Of a DNA stretch of 40,880 nucleotides, positions 1-40,880 are shown one piece after another. The position numbers and the translations under genes are program-made. Source of the DNA: Flavobacteriales bacterium (GTDB lineage Bacteria > Bacteroidota > Bacteroidia > Flavobacteriales > UBA7430); the NCBI GenBank assembly GCA_029247585.1, contig JAQWKY010000018.1, forward strand, positions 1-40,880, written 5' to 3'. The notes beneath the pieces were generated by a model, which worked only from the letters and a program-made list of their open reading frames with translations, was not told where the DNA came from and did not search any database. Each line of letters begins with the position of its first letter. The first letter of the stretch is position 1.

Positions 1-2
1 TA

Positions 3-56
3 TTACCTGATGCAAAACACTCAGATCATTGTCCGATATTGGTTCGCATAGATTAA
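3..56 (+). CDS. C-terminal fragment of an endonuclease/exonuclease/phosphatase-fold protein (exodeoxyribonuclease III-like), truncated by the window start
   Basis: Frame from position 3 reads LPDAKHSDHCPILVRID-stop; SDHCP(I/V) is the typical C-terminal catalytic motif of the EEP fold. Confidence 0.6.
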   Translation, partial: LPDAKHSDHCPILVRID

Positions 57-131
57 TATAGGATGAAGTCTGGTAAGAACGGGGATTAAAATTAAAGGCT
101 TTTATTTTGACTAGATTGCATTCAGAACCAT

Positions 132-935
132 TTACTTCAAGCGTGTTTCTTTCAAATTGATACGCTCTCCAAAAAAATGCTGTGCACTTTGTTCAAAGGA
201 ATCCGTGAAGTCTGACACATGAAATTCATGTTGCGGTTGGCTTGGGGACTCATTAAGTAGATCGGAGTCTGATAATTTTTTTTCAATGTATTTTGATACA
301 ATCTTAGCAGAGTTTACAATTTCTACTGTTCCTTTATAGTATTGCTTGATTTCATCTTCAATCAGTGGATAATGCGTACACCCTAATATCAAATGATCGA
401 TGTTTTGTAATTCTTCTTTTTCAAGATAATTTGAAAGTATGGTGTTCGAAATTTTATTTTGGTAGAAGCCTTCTTCGATCATGGGAACAAGAAGGGGGGT
501 AGCTAATGATCTTGTTTTAACTTCTGAGCTTAGTGCATGTATTTTAGAGGCATATACATCAGATAGGATGGTGTTTTTGGTTCCAATGATTCCTACAGAA
601 TGAGCTTTCGAAGTACATGTAAAATCAATGACTGGGTCTATAACATTAACCGCAATGGCTTTTTGCTTACATAAATCCTTTACGGCCCCAAAAGCAAGAG
701 CAGATGCCGTATTACAAGCAATCACCACCATTTTACAATTTTGATTGAGTAGAAACTTGGTTATGTTTTTACTGTAGTGAATGATGGCATCTTTAGACTT
801 GTCTCCGTAGGGTAGATGTTTCGTGTCACCAAAATAGATAATTTGTTCGTTGGGCATCAATTTTGCAATTTGATGTCCTACCGTTAAGCCTCCGATACCG
901 GAGTCAAAAATCCCTATGGCGTCTGTTTTATTCAT
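132..935 (-). CDS. murI: Glutamate racemase
   Basis: MNKTDAIGIFDSGIGGLTV, ACNTASA and LGCTHYPL motifs. Confidence 0.96.
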   Translation of the reverse strand: MNKTDAIGIFDSGIGGLTVGHQIAKLMPNEQIIYFGDTKHLPYGDKSKDAIIHYSKNITKFLLNQNCKMVVIACNTASALAFGAVKDLCKQKAIAVNVIDPVIDFTCTSKAHSVGIIGTKNTILSDVYASKIHALSSEVKTRSLATPLLVPMIEEGFYQNKISNTILSNYLEKEELQNIDHLILGCTHYPLIEDEIKQYYKGTVEIVNSAKIVSKYIEKKLSDSDLLNESPSQPQHEFHVSDFTDSFEQSAQHFFGERINLKETRLK

Positions 936-937
936 TC

Positions 938-961
938 AAAAAAAACATCCCGGAAGGGATG
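938..961 (-). terminator. Rho-independent terminator-like hairpin between ompH and murI
   Basis: Minus strand reads CATCCC-TTCC-GGGATG-TTTTTTTT. Confidence 0.7.
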
Positions 962-976
962 CTTTACAAATGGTCT

Positions 977-1483
977 TTATTCTATACCTAATTTAGCTTT
1001 AACTAATGGCATGATGTCTCGAGATTCATCACCATAAACAATGGATCCTAAACTGATATCGAAGATGTAGGTATAACCGTTTTCTTCTGCTACGGCATTA
1101 ATGGCATTTTGAGCTTTTTCCAAAAGGGGCGCGAGGACTTCATTTCTCTTTTGCTGAACGCCTTCTTGACTTGTTTGTTGAAATTGTTGGATGCGTAACT
1201 CCAGGTCTTGGATTTCTTTGATCTTAGCTTCTTTAACCACATCAGTCATTAGTGCTTCATTGGCTTGAAACTCTCCAGCCTTCGTTTGGTATTCTCCGTA
1301 CATGGCTTGCAACTGTGACTCTAGCATTTTGCTGTACTCTTGTATTTTTTTATCAGCATCAGCCGTTTCAGGCATAGTCATGAGCAGTTGTTCAGAATGA
1401 ATATGACCAAATTTTTCTTGAGCAACTAGGTTGCTGGTTAAAAAAGTAAATAGGATCAGTACTATGGATGCAATTCTTTTCAT
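977..1483 (-). CDS. OmpH/Skp family periplasmic chaperone
   Basis: Signal peptide, then KFGHIHSEQLLMTMPE and a coiled-coil middle region; downstream of bamA. Confidence 0.9.
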   Translation of the reverse strand: MKRIASIVLILFTFLTSNLVAQEKFGHIHSEQLLMTMPETADADKKIQEYSKMLESQLQAMYGEYQTKAGEFQANEALMTDVVKEAKIKEIQDLELRIQQFQQTSQEGVQQKRNEVLAPLLEKAQNAINAVAEENGYTYIFDISLGSIVYGDESRDIMPLVKAKLGIE

Positions 1484-1500
1484 TTTGGTTGTTGTTGAGA

Positions 1501-2013
1501 TTAATAGTTATAGCCTAGTCGATCGAGAATTTTCTCACTTTTGTCAAGGTTGTCATCAGCATAAAGCATTAATAAATCACTTGATTTATCAAATATAACA
1601 CCATATCGAGCTTCTTTTGCGTATTCTTGAATCGTATTGTAAATCAGGTTTTGTATAGGTCTAATGAGTTCTTCTTGCTTTTTGTAAAGATCGCCCTCAG
1701 CGCCAAATCTTTTTTGTTGAAGATCCTTAACTTCTTTCTCTTTTTGAATGATTTCATCTTCGCGAGCTTGGCGCATTTTATCGGTAAGCAATACTTTATC
1801 GGTTTGATAGGCGCGATAGAGCTTGTCGATATTTTGGTAAGCCGTTTCAATATCTTCTTGCCATTGATAAGAAAGGTTGTCAAGTTCTTTTTGAGCTTCC
1901 TTGTACTCAGGAATGTTATTCAGAATAAACTGAGAATCTACATAGGCAAATTTCTGCGCTTTGACTCCCGATGAAAAAAGGAAAATACTTAGAATGAGAA
2001 GAATCTTTTTCAT
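1501..2013 (-). CDS. OmpH/Skp family periplasmic chaperone (second tandem copy)
   Basis: Signal peptide, then KFAYVDSQFILNNIPEYKEAQKEL and a coiled coil; adjacent to bamA. Confidence 0.9.
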   Translation of the reverse strand: MKKILLILSIFLFSSGVKAQKFAYVDSQFILNNIPEYKEAQKELDNLSYQWQEDIETAYQNIDKLYRAYQTDKVLLTDKMRQAREDEIIQKEKEVKDLQQKRFGAEGDLYKKQEELIRPIQNLIYNTIQEYAKEARYGVIFDKSSDLLMLYADDNLDKSEKILDRLGYNY

Positions 2014-2031
2014 AGTGCGAATTTATATAAA

Positions 2032-4509
2032 TTAAAATTGTTGACCAATGGAAAAATGGGTTTGCCAACCGCTCTTTTCCAATGTTCCTGGGAGTGGATC
2101 ATAGCCGTATCCAAAATCAAATCCGAGTAATCCAAACATGGGCATAAAGATGCGTACACCCACACCCGTTGATCTTTTTACTTCGAAAGGATTGAAGTCG
2201 TTAAATTGTCCCCATGCATTCCCTGCTTCCGCAAATGCTGTGGCGTATATCGTAGAACTAGGGTTTAGAGATAATGGGTATCGCAATTCTAGGATGTATT
2301 TTGAGTAAATACTTGCTCCACCCTCCAAATGGTTCGAAACCATTCCATCGTTGTAGCCTCTCAGCCCTACGGTTTCTCTAGCGTTTAAATTGTATCCTGA
2401 GGTAAGCCCACTACCACCTACATAGAAACGTTCGAAAGGAGGGATGCCTATGTCGGAATTGTAAGCACTTAAGAATCCAAATTCACTATGCGCTTTTACA
2501 ACTAGATCGGCAAATGGGTTTGCATACCAGGTACCGTTTAATTTAATTTTAAAGTATTCCAACCATTCGTATTTTTCTTTGAGCGTCATATTCGCATAGT
2601 CTTTATCGTTGAATAAAGAATACGGAGGGGTAAAGTCTCCAGTAAATGTAAATTTAGAACCTGTTTTAGGGAATACAGGGTCGAATACTGAACTTCGTGA
2701 AAGCACCACTTTGTAGGTGATGTTTTTAGATATCCCGTTGTCAAACCCGGTGACAAGAGTTCGATTCTTCAGATTGTATTTCTGGAAGCTAATAGACTGA
2801 CTCATTGAGAAGTAATCGTCTGGCCATTTCAACCTTTTACCTAGACCGATATTAATACCCGTTATATCCATTCGGTTGTCTTGTTCAGCAGTGCTGTAAT
2901 CTTGAATGGAGTGGTATGCTGAAAAGGTTAAAGAGTTCGGCTTATTTCCTCCAAGCCAAGGCTCTGTGAATGAGAAAGAGTAGTTTTGGTAGTAAGAACC
3001 GTTGGAGCTGGCTCTAAGCGATATCCTTTGGCCATCTCCTGAGGGTAAAGGGCTCCAAGTGCTTTTGTCAAAAATGTTTTTTACCGAGAAGTTGTTGAAT
3101 GTTACCCCAAAAGTCCCCATCATGCGACCGGCACCCCAACCTCCTTGAAGTTCAATTTGGTCAGAAGGTTTTTCTTCTACCGAATACTCAATGTCAACAT
3201 TTCCTGTCTGTGGGTCGGGTTTTGGGTTTACCCCTAAAGTTTGTGGGTTGAAATAGTTCAATCGATTTAGTTCTTCTTGAGAACGAATGATGTCTGACCG
3301 ACGGAAGAGTTCTCCCGGCTTGGTTCTTATTTCACGCATGATCACATGCTCATTGGTCTTCGTATTGCCTACAACCGTAACTTTATTAATGGTTGCTTGT
3401 TTTCCCTCGTAAATTCTGATCTCAAAATCGATGGAGTCTTCCTCAACAAGAACCTCGACCGGATTAATGTTAAAGAAAAGGTAACCATCATCCATATACA
3501 ATGAGCTGATGTCTGTTCCAGACATACTCATTTGTAGTCGTTCATTCATCATTTTTTCATCGTAGAGGTCGCCGGATTGAATTCCAAGCAGTTGGTCTAG
3601 GTATTCCGACTTGTATTTTGTGTTTCCCAACCAATCGATATCTCTGAAGTAGTATTGAATTCCTTCCTCTATGATGATGTCGATATCAAGTGTTTTTTTT
3701 GCGTTATCTCTTTTCTCTGTTTTTACAATTCGTGCATCTCTGTATCCCTTCTCTTTGTATAAACTGATAACTTGCTCTAAGTCCTCTTCGAAAGATTCTT
3801 GTATGAATTTTGAGGTTTTAAATATTCTAAAGGGTTTTTTCTCTTTGGTTTCTTTGAGTTGGCGCTTCAGTTTTTTTTCTGAAAATGCTTGAGCACCAAA
3901 GATGTTAATTTGATTAATTTTTACTTTCTCACCTTTGTTTATGTTTATATCGAGTATGATTCCTGAAAGAACACTTGCGTCAACGGTTTGATCGATTTCA
4001 ACTTTGGTGTTCAGATACCCCTTGTCTTCAAAATGTTTTTGAATGATGTGTTTGGTGTTGTTGATGAGGTTTTCTGTAACAATTTCACCTCGTATTAAAT
4101 CTATTTTGTCTCTGATATTGTCAGTTTCAGATTTTGATATGCCTTTGAATCCAAATTTGGAAAGTTTAGGAAGTTCTTGAAGTCTAATAATCAGGAAGAT
4201 GGAATTTTCTTTTATCTGACTCACATCAATTTGTATGTCTGTAAATAAATTTTGATCCCACAACTTTGAAATGGCCTTCGAGAGATCTTCCCCGGGAACC
4301 ATAATTTTAGTGCCTGTAGTTAATCCTGATAAGGTGACAATTGCATTTTTATCAAGATTTTGAGTCCCTTCGACTGTGATTCCTCCAATTTCGTATTCTA
4401 CGGGTCTTTCGTAGGAAATATTCTTTAGATTGTTTTCTGTGTTAACCTGAGCATACAGAGTACTAGATAGGAATAGTATCAAACAATTTATAAATAATGT
4501 TTTTTTCAT
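2032..4509 (-). CDS. bamA: Outer membrane protein assembly factor BamA (POTRA domains plus beta-barrel)
   Basis: 825 aa; repeated POTRA-like segments; barrel with GLRGYNDGMVSN and C-terminal HFSIGQQF. Confidence 0.95.
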   Translation of the reverse strand: MKKTLFINCLILFLSSTLYAQVNTENNLKNISYERPVEYEIGGITVEGTQNLDKNAIVTLSGLTTGTKIMVPGEDLSKAISKLWDQNLFTDIQIDVSQIKENSIFLIIRLQELPKLSKFGFKGISKSETDNIRDKIDLIRGEIVTENLINNTKHIIQKHFEDKGYLNTKVEIDQTVDASVLSGIILDININKGEKVKINQINIFGAQAFSEKKLKRQLKETKEKKPFRIFKTSKFIQESFEEDLEQVISLYKEKGYRDARIVKTEKRDNAKKTLDIDIIIEEGIQYYFRDIDWLGNTKYKSEYLDQLLGIQSGDLYDEKMMNERLQMSMSGTDISSLYMDDGYLFFNINPVEVLVEEDSIDFEIRIYEGKQATINKVTVVGNTKTNEHVIMREIRTKPGELFRRSDIIRSQEELNRLNYFNPQTLGVNPKPDPQTGNVDIEYSVEEKPSDQIELQGGWGAGRMMGTFGVTFNNFSVKNIFDKSTWSPLPSGDGQRISLRASSNGSYYQNYSFSFTEPWLGGNKPNSLTFSAYHSIQDYSTAEQDNRMDITGINIGLGKRLKWPDDYFSMSQSISFQKYNLKNRTLVTGFDNGISKNITYKVVLSRSSVFDPVFPKTGSKFTFTGDFTPPYSLFNDKDYANMTLKEKYEWLEYFKIKLNGTWYANPFADLVVKAHSEFGFLSAYNSDIGIPPFERFYVGGSGLTSGYNLNARETVGLRGYNDGMVSNHLEGGASIYSKYILELRYPLSLNPSSTIYATAFAEAGNAWGQFNDFNPFEVKRSTGVGVRIFMPMFGLLGFDFGYGYDPLPGTLEKSGWQTHFSIGQQF

Positions 4510-4510
4510 T

Positions 4511-5257
4511 TTAATTTTTTATTTGTTCAGCGGTCTTTCCAAACCTACGTTCTCTGTTTTGGTATTCAACGATCGCTTCAAAAAAATCATCTTTCGTAAA
4601 ATCAGGCCACAATTTAGGACTAAAATACAACTCTGCATAGGCAATTTGCCACAATAAGAAGTTGCTAATTCTATATTCACCACTTGTTCTGATTAAAAGA
4701 TCTAGATCGGGATAGTCAGCCGTGTAAAGTTCATTAGAAAATACCGATTCAGTAATGTCTTGAGGGCTTATTGTTTTTTCTGCAACTTTCTCTGCAATTT
4801 TTTTCACGGAATTTAAAATTTCCAATTTTGAGCTGTAGCTTAATGCGAGTACAAGCTTAAGCCCGTCGTTTTTTGATGTTTTTTCAATGGTTTCCTGCAA
4901 TATTTTATGACAACGTTTCGGGAGGTTTTGTGTCTCTCCAATGGTTTGAAGTTGTATGTTGTTTTTTTGGAATGTAGGAAGTTCCTTGCTGAGAGATTTC
5001 ACCAACAATTCTAGAAGAGCCTTAACTTCAGCTTTAGGTCGGTTCCAATTTTCATTAGAAAAGGCATAGAGTGTGAGCACAGAGATACCAATTTCTACCG
5101 ACGCTTCAACAACTTCCCTTACAGATTTCACCCCATTTGCGTGACCAATTGTCCTTATAAGTCCGTTTTTTCTAGCCCAACGTCCATTACCATCCATGAT
5201 GATGGCTACGTGTTTTGGTATTCGATCTTTGTTGATATTTGGTGTTTGATCTTTCAT
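4511..5257 (-). CDS. uppS: Isoprenyl transferase (undecaprenyl diphosphate synthase family)
   Basis: HVAIIMDGNGRWA, SNENWNRP, DLLIRTSGEYRISNFLLWQIAYAELYF. Confidence 0.96.
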   Translation of the reverse strand: MKDQTPNINKDRIPKHVAIIMDGNGRWARKNGLIRTIGHANGVKSVREVVEASVEIGISVLTLYAFSNENWNRPKAEVKALLELLVKSLSKELPTFQKNNIQLQTIGETQNLPKRCHKILQETIEKTSKNDGLKLVLALSYSSKLEILNSVKKIAEKVAEKTISPQDITESVFSNELYTADYPDLDLLIRTSGEYRISNFLLWQIAYAELYFSPKLWPDFTKDDFFEAIVEYQNRERRFGKTAEQIKN

Positions 5258-6072
5258 TAAAGTTGTAACGCTCTAGGACACTGTTTTAGTTTATTCTTAA
5301 TTTTGTAAGTGATGGTAAATCCTGTAAAATTATACCAGTCGTTTAGGTTTGGGTTTCCTCTTGTTTTTCCAACGACGTCATCTAAGTTTCCTGGATTGGA
5401 TAATTCAGCCGCTTCCTCAGTAAGCAAGCTAGGATCGGGGTAGTACCCACTTACATCATCCAAATAGTCCGTTGCAGTTGCGCGCCAAGTCCATTCTAAA
5501 CTGATTCCGATTTTATCTCCTACATTGACTTTGTAACCCAAGCCGAAGGGAATTGCCCAACTTGAAAGCTCGTATTTATTGGGAGTTGATCCAGTAGCTA
5601 ATTGCCCTTCGGTACCTATTGATTGAAGGTCTACCCACTGACCCTCTTTATTTTTTGCTTGAGGGTTGAACGAAAAATAGGAGACCCCGGCATAGACATA
5701 AGGGCTGTGCGTAATTTTTCTTTTATGAGCAGTGAATTCAAAGAAGTTAAACTCAAATCCTACACTTACATCGATAATTCTGGATTGGAAACTCAGCTTT
5801 CGTTTTTGTTTATTTGCATCTTTAGATAAATGATCGTCTGCTTTAACTGTTCCTATTTGCAGGCTCGATCTAAAACTTACGTGCTCGTGTAAGTTCATTT
5901 TGTGTACAAATCCAATGGCAGGATTTTGATGGGTGAGAATTTCTCCAATTTGGTCCTCCTTAAGATCTCCGTAATAGCCTGAACTTCCCAAAAAGACCCC
6001 CAGCTCATGTTTTTGAGCCAGCGATACTCCAGAGATTAAGAGTACAAGAGTGATAAGGACGTTTTTGGTCAT
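5257..6072 (-). CDS. DUF6089-like outer membrane beta-barrel protein
   Basis: Signal peptide, HELGVFLGSSGYYGDL; located between nadK and uppS as is typical in Bacteroidota; start overlaps uppS. Confidence 0.8.
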   Translation of the reverse strand: MTKNVLITLVLLISGVSLAQKHELGVFLGSSGYYGDLKEDQIGEILTHQNPAIGFVHKMNLHEHVSFRSSLQIGTVKADDHLSKDANKQKRKLSFQSRIIDVSVGFEFNFFEFTAHKRKITHSPYVYAGVSYFSFNPQAKNKEGQWVDLQSIGTEGQLATGSTPNKYELSSWAIPFGLGYKVNVGDKIGISLEWTWRATATDYLDDVSGYYPDPSLLTEEAAELSNPGNLDDVVGKTRGNPNLNDWYNFTGFTITYKIKNKLKQCPRALQL

Positions 6073-6125
6073 GATTTCTCCTATTCAAGGGCTGCAAATA
6101 TAGTGATTTACTTAGGTTTATGACC

Positions 6126-7004
6126 TTAATTGCGTTTGTCTAGGCCCCAAAGTAGTTTGTTGCGCAGCGTACTGGAAAAATCTTGTGAATTTGTTTCAAT
6201 CATATTGATTTTAAAATCTTCTTTTTTGATGATTAGTGTCACGCTAGCATCTATGGTTTGTATGCGCGAATCAAGTGCTACTAAGAATTGGTTTGCCCGA
6301 CCTTCAACCTTTACTTTAATTTCATACTTATCACTAATAACGAGCGGGCGCACGTTTAAATTGTGAGGCGCTATAGGTGTAATGATAAAGTTTTCAGAAG
6401 CCGGCATAACAATTGGCCCCCCGCAACTTAGAGAGTAGCCTGTAGAGCCTGTAGGTGTGGAGATGATTAGACCATCAGCCCAGTAAGAATTTAGATATTG
6501 ATCATTAATATAAGTGGTTATCGTAATCATGGAAGTTGTGTCTTTTCGAGAGATAACCACTTCGTTTAGCGCAAAGTTCAGTCCCTCAAAAATTTCCTGT
6601 TCCGTCTCAAGTCTTATTAATGTTCGCTGATCAATACGATACTGTTTATTCGTGAGCTGTTTGATGGTCTTTGGAATTTGATCTTTGGCAACATCAGCTA
6701 GAAATCCAAGTCTACCTGTATTTACTCCAATGATAGGGATTTTGGTGTCTCTTATGAGTGTTGTCGCATCGAGTATTGTACCATCTCCACCCACGCTTAT
6801 GAATAAGTCGATGTTCTCTTTCAGTTCCTCATAGGAATTGTAGGTTCCTAGAAAAAGATTAAGTTTTATTTGCTGAGAAAGGAAGTTGTAAAAGGGTTCA
6901 TACACCAGTACTTCCATATGTGCTTTCTCCAATTCCACGAAAAGTTCGTGGACAAAAGGAGCTACTTCAGGTTGAAATTGTTTTCCGTAAACTGCTACTT
7001 TCAT
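6126..7004 (-). CDS. nadK: NAD kinase
   Basis: VGGDGTILDA, GVNTGRLGFLAD, STPTGSTGYSLSCGGP. Confidence 0.96.
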   Translation of the reverse strand: MKVAVYGKQFQPEVAPFVHELFVELEKAHMEVLVYEPFYNFLSQQIKLNLFLGTYNSYEELKENIDLFISVGGDGTILDATTLIRDTKIPIIGVNTGRLGFLADVAKDQIPKTIKQLTNKQYRIDQRTLIRLETEQEIFEGLNFALNEVVISRKDTTSMITITTYINDQYLNSYWADGLIISTPTGSTGYSLSCGGPIVMPASENFIITPIAPHNLNVRPLVISDKYEIKVKVEGRANQFLVALDSRIQTIDASVTLIIKKEDFKINMIETNSQDFSSTLRNKLLWGLDKRN

Positions 7005-7006
7005 CT

Positions 7007-7669
7007 TTAGGTATTCAGATAGCGAATAAAAGAATTAAATCGATCTTCCAATCCTTTGTCGTAAATGCTTTTGTGAAACGAACCGACAATCTGGTATTCA
7101 TACCTTTCAAAGGTTTGAATGATGCCTGACAGTTCTTCTTGATTAATTTTAATCAAAACTTCAATCATTTTTGAGTTGGTCGGATGCGGAAGACATAAGG
7201 AATTTAATATTTTGGCACCATTTCCCTCGACAATTTGAGCAATTTGCGCCAAACTGTAATCTCTCATGCTTACCTCAATGTGTAAAGTACCTCCAGGTTC
7301 ACTGACTTTTAGCCACTCACATATTTTTTGGAGAAGGTCCCTTTCGTGAACACAACCGATGTATCTGTTGTTTTTATCGGTAACGGGTAAAATGCATAAG
7401 CTCCCTTCTCTAAAAAAACGCAAAGCATCAAAGAAGTTTTGCTCTTCATTGATTTGCGTTTTGATGAGATGCTTTTTTAAATCCTCTATGTGACTGTTCA
7501 TCGCCGCATTTAAGACGATTTCTTCGTCAATCAAACCCAGAAAACCTTCCGATCCAATGACAGGAATCTGTGTTAATTTGTAATCGTCAAAAAAATTGAG
7601 TGCCGTAGACACATGGTCCAATAATTGGAGCGTCGGAATTTCATTGTGTATTAAATCACCTACAATCAT
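7007..7669 (-). CDS. CBS-domain protein
   Basis: Paired CBS-like repeats (TQIPVIGSEGFLGLIDE; LCILPVTDKNNRYIGCVHERDLL); adjacent to nadK. Confidence 0.85.
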   Translation of the reverse strand: MIVGDLIHNEIPTLQLLDHVSTALNFFDDYKLTQIPVIGSEGFLGLIDEEIVLNAAMNSHIEDLKKHLIKTQINEEQNFFDALRFFREGSLCILPVTDKNNRYIGCVHERDLLQKICEWLKVSEPGGTLHIEVSMRDYSLAQIAQIVEGNGAKILNSLCLPHPTNSKMIEVLIKINQEELSGIIQTFERYEYQIVGSFHKSIYDKGLEDRFNSFIRYLNT

Positions 7670-7857
7670 ATTATGGTCTCTTTAAACAAATTTAGTATTT
7701 TTTATAGTTCTTAGCATCGCCTTTTTGTTATTCTTAGGTAATAATGGTGATTATACTTTTTATGCACGTATTTCGATTTATATTTCTCGTCTGTAAGCCT
7801 ACAATCAAAGTAAAATTCACAAGTAATGATTAACTTTACCGAATTAAATCGATTTTT

Positions 7858-8574
7858 ATGACACGTCTCAGTGTAAACATCAACAAAGTCGCTACTCTAC
7901 GAAATGCTAGAGGAGCAAATACTCCGAATTTAGTTCAGGTAGCAAAGGATTTAGAGCGCTTTGGTGCAGAGGGAATAACGGTTCACCCAAGGCCTGATGA
8001 GCGACATATTCGCTACGCAGATGTTAAAGATTTGAGCCGTATCTTGACGGTAGAATTTAATATTGAAGGTTACCCTAACTCGACCTTTATTGATTTGGTA
8101 AAAGAAGCAAAGCCTGCTCAAGTTACCTTAGTCCCCGATCCTCCTGGAGTATTAACCTCAAATTCTGGTTGGGATACCCTACAAAACAAACACTTATTGA
8201 CTGAGGTAATCCGTGAATTTAAGGCTGTAGGAATACGTACATCTATTTTCGTAGGGACAGAACTAAACTTTATTGAAGGTGCCAAGCATGTTGGCGCCGA
8301 TCGAGTGGAATTGTACACTGAGCCTTACGCTGACAAATATCCGAGTAACAAGGAGGAAGCGATACAAGACTTTGTGGCTGCAGCAGAGTTGTCCAAAAAG
8401 TTGGGCTTAGGGTTAAATGCGGGGCACGATTTAAGCCTTGATAATTTGCGCTATTTTGCCGAAAACATTCCGGATTTGAAAGAAGTTTCTATTGGACACG
8501 CATTAATTTCTGATGCTTTGTACTTCGGTTTAGAAAATACCGTTCAAATGTATTTAGCTCGATTAAATGGCTGA
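7858..8574 (+). CDS. pdxJ: Pyridoxine 5'-phosphate synthase
   Basis: [40 protein letters not shown]. Confidence 0.97.
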
Positions 8575-9337
8575 GATTCTTCACTCAAAAGTTTTCGGCG
8601 AGGGAAAACCTCTAATCATTCTTCACGGTTTGTTTGGGATGCTCGACAATTGGCAGGGCCTTGCTAAGCAATTTGGTCAGTTTTTTGAGACGCACATACT
8701 CGATCAACGCAACCATGGAAAATCGTTTCATGCTTCAGCGCATAATTACGAATTGATGTGCAGTGATTTATTGTTCTATCTCGATCAAAAAGGAATCGAT
8801 AAAATTTCTTTAGTCGGGCACTCTATGGGTGGTAAAACAGCAATGTTATTTGCATGTACATACCCTGAAAGAGTGGATAAATTGGTTGTGGTTGATATAG
8901 CACCTAAATATTATGCTCCCCATCATCAGGAAATTCTTGAGGGTTTGCATGCTGTTGAAGATTCTCATGTTTCATCGCGAAGAGAGGCAGATGAGGTTCT
9001 TTCAGGTCACTTTTCTCAATTGGGAGTCCGTCAGTTTTTGTTAAAGAATTTGTATTGGAAAAACGAAGAAGAACTGACTTTTAAATTCAATTTAAATACC
9101 CTGTCACGAGAGATAGAGAATGTAGGAGAGCCTCTCAAAGATGATGCAATTTTTACAGGGCCGACTCTGTTTATAGACGGACAAATTTCAGATTATATTA
9201 CTTCTGATGATGATGAGTTGATTGAAAAACACTTTCCGGATTCTGAAATTGTTGAAATTGAAAAATCTGGCCACTGGGTACATGCAGAACAGCCGAAACC
9301 GTTTTTTGAAGAGGTAAGTCGCTTTTTAATATACTAG
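8567..9337 (+). CDS. Alpha/beta hydrolase (YbfF-like esterase)
   Basis: [20 protein letters not shown], nucleophile elbow VGHSMGGK; overlaps pdxJ by 8 nt. Confidence 0.9.
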
Positions 9338-9361
9338 CAAGGACCTTCTCGTAGGATTGGT

Positions 9362-10330
9362 TTAATAGCCAATTTTTGTCCTCACACGTTTTAGTACATC
9401 TTGTGCAATTGATCTCGCTTTTTCTGCTCCTTTGAGAAGCTCTTGTTCAACAAGCTCTTTGTTATTCATCAATTCGTTAAATCGGATTCTTTCTTGAGCG
9501 TATTTTTCGATGATGACTTCATATAATGCCTGTTTTGCATGACCATAACCATAGTTTCCTCCTTTGTAATTGATTTCCATGTTTTTAGTTTGCTCTTCAG
9601 TAGCCAATAATTTGTAGATTTTGAAGACATTACAGGAATCAGGTTCTTTTGGGTCTTCCATCGGTGTTGAATCCGTTTGAATCCCCATAATTTGTTTGCG
9701 AAGTTTCTTATCTGGTAAAAAGATATTAATGAAGTTGTTGTAGGATTTACTCATTTTTTGGCCATCGGTGCCGGGAATAATCATCACACGTTCATCAATG
9801 CGTGATTCCGGTTCAATAAGCGTGTCACCATAGGTATGATTGAATGCTTTTGCCATGTCACGAGTCATTTCCAGGTGTTGTTTTTGATCTTTACCAACGG
9901 GAACAATTTCAGCATCGTAGAGTAAAATATCCGAGGCCATAAGTACAGGGTAGGTGAATAAACCCGCATTTACATGATGAAGTTTACTTGCTTTATCTTT
10001 AAATGAATGTGCATTAGCTAACATTGGGTAGGGTGTAAGGCAGTTTAAATACCACATCAATTCACATACTTCAGGAATGTCAGATTGCCGATAGAAAATA
10101 TTTTTGTTCGTATTAAAACCAAAGGCCAACCAAGCTGCAGCGGTAGCATAAGTATTCTCTTTTAATAGTTTGGCATCACGAATGGTTGTTAATGAGTGCA
10201 TGTCCGCAATGAAAAACAAAGATTCGTTATTCGCGTCTTTTGATAATTCTATTGCTGGAATGATAGCTCCCAATAGATTCCCTAGGTGAGGGATACCACT
10301 ACTTTGAATTCCGGTAAGTATTCTTGCCAT
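9362..10330 (-). CDS. trpS: Tryptophanyl-tRNA synthetase
   Basis: GIPHLGNLLGA (HIGH-like), PVGKDQKQHLEMTRD, KMSKSYNN. Confidence 0.97.
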   Translation of the reverse strand: MARILTGIQSSGIPHLGNLLGAIIPAIELSKDANNESLFFIADMHSLTTIRDAKLLKENTYATAAAWLAFGFNTNKNIFYRQSDIPEVCELMWYLNCLTPYPMLANAHSFKDKASKLHHVNAGLFTYPVLMASDILLYDAEIVPVGKDQKQHLEMTRDMAKAFNHTYGDTLIEPESRIDERVMIIPGTDGQKMSKSYNNFINIFLPDKKLRKQIMGIQTDSTPMEDPKEPDSCNVFKIYKLLATEEQTKNMEINYKGGNYGYGHAKQALYEVIIEKYAQERIRFNELMNNKELVEQELLKGAEKARSIAQDVLKRVRTKIGY

Positions 10331-10409
10331 AGTATTTTCCTTGTAGTATTAGTTTGTAAAAATAGAAAAGGCTTTGATATCTTTCTAATTCCTATTCGTT
10401 AAAAGTTTA

Positions 10410-10417
10410 TATTTTTG
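10410..10417 (+). promoter_or_regulatory. Bacteroidota -7-type box (TAttTTTG) upstream of plsC
   Basis: TATTTTTG with 4 nt to the ATG at 10422. Confidence 0.45.
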
Positions 10418-10421
10418 CGAG

Positions 10422-11162
10422 ATGAAACTTTTACACAATCTTTTACAGTTGATTTGGCGAATTTGGTTTGCTTCAATTGTTTTCTTTGGCTTGGTTGTAT
10501 TTTTCCCTTTTTTATGGGTTCTTTTATTGAATCATAAATGGTATGGAATCTTCCATTCTTTGTGTAAAATATGGTCTCGGTTTATTTTATTTTGCTCTGG
10601 TTTGCGTTTGGATGTGGAATATGAAGAGCCTTTGGATCCGAACAAGGCTTACATTATTTGCCCTAATCATGTCTCCTATATAGATATACCTGTTACCTTT
10701 GCAATTATGCCAGGAGTGTTTGTTTTTGTAGGCAAGAAGTCATTGGCCAAAATCCCCATTTTTGGATGGGTGTATAAAAAGACAATGATTTTGGTTGATC
10801 GTTCAAGTAACAGGAGTTCATACAATGCATACAAACATGCTTCTGATCGAATTGAAAAGGGAATTGGGATTGCCATTTATCCTGAAGGAGGAATCCCAGA
10901 AGTTGAAACGAGATTGCATCGATTTAAATCTGGGGCATTCAGATTGGCTTTGGAACAACAAGTGGATTTAGTTCCAATCACTTTTTTGGATAACAAAAAG
11001 AGATTTCCATGTGGGTATTCTGGTGGGAGTCCGGGCAAATTGAGAGTATTCGTCCATAAGCCGATTGCTTCTCAGACATACAGTGTTGACAGTATACAGG
11101 ATTTTAAAAAGGATGTTTACAACATCATAGACAAGAAATTGACGGATTATGAAAGTAGATGA
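10422..11162 (+). CDS. 1-acyl-sn-glycerol-3-phosphate acyltransferase (PlsC family)
   Basis: NHVSYIDIP (HxxxxD-type motif), YPEGGIPE. Confidence 0.92.
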   Translation: MKLLHNLLQLIWRIWFASIVFFGLVVFFPFLWVLLLNHKWYGIFHSLCKIWSRFILFCSGLRLDVEYEEPLDPNKAYIICPNHVSYIDIPVTFAIMPGVFVFVGKKSLAKIPIFGWVYKKTMILVDRSSNRSSYNAYKHASDRIEKGIGIAIYPEGGIPEVETRLHRFKSGAFRLALEQQVDLVPITFLDNKKRFPCGYSGGSPGKLRVFVHKPIASQTYSVDSIQDFKKDVYNIIDKKLTDYESR

Positions 11163-11439
11163 TAAAATGGTTGAGCATTTGGCTCATTTATCGCGTTTAG
11201 AATTTGATGATGCCTCTAAGGAAAAAATGAAGTTTGATTTCGAAAAGATGTTAGACTTTGTCACCAAATTAGAGCAAGTTGACACTAAAGGCGTTGAACC
11301 TCTAGTATATATGAGTCGAGAAACGAACGTATTGCGTGAGGATAAAGTTGAGGGCATGGTTTCTCAGAAAGAGGCATTACAAAATGCACCCAAAAAGGAT
11401 ACGGATTACATTCGAATTCCTAAAGTAATTAAGAAATAG
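11149..11439 (+). CDS. gatC: Aspartyl/glutamyl-tRNA amidotransferase subunit C
   Basis: 96 aa; VEHLAHLSRLEFDD, KLEQVDTKGVEPLVY, NAPKKDTDYIRIPKVIKK. Confidence 0.93.
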   Translation: MKVDDKMVEHLAHLSRLEFDDASKEKMKFDFEKMLDFVTKLEQVDTKGVEPLVYMSRETNVLREDKVEGMVSQKEALQNAPKKDTDYIRIPKVIKK

Positions 11440-11491
11440 CACCTGTTTTTTTGGGGTTCATGAAACTCTGAATAAAAATACCCTTAGTTAC

Positions 11492-11938
11492 TTAGGCCCG
11501 CCTTTGATTGAAAAATTTTTGCATCAAAAAAGCACATTCTTTTTCCAAGACCCCTGTTTTTAATTTCGTCTTTGGGTGTGTCAACTTAACGCCCAACTGA
11601 CTTGCCCCTCTCTTTTCGTCTTTTGCACCGATAACGATTTTATCAAGTTGAGTCCAATAGGAAGCCCCAGAACACATCACGCAAGGCTCAATAGTTACAT
11701 ATAGTGTGCACTGATGTAGGTATTTGCCCCCTAAGAATTCAGCTGCAGAGGTAAAAGCTTGCATTTCTGCGTGGGCAGTAACATCATTTAGACGTTCCGT
11801 TAAGTTATGAGCCCGAGCGATGATTTGCCCTTCGGAGACAATTACAGCTCCAATAGGTATTTCATGTATGTCAAAAGCCTTTTGAGCTTCTTTGAGTGCT
11901 TCTTTCATGAAATATTCATCTGACTTATCTTGAATCAT
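11492..11938 (-). CDS. tadA: Nucleoside/tRNA adenosine deaminase family protein (TadA-like)
   Basis: TAHAEMQAF and EPCVMCSGA zinc motifs. Confidence 0.92.
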   Translation of the reverse strand: MIQDKSDEYFMKEALKEAQKAFDIHEIPIGAVIVSEGQIIARAHNLTERLNDVTAHAEMQAFTSAAEFLGGKYLHQCTLYVTIEPCVMCSGASYWTQLDKIVIGAKDEKRGASQLGVKLTHPKTKLKTGVLEKECAFLMQKFFNQRRA

Positions 11939-12054
11939 CGTCTCTTTTTTACAAATCTAGCTATAATTATAGATTATAGGTCTGTGATAGCGTATCTCTT
12001 CGTTATATATTGAGACTAGCGACCTCTTTATGATACGTTCTCCGTATGTATTTC

Positions 12055-12062
12055 TATCTTTG
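12055..12062 (+). promoter_or_regulatory. Bacteroidota -7-type promoter box (TATCTTTG)
   Basis: TATCTTTGC, 14 nt before the start of the pseudouridine synthase gene. Confidence 0.5.
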
Positions 12063-12076
12063 CACAAATTAAGAGC

Positions 12077-13009
12077 ATGACTAAGAACAACTTTAGATCG
12101 GAAAAGCGAGTAGGGAAAAGTAAGGCCTACAAAGCAGATGAGCGTCAAAAAGCAGCGGATCAGAAAAATCGTCACTTTGATCCAGAGAAACGTCGTGAAG
12201 ATCGAACACGTGCAGCGGAGAATAAGAAATCCTATTCAAAATTCCCGAAAAAGCGCACGAACACTTCTTTTAGCAAGGTAAAAGAAGGCTCCATACCGAG
12301 TGATAAGGTTCGGATTAATAAGTTTCTAGCTCAAGGAGGCACGTGCTCTCGAAGAGAAGCCGAAAAGTTTATTACTGCAGGAGCTGTTGTTATCAATGGC
12401 AAAGTAGTTACAGATTTAAGTTATCGTGTCTCTCCATCGGATTTGGTAAAGTTCAATGGGCAAACCATTCGTGGTGAAAAAAAGAAATATGTTCTTTTGA
12501 ATAAACCTAAAGATTTTATCACGACAACTTCTGATGATAGAGGTAGAAAAACCGTTATGCAATTGGTAGAAAATGCGTGTTCAGAGCGTATATACCCCGT
12601 TGGGAGACTCGATCGTAATACTACAGGTTTACTGCTGTTTACAAACGATGGTGATTTAGCTAAAAAGCTTGTTCATCCCAAACATGGTGTTCGTAAAATT
12701 TATCACGTGACTTTAGATAAAAAATTAGCTAAACATCATTTCAATGCTATTGTGAGTGGGCTGACTTTAGACGACGGACCAGCAACTATTGATCAGTTGT
12801 CATACATTGATGGGTCCTCGCACAACCAGGTCGGTATAGAGTTGCACATTGGTAGAAACAGAATTGTTCGAAGGATATTTGAAAGCTTAGGTTATGAAGT
12901 CATGCATCTGGATCGTGTAGTTTTTGGCAATCTTACCAAAAAAGATGTGAAACGAGGATCCTGGAAACATCTCGATAAAAAAGAGTTAGAACTTCTTCGT
13001 ATGTTATAG
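12077..13009 (+). CDS. rRNA pseudouridine synthase (RluB/RsuA family) with a charged N-terminal extension
   Basis: S4 domain RINKFLAQGGTCSRREAEKFI; VGRLDRNTTGLLLFTNDGDLAKKLVHP. Confidence 0.93.
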   Translation: MTKNNFRSEKRVGKSKAYKADERQKAADQKNRHFDPEKRREDRTRAAENKKSYSKFPKKRTNTSFSKVKEGSIPSDKVRINKFLAQGGTCSRREAEKFITAGAVVINGKVVTDLSYRVSPSDLVKFNGQTIRGEKKKYVLLNKPKDFITTTSDDRGRKTVMQLVENACSERIYPVGRLDRNTTGLLLFTNDGDLAKKLVHPKHGVRKIYHVTLDKKLAKHHFNAIVSGLTLDDGPATIDQLSYIDGSSHNQVGIELHIGRNRIVRRIFESLGYEVMHLDRVVFGNLTKKDVKRGSWKHLDKKELELLRML

Positions 13010-13119
13010 CTGAGAATTTTAGTATTTTCACATCAGAACATTAAACGCAATCCCTTTTCTGCTTTTCTTTATAGGGTCATGAACGCGCAATAATGTTTAA
13101 CAGACGCCGTTTTTAAGCT

Positions 13120-14274
13120 ATGATTTCTAATTTTAAAATAAAGAGATTAAGTAAGCAATTACTAATGCTAATTGCTTTGATTATTGGCGTAGCTGTGTTT
13201 TTTTTCACCAATCAATTGGTGGAGGATTTGAGTAGGGAAGAAAGAACCAAAGTAAAAATTTGGGCAAAAGCTACGGAGCAAACTACGGATATCGATAACC
13301 TTAATGAGGATATCAGTTTTGTCTTTGAGGTCATCAATCACAACAATACAATTCCGGTTATATTAACGGATGAACGTGGAGAAATTCTTTACCACAAAAA
13401 CTTCCCTTCTAAGAAAGCCAAAAGTAAAAGGTATTTAAAAAATCAGCTACAGTTGATGCAAGCGACTCATGATCCGATTATTTTTGAATATGCGGATGGG
13501 CAAAACAATAAAATATATTACAAAGACTCTATTTTACTTACTCGGTTGAAGTATTTCCCCTACGTCATTTTGATTGTTGTGAGTCTATTTATCATGATTG
13601 CTTATTTCGCCTTCAGTGCATCAAGAAAATCAGAGCAAAACAAAGTATGGGCTGGTATGGCGCGTGAAACGGCTCATCAAATAGGAACCCCTCTTTCTTC
13701 ATTAATGGGTTGGGTTGCTCTGTTGAAAGCACAAAACGACAATGAAGAAATTGTTTCTGAAATGAATAAGGATATTTACAGGTTACAGACAATCACAGAG
13801 CGGTTTTCTAAGATTGGTTCTCAGCCTGAACTTCATTTGAAAGACATCAATAAGGTTGTAGAACGTTCTTTTTATTATATGAAAGACCGGAGTTCAGAGA
13901 AGATACACTTCAAATTAGAAGTACATGAAAAGGAGTTAATGTGTTCGCTAAATACTCAACTTTTTGGTTGGGTTGTTGAAAATATCATTCGCAATGCGAT
14001 AGATGCGCTTCAGGGCAAAGGAGCTATTCGTATTCGAGTTTCCAGTAATGAAAAGAAGGTTTATGTGGATATTACAGATACCGGAAGAGGAATAAAAGCC
14101 ACGCATTTAAAAACTGTTTTTGAACCTGGTTTTACAACCAAACATCGGGGTTGGGGCCTAGGACTTTCTTTGGTAAAAAGAATTGTAGAGGATTATCACA
14201 AAGGAGAAGTGTATGTTTTGCAATCTGAACCTACAAAGGGTACTACATTTAGAATAAGTCTCTCCAAGAGTTAA
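13120..14274 (+). CDS. Membrane sensor histidine kinase
   Basis: N-terminal TM, second TM around YVILIVVSLFIMIAYF, H-box ARETAHQIGTPLSSL, N-box NIIRNAIDAL, DTGRGI, GWGLGLSLVKRIV. Confidence 0.93.
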   Translation: MISNFKIKRLSKQLLMLIALIIGVAVFFFTNQLVEDLSREERTKVKIWAKATEQTTDIDNLNEDISFVFEVINHNNTIPVILTDERGEILYHKNFPSKKAKSKRYLKNQLQLMQATHDPIIFEYADGQNNKIYYKDSILLTRLKYFPYVILIVVSLFIMIAYFAFSASRKSEQNKVWAGMARETAHQIGTPLSSLMGWVALLKAQNDNEEIVSEMNKDIYRLQTITERFSKIGSQPELHLKDINKVVERSFYYMKDRSSEKIHFKLEVHEKELMCSLNTQLFGWVVENIIRNAIDALQGKGAIRIRVSSNEKKVYVDITDTGRGIKATHLKTVFEPGFTTKHRGWGLGLSLVKRIVEDYHKGEVYVLQSEPTKGTTFRISLSKS

Positions 14275-15404
14275 TGGCAGGAATTTACATACACATCCCA
14301 TTTTGTAAAAAGGCTTGTACTTATTGCGATTTTCATTTTTCGACTTCCTTGAAGAGGAAAGCTGATTTTGTAGATGCTCTTATTCAGGAAATAGATTTGC
14401 GTAAATCGGTTTTTTCTGATGAACGAATCTCAAGCATCTATTTTGGTGGAGGGACTCCGTCTTTGTTATCGGATGGCGAGTTGAGTCTTGTTTTTGAAAA
14501 GCTTTACGATAGCTTTACGATTGATACAGAAGCCGAAATTACTTTAGAGGCCAATCCGGATGATCTTACTGCTGAAAAAATTGCTATTCTTAAAGCCAGT
14601 CCAATCAATAGATTGAGTATTGGAGTGCAGTCATTTCGCGATGAGGACCTTCACTTCATGCAACGAGCTCATGGATCCGCTGAAGCTCATAAATGTATTA
14701 TCCTAGCTCAAGAGGCGGGTTTTAATAACATTAGTATAGATTTGATTTATGGGACACCGGGGATGACTGACGAAGCGTGGATTCAAAATTTACAAATCTG
14801 CTTCGAGCTGCATGTTCCCCATGTATCTTCTTATGCACTTACCGTAGAGGAAAAGACGCTCTTACATCAGCAGATCAAGTCGAAAAAATTGGCTCCTCTT
14901 TCAGAAGAACAGAGTGCCCGACAGTTTGAGTTATTAATGAGGGAGATGTCTGATAATGGTTATGAGCAATACGAAATTTCCAACTTTTGTAAATCAAATG
15001 CCTACAGCAGACATAACAGTTCCTATTGGAAAAAAGAGAACTATTTGGGGCTAGGTCCCTCTGCACATTCATTCCTAGGAAATACAAGGTTGTGGAATGT
15101 TTCTAATAACCTGAAATACATAAAATCACTATCCAAAGGAGAGCTTCCGCTTGAAGCTGAAAAATTAAGTCAAGTTGATCGATATAATGAGTACATCATG
15201 ACTTCTTTGAGGACAAAGTGGGGGTGCAACATTCAGCACCTACATACGGACTATTCCAAAGGATTGGTTACTTATTTCAAACAACAAATACGTGCCCATA
15301 TTACGGATGGAAACATCATTGAAAATAAAGGGATATATACGCTCTCAGATTCAGGGAAACTACTTGCAGACCGAATTTCAGCAGACTTATTTTCGCTAGA
15401 TTAA
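14274..15404 (+). CDS. hemW: Radical SAM heme chaperone (HemW family)
   Basis: GIYIHIPFCKKACTYCDFHFS, YFGGGTPSLL, SIGVQSF. Confidence 0.95.
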   Translation: MAGIYIHIPFCKKACTYCDFHFSTSLKRKADFVDALIQEIDLRKSVFSDERISSIYFGGGTPSLLSDGELSLVFEKLYDSFTIDTEAEITLEANPDDLTAEKIAILKASPINRLSIGVQSFRDEDLHFMQRAHGSAEAHKCIILAQEAGFNNISIDLIYGTPGMTDEAWIQNLQICFELHVPHVSSYALTVEEKTLLHQQIKSKKLAPLSEEQSARQFELLMREMSDNGYEQYEISNFCKSNAYSRHNSSYWKKENYLGLGPSAHSFLGNTRLWNVSNNLKYIKSLSKGELPLEAEKLSQVDRYNEYIMTSLRTKWGCNIQHLHTDYSKGLVTYFKQQIRAHITDGNIIENKGIYTLSDSGKLLADRISADLFSLD

Positions 15405-15410
15405 TCCTCA

Positions 15411-16325
15411 TCACTGTTCGATGGGTAGACAGATCGTAAATTTAGTCCCTTTACCAAATTCAGACTCTACTTCTATTGTTCCATTGTGTTCTTCAATAAT
15501 TCGCTTTGATATTGACATGCCCAAACCAGTTCCCTTGTCAGGGCTCTTGGTCGTGTAAAATTTTTCATAGAGTCTTTCTTTTGTTTCTGCTGTCATTCCG
15601 ATGCCACTATCTTTAATTTCAATTAAAACATCAGTGTTGTTTTTACTGGTTTTAATTGATAAATATTCATTCTTCAATTTTGGTTTTTCTCGAATGGCCT
15701 CAATGGCGTTTTCAATAAGATTAGTAAAAACTTGGTTGAGTTTACCCCTTACACTCTTTAGTATTGGAATATTTCCGAATTGCGTTTGCAGTTCAATAGA
15801 TTCATCAAATGCAGAACCTGCCATTGAAAGTGTGTTCCTTATGCTCTGATTAATATCTGTTTTTAAAAGAATGGGGTTTTTTGATTTCCCTATGAATGCC
15901 AAGTTACTTGAAATCTCATTAACTCTACTTATTCCTTTTTTAATTCGACTGATCGATTTTGTTAACTCTTTTGTGGTTAACTCCATGTTCAACTCTTTTT
16001 CAAAGGCATTGATATCCTCTAGTGTTGTAGGATTATTAACGTCTTTCATCTCTTTATAGAGCTGAGTTAATTTAATGATGTATTGAATATTGACTTCGAG
16101 TATGCTTATGGAATTACTTACCAAGTTGATAGGATTATTAATTTCATGTGCTATTTCAGAGGCCTTTTCATAATAAAGAGGTGCAGGCTCTAGGTCTTTG
16201 AGCTTTTTATTCAATGCTTTAATCTGAAGTTTCAGTTTAGAGTTACCAAACCTGAGCTTTTGATTTGATTTTCTGACACGCCTTCCTTTTTGTTCCGTAT
16301 TATTATTTTTGTCTATCAGTGCCAT
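15411..16325 (-). CDS. Soluble histidine kinase without an evident sensor domain
   Basis: H-box SEIAHEINNPINLVSN, N-box LIENAIEAI, DSGIGM, GTGLGMSISKRIIEEHNG; no signal peptide or TM. Confidence 0.92.
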   Translation of the reverse strand: MALIDKNNNTEQKGRRVRKSNQKLRFGNSKLKLQIKALNKKLKDLEPAPLYYEKASEIAHEINNPINLVSNSISILEVNIQYIIKLTQLYKEMKDVNNPTTLEDINAFEKELNMELTTKELTKSISRIKKGISRVNEISSNLAFIGKSKNPILLKTDINQSIRNTLSMAGSAFDESIELQTQFGNIPILKSVRGKLNQVFTNLIENAIEAIREKPKLKNEYLSIKTSKNNTDVLIEIKDSGIGMTAETKERLYEKFYTTKSPDKGTGLGMSISKRIIEEHNGTIEVESEFGKGTKFTICLPIEQ

Positions 16326-16341
16326 AATTCTAGTTTAGAAT

Positions 16342-18501
16342 TTATTTTTTGTTAAGTTTTTGTACGGGAATAATAAGCCTAACCGTAGTTCCCTTATCAG
16401 CTTTTGAATCCATTTCAACATGTCCATTGTGCGCAATTAATGTTGATTTGACAATTGTCAAACTTACTCCTGTCTTTTTTGCGCCTTTTGTTGTGAAATA
16501 CATATCAAAGGCATTTTCTTGAATCTCTTTTTTCATCCCTGTTCCATTATCCTCAAATGAGATGACAATGCGTGCTGCTATTAATCCTGTTCTTATGGTA
16601 ATCAAACCTTCATTGTCAGGGCTATTTTTTTCTTTGATTGACTCAATGGAGTTTTGTAAGACACTTTTGAAGCAATCATTTATCTTTTGGGCGTTACAAT
16701 CTAACCGAGGGAGATTTTCATTGAGTTCCAGGTTTAATTTAATCGCTCCAAGATTTGATTTCCATAAGTCGGTCAAATTGATCAAGTCTTCATTTACATT
16801 TGTGCTTACCCACCCCTCGTTATCAATCTTTGAAAAATCTTTCAGTTTTTTGGTGTTTACTGCTATTTTTTCCAAACCACTATTTGCTTTTTCTAGAGCA
16901 TCTTTTATGTCTCCCTCAATCGATTTGAAATCGATTTCTTTTTTGTAAGTTTCTAAGTCGTTTAATTCGGTTTCAATATTTTTCGCCGTAGGTAAAATTT
17001 CGTGTAATTTTTCAACATAATTCAATTGTAATCCTGTATTGAGTTCAAGTATGTCAACCGCTAATTGAATGTTCGTATTCGCATTGTTAAATTCATGTGA
17101 TGTTCCTGCAGCCATGAGTCCTAACGCGGATATTTTTTCTCTTTGTATTAGCTCCAGCTCGGCGGCTTCTAGGCGAAGATAAGCGGCTTCTAATTTGTCC
17201 GTTTTGTTTTGCAAAGCAGAAGTTGCCCGTTTAACTTTATGTTTTAAGGTATCTGCTTGTTTTAGTAAGATTTGTTGCTTTTCTCGGCGTTGTTTTAACT
17301 CCTCGGCTTGAGCAATTTCTTTTTCTTCTTTGAGAATATTAATGCGATCAGCAAGAGCGAAAGAAAGAAGAACAACTTCTATTGCAGAGCCAGCCGGTAA
17401 GGTGTAGTTGGTGAAATTGTTATAGGGTAAAACTCCGTAATCTTTCAAGACAAAGATAAATGCACCAATCCATAGTATTGTCCATGCCAAAAGGAAGAAT
17501 TTCGCAGGACGATAACCTAACTTCATTATTTTGTATCCAATATAAAGGGCATATATTGAAAGCAGCATAGTGTTTGTTTGCATTATTTTGAAGCTTTTGA
17601 TTGGATAGTCAAACAACAATAAGCCAATTGAAAGCAAAAAGACAAATTCAAGTACAGTTCCTACTTTATTTAAAACAGGGACTTTATCTTTTGTTCGTAA
17701 GAAGTTTTTAATGAATTCTATCGCAGCGATCCCAGCGATTGAAGGGAAAAGAGTTACGCTTTTATTTGCCCATACGGGAAAATCAGGCATCAAATATTTA
17801 AAATGATATCCTTTTAGAGCGATTTGAGTTAGTAGTATAAAGAGGATGTAGAATACATAATATAGGTAACTATTATCCCTCACGGTAAAATAAATGAAAA
17901 TGTTATAGAGTAACATAACAAGTATAATACCTGCATAAAAGCTAAATAGGGTGTCTTGTTTTGAAATATATGTTATTGTTGTTTTGATAGAGCTGATAAA
18001 AAGCGGCAAAAAAAGTGGTTCATTAGCTTTAACTTTTAGAAAAAAGATTCTCGATTCATTTTTTGGAATGTTTACATCAAAAATATAGTTGGGATGATGA
18101 TAATTTTTATGGTGAAAAGCTTCGTGTTCACCTTTTCGCACTTTTTGATGTTTTTCTGTTGATGAGATTTTATACAGTTCTACTAAATCTATATTAGGCT
18201 GTTCTAAGATTAGATTTAGATTAGAATTAGTTGTGTTGTTTAGTATTTCGAATTTCAACCAAAAGGCAGATTTGGAAATCCCCAGATTAGGGATTTCTTG
18301 TGACGTTAGTTTAAATTCTTGGGAACTTATTACTTGGTCGATAGTCAAAGAATTATTTGGGTCTTCCAGTACCTTTATCGGGGAAATGTTTTTGTGTTGG
18401 TTGTTGTCTGAGTATACAACAACTTTTCCTTGTGCTAAAACGATAATATTGAACAATAAAATTAATGGCAGTAGTAATGATATTTCTTTAATTCCTTTCA
18501 T
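16342..18501 (-). CDS. 7TMR-DISM receptor histidine kinase
   Basis: Signal peptide, periplasmic DISM-like domain (SKSAFWLKFEILNN), about seven TM segments, H-box LGLMAAGTSHEFNNANTNIQ, N-box VLQNSIESI, DNGTGM. Confidence 0.92.
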   Translation of the reverse strand: MKGIKEISLLLPLILLFNIIVLAQGKVVVYSDNNQHKNISPIKVLEDPNNSLTIDQVISSQEFKLTSQEIPNLGISKSAFWLKFEILNNTTNSNLNLILEQPNIDLVELYKISSTEKHQKVRKGEHEAFHHKNYHHPNYIFDVNIPKNESRIFFLKVKANEPLFLPLFISSIKTTITYISKQDTLFSFYAGIILVMLLYNIFIYFTVRDNSYLYYVFYILFILLTQIALKGYHFKYLMPDFPVWANKSVTLFPSIAGIAAIEFIKNFLRTKDKVPVLNKVGTVLEFVFLLSIGLLLFDYPIKSFKIMQTNTMLLSIYALYIGYKIMKLGYRPAKFFLLAWTILWIGAFIFVLKDYGVLPYNNFTNYTLPAGSAIEVVLLSFALADRINILKEEKEIAQAEELKQRREKQQILLKQADTLKHKVKRATSALQNKTDKLEAAYLRLEAAELELIQREKISALGLMAAGTSHEFNNANTNIQLAVDILELNTGLQLNYVEKLHEILPTAKNIETELNDLETYKKEIDFKSIEGDIKDALEKANSGLEKIAVNTKKLKDFSKIDNEGWVSTNVNEDLINLTDLWKSNLGAIKLNLELNENLPRLDCNAQKINDCFKSVLQNSIESIKEKNSPDNEGLITIRTGLIAARIVISFEDNGTGMKKEIQENAFDMYFTTKGAKKTGVSLTIVKSTLIAHNGHVEMDSKADKGTTVRLIIPVQKLNKK

Positions 18502-20003
18502 CAGATATTATATTTTTTAGGAGCTATAATGTCATTTGGGTCAATGGTTTGTTTTATTTTTCTCAATAAATTACTGTAGCTATATTCAACTCCAGTTATT
18601 GATTCATACATATTTGATCCACTCCGATAGGGATAAAATCCCGTTTTCATTAATTCTTTCACACAGTGTTTGTAAAACTCATTTGCCTGCTTTATTGAAA
18701 TTTCATTTTTAGGATAATTGATGTTCGCAATGGCAATTAAATTTCGGCTATTAATAAGGGTAAACGTAATTCTAAACTCATAGTTGAATTGATTAAATAT
18801 GGCCGTAAGCGTTTTGATTAGTTTGGGGATACTTTTTTGATCTGCCCTGCATACAGCAGAAATCCATCTGAAATGTTCGGGGAAATCGTGAGGCTTTATG
18901 TCGGACAATTTTATTTCATCATTATTTACTAGAGTTTTTAGAGGTAAATTAGAGGGAATGCCTTTTTGCAAATCGACAAGACATTTCAGTGTTTCAATTG
19001 TTGACAGGGCCTTAACATACATATTGAAAATCTCCAACCACTTCATAATGAAATCTGTAATGAACCACAACTTGATTCCTTTTACCTCTTTTTTTAATTC
19101 TTTTCTTACAATATGTTTTTTTGCTTTTGTAATTGTTTTGTGACCCGAAACAGATGCACTAAACGACCAAGCACCTACGTTAGTGTTTTTTTGACTACCA
19201 ATTATTCTCGCTTTATTAAAAACATGAACCATACTATTAATAATGCCATTCAAACTTAATTTTCGTAATGCAATAATTAAGTTTACTAGAGCGTCCTCGT
19301 TTTTGACGGTTCCAATTACTGCACAAAATTTTTCTGGTTTAGGCATCAACTCAAGAGTCATTTCTACTACAATTCCCAAGTTGGATTGAACAAACAAGCC
19401 TTCAATACACGGCCCTATCCCATATCGGTAAGTGTTTTTGGCATTAGCATTTTCATATGCTTTGAAACCTGTATGTATTATTTCGCCATCAGGAAGCACG
19501 CTGGTTATGTTAATAATTCGTTCATATTTAAGACCATAATCGGTATGTCCAAATCCTTTTTCCAACACATTACCTACAATACTACTTTCTGTGCCTGCTC
19601 CCGTTACATCTAGTTGTAATTTGTTTTCAGGGAGTGCTTCTAAATATTCATATGCTTGTTGTTGACTAACTCCAGGTTGAAGAGTCATATAGCAAAGCTC
19701 TTGATCTACATTGAGAATTTTATTCATTTTGCTCAATTCAAGAATGAGTTGATTTTTTTGTGTTCCTTGAGCGCATCCATAACCCCAATTTTTACCTCTA
19801 GATATCGGAAATAGTTTTATGTTCTTTTGATTTGCCAATTTGACGATATCAACAATTTCGTCAATCGTTTTAGGGTATACGATTCCCATAGGTTCTATTT
19901 CTGAACCATTTACACTAGATGCATAACTTTCAAGAATATTTTTATCATCAGTATAATTATTAATACCCACGATCTCAATTAATTTATCTTTTTGATACCT
20001 CAC
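18501..20003 (-). CDS. FAD-binding oxidase of the VAO/PCMH family (4-cresol dehydrogenase flavoprotein-like)
   Basis: FPISRGKNWGYGCAQG, GNVLEKGFGHTDYGLKYERI, YRYGIGPCIEGLFVQSNLGIVVEMTLELMPKP; TGA stop overlaps the downstream ATG (ATGA). Confidence 0.88.
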   Translation of the reverse strand: MRYQKDKLIEIVGINNYTDDKNILESYASSVNGSEIEPMGIVYPKTIDEIVDIVKLANQKNIKLFPISRGKNWGYGCAQGTQKNQLILELSKMNKILNVDQELCYMTLQPGVSQQQAYEYLEALPENKLQLDVTGAGTESSIVGNVLEKGFGHTDYGLKYERIINITSVLPDGEIIHTGFKAYENANAKNTYRYGIGPCIEGLFVQSNLGIVVEMTLELMPKPEKFCAVIGTVKNEDALVNLIIALRKLSLNGIINSMVHVFNKARIIGSQKNTNVGAWSFSASVSGHKTITKAKKHIVRKELKKEVKGIKLWFITDFIMKWLEIFNMYVKALSTIETLKCLVDLQKGIPSNLPLKTLVNNDEIKLSDIKPHDFPEHFRWISAVCRADQKSIPKLIKTLTAIFNQFNYEFRITFTLINSRNLIAIANINYPKNEISIKQANEFYKHCVKELMKTGFYPYRSGSNMYESITGVEYSYSNLLRKIKQTIDPNDIIAPKKYNI

Positions 20004-20012
20004 TGTTTTAAT

Positions 20013-20768
20013 TTAAGTAACTCTTTTGTTTAGAATAAGTTGATAGTTAATTTCTATTTCCGACATTTTGGTCTGTTCTATTTTTAGTTGACAGGGGTTT
20101 TCTCTTAACTCCAATATGATTTTTTTATCCAAAGCTGTGGCTGTTTCGAGTGTTTTTGAATTCATAACTCCCAATGTCCATGCAATCATATCCTTTTTAG
20201 GGTAAGGGAAGGTGCCTTTTTCACCCAAAGCTTTACTCTCAACAAACCCAATGTTCCGACAGCTTTGCAGCGTAGGTCGACCAACGATGGCCATTAAGGT
20301 GGTTAATTTTAGTTGATTAGCTACAGCTACAGCTGCTCTTGTTAATCGATGTCCTAAGCCAATCTTTTTATCATTAGAACTCATTTTATGGTGATGTAAA
20401 GAGCTCCACAATCCACACGTTTCCCCAATACCTCCGTATTGAGCATATTGTTTAATCAAAATGCTTATTCTTGAATCCATACAACCGACAGCATCTTCAA
20501 TAGGAAGTGGGAATTCGGGAGTTGCAATATGAATTCGTACCCCTCCAATCATTTCCCCAGTAGTAAGAGATTCTGCAACCAGAACATACACATTTGGATT
20601 GAGTGGCCAGTTGATGTTATTAGAGGTAACCATGTCTATGCCATAGTGCTTTAGTATTTCGTGATGTTTTTTCAGAAATAAAAGGCACACATGAGGCTCT
20701 TCAATAGCTCTTAATACCCGTATGCTAAATTGAGCAAGGTCTTTTTGACTACTCGATAACAGCATCAC
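20013..20768 (-). CDS. GNAT-fold acyltransferase-like protein
   Basis: VYVLVAESLTTGEMIGGVRIHIATPE, GIGETCGLWSS, GHRLTRAAVAVANQLKLTTLMAIVGRPTLQSCRNIGFVE resemble a GNAT/N-acyl synthase core; 9-nt gap to the oxidase gene. Confidence 0.65.
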   Translation of the reverse strand: MMLLSSSQKDLAQFSIRVLRAIEEPHVCLLFLKKHHEILKHYGIDMVTSNNINWPLNPNVYVLVAESLTTGEMIGGVRIHIATPEFPLPIEDAVGCMDSRISILIKQYAQYGGIGETCGLWSSLHHHKMSSNDKKIGLGHRLTRAAVAVANQLKLTTLMAIVGRPTLQSCRNIGFVESKALGEKGTFPYPKKDMIAWTLGVMNSKTLETATALDKKIILELRENPCQLKIEQTKMSEIEINYQLILNKRVT

Positions 20769-20902
20769 ATTTGTTTGGATTAGTTTATTACATTTTTAAT
20801 TTACATGAACCACAGTATTCACTAGGAGAGTAAAATTTTTATAATATTTTAGGATAAATATATATAATTATTTACATTTACTAGAATGTTATTTGTGTTT
20901 AT

Positions 20903-21496
20903 ATGAAAAATGAAAATAAAAGAACAGAAGATGGTACTCCTCTTAAAACAGAATTGGATAAGATTAAAACTGAGTTTACCGATGAGGAAATTCGCAGTCA
21001 GATAAAATCCTACGGTCAGGATTTTACGACGCCTAGAGAAAAAATTAGAATACTCTATTTGGATGATGAGCGCGATGAATTGGAGAGTTTTCAGAGTTTG
21101 TTTCGCCGTATTTTTGAGGTTCATATAGCTTCTACGCCTGAGAAGGCCTATGAAATTTTGAAAACCAAAAATGTTCATATAGTGCTCACAGATCAGAGAA
21201 TGGATTTAATGACCGGTGTTGAGTTTTTAGAATCCATTGTTGAAGATTATCCAGACCCTGTTCGAATTCTTGTTACTGGGTATTCAGATATAACTGCGGT
21301 CATTAACTCAATAAATCAGGGACAGGTGTATAAATATATTTCAAAACCTTACCCAAGAGAGGCTATGCAGAAAAGTATTGAGAATGCTGCCGAAGTTTAC
21401 TTTTTGAGGAAAGATCGGCAAGAGTTGATCCAAAAATTAACAAGGGCTTGTTCACAGTTGGAATTTTTATTGCGCCAAGGTTCCCTTGACGTTTAA
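20903..21496 (+). CDS. Single-domain response regulator (REC plus short C-terminal helix)
   Basis: RILYLDDERDELESF, VLTDQRMDLMTGVEFLE (phospho-acceptor Asp), ILVTGYSD, KYISKPY; tail QLEFLLRQ; no DNA-binding or enzymatic output domain. Confidence 0.9.
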   Translation: MKNENKRTEDGTPLKTELDKIKTEFTDEEIRSQIKSYGQDFTTPREKIRILYLDDERDELESFQSLFRRIFEVHIASTPEKAYEILKTKNVHIVLTDQRMDLMTGVEFLESIVEDYPDPVRILVTGYSDITAVINSINQGQVYKYISKPYPREAMQKSIENAAEVYFLRKDRQELIQKLTRACSQLEFLLRQGSLDV

Positions 21497-21547
21497 AACA
21501 ATTCTTTTCCAGATTGGAACTACTTCTTTTCAAATTTTTGGTGCAAT

Positions 21548-22642
21548 TTATTGGCAATGGTATACTACAAATTTATCGTTTTGTGCAACGATTTTTACCT
21601 TGTGAAAGAGTTTGAAAAGATGTGTTTTTAAATTGAGATGATTGCTAGTCACCAACTGGAAAACGCCACCTTTTTTAAGGCATCTTTTTACGTCTTCAAA
21701 TAAACTCAAAGCAATTTCGATATTTGTTTCGAACCCAAAGTGAAAAGGGGGATTTGAGATGACCAAATCAAACGTGTTATTGTCAAAAGCACTTAGATTG
21801 TCGCTAAAGTGAAAGTGCGCATTTTTTGAATCGATGTTAATTTTAGAGGATTCTACAGCAAGCAAGGAGTCATCAACTAAGTGAATTTCAGCGTTTGGAT
21901 TTTGTGAAAGAGCTACGTGGGCCAAAACTCCATTTCCTGAGGCGAGGTCAAGGATTTTGTTGTCGGTTGCTTTGACCTCTAAATGCTCTGCAAAAAACTG
22001 TGTCGCATAGTCAATATTTTTCCCAGAAAAGACACCGTAATATTGTTTGAAGCTTTTCGTTTTGTCTAATGAGATTGTATTTAATTGTTGTTTTTTGGCG
22101 ACCTTTTTTTTCTTTTTTAGAATAAGTAATCTCGATTTTTTCCATGCCCTAGATTGTTCGCATTGCTCAAAATAATTTTCAGCTATATCTATGGTTTTTC
22201 GACTGAAGTACTTGGTCATAAATGAACAAATGACTGTTGCATCCTCATTCAATGCTTGATGAACTTGGTCGAGTTGAAGTCTAAAAAGATCTAAAGATTT
22301 TGGTATTTTGATGAGTGCTAAATCGAATGAAGCTGATAACTCATCTAATGGCTTGATTTTGGAAATTTGTTTTAGGTCAATACCATGTTTCGTTGCGTTG
22401 ATCTCAAGAGCCTTTTCTTGACTTTTAAAATTAATTACTGTGAAGGGTTGTAAATCGGATAGTACCGTACTCAAAAAGCCAAATCGGTCGTTGTAGAGTA
22501 TCGGTTGCTGGGAAAAAGCATTGTTTTCTGAAAGATGTTTTAATAGGTGTTCGTCTGCCGCACTCCATGCTTTTAACGATTTGTTATCAGATTTTGGATA
22601 GCGTACAATTGAATAATTTGTATCCTTGTGAGAGTAGTTCAT
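21548..22642 (-). CDS. Class I SAM methyltransferase, RsmC-like (16S rRNA guanine-N2)
   Basis: ILDLASGNGVLAHVAL and VISNPPFHFG with a degenerate N-terminal MTase-like half. Confidence 0.85.
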   Translation of the reverse strand: MNYSHKDTNYSIVRYPKSDNKSLKAWSAADEHLLKHLSENNAFSQQPILYNDRFGFLSTVLSDLQPFTVINFKSQEKALEINATKHGIDLKQISKIKPLDELSASFDLALIKIPKSLDLFRLQLDQVHQALNEDATVICSFMTKYFSRKTIDIAENYFEQCEQSRAWKKSRLLILKKKKKVAKKQQLNTISLDKTKSFKQYYGVFSGKNIDYATQFFAEHLEVKATDNKILDLASGNGVLAHVALSQNPNAEIHLVDDSLLAVESSKINIDSKNAHFHFSDNLSAFDNNTFDLVISNPPFHFGFETNIEIALSLFEDVKRCLKKGGVFQLVTSNHLNLKTHLFKLFHKVKIVAQNDKFVVYHCQ

Positions 22643-22645
22643 AGT

Positions 22646-23908
22646 TTAGAGACCGAAATTGAGTTTGATTTTCTCAACAAAATCAAGTTTTTCCCATGGA
22701 AAGGTCTCGATTTCTTTGTGTATTTTTTTACCCTCTTCCATTTCAAAGGAGATTGTTTTTTTCTCAGAGTTTCGTCCCATATGTCCGTATGCAGCCGTCT
22801 CGGAATAAATAGGGTCCTTAAGTTTGAATCGATTTACAATCGAAGCAGGTCTCAAATCAAAGAGTTCATTTACTTTTTTAGCAATTTCACTATCGCTGAG
22901 GTCTATTTTTGAAGATCCATAGGTGTCAACAAAAATACTCATGGGCTCTGCCACACCGATGGCGTAGGCTACTTGTACAAGGATTTGATCTGATACTCCT
23001 GCTGCCACTAAGTTTTTTGCGATGTGCCTTGTGGCATAGGCTGCTGATCGATCTACCTTTGAGGGGTCTTTTCCTGAAAAAGCTCCACCGCCATGAGCTC
23101 CTTTACCTCCATAAGTATCTACAATAATTTTTCTACCCGTGAGACCTGTGTCTCCATGAGGGCCCCCAATCACAAATTTTCCGGTCGGGTTTACGTGGTA
23201 GGTAATCGAATCATCGAACAGAGAAACAATTTGTTTCGGTAATTTTTTCTTAACTCGTTCAACAAGTATGTTGATGACATCACTTTTTATTTTAGCTAGC
23301 ATTTTTGATTCTTCATCAAAGTCATCATGCTGTGTTGAGATAACTATAGTGTCAATACGTTCAGGAGTATGCTGATCGGAATACTGAATGGTTACTTGTG
23401 ATTTTGCATCAGGACGGAGATAGTGCATTACTTCATGATTTTCACGCCTTATGGTTGCAAGTTCTTGAAGTAGTAAGTGAGAAAGACTTAAGGCCAAGGG
23501 CATATAGCTATCCGTCTCATTGGTTGCATAACCAAACATGATACCCTGATCTCCAGCTCCTTGTTCTGTGTGTAGTCCTTCTCCTTCTATAACTCCTTGC
23601 AGAATGTCAGGTGATTGTTCGTGTACTACAGACATGATTTTACAAGATTTTGCTTCAAACTTATACGCAGGGTCTGTATAGCCAATGTTCTTAATCACAT
23701 TTCGAGCTTCTTTTTCAATGTCTACTTTGGCTTTTGAGTTTATTTCACCGCTAAGAACTGCCAACCCTGTTGTTACAAGTGTTTCACAAGCAACTTTAGA
23801 CTCAGGGTCTTGAGCGAGAAATGCATCGAGTATAGCATCCGAAATCTGATCAGCAACCTTATCCGGGTGTCCTTCTGACACAGATTCAGATGTGAAAAAG
23901 TACGACAT
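22646..23908 (-). CDS. metK: S-adenosylmethionine synthase
   Basis: [55 protein letters not shown]. Confidence 0.98.
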
Positions 23909-23967
23909 ATCGTAATCTTTAAATGATTTTTTAAAATTAAAGTCTGATCTGGGCTTTGCGGTAGAGA

Positions 23968-24020
23968 ATACTGCTTTAGCCTTTTTTATAGTGGTAGCAA
24001 TCAGTCAAATTCATCCACTG
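23968..24020 (-). ncRNA. SAM-II/SAM-V-like riboswitch aptamer in the metK leader
   Basis: Minus strand CAGTGG-ATGAATTTGACTGATTGCTA-CCACTATAAAAAAGGCTAAAGCAGTA: P1 AGTGG/CCACT, pseudoknot ACTG (loop)/CAGT (3' tail), conserved TTTG...TTGC...TAAA...GCTAAA. Confidence 0.82.
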
Positions 24021-24058
24021 CTTTGCAAAGATAAGAATAAGATTGATTTAATATTTTA

Positions 24059-24958
24059 TTACTTCGTTAGATTGTGGAAAATAGTTTCTAGTTTTTCTTC
24101 TTCCACGTTTATTTGGAGCACGGTGATGTTGTGGGCTACTGCAAATTGGAATAAAACGGATCTTAGGTCGAATTTAGCCTCGGAAATGATTTGATACCGA
24201 TTCCCCTTGAGTTGTATAGCTTCAGTTACATTTTTGATCTCTAGCAGATCTTTTTTGTTCACAGATTGATTGAACTCTACAGTAATTATTTTCTTTTTCT
24301 GTGTTAGGCTTTGAAGTTCTTCAATGGATTTATCGGCAACTATTTTACCCTTGTTGATGATGATAACTCGGTCGCAAATTGCCTCTATTTCTTGGATGAT
24401 GTGCGTAGATAACATCACTGTTTTCTCCTGGCCAACTTCTTTAATTAAGGATCTTATCTCTACCCTTTGGTTTGGGTCTAGTCCTGTTGAGGGTTCGTCT
24501 AAAATGAGTACCTCAGGTTGATGAATTAGTGCTTGTGCAAGGCCAACTCTTTGCCGGTATCCTTTTGAGAGTGCGCTAATAGATTTGTGTTGTTCATTTT
24601 TTAGCCCTGTTTTTTTAATTATTTCATCAACTTGCTCATTCATAATTCCGTGAATGTTAGCAGCAAATTTCAAATATTCCTTTACATACATTTCAAGGTA
24701 TAGAGGGTTGTGTTCAGGAAGGTATCCAATTTTACGTTTGGTCTCAATGGGGCTGTCAAGAACGTTTCGATTACATATTTTTACGACGCCTGATGTAGGT
24801 GTTATAGATCCGGTAAGTATCTTCATTAGAGTAGTTTTACCGGCACCATTAGGGCCTAAGAATCCAACAATTTCTCATTTTTTTATCTCAAAAGAGATTT
24901 CTTGAAGCGCTTTTTGTGTCCCGTATGATTTAGAGACCTTTTCTACTTTTATAGACAT
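24059..24958 (-). pseudogene. gldA: GldA-like ABC transporter ATP-binding protein, interrupted by an in-frame TGA (24875-24877)
   Basis: Reads MSIKVEKVSKSYGTQKALQEISFEIKK*EIVGFLGPNGAGKTTLMKILTGSITPTSG... with LSKGYRQRVGLAQAL, EVLILDEPSTGLDP; 300 codons including the internal stop. The track ORF (24059..24826) lacks Walker A. Confidence 0.85.
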
Positions 24959-25037
24959 AGTACGAAGATAGTTTATTTTAGAATTTTCTATAAACAAGAT
25001 CCTTGAAAGCCTTAAAGTTTTTCAAATACTGTGAATT

Positions 25038-25110
25038 TACCGATAACTCAAAGCCTGTACCGATAACTCAAAGCCTGCACCGATAACTCAAGAGTGTCTA
25101 CCGATAACTT
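25038..25110. repeat. Four-copy direct repeat with core ACCGATAACT, about 20-bp period
   Basis: ACCGATAACT begins at 25039, 25059, 25079 and 25100; the first two 20-nt units (TACCGATAACTCAAAGCCTG) are identical. Confidence 0.9.
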
Positions 25111-25198
25111 AAAATCATTAGTAAATCAGGATCTTATAAATTATATTTAAGTAATGTTATTATGATAATGAGCATTTCTCGAGGGGCGAGTAAATGTG

Positions 25199-25228
25199 AA
25201 AAAGGACTCAAATGGAGTCCTTTTTTTT
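25199..25228 (+). terminator. Rho-independent terminator-like hairpin upstream of rsgA
   Basis: AAAAAGGACTC-AAATG-GAGTCCTTTTTTTT. Confidence 0.8.
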
Positions 25229-25281
25229 GTTATATATTATGTAATAATGAGTTAAATCTTTCTTTCTCAGGGGGCAAATCA

Positions 25282-25289
25282 TATCTTTG
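25282..25289 (+). promoter_or_regulatory. Bacteroidota -7-type box (TATCTTTG) upstream of rsgA
   Basis: TATCTTTG with 4 nt to the ATG at 25294. Confidence 0.5.
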
Positions 25290-25293
25290 TGTG

Positions 25294-26226
25294 ATGCAAG
25301 GTGTAGTAGTAAAATCGACAGGTAGCTGGTATAAGGTTCGCACACAAGATGGGAACTATTTCAACTGTCGTATTAAGGGAAAGTTTCGGATTCAAGGTTT
25401 GAAGAGTACCAATCCAATTTCCGTTGGAGATCAGGTTAAATTGGCCGTAGAAGGCGAGGATTATCTTATTACAGAGATTCTTGATCGCAAGAATTACATT
25501 ATCCGTAAGTCTGTAAATTTATCAAAGCAGGTCCACATCATAGCTTCTAATATGGATCAAGCCTTTTTAATTATTACTTTGGCTTCGCCTGCCACAACAA
25601 TTGGGTTTATTGACCGGTTTCTAGTAACCGCTGAGGCCTACCAAATACCCGTTTATTTGGTGTTCAATAAAATAGATTTATACGACGAATTTGATAGAGA
25701 ATATCACAATCAGATTGCAGAAATGTATACTGATGCTGGTTACAAATGCATTGAGGTTTCTGCACTGAATCAGCAAAATTTGAATGCTCTTACAGAGCTA
25801 ATGAAGGATAAAGTTACTTTGCTTTCAGGACACTCTGGGGTTGGCAAATCCACCTTAGTTAATGCGATTGATTCCAATTTAAATTTAGAAACCCAACAAG
25901 TCTCTGAGGCCCATCAAAAGGGAATGCATACAACGACTTTCGCAGAGATGTTTGAGTTGGCCTTTGGAGGTTTTATTATTGATACTCCGGGTATAAAAGG
26001 ATTGGGTCTTGTCGAAATGGAAGACTCAGAATTGGCGGATTATTTTCCCGAGATGAGAGCGCTTAAGGGGAAATGTAAATTTCACAATTGCATACATATT
26101 AATGAACCTAAATGCGCCATTAAGGATGCTGTTGAGGCTGAACAGATCCACCCTGTTCGTTATGATAGTTATTTAACTATCTTGGAGGATGATGGAGGTC
26201 AATATAGGGAATCAAAGTATCACTAA
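25294..26226 (+). CDS. rsgA: Ribosome small-subunit-dependent GTPase A (track ORF start at 25162 is probably too far upstream)
   Basis: MQGVVVKSTGSWYKV; circularly permuted GTPase NKIDL, LLSGHSGVGKSTLVNAI, DTPGIKGLG; Zn motif CKFHNCIHINEPKC. Confidence 0.95.
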   Translation: MQGVVVKSTGSWYKVRTQDGNYFNCRIKGKFRIQGLKSTNPISVGDQVKLAVEGEDYLITEILDRKNYIIRKSVNLSKQVHIIASNMDQAFLIITLASPATTIGFIDRFLVTAEAYQIPVYLVFNKIDLYDEFDREYHNQIAEMYTDAGYKCIEVSALNQQNLNALTELMKDKVTLLSGHSGVGKSTLVNAIDSNLNLETQQVSEAHQKGMHTTTFAEMFELAFGGFIIDTPGIKGLGLVEMEDSELADYFPEMRALKGKCKFHNCIHINEPKCAIKDAVEAEQIHPVRYDSYLTILEDDGGQYRESKYH

Positions 26227-26678
26227 TGAGGCTTACGATACAAAGGGTAAGTGAGGCTTCGGTGCAGATCAATCAGAAGATTAAATCTCAAATAAACCAG
26301 GGCTTACTTGTGCTTCTTGGCGTGGGAACTGATGATGCTGAAGCGGATGTTGAGTGGCTTTGTAATAAGCTTTTGGCTCTGAGGGTTTTTTCTGATGAGT
26401 TGGGAAAAATGAATAAGTCAATTACGGATGTGAATGGTGATGTTCTTTTGATCAGTCAGTTTACCCTTTTTGCGAGTACTAAAAAAGGAAATAGGCCGTC
26501 TTACATTCGTTCTGCTCGCCCAGATGTTGCCATTCCTCTATACAAAGCATTTCACAAACGTTTAGAGGTTTTGTTAGGTAAGCCGGTAGCTACAGGAGAA
26601 TTTGGCGCATACATGAAAGTCTATTTGTGTAATGACGGCCCTGTAACTATTAATATTGATTCTAAAAATAGAGAATAA
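26226..26678 (+). CDS. dtd: D-aminoacyl-tRNA deacylase
   Basis: MRLTIQRVSEASV, QGLLVLLGVG, SQFTLFASTKKGNRPSY, GEFGAYMKVYLCNDGPVTI. Confidence 0.96.
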   Translation: MRLTIQRVSEASVQINQKIKSQINQGLLVLLGVGTDDAEADVEWLCNKLLALRVFSDELGKMNKSITDVNGDVLLISQFTLFASTKKGNRPSYIRSARPDVAIPLYKAFHKRLEVLLGKPVATGEFGAYMKVYLCNDGPVTINIDSKNRE

Positions 26679-27004
26679 TGGAACTTAATCAGTTGCAAAA
26701 GAAAGTAGATGATTGGATTCAGAAATACGGAGTTCGTTATTTTAGTGAGCTCACGAATATGGCAATTCTAACTGAAGAAGTTGGTGAAGTTGCTCGAATT
26801 ATAGCTCGACGTTATGGTGAGCAATCTGAAAAGTCATCTGACACAGATAAAGATTTGGCTGATGAGCTAGCCGATGTGTTGTGGGTTGTTACCTGTATTG
26901 CAAATCAAACCGGAATTGATTTGGAATCTGCCATGAGTAAGAATTTCGAAAAGAAAACGGTAAGAGATTATCAGCGGCATCAAAATAATGAAAAGTTGAG
27001 GTAA
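26678..27004 (+). CDS. MazG-like nucleotide pyrophosphohydrolase
   Basis: LTEEVGEVARIIARRYGEQ, DLADELADVLWVVTCIANQ. Confidence 0.9.
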   Translation: MELNQLQKKVDDWIQKYGVRYFSELTNMAILTEEVGEVARIIARRYGEQSEKSSDTDKDLADELADVLWVVTCIANQTGIDLESAMSKNFEKKTVRDYQRHQNNEKLR

Positions 27005-27036
27005 AGCATGTCAACAATATTTGTTGCAACAAAAAA

Positions 27037-27057
27037 AGAGACCTAAGGTCTCTTTTT
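27037..27057. terminator. Bidirectional terminator between convergent genes
   Basis: AGAGACC-TAA-GGTCTCT flanked by A-run and T-run. Confidence 0.8.
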
Positions 27058-27078
27058 AACGTGATACTATAAATTGAT

Positions 27079-27705
27079 TTAGAATCGGATACCAATAGCA
27101 AGCATTACTTGATCAAGCCTCTGATCTGCTGAAAATGTTCTACCTGCAATTTTGAATTCATCTGATATGGATTGAAGCCCTTTTTCAACTCGTAAATCCA
27201 CACTAATCATGGAAATATCGAGTCCAACTCCGTATTGTAAACCAACAGTTGCATTTTTGTAATTGGCACTTATTTCATCTGCAGCATTTTTTATTCCCTT
27301 AATGTCTTGGCTGAGCTTTAAACTAAATACGGGTCCTGCATTGACTCTGAATATTTTTAGAAAACGCTTCCCAAGCATCACAGGAACGTCAACTTTGTTT
27401 ATTTTAACTTCTCCAATTACATCGTTGTATTTAAGCTCAGATTTAGAATTGCTAAACATGGCCTCGGGTTGTATGTAAAAACCAAGAAGTTTAAGTCGAG
27501 CAAATAAACCTAGCTGCCAGTTGAGTGTTGCATCTTTTACTTCCAAAAGGTCACCAACATTATGTCCTGACTTGTCGAGGTTTTTTAAATCATCTAGAGA
27601 TACGTTGGGAGAACCCACATTTACTTTCACCCCCCAGTCAAAGCTCTGAGCTGAAATACTCATGCTCGAGCATACAAGTAGTACTGATAAGATTAATTTT
27701 CTCAT
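27079..27705 (-). CDS. PorT-like outer membrane beta-barrel protein
   Basis: Signal peptide, alternating beta-strand pattern (NWQLGLFARLKLLGFYIQPEAMFSN), C-terminal F. Confidence 0.8.
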   Translation of the reverse strand: MRKLILSVLLVCSSMSISAQSFDWGVKVNVGSPNVSLDDLKNLDKSGHNVGDLLEVKDATLNWQLGLFARLKLLGFYIQPEAMFSNSKSELKYNDVIGEVKINKVDVPVMLGKRFLKIFRVNAGPVFSLKLSQDIKGIKNAADEISANYKNATVGLQYGVGLDISMISVDLRVEKGLQSISDEFKIAGRTFSADQRLDQVMLAIGIRF

Positions 27706-28811
27706 AATTTTTGATTTAATTTACGTTTTTCTTTTGCATTGAGGCTTGCTTTAACATTTGCTTCTATCGTGTGAGCAGGTCTCGACCATTTTTGTTTCTC
27801 ACCATTAGAACAAGGGCTTTTATAATTTTCATTTACCTCTGGTTTATCCCCTTTTTTGTAAGCTTTTTGCGGAGTTAATCCTAAGGTGTTAAATAATTCC
27901 ATGTCTTTATTGATGTCTGGGTTTGGTGTGGTTAATAATTTGTCACCAGCAAATATAGATCCAGCACCCGCCATGAAACACAGCGCCTGCCCTTCATCAG
28001 TCATTTGTGTTCTACCTGCAGAGAGTCGAACGGTAGTTTTTGGAAGGACAATACGAGTGGTAGCTACCATTCGGACCATATCCCAAATTGGAATTTGTTC
28101 CTGATCTTCCATTGGCGTTCCTTCAACAGCAACAAGTGCATTGATGGGAACAGACTCTGGGTAAGGGTTCAGGCATGATAGTGTAACCAACATGGCTGCT
28201 CTATCTTCCGGGGATTCTCCCATACCGATAATACCACCAGAGCATACGGTTAAACCTGCTTTTCGAGCATTACCAATGGTTTCAATACGATCTTCATAAC
28301 CTCGAGTAGAGATAACTTTTTTATAATGTTCTTCCGAAGTATCTAAGTTGTGATTGTATGCGTATAATCCTGCGTCAGAAAGTCGTCGCGCTTGATCTTC
28401 TGTGAGCATACCTAGCGTACAGCAAACTTCCATGTCTAGATCTCGTACGGTTCGAACCATCTCTAAAACTTGGTCAAAATCTTCTCCTTCTTTCACATTT
28501 CTCCATGCTGCGCCCATACAAACTCTAGAAGACCCAGAGCTTTTAGCGCGTAATGCTTGAGCTTTAACAGTTTGAACGGACATTAAATCATTTTTCTCAA
28601 TGTCGGTATGGTAGCGTGCTGCCTGAGGACAGTATCCACAATCTTCTGGGCAGCCCCCTGTTTTTATGGATAATAATGTGCTGACTTGTACTTCGCGAGG
28701 GTCATGATTTTCACGATGTACCTCTGCGGCTTCAAATACCAGTTGGAGTAGGGGTTTGTTGTAAAGCTCGAGAACTTCTTCTTTCGTCCAGTTTTTTCTT
28801 TTCTCCGTCAT
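27702..28811 (-). CDS. bioB: Biotin synthase
   Basis: SIKTGGCPEDCGYCPQAARY (CxxxCxxC), VCMGAAWR, YNHNLDTS. Confidence 0.98.
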   Translation of the reverse strand: MTEKRKNWTKEEVLELYNKPLLQLVFEAAEVHRENHDPREVQVSTLLSIKTGGCPEDCGYCPQAARYHTDIEKNDLMSVQTVKAQALRAKSSGSSRVCMGAAWRNVKEGEDFDQVLEMVRTVRDLDMEVCCTLGMLTEDQARRLSDAGLYAYNHNLDTSEEHYKKVISTRGYEDRIETIGNARKAGLTVCSGGIIGMGESPEDRAAMLVTLSCLNPYPESVPINALVAVEGTPMEDQEQIPIWDMVRMVATTRIVLPKTTVRLSAGRTQMTDEGQALCFMAGAGSIFAGDKLLTTPNPDINKDMELFNTLGLTPQKAYKKGDKPEVNENYKSPCSNGEKQKWSRPAHTIEANVKASLNAKEKRKLNQKL

Positions 28812-28863
28812 GATTATTCCTGATTTAAGCTCAAATATAAAGCTTCTTTTTTGCTATTTGTTT

Positions 28864-30027
28864 TTATTTAGATAAAATGATACTTACGGCGTTTCCACCA
28901 AAACCTGTCGCATTTATCATGATGTTTTTTACAGATTTTGGATTCCCACAACTTACACTTTCATAGGGGAATTTGATAAGCTTTTGATGTTGTAGCATTA
29001 GAATTGCTAACTCCATACTCAAGGCTCCAGAAGCTCCAAATGTATGTCCGGAAGTGTATTTTGTTGAAATTAAATGTGGGATGTCAGACCCAAACAATTT
29101 TTGAATGGCTTTGTATTCACTTTGGTCTCCTTTTAAGGTCCCTGGAGCATGCATTACAATACTATCTACCTTAGTAAGGTTGGCATTTTTGAGAGCCATT
29201 TTCATTGATTTTTGAAGGCATTCAGCCTCAGCAGAAAGGGAAACATTATGTTCAATAAGCTCTGTTGCAAACCCGACTCCTTCTATTTTAGCAATTCTAT
29301 TTTGCCCATGGTCCTTTTCCATACAGAAGACTGCTGCACCCTCTCCAAGTACAAGTGAGCTTCGATCTTTATCCTTTTGAAGTGGTAAGGATGGGAACGG
29401 GTCTTTTTTTTCCGCATAAATTTTTAAAGCACGCATCTGAGCAATGGTAAAGTCACTTAAAGGGGCTTCTGATCCGCCGACTAAAAATTTTTCTGTCATA
29501 CCAGCTTGGAGCCAAGCTATTGCATTAAGAGTAGAATGTAAAGCTGTACTACAAGTTATGGAGTGAGAGAAGCTGGCACCTTTAACACCTAGGTCGTAGG
29601 CGATCCAAGAGGATAAGTTTCCTAAGGTTGTTGTAGGAGATACAAGTGCACTTAGGCGTTTTTCTTCGTTAGTGACAAAGTCCTTATGGTATTTTTCGAA
29701 GAGTTGCGTAGCACCTCTGGAGGAACCCAAATTAACACTAACATATTCATCTTTGCCCCAACCTGCTTGATTGAAAGCTTTTCTTCCAGCAAGAATTCCT
29801 AATAGAACAGTTTTGTCCAGACGTTTGTAGTGTGAGTTTTCTTCACGAAGTTTGGTGATGAGTGCTTCGTCTTTGGGATAAAGTTTACCCACTGGAGTGT
29901 CTAGGTCGTTAAAACAACAAGTTGTGATTCGAGTTGTTCTATCTTGATAATGCTTCCATATATCTTCAGAGTTACTCCCCAATGCAGAGAGACTCCCCAT
30001 TCCGCTTATAATCATCTTATCCTGCAT
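28864..30027 (-). CDS. Stand-alone beta-ketoacyl synthase (FabF/KAS I-II-like)
   Basis: ITCSTALHS (Cys), HAPGTLKGDQSE (His), SGHTFGASGALSME (His), GFGGNAVSIIL. Confidence 0.9.
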   Translation of the reverse strand: MQDKMIISGMGSLSALGSNSEDIWKHYQDRTTRITTCCFNDLDTPVGKLYPKDEALITKLREENSHYKRLDKTVLLGILAGRKAFNQAGWGKDEYVSVNLGSSRGATQLFEKYHKDFVTNEEKRLSALVSPTTTLGNLSSWIAYDLGVKGASFSHSITCSTALHSTLNAIAWLQAGMTEKFLVGGSEAPLSDFTIAQMRALKIYAEKKDPFPSLPLQKDKDRSSLVLGEGAAVFCMEKDHGQNRIAKIEGVGFATELIEHNVSLSAEAECLQKSMKMALKNANLTKVDSIVMHAPGTLKGDQSEYKAIQKLFGSDIPHLISTKYTSGHTFGASGALSMELAILMLQHQKLIKFPYESVSCGNPKSVKNIMINATGFGGNAVSIILSK

Positions 30028-30054
30028 GCGCCAAAGATAATGTAAAATGAATTT

Positions 30055-30843
30055 CTAAATGAGGGTTGTTGCAATTGAAATTGCACCTACGATGAAGCAG
30101 TAATAGGCAAAGTATTTCAATTGGCTATTTTTCACCAATCGAATCATCCATTTACAGGCAAGTAATCCTGTAAAGAACGCTGCAACGAATCCTATAACTA
30201 GTGGAAGTAGCGTTGTGCTTTCTAAGGCTATACTTCCTCCTAAAATGTCTTTAGCCATCTTCCCAAAGATTAAAGGAACGACCATGAGAAAAGAAAAACG
30301 TGCAGCTTTTTCTCTATCGATACCCAACAATACAGAAGTAGATATGGTTGCTCCAGATCTTGATATCCCGGGTAAAATGGCAATGGCTTGAGATACTCCA
30401 ATGAGGGCTGCATTGTAAAAGCTAACTTTTCGATTTGTTTTTTTTGCTCGATCTGCCAGAAAAAGAAGCAAGCCTGTTACAATAAGCATGCAGCCTACAA
30501 GTAGGATTTCTCCACCAAACAATTGTTCAATTTCATTTTCAAAAAACAAGCCTACAAGAGCTGCGGGAATCATTGATAATACTATTTTAAGGGAGAACTG
30601 AAACTCCTGATTCCATTTAAATTGGAGTAGTCCACTGAATATTTCGAGAATGTCTTTTCGGAAAATAAATACGGTACTAAGTGCCGTAGCAGCATGAAGA
30701 CTGATTGTCATCAATAGGTTTTGTTCTTGAGCCGATACATTAAGAATTTCTTTAGCCAATTCTAAATGTCCACTACTGCTTACCGGCAAAAACTCGGTTA
30801 ATCCTTGAATAATTCCAAGAATAATAGCTTCTAATACTCCCAT
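30055..30843 (-). CDS. uppP: Undecaprenyl-diphosphatase (UppP/BacA)
   Basis: GIIQGLTEFLPVSSSGHLEL, LPGISRSGATIS. Confidence 0.96.
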   Translation of the reverse strand: MGVLEAIILGIIQGLTEFLPVSSSGHLELAKEILNVSAQEQNLLMTISLHAATALSTVFIFRKDILEIFSGLLQFKWNQEFQFSLKIVLSMIPAALVGLFFENEIEQLFGGEILLVGCMLIVTGLLLFLADRAKKTNRKVSFYNAALIGVSQAIAILPGISRSGATISTSVLLGIDREKAARFSFLMVVPLIFGKMAKDILGGSIALESTTLLPLVIGFVAAFFTGLLACKWMIRLVKNSQLKYFAYYCFIVGAISIATTLI

Positions 30844-31076
30844 TAAGATTTATTCTTTGGCTTGTACATGATGGCAAAGATTTCAATTGAAAAGCCAATG
30901 AGAATGAGAATAGGGGCAAGTGTAATCCTACGGAAATTGAAAATCTCAGGGTTGAAACTTGTTTCATCTCCGGTATCGCCCCCAGCCATTAATACAAAAC
31001 CCAAGACAATGAAGACAATTCCAGTAATCATGATTTGGTAATTCTTTTTGTTGAATAAAAACTTTTGATTTTCCAT
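30843..31076 (-). CDS. DUF3098-like two-TM small membrane protein
   Basis: 77 aa, two hydrophobic helices; between ftsX and uppP. Confidence 0.8.
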   Translation of the reverse strand: MENQKFLFNKKNYQIMITGIVFIVLGFVLMAGGDTGDETSFNPEIFNFRRITLAPILILIGFSIEIFAIMYKPKNKS

Positions 31077-31077
31077 A

Positions 31078-31956
31078 TCAGTAATGTAGTTCGTCGGTAG
31101 TTAATTTTAAGTATTTACGTACGGCAAAGTAAGTGCATATCCATGGGATAAAAAGCCCCATACAAAGCAGGGATGAATAGAGTATGATTTGATCTTCAGG
31201 CTTGTGTAATCTTTGAATCTCGGGTAGAAACTGAATGCTGTATCTGAGGAGTAAATCTAAGCATAATATTGCCAATACAGATGCTAATAAACCATGTTGG
31301 AGACTCTTATTAATAAAGGGTTTTCGTATAAATCTTTTTGTAGCACCGACCAATTGCATGGTTTTAATTAGGAAGCGTCTGGAATAGATGCTCAAACGAA
31401 TGGAAGAGTTGATTAGAGCAATAGCTATAAGGCTAAAAATAGCACTCAATATTAGTAATGAATAAGAAACTTTTTGAAGATTGTCATTTAGTAATTTGAT
31501 TAAAGATTTATCATAAATGACTTCTTGAACTACCGGAATCTTTAAGAGTTCTTTTTCGATACGTTCAGGCTTATTAGTTTGGGTGTAATAGGCTTGGAAA
31601 TGAATGTCTATAGCATCGGTGAGCGGATTAAACCCAAGAAAGCTTATAAAGTCTTCTCCTAAATCTTGCTCAAGGTTTTTTATCGCCTCATTTTTAGAGA
31701 TAAACTCTGTTATTTTGACGTGCTCACTAAGCTCCAATTGACGCTGAAATTGTTTCACGGCAATTTGTTTTGCTTCGGGTTTCAGTAAAACGGTAAAAGC
31801 TATGTTTTCTTGTACTTGATTTGCAATGGTTTTCGAGTGATATAGAAGGGTGCTGAGCAGTCCTATTAAAAAGAGGACTAAAGTCATGCTAATCACAACG
31901 GATAGGTATGAAGATTGCAGTCTTCGTTTGTTGAATTTGTCCTGTTTTACACTCAT
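31078..31956 (-). CDS. ftsX: Cell division protein FtsX-like permease
   Basis: N-terminal TM, extracellular domain, three C-terminal TMs; SIYSRRFLIKTMQLVGATKRFIRKPF. Confidence 0.9.
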   Translation of the reverse strand: MSVKQDKFNKRRLQSSYLSVVISMTLVLFLIGLLSTLLYHSKTIANQVQENIAFTVLLKPEAKQIAVKQFQRQLELSEHVKITEFISKNEAIKNLEQDLGEDFISFLGFNPLTDAIDIHFQAYYTQTNKPERIEKELLKIPVVQEVIYDKSLIKLLNDNLQKVSYSLLILSAIFSLIAIALINSSIRLSIYSRRFLIKTMQLVGATKRFIRKPFINKSLQHGLLASVLAILCLDLLLRYSIQFLPEIQRLHKPEDQIILYSSLLCMGLFIPWICTYFAVRKYLKLTTDELHY

Positions 31957-32026
31957 TGCGGGCTAATTTACAAATTCGTTGAATATATAGCTTGTTTTTA
32001 GTTAAGGATTCAATAAGAACTGTTTC

Positions 32027-32875
32027 TTATTTGCGGTTGACTTTTGTAAGTTTCTCTTTGGTTCCAGAATATTTTATCAGGTCCATTTTTATAGAACCCA
32101 CCATTATTTTTGCTTTGATTTGGATGGGGATTTTATTTTCATCATTGCTTATCCACAGCTTGACACCCTGCTCATCTTTAAACACCCTTCCTGTTTGAAG
32201 CTGTGGAGACCACTGGGTACAGGGAATCCATCCAAACTTTGTTTTGATGGTGTCAAGACCTAAATATTCGAGTTTTGAATTCATAAATTCATCATCAAGG
32301 TATACTTGAAGAGACTGTTTATTGCCAATTTGTAGTGTGTCGAAATTTTGTGCTCGCATGTAGTAGAATATGGAGAGTAGGTCTTGTGTGTTTTCTGGGA
32401 GCGGAATAGTATCTCTTGTAGATTCTGCTTGTTTGAGTTCGTAATTAAAAAAAACAGATTCTTTTTTCACATAATCACCTTCTCGTATGTCTCGGTGAAA
32501 TTGATTTGGTTTTAAGCTGTATTTGTCGACTAAGCTTTCATAGGTGTTACGGACTTTAAAGAAGAGGTTGAACAGCCCCGTTGATCTGCCTTTGGCTATA
32601 AATTTATATGCGCTATCTTTTGTCTGTACTTCTAAATCTGCCATTCCTGCGGACACGAGTCCGTAATGAACTTTATAGCTTAATTTTTCTCCTTTGTCGA
32701 AGGGGGGATGTCCGTTTTGAGCAAAGACAGAAGAAGTTGAGAAGAGTAAAATGAGAACGATTTTTTTTATAACAGAGCTTTTAAAGCCTTTCTTATTTTG
32801 AGTGGAAATCACTCCATTCATAGACAGAAGCCTTTCGGTTCTGTATTTTGAAATGTAATTTATCAATGAAATCAT
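32027..32875 (-). CDS. DUF3108-like protein (start may be the downstream Met at 32821)
   Basis: Signal peptide, PFDKGEKLSYKVHYGLVSAGMADLEV, GRSTGLFNLFFKVRNTYES. Confidence 0.8.
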   Translation of the reverse strand: MISLINYISKYRTERLLSMNGVISTQNKKGFKSSVIKKIVLILLFSTSSVFAQNGHPPFDKGEKLSYKVHYGLVSAGMADLEVQTKDSAYKFIAKGRSTGLFNLFFKVRNTYESLVDKYSLKPNQFHRDIREGDYVKKESVFFNYELKQAESTRDTIPLPENTQDLLSIFYYMRAQNFDTLQIGNKQSLQVYLDDEFMNSKLEYLGLDTIKTKFGWIPCTQWSPQLQTGRVFKDEQGVKLWISNDENKIPIQIKAKIMVGSIKMDLIKYSGTKEKLTKVNRK

Positions 32876-32924
32876 ATTTTTTTATCTGGATTTCTCAAAT
32901 AGAAGAGGATGACAATTTACTTCT

Positions 32925-33314
32925 TTACTCCCAATTGATGATGACATTGTCCATTTTAACTTCTCCAAAAAGATCGTCAAATCCTACACATCTCCCTTTG
33001 ACTGTAATTGAATCTGATGGATGAATTTCAGCCTGCATGAAATTACTGTCGAGTCTGCAAATTATGCCTGGGTGTATAATAATCTGCCCATTTGATGCAG
33101 CGTTTACTTTCCCATTTAGTTCTATGGTTTGATTAAGGTATATGTCGTTAGCTAGGTTTTGATTATTGGTGAAGTGAACAAAAAGGCTATCGCTGGTTAA
33201 ATAAAATGCAGTTTTTTTAGAAACCATATCAGTACGTTCGTGATACACATATTGATAGGCCATGTAGATGCTTGTGGAAATCAATAGCAATGTAAATAGT
33301 ATTTTACGTTTCAT
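32925..33314 (-). CDS. Membrane-anchored OB-fold (tRNA_anti-like) protein
   Basis: N-terminal TM, then beta-rich LNQTIELNGKVNAASNGQIIIHPGIICRLD... SITVKGRCVGFDDLFGEVKMDN. Confidence 0.55.
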   Translation of the reverse strand: MKRKILFTLLLISTSIYMAYQYVYHERTDMVSKKTAFYLTSDSLFVHFTNNQNLANDIYLNQTIELNGKVNAASNGQIIIHPGIICRLDSNFMQAEIHPSDSITVKGRCVGFDDLFGEVKMDNVIINWE

Positions 33315-33488
33315 TTTATAGGACTTTTCTGTACTATTTAAAGATACAGATTTCTTGGCAATCTATCAGAACAAACCGCATATTATGGGTGATTACGTGG
33401 TCTATGAGAAGCTACTGTTCCTATTGAGTAAGTTGTGGAGAAATTATTAGTAATTTGTAGAATCTTAACCCGTCTTAAAAAACACCCC

Positions 33489-33959
33489 ATGAAAGAAGTT
33501 TTTATAGCCATTTTGGCACTCTGTTTATTTAATGCCTGTAGTTCCGATAGCGTTGAAGAGTTGAAGGAGGAACTCGTCAGCGATACTTGTGAAGATGAGG
33601 TAGAAGAAGATTTGCACGAAGATTTAATATGCGACAGTTCTAATTATGAAGCAGATGAAGACTTATGTGAAGTGATGGACTCTGACACCAATTTGATTTC
33701 TTTTCAGGCGGATATCTCTCCTATCATCAATACACACTGTAGCTCATGTCATGGAGGTGTAACTCCTTCGGCTGGATTGTTACTAGAAACATATGACCTG
33801 ATACGTAGTTCTGCAAATAATACTACTTCATCGGGTATGATCAATCGTATGGAAAGAGATGAATCGGATCCTAGGTTGATGCCTATGGGTTATAAACTGT
33901 CACAGAATAATATTGATTTAATCAAGAACTGGGTGTCTCAAGGCAGCTTAAACAATTAG
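33489..33959 (+). CDS. Lipoprotein with acidic linker and a C-terminal CxxCH haem-binding region (start proposed at 33489; track start 33435)
   Basis: MKEVFIAILALCLFNAC lipobox; acidic linker; FQADISPIINTHCSSCHGG...RLMPMGYKLSQNNIDLIKNWVSQG. Confidence 0.82.
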   Translation: MKEVFIAILALCLFNACSSDSVEELKEELVSDTCEDEVEEDLHEDLICDSSNYEADEDLCEVMDSDTNLISFQADISPIINTHCSSCHGGVTPSAGLLLETYDLIRSSANNTTSSGMINRMERDESDPRLMPMGYKLSQNNIDLIKNWVSQGSLNN

Positions 33960-33961
33960 AT

Positions 33962-34501
33962 ATGCGTTTATTGACCCTAGTTTTATTTTTGTTTTCAGTG
34001 AGTCCTATGCTTGCTCAAAAGTACATGACACGAGGTGCTGAAGTTTCTTTTTTGTCTGATACCGAAGCAATTGAAGTTGTCGCCGCTATCAATAATCAGG
34101 TGGGTGCTGTGATTGATTTATCAAATGGAGATTTAGCTTTTCAAGTACAGATGCGGGCTTTTCATTTTAAGATTGCTTTGATGGAGGAGCATTTTAATGA
34201 GAATTATGTTGAGTCGGATAGGTTCCCGAAAGCCACCTTCAGAGGTAGGTTTGTCGATTTACTTCTTCCGAATCTTTTGACTGAGCAAGAGCTTAGCGTA
34301 AAGGGTGTGATGGATTTACATGGCGTTCAGAAAGAGATGACCTTCCCCGTTCTTGTAAAATGGGAAGATGGATCCTTGGTGGGAACCAGTTCATTTGATT
34401 TGCGATGTTCCGATTTCAATATAGAAATACCGAAAATTGTATCCGACAAAATTTCCAATGAGATTCAGGTCACCGTAAAGGCCCTCTTAACCAAACTATA
34501 A
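33962..34501 (+). CDS. YceI family protein
   Basis: Signal peptide; FPKATFRGRF, LSVKGVMDLHGVQKEMTFPV. Confidence 0.88.
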   Translation: MRLLTLVLFLFSVSPMLAQKYMTRGAEVSFLSDTEAIEVVAAINNQVGAVIDLSNGDLAFQVQMRAFHFKIALMEEHFNENYVESDRFPKATFRGRFVDLLLPNLLTEQELSVKGVMDLHGVQKEMTFPVLVKWEDGSLVGTSSFDLRCSDFNIEIPKIVSDKISNEIQVTVKALLTKL

Positions 34502-34504
34502 ACC

Positions 34505-35356
34505 GTGAAAAAAATTACTTTACTTAGCCTTTTGTTGCTAATCAATACGCTCAAAGCACAAAACGATTTACTTTCTCTTTTGGGGGATCAAGAGGTAAAT
34601 CAAGAAGTGTATGGGACATTCAAAGGGACCAAGGTTATTAATGGTCAATCGGTTGAAATGCCGAGTAAAGCAGCTTTACTTTTTGTTATAGAGCATCGTT
34701 TTGGGACGATTAACAGTGGTGCTTATGAACTGTGGGGGCTTGATCAGGCAAGTATGCGGATGTCTTTTGAGTACGGCCTTAAAGAGGGGTTGGTTATAGG
34801 AGTTGCAAGAAATTCTTTTCAGAAAACGTACGAGACCTCACTAAAAACACGTTTGCTCAGGCAGAAAGAAGGAGCGGGCTCCAGGGTGTCAATAGCTACG
34901 TATCATGCAGCCTTCGTTAATTCAATGCGCCGGATAGATTCTGAGGGTGAAAACCTTTTCAGATCCCGCTTGTCGTATGTACATCAAGTTCTAATAGCCA
35001 GAAAGTTCAATCGTACTTTTTCTCTTCAATTAACGCCCACTCTTATTCTTAGAAATTTAGTGCCACTCGCTTCTATGAACAATAATTACATGGCAATGGG
35101 GGTAGGTGCTCGATATAAATTGTCAAATCGAGTTTCTTTGAATGGAGAATATTTTTATCAGTTCGATCGCCCTCATGAGAATTACACAAATTCTTTATCA
35201 TTAGGTTTTGATATTGAAACGGGAGGGCATGTTTTTCAATTGCACTTGACCAATTCACAAGGGATGTTTGAAAGGGCATTTGTTGGAGAGACTCTTGGGA
35301 AATGGTCTGATGGAGCCATTTATTTTGGGTTTAACATCTCACGAGTATTCCAGTAA
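34505..35356 (+). CDS. DUF5777-like outer membrane beta-barrel protein (GTG start)
   Basis: Signal peptide; FVIEHRFGTINSGAYELWGLDQASMRMSFEYGLKEGLVIG; GTG start 3 nt after yceI. Confidence 0.8.
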   Translation: MKKITLLSLLLLINTLKAQNDLLSLLGDQEVNQEVYGTFKGTKVINGQSVEMPSKAALLFVIEHRFGTINSGAYELWGLDQASMRMSFEYGLKEGLVIGVARNSFQKTYETSLKTRLLRQKEGAGSRVSIATYHAAFVNSMRRIDSEGENLFRSRLSYVHQVLIARKFNRTFSLQLTPTLILRNLVPLASMNNNYMAMGVGARYKLSNRVSLNGEYFYQFDRPHENYTNSLSLGFDIETGGHVFQLHLTNSQGMFERAFVGETLGKWSDGAIYFGFNISRVFQ

Positions 35357-35396
35357 TCTCATACGTTTTCTACTGAATATTTCTTTTTCGTACTTT

Positions 35397-36368
35397 TTAA
35401 AACAACAGGTGGTTTGCTAATAGTGAGGCTATCAAAACAAAGGTCAATGAATTTAACCATTTCTTTTTGTTGTAATAGAAGTAATTGCTGATGATGGCAG
35501 ATAAGGGCAATGCAAAAATGAGTAGTTTTTCATGAAAAGCACCTTCACTCAAATAAAAATGAATTAAACCGAAAATAAGGACCCACAATAGAAGCACGTA
35601 GGATTTTCGAGCTTTGATGTTTTTTTGTCTCAGACTGACGAGAAGTTCAAACATTGAAATTACACTCAAAATTCCAAATACAAAAAGAGTTAAAAAGTCT
35701 CCTGTCTCAATTTTTGTGGAGCTATTTTGGGTAAATAGGTTTTCAAATAAGGAGAAGGAGCTCCAGTCATCTATAGACAAGAAGGTAATTGCTGTGAAGA
35801 GTAAAAACCAAGGACAAAGAACTCCTAAGATACTGATAACCCAATGTCTCCATTCTACCTGAGAAAAAATGGACATCCCCACCCAAGCTAAAGGAATAAA
35901 AATAAAAAAAGGGGGGTGGATTAGGGTAGCAATACTCAGAAAAAAAGCACTTTCAAAAACAGTAGTGTAAGCATCTTTTTTTAAATATGAACTGAGAATT
36001 TTGTTGAGCGCAAAAAGAATAAAACTTATAGATACAACGCTCGAGCTTAAATAGATTGCCTTGGGGGATGTGCTGATAAGCATGAAATAAAATAAGGCAG
36101 GGAACGAAGAGTTTATTGAAATAATTTTTTGTCTTGCCATCATTTTGTTCATCGATATACACTGAGAAAATACGAGCAATCCAAGGCTTATACGTTCTAA
36201 ATAAACATGTGAATGAATCCAGCTATAGATGGAATTAAAAAAGGGCGAGTTTACATCTATTGAGGGTTCTAAAGATTGAAACGATATACCCATCCATAAG
36301 ATTCCACAGAGCGCCATTAAAACCAAAATAGAAATGGATTGTGTATGACGAAATAAATTAACTACCAT
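35397..36368 (-). CDS. DUF6427-like polytopic membrane protein
   Basis: 323 aa with many TM segments; MVVNLFRHTQSISILVLM. Confidence 0.7.
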   Translation of the reverse strand: MVVNLFRHTQSISILVLMALCGILWMGISFQSLEPSIDVNSPFFNSIYSWIHSHVYLERISLGLLVFSQCISMNKMMARQKIISINSSFPALFYFMLISTSPKAIYLSSSVVSISFILFALNKILSSYLKKDAYTTVFESAFFLSIATLIHPPFFIFIPLAWVGMSIFSQVEWRHWVISILGVLCPWFLLFTAITFLSIDDWSSFSLFENLFTQNSSTKIETGDFLTLFVFGILSVISMFELLVSLRQKNIKARKSYVLLLWVLIFGLIHFYLSEGAFHEKLLIFALPLSAIISNYFYYNKKKWLNSLTFVLIASLLANHLLF

Positions 36369-36382
36369 GTGGTAAAAATATG

Positions 36383-36390
36383 TAAATTTG
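36383..36390 (+). promoter_or_regulatory. Bacteroidota -7-type promoter box (TAAATTTG) upstream of the small ORF
   Basis: TAAATTTG 28 nt before the ATG at 36419. Confidence 0.4.
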
Positions 36391-36418
36391 TGGCGTTAAA
36401 GAAAAAACAATTTATATC

Positions 36419-36580
36419 ATGAATGAACTAATTTGTGGACTCGGCGAGTTATTTACAGTATCCTTTGAACTTCTTCCTACTTTGGGGAATTTACCTAACC
36501 TAGTTTTGGGACTCATTGGTGCAGGCGCTTTGTTTTTTGCAGGTAAAGTTTCGGTTGCCGAAAAGAATATTTGTGAATAA
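36419..36580 (+). CDS. 53-aa membrane microprotein (possibly DUF6341-like)
   Basis: MNELICGLGELFTVSFELLPTLGNLPNLVLGLIGAGALFFAGKVSVAEKNICE-stop; promoter-like TAAATTTG upstream and terminator downstream; absent from the ORF track. Confidence 0.7.
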   Translation: MNELICGLGELFTVSFELLPTLGNLPNLVLGLIGAGALFFAGKVSVAEKNICE

Positions 36581-36600
36581 TGAGTGCTTTACAGCATTTA

Positions 36601-36628
36601 AAAAAGCAGCGAAACGCTGCTTTTTTTT
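36601..36628. terminator. Rho-independent terminator after the 53-aa ORF
   Basis: AAAAAGCAGCG-AAA-CGCTGCTTTTTTTT. Confidence 0.85.
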
Positions 36629-36661
36629 GTGCCAAATTTTGATTTTCTTCACGGTGACTGA

Positions 36662-37249
36662 TTATTTTTTGTAGTAATTCATCTCATCGATGTATTCCCA
36701 GACGTTTGTTGGGAGCATGGCTCGTACATCTTTTTTAGCTTTTATCGCATTTCGAATGAATGAAGAGGAGATTTGCATGATCGGCGCTCCAACTAGATTT
36801 ACTTTTTCATGATGATCAAGCTGGCTGGATGTATTTGCTAATCTCGGATACACGTATAGTTGATGGTTCTCCAAAATCGCATCGTAATTTTTCCACTTGT
36901 GGAAGGCATTGAGGTTGTCTCCGCCCATGATGAGGGAGAAATGATGATTTGGAAATTTCTCACTCAGGTGCACAAGTGTGTTGATGGTATAGGAAGGTTG
37001 GGGTAAACTAAATTCTATGTCAGTAACTCGCAATTGATCGTAATCTTTAACAGCTCTGTAAACCAACTCCAACCGCGCATAGTCGTCAAGAAGATTGTTT
37101 TTGTTTTTGAATGGATTGTGAGGGCTTACAACAAACCAAATTTCATCCAAGTCGGTATAGTTAGCCATATGATTGGCAATAACCAAATGGCCAATATGAA
37201 TGGGGTTGAAAGTCCCAAAATACAAGCCTATTTTTTTCTTATCAGCCAT
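36662..37249 (-). CDS. nadD: Nicotinate-nucleotide adenylyltransferase
   Basis: GLYFGTFNPIHIGHLVIANH, SSSFIRNAIK. Confidence 0.96.
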   Translation of the reverse strand: MADKKKIGLYFGTFNPIHIGHLVIANHMANYTDLDEIWFVVSPHNPFKNKNNLLDDYARLELVYRAVKDYDQLRVTDIEFSLPQPSYTINTLVHLSEKFPNHHFSLIMGGDNLNAFHKWKNYDAILENHQLYVYPRLANTSSQLDHHEKVNLVGAPIMQISSSFIRNAIKAKKDVRAMLPTNVWEYIDEMNYYKK

Positions 37250-37811
37250 TGATAAAGTCTGTTATTTTTTGGTAAGCTTCTTGTTGAGCGATTTCTAGGT
37301 CGTCATTAATGATTACTAGGTCAAACTCTTTGGCATAGCTCATTTCTTTTTCGGCCTTGTTAAGACGCATGTCTAGTTGATTTTGAGTTTCTGTATTTCT
37401 GTCAGATAAACGCTTTTTCAAAACGGCTATTGATGGAGCTTTAATAAAAACAGAAAGCGCTTTATCAGAAAACTGATTTTTAAGATTAATTCCTCCGATA
37501 ACATCAATGTCAAAAATTACATGTTTGCCTTCAGCCCAAATGCGTTCTACTTCTGAACGAAGGGTGCCGTAATAGTTTCCTTCGTATACTTCTTCCCACT
37601 CCAGAAATTCATCAGCATCAACTTTTGCTTTAAATTCTTCAGGGGATAAAAAGTAGTAATGCTCACCATTTTTTTCTTCACCTCTAGGAGATCTGCTGCA
37701 AGCAGAGATGGAAAATTCTACCGGGACTCCTTGATTGATTAGGTAGTTTACGATGGTAGATTTACCGGACCCTGAGGGAGCTGAAAAAATAATTAGTTTG
37801 CCTTGATTCAT
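37242..37811 (-). CDS. gmk: Guanylate kinase
   Basis: LIIFSAPSGSGKSTIVN, ACSRSPRGEEKNGEHYYFLS, VIFDIDVIGG. Confidence 0.97.
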   Translation of the reverse strand: MNQGKLIIFSAPSGSGKSTIVNYLINQGVPVEFSISACSRSPRGEEKNGEHYYFLSPEEFKAKVDADEFLEWEEVYEGNYYGTLRSEVERIWAEGKHVIFDIDVIGGINLKNQFSDKALSVFIKAPSIAVLKKRLSDRNTETQNQLDMRLNKAEKEMSYAKEFDLVIINDDLEIAQQEAYQKITDFING

Positions 37812-38680
37812 TACAGAACGTTTAATATTTGTTCTTTGATTTTTTCTAGGGCATCTTTCATCTGAACAACGATTTTCTGAATTTCAGTGTGATTGGCTTT
37901 AGATCCCATTGTGTTGATTTCTCTACCTAATTCTTGAGAAATAAATCCCAGTTTTTTCCCATTAGATTCTTTAGAATTCATGGTTTCAATAAAATAGGCA
38001 CAGTGGTTTTTTAATCGAACTTTTTCTTCTGAAACATCTAGTTTTTCAATAAAATAGATCATTTCCTGCTCCAAACGATTTTGATCAAAATCTACAGATT
38101 TTAAGACGTCATTTAGTTTTGTAGAAATGCGTTCTTTTATCGTATCAATACGTTCTTGTTCGAATTTTGGAACTTCATTGTGTAGGCTTTCTATTGTTGA
38201 GATTTGTTCTTTGATATCTCTTTCTAAGGATAAGCCTTCTGCCTTTCGATATGCTATTAATGCTTCAATAGCATTTTTGACGACCCCCATAATGGCGTTC
38301 CATTCTTTTTCGTCTATTTCTTCTCGTTCAACTTTCATGGCATCGGGAAGTCGCATGGCAATATTCAATAATTCTCCTGCTGCTATTTTTTCACTTCCCA
38401 AATCTTGTAATGACTTGATGTATTCTCCAACTAAATCTTTGTTGATTTTGTGTTGGGTATTAGAGTCTGTATTTTCAATAAAAATAGAAAGTTCTATTTT
38501 ACCTCTTCGAAGCGTTGATGTGAGGTAGGAGCGCACTTCCAATTCTTTTTCTTTGTAAAAAGAGGGAATACGAGTGCTGATGTCTATTTGTTTTGAGTTT
38601 AAACTCTTTACTTCTACACTGATTTTTTTCCCTGGAAGAACTAAAGTAGCTCTACCGAAGCCAGTCATTGATTGGATCAT
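37811..38680 (-). CDS. YicC family protein (start proposed at MIQSMTGFG; track start 38722)
   Basis: MIQSMTGFGRA, VEVKSLNSKQIDI, GKKLGFISQELGREINTMGSKAN. Confidence 0.95.
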   Translation of the reverse strand: MIQSMTGFGRATLVLPGKKISVEVKSLNSKQIDISTRIPSFYKEKELEVRSYLTSTLRRGKIELSIFIENTDSNTQHKINKDLVGEYIKSLQDLGSEKIAAGELLNIAMRLPDAMKVEREEIDEKEWNAIMGVVKNAIEALIAYRKAEGLSLERDIKEQISTIESLHNEVPKFEQERIDTIKERISTKLNDVLKSVDFDQNRLEQEMIYFIEKLDVSEEKVRLKNHCAYFIETMNSKESNGKKLGFISQELGREINTMGSKANHTEIQKIVVQMKDALEKIKEQILNVL

Positions 38681-38728
38681 AAGTATGTATTTGGTGTAAA
38701 AATACGCAAATTTGTTTGGCAATAAAGT

Positions 38729-39625
38729 TTATGATTGAACAGCTTTAGTCTTTCTACTCACCAGATAAACCCCTAAGAAGATAATAAAGGAGGCTAAGAT
38801 TTTAACGGGATCCAGTTGGTCAGAGCCCAATATCAATGCGATAATAGTAGCTAACACGGGCTGTAAGTAAATGTAAAAACCGACCGTAGAGGCTCGTAGT
38901 CGCTTAAGTGCATAGATGTTGCAGAGATAGGCTAGAAAAGAGGTTCCCACTACAATAAAGGCTATTTCAGCCCAGATGGTTTTTGATATTTCTTTCCATT
39001 CAACAAGGAGAATCTCATCAATCCCGAAGGGTAAAACAACTATAAACGCAACAGTGAACATCCATTTTGTTATTGTTAAAAAATGATATTGGGACATCAT
39101 AGGTTTTACCAGGGTTAGGTAAATTGCATAGGAAACGGCGTTGATGAAGATAAATAAATTTCCTTGAGCTAATTTGGGGGTTCCTGTTTCAAATTCTCTA
39201 CCATAAACAGCAAGTACAATAGCTCCGATAGCACCTAAAGCCACTCCAATGATACGATGAGTTGATTTTTTTTCACCATGAAAAATTACTGCGAGAATGA
39301 ATATGATGATCGGAGCGGATGTCATGGTTACTGCCGCATGAATGGGTGTTGTGTAATTTAATCCTTTCAAGAAAAAGGTCATGTTGAGTGCCACGCCAAA
39401 TAAACCGCAAAGAATTAAAAGTCCGTAATCTTTTCGCTTGACTTTTTCTTTAACCCAAAACCGATGTGCTAGATGAAAAAGTATCATAGCACCCATAATT
39501 CGAATCAATATCAATCCCATTGGCTGAATGGTGTCGGGCATAATGTCTTTTGCCAATGTGAATGTTAGCGCATAGATGAGGTTTGCAAAAAATAAGGCTA
39601 AATGTGACTTTAGGATATCATTCAT
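38729..39625 (-). CDS. EamA/DMT family transporter
   Basis: About ten TM segments in two EamA-like repeats. Confidence 0.9.
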   Translation of the reverse strand: MNDILKSHLALFFANLIYALTFTLAKDIMPDTIQPMGLILIRIMGAMILFHLAHRFWVKEKVKRKDYGLLILCGLFGVALNMTFFLKGLNYTTPIHAAVTMTSAPIIIFILAVIFHGEKKSTHRIIGVALGAIGAIVLAVYGREFETGTPKLAQGNLFIFINAVSYAIYLTLVKPMMSQYHFLTITKWMFTVAFIVVLPFGIDEILLVEWKEISKTIWAEIAFIVVGTSFLAYLCNIYALKRLRASTVGFYIYLQPVLATIIALILGSDQLDPVKILASFIIFLGVYLVSRKTKAVQS

Positions 39626-39971
39626 CTGCTAAAGTAGTTTTCAAAGCCTCTATTGTTTTTTTAGAATTGCCAATAAAAATTTTATCTGATGTAATAAAAA
39701 CAGGTCTTTTTAGAAAAGTGTATTCTTTGAGAATGAGGTTTTTAAAGTCTTCTTCTTGCAGTGCTTTGTCTTTTAAGCCCATGCTCTTATATTTTTGGGC
39801 TCTTTTGCTAAACAAGGCTTCGTAAGATAAGCTAAGCTTGAACATTTCCTCGATTTGCAACTTAGTAATTGCTTTTTCTTTGATGTCTTGACTTTCAAAA
39901 TTATCAAGATTCAATTCATTTAGTATGCGTTTACAGGTGCTGCACGTTGATAGGTAATATACTTTCTTCAT
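39618..39971 (-). CDS. ArsC/Spx family thioredoxin-fold protein
   Basis: YYLSTCSTCKRIL, KRPVFITSDKIFIGNS. Confidence 0.85.
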   Translation of the reverse strand: MKKVYYLSTCSTCKRILNELNLDNFESQDIKEKAITKLQIEEMFKLSLSYEALFSKRAQKYKSMGLKDKALQEEDFKNLILKEYTFLKRPVFITSDKIFIGNSKKTIEALKTTLADE

Positions 39972-40104
39972 ATGTATTATTATTCATTCCAATAACAGCA
40001 AAGATACCAAAAGTCGTGCTAGTAATCAGGCTATTCTTTCTGATAAGAGTCTGGGTTAATTGTAGAGCTTGAAGTAAAATATCTTTAGACTGTGAAAATA
40101 TTTC

Positions 40105-40112
40105 TACATTTG
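40105..40112 (+). promoter_or_regulatory. Bacteroidota -7-type promoter box (TACATTTG)
   Basis: TACATTTG 23 nt before the ATG of the TrkA-like gene. Confidence 0.4.
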
Positions 40113-40135
40113 TATGAACCAATATAAATTACGTT

Positions 40136-40831
40136 ATGTCAGATCAACGTTTTGCTGTAATCGGTCTTGGACAATTTGGTTCCGCCATTGCAAAAAACTT
40201 ATCTAAACGTGGAGCCGAAGTACTCGCTATTGATTCCTCCCTAGAGAAAGTTGAAAATCTAAAGGATGAGGTATCCCATGCAGTTGCCCTGGATGCTACT
40301 GATAAGAAGGCCCTTTTGGCTCAAAATATTCAAGATGTTGATGCCGTTGTTGTTGCCATAGGTGAAAACTTCCAAGGACTACTCTTAACCACCTTCCTCC
40401 TGATGGAGCTCAAGGTAAAGCGAATTATCGCAAGGGCTATGGATAGTGACCAAAGAAAGATTTTAGAAAAAATGGGGATTACCGAAATTCTATCTCCTGA
40501 AGATGAAGTAGGCGGGAACGTTGCTGAAATGCTCATCAATCCGGAAGTTGTAATGTGTATTCAACTTCCCGATGATTATGAGATTGTAGAGGTGAAGGCT
40601 CCATCGGAGATTTGCGGTAGGAATCTCGAAGACATTGGTTTGAGAGAAAAATACAAATTAAACCTCGTTACCCTTTTGAGAAAACAAGAGGGAAGTACTT
40701 CCGAAGGGATAACCAAAGATTACCATATCATCGGAGTTCCTGATTCTAATACCGTGATAGAAAAAACGGATATCATTGTCGTTTTCGGTCTTACAAAGAA
40801 TATCGAACGCTTCCTGGAAATAAATAAATAA
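40136..40831 (+). CDS. TrkA/KtrA-like potassium uptake NAD-binding protein (RCK_N plus RCK_C)
   Basis: FAVIGLGQFGSAIAKNLSKRGAEVLAID, HAVALDATDKKAL, RCK_C-like C-terminal half. Confidence 0.93.
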   Translation: MSDQRFAVIGLGQFGSAIAKNLSKRGAEVLAIDSSLEKVENLKDEVSHAVALDATDKKALLAQNIQDVDAVVVAIGENFQGLLLTTFLLMELKVKRIIARAMDSDQRKILEKMGITEILSPEDEVGGNVAEMLINPEVVMCIQLPDDYEIVEVKAPSEICGRNLEDIGLREKYKLNLVTLLRKQEGSTSEGITKDYHIIGVPDSNTVIEKTDIIVVFGLTKNIERFLEINK

Positions 40832-40880
40832 GGACCAAGCTCAATAGCATTTATGAGAGGATTTATTATTACAGGAACAA

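Follow-up and report, generated by a model that had tools for sequence, protein, structure and literature searches.

The locus spans positions 15411 to 21496 of a 40,880-nucleotide stretch of Flavobacteriales DNA (hereafter the window, at its full length) and holds five genes, whose open reading frames lie at the coordinates and on the strands originally predicted. Four are on the minus strand: a GNAT-fold, N-acyl amino acid synthase-like enzyme (20013..20768, 251 aa), a flavoprotein of the VAO/PCMH (4-phenol oxidase) type that would act as a tailoring enzyme (18501..20003, 500 aa), a 7TMR-DISM receptor histidine kinase (16342..18501, 719 aa), and a soluble histidine kinase, HK2 (15411..16325, 304 aa). 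A response regulator (20903..21496, 197 aa, PF00072) is transcribed divergently on the plus strand. Pfam bore out the families first proposed for the VAO-type oxidase, the 7TMR-DISM kinase, the soluble kinase and the single-REC regulator, and AlphaFold with Foldseek did so for the GNAT fold. The gaps of 9 nt between GNAT and oxidase and 16 nt between receptor and HK2 also proved accurate, but the oxidase–receptor junction, described as a 4-nt ATGA overlap, is in fact TGATG, a 1-nt overlap. The true start of the GNAT gene is probably the ATG at 20765, one codon past the listed GTG, because relatives align from there. No exporter lies within the cassette, and a scan for sigma-70 promoters and terminators gave no excess over shuffled sequences.

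The receptor consists of a DISMED2 sensor (residues 42–170), a 7TM region (184–386) and a dimerization/HATPase half (~440–719), with PF07696, PF07695 and PF02518 (HATPase_c) all above their Pfam cut-offs. Its kinase retains a His-box, but the G2 ATP-lid box is degenerate in the window's genus, with GTGLG replaced by KKTGVS or QRTGTS in two congeners, so that its catalytic motifs are not all intact. HK2, which occupies the place of a REC-HK gene seen in other lineages, has a HATPase_c domain with an intact H-box (SEIAHEINNP) and G2 box (GTGLGMS). Because the ATP lid of the receptor kinase is degenerate, HK2 may carry out phosphorylation in its stead. The regulator has one REC domain (residues 50–159), an N-terminal extension and a conserved C-terminal tail (QLEFLLRQ...), and no DNA-binding domain was found in it; its cluster was present in 26 of the 29 first-round loci. 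Just upstream of its start, a block of ~55–60 bp (20851..20910, no strand assigned) is nearly invariant in an alignment of three congeners, against a background of divergence elsewhere in the intergenic region. This block contains a short inverted repeat, ACATT-N6-AATGT, and is a possible operator or promoter.

Neither Pfam nor NCBIfam gave a match for the window's GNAT protein, Pfam gave none for 24 of its relatives, and searching the PDB by phmmer and by profile returned nothing meaningful. We therefore predicted its fold with AlphaFold (AF2 model, pLDDT 84.7). The best Foldseek match in the PDB was FeeM (2g0b; E 1e-6, TM 0.74 by target length), followed by BjaI, with EsaI also found. The GNAT profile matched a Rhodococcus protein in the TrzA position, encoded beside a TrzS-family gene, at 25 bits (E 1.6e-9 in a three-sequence set), with a weak hhalign result. 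The modeled fold suggests an enzyme like the N-acyl amino acid synthases of the FeeM/TyzA/TrzA type, with acyl transfer as its predicted activity. We rejected an AHL synthase, as neither Pfam nor NCBIfam gave an autoinducer-synthase family match, and a housekeeping acetyltransferase, as the signaling context is fixed. A Streptomyces GNAT encoded beside a ThiF was not detectable as a relative.

The oxidase carries a PP-type FAD-binding domain, FAD_binding_4 (PF01565, 8e-24 in Pfam), and its PDB matches are 4-cresol dehydrogenase (profile E 3e-86), eugenol oxidase and vanillyl-alcohol oxidase. By sequence, the 4-phenol oxidases are thus its closest relatives, and it belongs to the VAO/PCMH family. 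Tyr459-Arg460 is invariant in all five oxidases compared, and Tyr75 (WGYG) is kept in four, with the locus L147 carrying Leu at this active-site position; from knowledge of the family, we take these to be the phenolate-binding residues. The window oxidase shares its flavoprotein family and Tyr-Arg motif with the 4-phenol oxidases but differs from them in a divergent middle of the substrate domain and in sitting in a signaling operon. The FAD-linking residue could not be placed, as its region was not alignable, and a shallow alignment left the AlphaFold model at low quality (pLDDT 60), so that we made no use of it. Strong matches are rare in the phylum, occurring only in the window's genome among 396 sampled genomes, and scanning genome contigs with the oxidase alone found nothing.

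The locus belongs to a module found across the Bacteroidota, comprising a REC regulator (usually divergent), an acyltransferase, a tailoring enzyme and a 7TMR-DISM receptor kinase, usually with a REC-kinase and a further REC. The combination of GNAT, tailoring enzyme, 7TMR-DISM kinase and REC regulator is conserved in Flavobacteriales, Sphingobacteriales, Chitinophagales and Cytophagales. A 7TMR-DISM gene lies within three genes of the GNAT gene in 95 of 102 homologous loci (~93%, at least three loci being repeats of one contig). With one to five DISM genes per genome of ~3000 genes, the chance expectation is ~0.6%, and we rejected chance adjacency on this difference. Linkage of a synthase to a receptor gene in many genomes is what a pheromone circuit predicts. 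The original prediction had looked to recurrence of the five-gene set in unrelated genomes; the module does recur, but its enzyme slot varies, so that the exact oxidase-bearing set is rare, occurring in three lineages.

In most relatives the tailoring slot holds a ThiF or a ThiF-nitroreductase of the NCBIfam family of TrzS; the ThiF-nitroreductase beside the GNAT gene matches NF005901 at 759 bits against a cut-off of 476. A methyltransferase fills the slot in five loci, and another five carry ThiF and GNAT with no adjacent DISM gene. The window's genus has no TrzS-type ThiF, and its locus has no nitroreductase either; matches within the genus were MoeB-like (32–34 bit) apart from one weak match of 27 bit. 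In L147, a coreless ThiF remnant adjoins an intact oxidase.

We compared the window species (A) with two congeners (B and C), all three being metagenome-assembled genomes and one having its receptor split over two contigs. For the pairs AB, AC and BC, identities were 28, 29 and 85% in the oxidase and about 40, 41 and 87% in the receptor sensor and 7TM region; the corresponding values were 82, 86 and 76% for the GNAT protein and about 80, 85 and 70% for the receptor kinase half. Between B and C, dS was 0.41 in the oxidase and 0.31 in the sensor, against 1.7–3.75 in neighboring genes. A sharp breakpoint follows the 7TM region at receptor residue 372 (~17385), between PAGS and AIEVVLLSFALADRINILKE, delimiting a block (17386..20003, minus strand) made up of the whole oxidase and receptor codons 1–372. 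Physical linkage alone would move an oxidase and an adjoining sensor together in one recombination. Identities, dS and breakpoint together show the oxidase and the sensor part of the receptor passing between lineages as a single unit.

Loci with a methyltransferase provide, from their trees, an independent replicate of enzyme–sensor co-exchange. Their sensors form one clade with support of 100, a grouping that the GNAT-plus-kinase tree rejects (p-AU 1.75e-53), and in one of the loci of this comparison (L139) the GNAT and kinase are Mucilaginibacter-like. For ThiF, the partial correlation with the sensor given GNAT and kinase was 0.43 (permutation p 0.0005), GNAT lying between the two; in ThiF-first loci the sensor correlated equally strongly with GNAT (0.46) and ThiF (0.43). 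A whole-matrix test of same versus different slot at matched GNAT identity showed little difference except above 60–70% GNAT identity. The reasons are saturation of the sensors at depth and the fact that ThiF loci have sensors in common whether or not they carry a nitroreductase; we relied on close comparisons and on trees instead. Such co-diversification of a signal-making enzyme with its sensor is a property of pheromone circuits.

Could these be merely co-regulated neighbors, with the block moving whole through contiguity and no matching of ligand? The enzyme directly adjoins the sensor half in the oxidase and methyltransferase loci, and the breakpoints fall within conserved DNA, which homologous recombination needs. 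However, the methyltransferase–sensor association holds across genera and deep divergence, ThiF correlates with the sensor even with GNAT between them, and the synthase and receptor recur together in the ~93% of loci noted above, so we regard this explanation as very unlikely. Alternatively, the receptor might detect an external aromatic or acyl compound rather than a self-made signal, with the GNAT enzyme plus its oxidase or methyltransferase serving to detoxify or consume that compound, and enzyme and sensor co-varying because both recognize the same foreign molecule. Co-exchange is compatible with any shared ligand, and exogenous phenols are common substrates of VAO-type oxidases. Against such environmental sensing, the constant enzyme has the fold of an N-acyl amino acid synthase, and the tailoring slot is most often filled by a member of the TrzS family, which is biosynthetic from endogenous amino acid and acyl-CoA (PMC12856293); we consider it unlikely.

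We instead favor, with good though not full confidence, a make-and-sense signaling cassette with an exchangeable enzyme–sensor block, its chemistry and signaling being predicted. The module's recurrence supports the make-and-sense circuit first proposed for the locus. Two findings extend that proposal: the enzymes most usual in the module belong to N-acyl oxazolone biosynthesis (PMC12856293), and the oxidase or methyltransferase travels between lineages with the sensor half of the receptor. Most likely it is a pheromone circuit whose signal is of the N-acyl (dehydro)tyrosine type and whose specificity cassettes can be exchanged; we infer its substrate, product, ligand binding, phosphotransfer and output as follows. 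The GNAT-fold enzyme would N-acylate an amino acid, with aromatic residues as the likeliest substrates. The phenol-oxidase-type flavoenzyme would finish the molecule in the window's genus, plausibly oxidizing the benzylic carbon of N-acyl-tyrosine via a p-quinone methide to give a product of the N-acyl-dehydrotyrosine type. Relatives would instead form an oxazolone through a ThiF cyclase, alone or together with a nitroreductase-type oxidase, or have the product modified by a methyltransferase. Once released, the product would be bound by the neighboring receptor through its DISMED2/7TM half, and this binding would control the receptor kinase and its partner HK2, which in turn would phosphorylate the divergently encoded REC regulator. 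Since the sensor has to fit what the tailoring enzyme makes, the block would be inherited and exchanged whole, with breakpoints in conserved flanks, producing pherotype-like alleles. In the Gram-positive pheromone loci agr and ComQXP, the signal-making gene and sensor half likewise diversify and are exchanged together, with the kinase half conserved; those signals are peptides, whereas the window locus, from Bacteroidota, is predicted to use a lipo-amino acid and has a receptor of the 7TMR-DISM type. LuxI/BjaI-type AHL quorum sensing shares the GNAT-type synthase fold and the linkage of synthase to detector, but the window locus lacks an autoinducer-synthase Pfam match, has a membrane 7TMR-DISM kinase rather than LuxR, and adds a second, tailoring enzyme.

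The closest biosynthetic parallels are the TrzAS, TyzACB and OxzAB pathways to N-acyl oxazolones in Mycobacterium, Rhodococcus and Pseudoalteromonas rubra, in which a GNAT-like amino acid N-acyltransferase is encoded beside a ThiF cyclase and a flavin oxidase. The NF005901 (TrzS) protein of the Bacteroidota relatives, above cut-off, is shared with them; the window locus differs in lacking ThiF and nitroreductase and having a VAO-type oxidase in the slot, and a dedicated receptor kinase is not reported for those pathways in the literature examined. N-acyl aromatic amino acids are substrates of TrzS and TyzBC (PMC12856293, PMC10404671), and TrzS makes N-acyl oxazolones, whose natural role has been called a major unresolved question (PMC12856293). 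NasY and the stieleriacine, thalassotalic acid and kyonggic acid pathways likewise pair an N-acyl amino acid synthase with a desaturating flavoenzyme (PMC12479983); the N-acyl tyrosine/dehydrotyrosine producers use nitroreductase-family enzymes with ThiF, and a sensor cassette is not described there (PMC12479983). N-acyl tyrosines are antimicrobial and stress roles have been proposed for oxazolones (PMC12856293), which would suit a stieleriacine-like antimicrobial or stress metabolite whose two-component genes only regulate production on another cue. The module has no conserved gene for self-resistance or export, though, and sensor type would not be expected to follow the tailoring enzyme if the cue were unrelated to the product, making this account quite unlikely.

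Bacteroidota have, to our knowledge, few established chemical signals. We lean toward a previously unrecognized, Bacteroidota-wide pheromone system, in which a FeeM-like synthase and an interchangeable tailoring enzyme would make N-acyl amino acid signals (oxazolones, dehydrotyrosines and methylated forms) for a dedicated 7TMR-DISM receptor kinase, as lock-and-key cassettes moving between species. The literature searched, whose scope was papers outside subscription, contained no published description of the module. If the proposal is true, N-acyl oxazolones gain a receptor and a function, and 7TMR-DISM receptors a ligand family. The module singles out a candidate receptor and candidate enzymes, as well as the half that would determine specificity, and its conserved synthase–receptor pairing and natural enzyme–sensor swaps make the signaling hypothesis directly testable. 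Named strains that carry it include Pedobacter steynii, Parapedobacter luteus and Hufsiella ginkgonis.

All five genes of the cassette were found where the original prediction placed them: a single-REC-domain regulator (20903-21496, plus strand) and, on the minus strand, the GNAT acyltransferase (20013-20768), the VAO-type oxidase (18501-20003; FAD_binding_4), the receptor kinase (16342-18501; DISMED2, 7TMR-DISM_7TM and HATPase_c) and the soluble kinase HK2 (15411-16325; HATPase_c). The 9-nt and 16-nt gaps between these genes stood, but the oxidase and receptor genes share a 1-nt TGATG overlap rather than the ATGA overlap initially read. The window is a single contig of a 1.79 Mb genome, and both congeners carry the same cassette at the same site, between a metK/methyltransferase pair and hemW. 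A SAM-II riboswitch lies immediately 5' of metK (23966-24024, minus strand; 62.7 bits versus a gathering threshold of 44). The GNAT gave no match in Pfam/NCBIfam-type family searches; its AlphaFold model (pLDDT 84.7) most resembles the N-acyl amino acid synthase FeeM, with the AHL synthase BjaI second.

Of 298 genomes from the order, 27 encode a GNAT homologue, as do 13 of 396 genomes in a phylum sample, and a GTDB scan yielded 221, the best 80 of which were retained. Across 102 neighbourhoods, the conserved module comprises a usually divergent REC regulator, the GNAT, a tailoring enzyme, a 7TMR-DISM kinase and, usually, a REC-kinase with a small REC protein. In 95 of these loci the GNAT has a DISM gene no more than three genes away, where chance would give about 0.6% because genomes hold 1-5 DISM genes; two of the other seven (L119 and L122) are truncated at contig boundaries, and the remaining five contain ThiF and GNAT only. 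The recurrence is that of the module; the VAO-type oxidase appears in three lineages. We found no description of this module in the part of the literature covered; surveys of E1-like/ThiF proteins may have listed related neighbourhoods. One locus (L100, 9237-9935) has two GNAT genes in tandem, suggesting a two-acylation or two-signal variant.

Comparing the window species (A) with its congeners B and C, all MAGs, revealed two histories: flanking genes group A with C, and the oxidase and sensor/7TM group B with C. Protein identities (AB/AC/BC, %) are 88/93/88 for metK, 73/84/68 for its methyltransferase partner, 83/87/82 for the regulator, 82/86/76 for the GNAT, 64/80/60 for HK2, 75/84/73 for hemW and 91/92/87 for HK0, versus 28/29/85 for the oxidase and 39/41/87 for the receptor N-terminal fragment (residues 1 to about 214); beyond residue about 375 the receptor returns to roughly 80/85/70. 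Synonymous divergence between B and C is 0.41 for the oxidase and 0.31 for the sensor, against 1.7-3.75 or saturation elsewhere, indicating that the block links B and C more recently than their genomes do. The switch at the inner breakpoint is abrupt: between A and B, nucleotide identity climbs from 43% to 97% at receptor residue 372/373, where the 7TM ends, and the stretch there, AIEVVLLSFALADRIN, is similar in receptors throughout the family. The C receptor is split over two contigs, both B-type as far as the breakpoint.

Contiguity alone can explain such a joint move of adjacent enzyme and sensor in one event. It leaves unexplained, however, a lasting pairing of methyltransferase and sensor in an independent case. 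A UbiE/ArsM-like class I methyltransferase occupies the tailoring slot in five loci (L117, L118, L135, L139 and L142). The four with complete receptors (L117, L118 from Hufsiella, L135, and L139 from Mucilaginibacter) have similar sensors (extracellular part 47-52%, 7TM 61-71%) that form one group in the sensor tree (support 100), a group rejected by the GNAT and kinase data (p-AU 1.75e-53). In its GNAT L139 matches Mucilaginibacter ThiF loci at up to 77%, and in its kinase half at up to 83%, but their sensors at only about 31-36%; its position inside Mucilaginibacter in the GNAT and kinase tree (support 100) is rejected by the sensor data (p-AU 0.008). Contiguity also fails to account for the ThiF-sensor correlation: with gene order ThiF-GNAT-DISM, the partial r given GNAT and kinase is 0.43 (permutation p 0.0005; GNAT-sensor 0.46), and with order GNAT-ThiF-DISM it is 0.67 versus -0.16 for GNAT-sensor. 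Nitroreductase fusion by itself does not predict sensor type, since close ThiF and ThiF-nitroreductase loci have common sensors. On the simplest reading, the tailoring enzyme would decide what a signal finally looks like chemically and the DISMED2/7TM half of the receptor would recognise it, with the receptor kinase, HK2 and regulator serving as generic downstream parts.

The majority of loci use either a ThiF-nitroreductase fusion or a lone ThiF as tailoring enzyme. The fusion scores 759 bits against NF005901 (cut-off 476), the family of Rv1355c, a protein shown to be TrzS, which cyclises and desaturates N-acyl-tryptophan to an oxazolone (PMC12856293); TyzA/B/C are the tyrosine counterpart (PMC10404671). 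On the Rhodococcus plasmids L151 and L183, a GGDEF gene adjoins genes for a TrzS-family and a TrzA-like protein, in agreement with the connection to c-di-GMP that PMC12856293 points out.

The oxidase occurs in the window genus, a Cytophaga MAG (L125) and a Flavobacteriales MAG (L147), and the GNATs of the latter two have their nearest relatives in different ThiF-type loci. L147 retains at the ancestral position (9506-9976) a 156-aa ThiF gene whose central adenylation core is deleted in frame, beside an intact oxidase, an evolutionary intermediate. Because this core is lost and no TrzS-type ThiF was found in the window genus, the oxidase appears to stand in for the ThiF/nitroreductase step. Alignments relate the oxidases to 4-cresol dehydrogenase, eugenol oxidase and vanillyl-alcohol oxidase and show that they retain the Tyr-Arg pair that binds phenolate in the 4-phenol oxidase family, suggesting a para-hydroxyphenyl substrate such as N-acyl-tyrosine. 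The structure model of the oxidase was too poor and was left out of use.

The receptor kinase half of the window genus (16342-17385) has about 30% identity to all other module DISM kinases and lacks a GTGLG box, and is a possible pseudokinase; its sensor reaches 40% (extracellular part) and 56% (7TM) identity to other module receptors. Since the receptors of A and B have a degenerate ATP-lid motif but HK2 is intact, HK2 may supply the kinase activity, perhaps in complex with the receptor. The regulator has a conserved C-terminal tail and no DNA-binding domain, and so probably acts by protein contact. The ~55-60 bp 5' of its start (20851-20910) are nearly invariant in the three species, where adjacent genes have dS of about 0.8-3.8, and include an ACATT-N6-AATGT dyad, making this block a possible operator.

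Follow-up and report, generated by a model that had tools for sequence, protein, structure and literature searches.

A SAM-II riboswitch of the RF01726 form ahead of metK in a Flavobacteriales genome, and a possible anti-aptamer strand in Bacteroidia metK leaders

Results

The window, by which we mean the whole 40,880-nucleotide stretch of Flavobacteriales DNA that was analysed, carries on its minus strand a metK gene for an S-adenosylmethionine synthetase of 420 amino acids (22646–23908). The gene was recognized with Pfam and TIGR01034 (508.7 bits; cut-off, 309.4), in agreement with an earlier reading of the letters alone (the sequence-only reading), which had named metK as the gene downstream of a riboswitch at 24020–23968. 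The sequence quoted there is present on the minus strand at that position, and the spacing of 59 nt between 23968 and the metK AUG at 23908 is the same as was given; the location was right and the extent slightly off, as the covariance-model match is wider (24024–23966). Just upstream of the aptamer lies the promoter box TATCTTTG (24026–24033, minus strand). Since it fits the Bacteroidetes element TAnnTTTG, which sits at −12 to −5 in Flavobacterium (PMC9723704), transcription should start about 2 nt ahead of helix P1, near 24021. Of 85 non-redundant leaders, 75 have such a box immediately before P1, whereas shuffling predicts 3.8.

Two further observations concern the DNA upstream of the leader. 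The gldA-like ABC transporter gene at 24059–24958 contains an in-frame TGA (24875–24877, minus strand) a little ahead of the Walker A motif, at a position where L016, a relative, has Gly (EIKK-G-EIVGFLGPNG). As a result, the open reading frame in the list comes without its N-terminal part; the TGA may reflect an assembly error, a nonsense mutation or a pseudogene. A tandem repeat of 20 bp in 3.8 copies (TACCGATAACTCAAAGCCTG) occupies 25038–25113, between this gene and the divergent rsgA.

The element belongs to SAM-II in its RF01726 form. The sequence-only reading had called it SAM-II/SAM-V-like and had proposed covariance models as a check, and the check was positive: in a scan of the whole window, RF01726 ("SAM-II long loops"), the Bacteroidetes form of SAM-II, matched 23966–24024 on the minus strand over model positions 1–60 with 62.7 bits (E 7e-10), well above the cut-off of 44, and was the sole Rfam match at gathering cut-offs. 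The SAM-II half of the name therefore stands, and the SAM-V half holds only for the common pocket letters. SAM-V gave no match at gathering in the window, nor at E <= 10 in 23850–24150, and SAM_alpha (RF00521) reached 13.2 bits against its cut-off of 36 in a permissive scan of the region. The aptamer is present as a single copy, the next best RF01726 site in the genome (1.79 Mb, 97% complete) scoring 18.9 bits. SAM-II was already reported in 2005 from the Bacteroides group (PMC1273637), and Weinberg et al. 2010 list "SAM-II long loops" in their Table 1 as a cis-regulatory riboswitch RNA of marine Bacteroidetes (PMC2864571); the sensor is thus an ordinary one, of a kind published in 2010.

The helices that had been proposed from the letters are real. 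P1 consists of five Watson–Crick pairs between AGUGG (A24019–G24015) and CCACU (C23994–U23990), as in the model structure, and it covaries among relatives by a paired switch from GUGG/CCAC to GAGG/CCUC. The pseudoknot consists of four Watson–Crick pairs between ACUG (A24005–G24002) in the loop and CAGU (C23973–U23970) in the tail, and across the 85 leaders the natural combinations of loop and tail match better than swapped combinations (0 of 5000 permutations). The additional loop pairing of G23998 and C23997 of UUGC with G23980 and C23979 of GCUAAA is possible as suggested. The pocket nucleotides UUU, AUU and UAAA are all there, within the consensus segments AUUUG (24010–24006), GAUUGC (24002–23997) and GCUAAA (23980–23975); their roles are taken from the SAM-V structure, which is stated there to match SAM-II (PMC6061858). 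In the window's own family, the aptamer core is nearly invariant in the seven members having it and the leader downstream varies; an alignment of six of the family's sequences contains hardly any variation at the pairs.

RF01726 scored above its cut-off in 40 of 59 near relatives, in 206 of 297 genomes of the order and in 59 of 393 genomes of the class. The aptamer precedes metK in all 111 aligned Bacteroidia leaders (53/53 in the first set), some of which were gathered by aptamer and others by MetK protein, so that the linkage follows from the query for the MetK-protein loci and is independent for the aptamer-found loci. Seven of the 12 genomes of the window's family have aptamer and metK together. 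Two genomes from another genus of the family (G004 and G007; leaders L172 and L173) have metK behind a leader of about 60 nt that holds no SAM-II aptamer, which makes the aptamer dispensable and suggests that the riboswitch was lost within the family.

The architecture of the sensor differs among leaders. One or two additional hairpins, from which the family takes the name "long loops", lie between P1 and the pocket strand in Flavobacteriaceae and relatives (L063, L091, L102, L069, L070, L079 and L087) and add up to about 50 nt. In Chitinophaga-like leaders (L092, L143, L149 and L152), the loop is reduced to UUUGAUUGCUUGC, the tail reads ACCAUU and the standard CUG/CAG pseudoknot strand pair is absent. 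Sub-threshold second RF01726 matches (28–30 bits; E 0.001–0.007) in three genomes of the order (G015:C1:2096438-2096491, G057:C1:994920-994973 and G041:C1:4535213-4535266) could be diverged SAM-II copies ahead of other genes.

With the start codon lying 59 nt downstream, the pseudoknot covers neither it nor a ribosome-binding site, and Shine–Dalgarno sites are missing from Bacteroidetes mRNAs (PMC6847099); the switching part of the leader, a point that the sequence-only reading did not take up, therefore needs another explanation. Read by eye, the downstream leader mirrors the aptamer, as with GCAAUCAGUGCA versus UGUACUGAUUGC in L134 and GCCAAAUCUU versus AAGAUUUGGC in L037. We computed the best duplex that the 5' half of the aptamer, spanning the P1 5' strand to UUGC, can form with the leader between a point 8 nt past GCUAAA and the AUG, relative to dinucleotide shuffles; this span excludes the pseudoknot strand, which when included overstates some leaders, the window's among them. 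The 85 non-redundant leaders gave a mean z of −2.10 (sem 0.15), with p<=0.05 in 62%, compared with a z of −0.07 in 44 control metK leaders without aptamer. Each leader preferred its own aptamer over those of others by a residual of −3.0 kcal/mol (0 of 10,000 permutations), and the whole-leader fold gave a group z of −2.45.

The signal was also present by lineage. String-similarity clustering was unusable, because AT-rich leaders look alike (75 of 85 fell into one cluster), so lineages were taken from the genome families in the search tables, with named records grouped by title. Across the resulting 34 Bacteroidia lineages, which are not fully independent, the mean z was −2.07 (sem 0.25; t-test p 1.4e-9). 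Ten draws were made with one leader from each lineage; swapping without phylogeny correction left residuals of −2.6 to −3.3 kcal/mol (0 of 5000 permutations each time). Among the 60 leaders with stronger duplexes, the median distance from the end of the anti-aptamer strand to the AUG is 27 nt, so the start region is not part of the hairpin. The pocket strand GCUAAA(G) has a moderate downstream complement, with runs of at least 6 in 32% of leaders versus 15% in shuffles, and it is striking in single leaders (L039, L091, L102 and L072). At the level of the group, this complementarity points to an anti-aptamer switch whose target is probably translation.

The window's family is among the weakest in the duplex test (mean z −0.16). 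An anti-aptamer strand of this kind was sought in the window itself and gained no support, as the duplex with the aptamer 5' half is at chance when the pseudoknot strand is excluded (z +0.21); the whole-leader fold is at chance as well (z −0.27), and the predicted start-region accessibility is 0.48 in both states. Two short segments of the later leader are candidates for a smaller device. AGCC (23955–23952) may pair with GGCU (23981–23978) in a hairpin that would exclude the pseudoknot and could be extended, with one mismatch, by UACCGC (23963–23958) and GCAGUA (23974–23969). The hairpin is predicted in L016 and L032, has variants in L025 and L034 and is not significant alone in the window; AGCY is kept at 23955–23952 in the family, complementing GGCU, the first G of which is peculiar to this family. 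AUCAG (23948–23944) is complementary to the aptamer loop CUGAU (24004–24000), a match not significant in the window, and AUCAGA (23948–23943) is invariant in 7 of 7 family leaders within an otherwise variable stretch, making AUCAG a candidate remnant of an anti-aptamer strand. A relative, L026, has the full nested form with a fold z of −1.73 (p 0.05). The window's family may hold a reduced version of the group arrangement, composed of a hairpin over the pocket and pseudoknot strand and the CUGAU/AUCAG pairing.

No intrinsic terminator was found between aptamer and metK in the window, and terminator-like hairpins were not enriched in the group (0 of 60 leaders versus 3% in shuffles), which makes translation the most likely output. 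When the aptamer was held folded in the 85 leaders, the start region was slightly less accessible than in shuffles (z 0.63, sem 0.20; Wilcoxon p 0.02), a small effect on which sequestration of the start region as a strong general effect was rejected. Closing is clear in L012, L021, L022, L024 and L059 and missing from many leaders; leaders that change in the other direction, too, are more frequent than in shuffles.

Discussion

The leader in the window is very probably a SAM-II riboswitch that represses metK. A SAM-II RNA from another species binds SAM (PMC1273637), and we infer the same binding, with an OFF response, for the RNA described here. Feedback on the SAM-synthesizing enzyme would be the natural reading, given the conserved link between aptamer and metK. 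Transcription would begin about 2 nt ahead of P1, and with abundant SAM, P1 and the ACUG/CAGU pseudoknot would close around the ligand and metK expression would drop. In the SAM-free RNA, the aptamer strands would pair with the downstream leader instead: a long anti-aptamer strand would, in the majority of Bacteroidia lineages, engage the aptamer 5' half and sometimes also the GCUAAA strand, and in the window's family this role would fall to the hairpin over the pocket and pseudoknot strand together with the CUGAU/AUCAG pairing. The strand released by SAM binding would then pair near the A-rich start region and lower translation.

We propose tentatively, leaning slightly towards doubt, that the Bacteroidia SAM-II leaders have a common platform, in which a long hairpin forms without SAM and SAM frees a strand to cover the A-rich start, with the window's family as a reduced form. 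An anti-aptamer, translational mechanism as a feature of the group is likewise possible rather than probable, and for the window's own leader such a mechanism is rather doubtful. A degenerate copy, with the aptamer kept and the switch no longer working, would also leave behind a weak anti-aptamer signal such as that of the window's family, and a sister genus has lost the aptamer altogether. However, the core has stayed nearly invariant in seven family members while the later leader varied, and AUCAGA has been kept in all of them, so that we regard an inactive copy as highly improbable.

Other outputs could be attached to the same sensor. A transcriptional OFF switch with a terminator, as inferred for many proteobacterial leaders, is an arrangement common in Proteobacteria (PMC1273637, PMC2258182), but the window has no terminator and the 60 leaders no enrichment, a result that concerns intrinsic terminators and not Rho-dependent termination; we consider this output improbable. 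Control of mRNA stability is somewhat better placed, though still unlikely. Here the long hairpin at the 5' end would protect the SAM-free mRNA, and SAM would expose a pyrimidine-rich, single-stranded leader to nucleases, with translation affected indirectly. Transcription starting at the foot of the hairpin would suit this arrangement, the hairpin is supported at the group level whereas sequestration of the start region is weakly supported, and SAM-II leaders of Sinorhizobium alter mRNA stability with SAM (PMC9373788). Nevertheless, SAM stabilises the RNA in Sinorhizobium, which is the opposite direction (PMC9373788), and none of our results speaks directly for decay. Translational control, to which the missing terminators point, is the output we consider most likely.

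A known riboswitch ahead of SAM synthetase is hereby confirmed in a member of the Bacteroidia with a small genome. How riboswitches switch in Bacteroidetes, whose mRNAs have no Shine–Dalgarno sites, is little studied, and the anti-aptamer strand that recurs in metK leaders is a defined element that can be mutated and tested. If the proposal is true, it would represent a translational riboswitch platform for mRNAs of this kind, kept across the class through changing sequences. We did not find a description of this platform in the accessible literature on SAM-II and RF01726, although the supplement of the 2010 paper or another source may contain one; the group-wide platform seems to be undescribed so far.

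The closest known system is RF01726 itself (Weinberg et al. 2010, PMC2864571), with which the element agrees in the consensus over all 60 positions, in P1, in the pseudoknot and in its Bacteroidetes host group. The consensus AAUGCUAAA reads AAGGCUAAA in the window's family and UUGCAACC reads UUGCUACC in most of its members, and there is no further difference. The metA motif of SAM-II (SAM_alpha, RF00521; Corbino et al. 2005, PMC1273637) has the same single P1 and pseudoknot, the same UUU and GCUAAA pocket and a promoter directly before P1, but it is found with methionine-synthesis genes and frequent intrinsic terminators, whereas the gene here is metK and there is no terminator. SAM-V (Huang and Lilley 2018, PMC6061858) has the same pocket letters (those of the U-rich strand, AUU and UAAA), and its binding core is superimposable on that of SAM-II according to the same study; it differs in having the ribosome-binding site at the aptamer 3' end, while the start codon in the window is 59 nt away. 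Translational riboswitches of the antisequestor/sequestor type (PMC2258182) operate in a different setting, since the phylum considered here lacks Shine–Dalgarno sites (PMC6847099) and the start region is A-rich, and start-region pairing of the antisequestor type is weakly supported in the Bacteroidia leaders. The likeness to these switches lies in the proposed strand, which would be common to the aptamer-side helix and the start-region helix.
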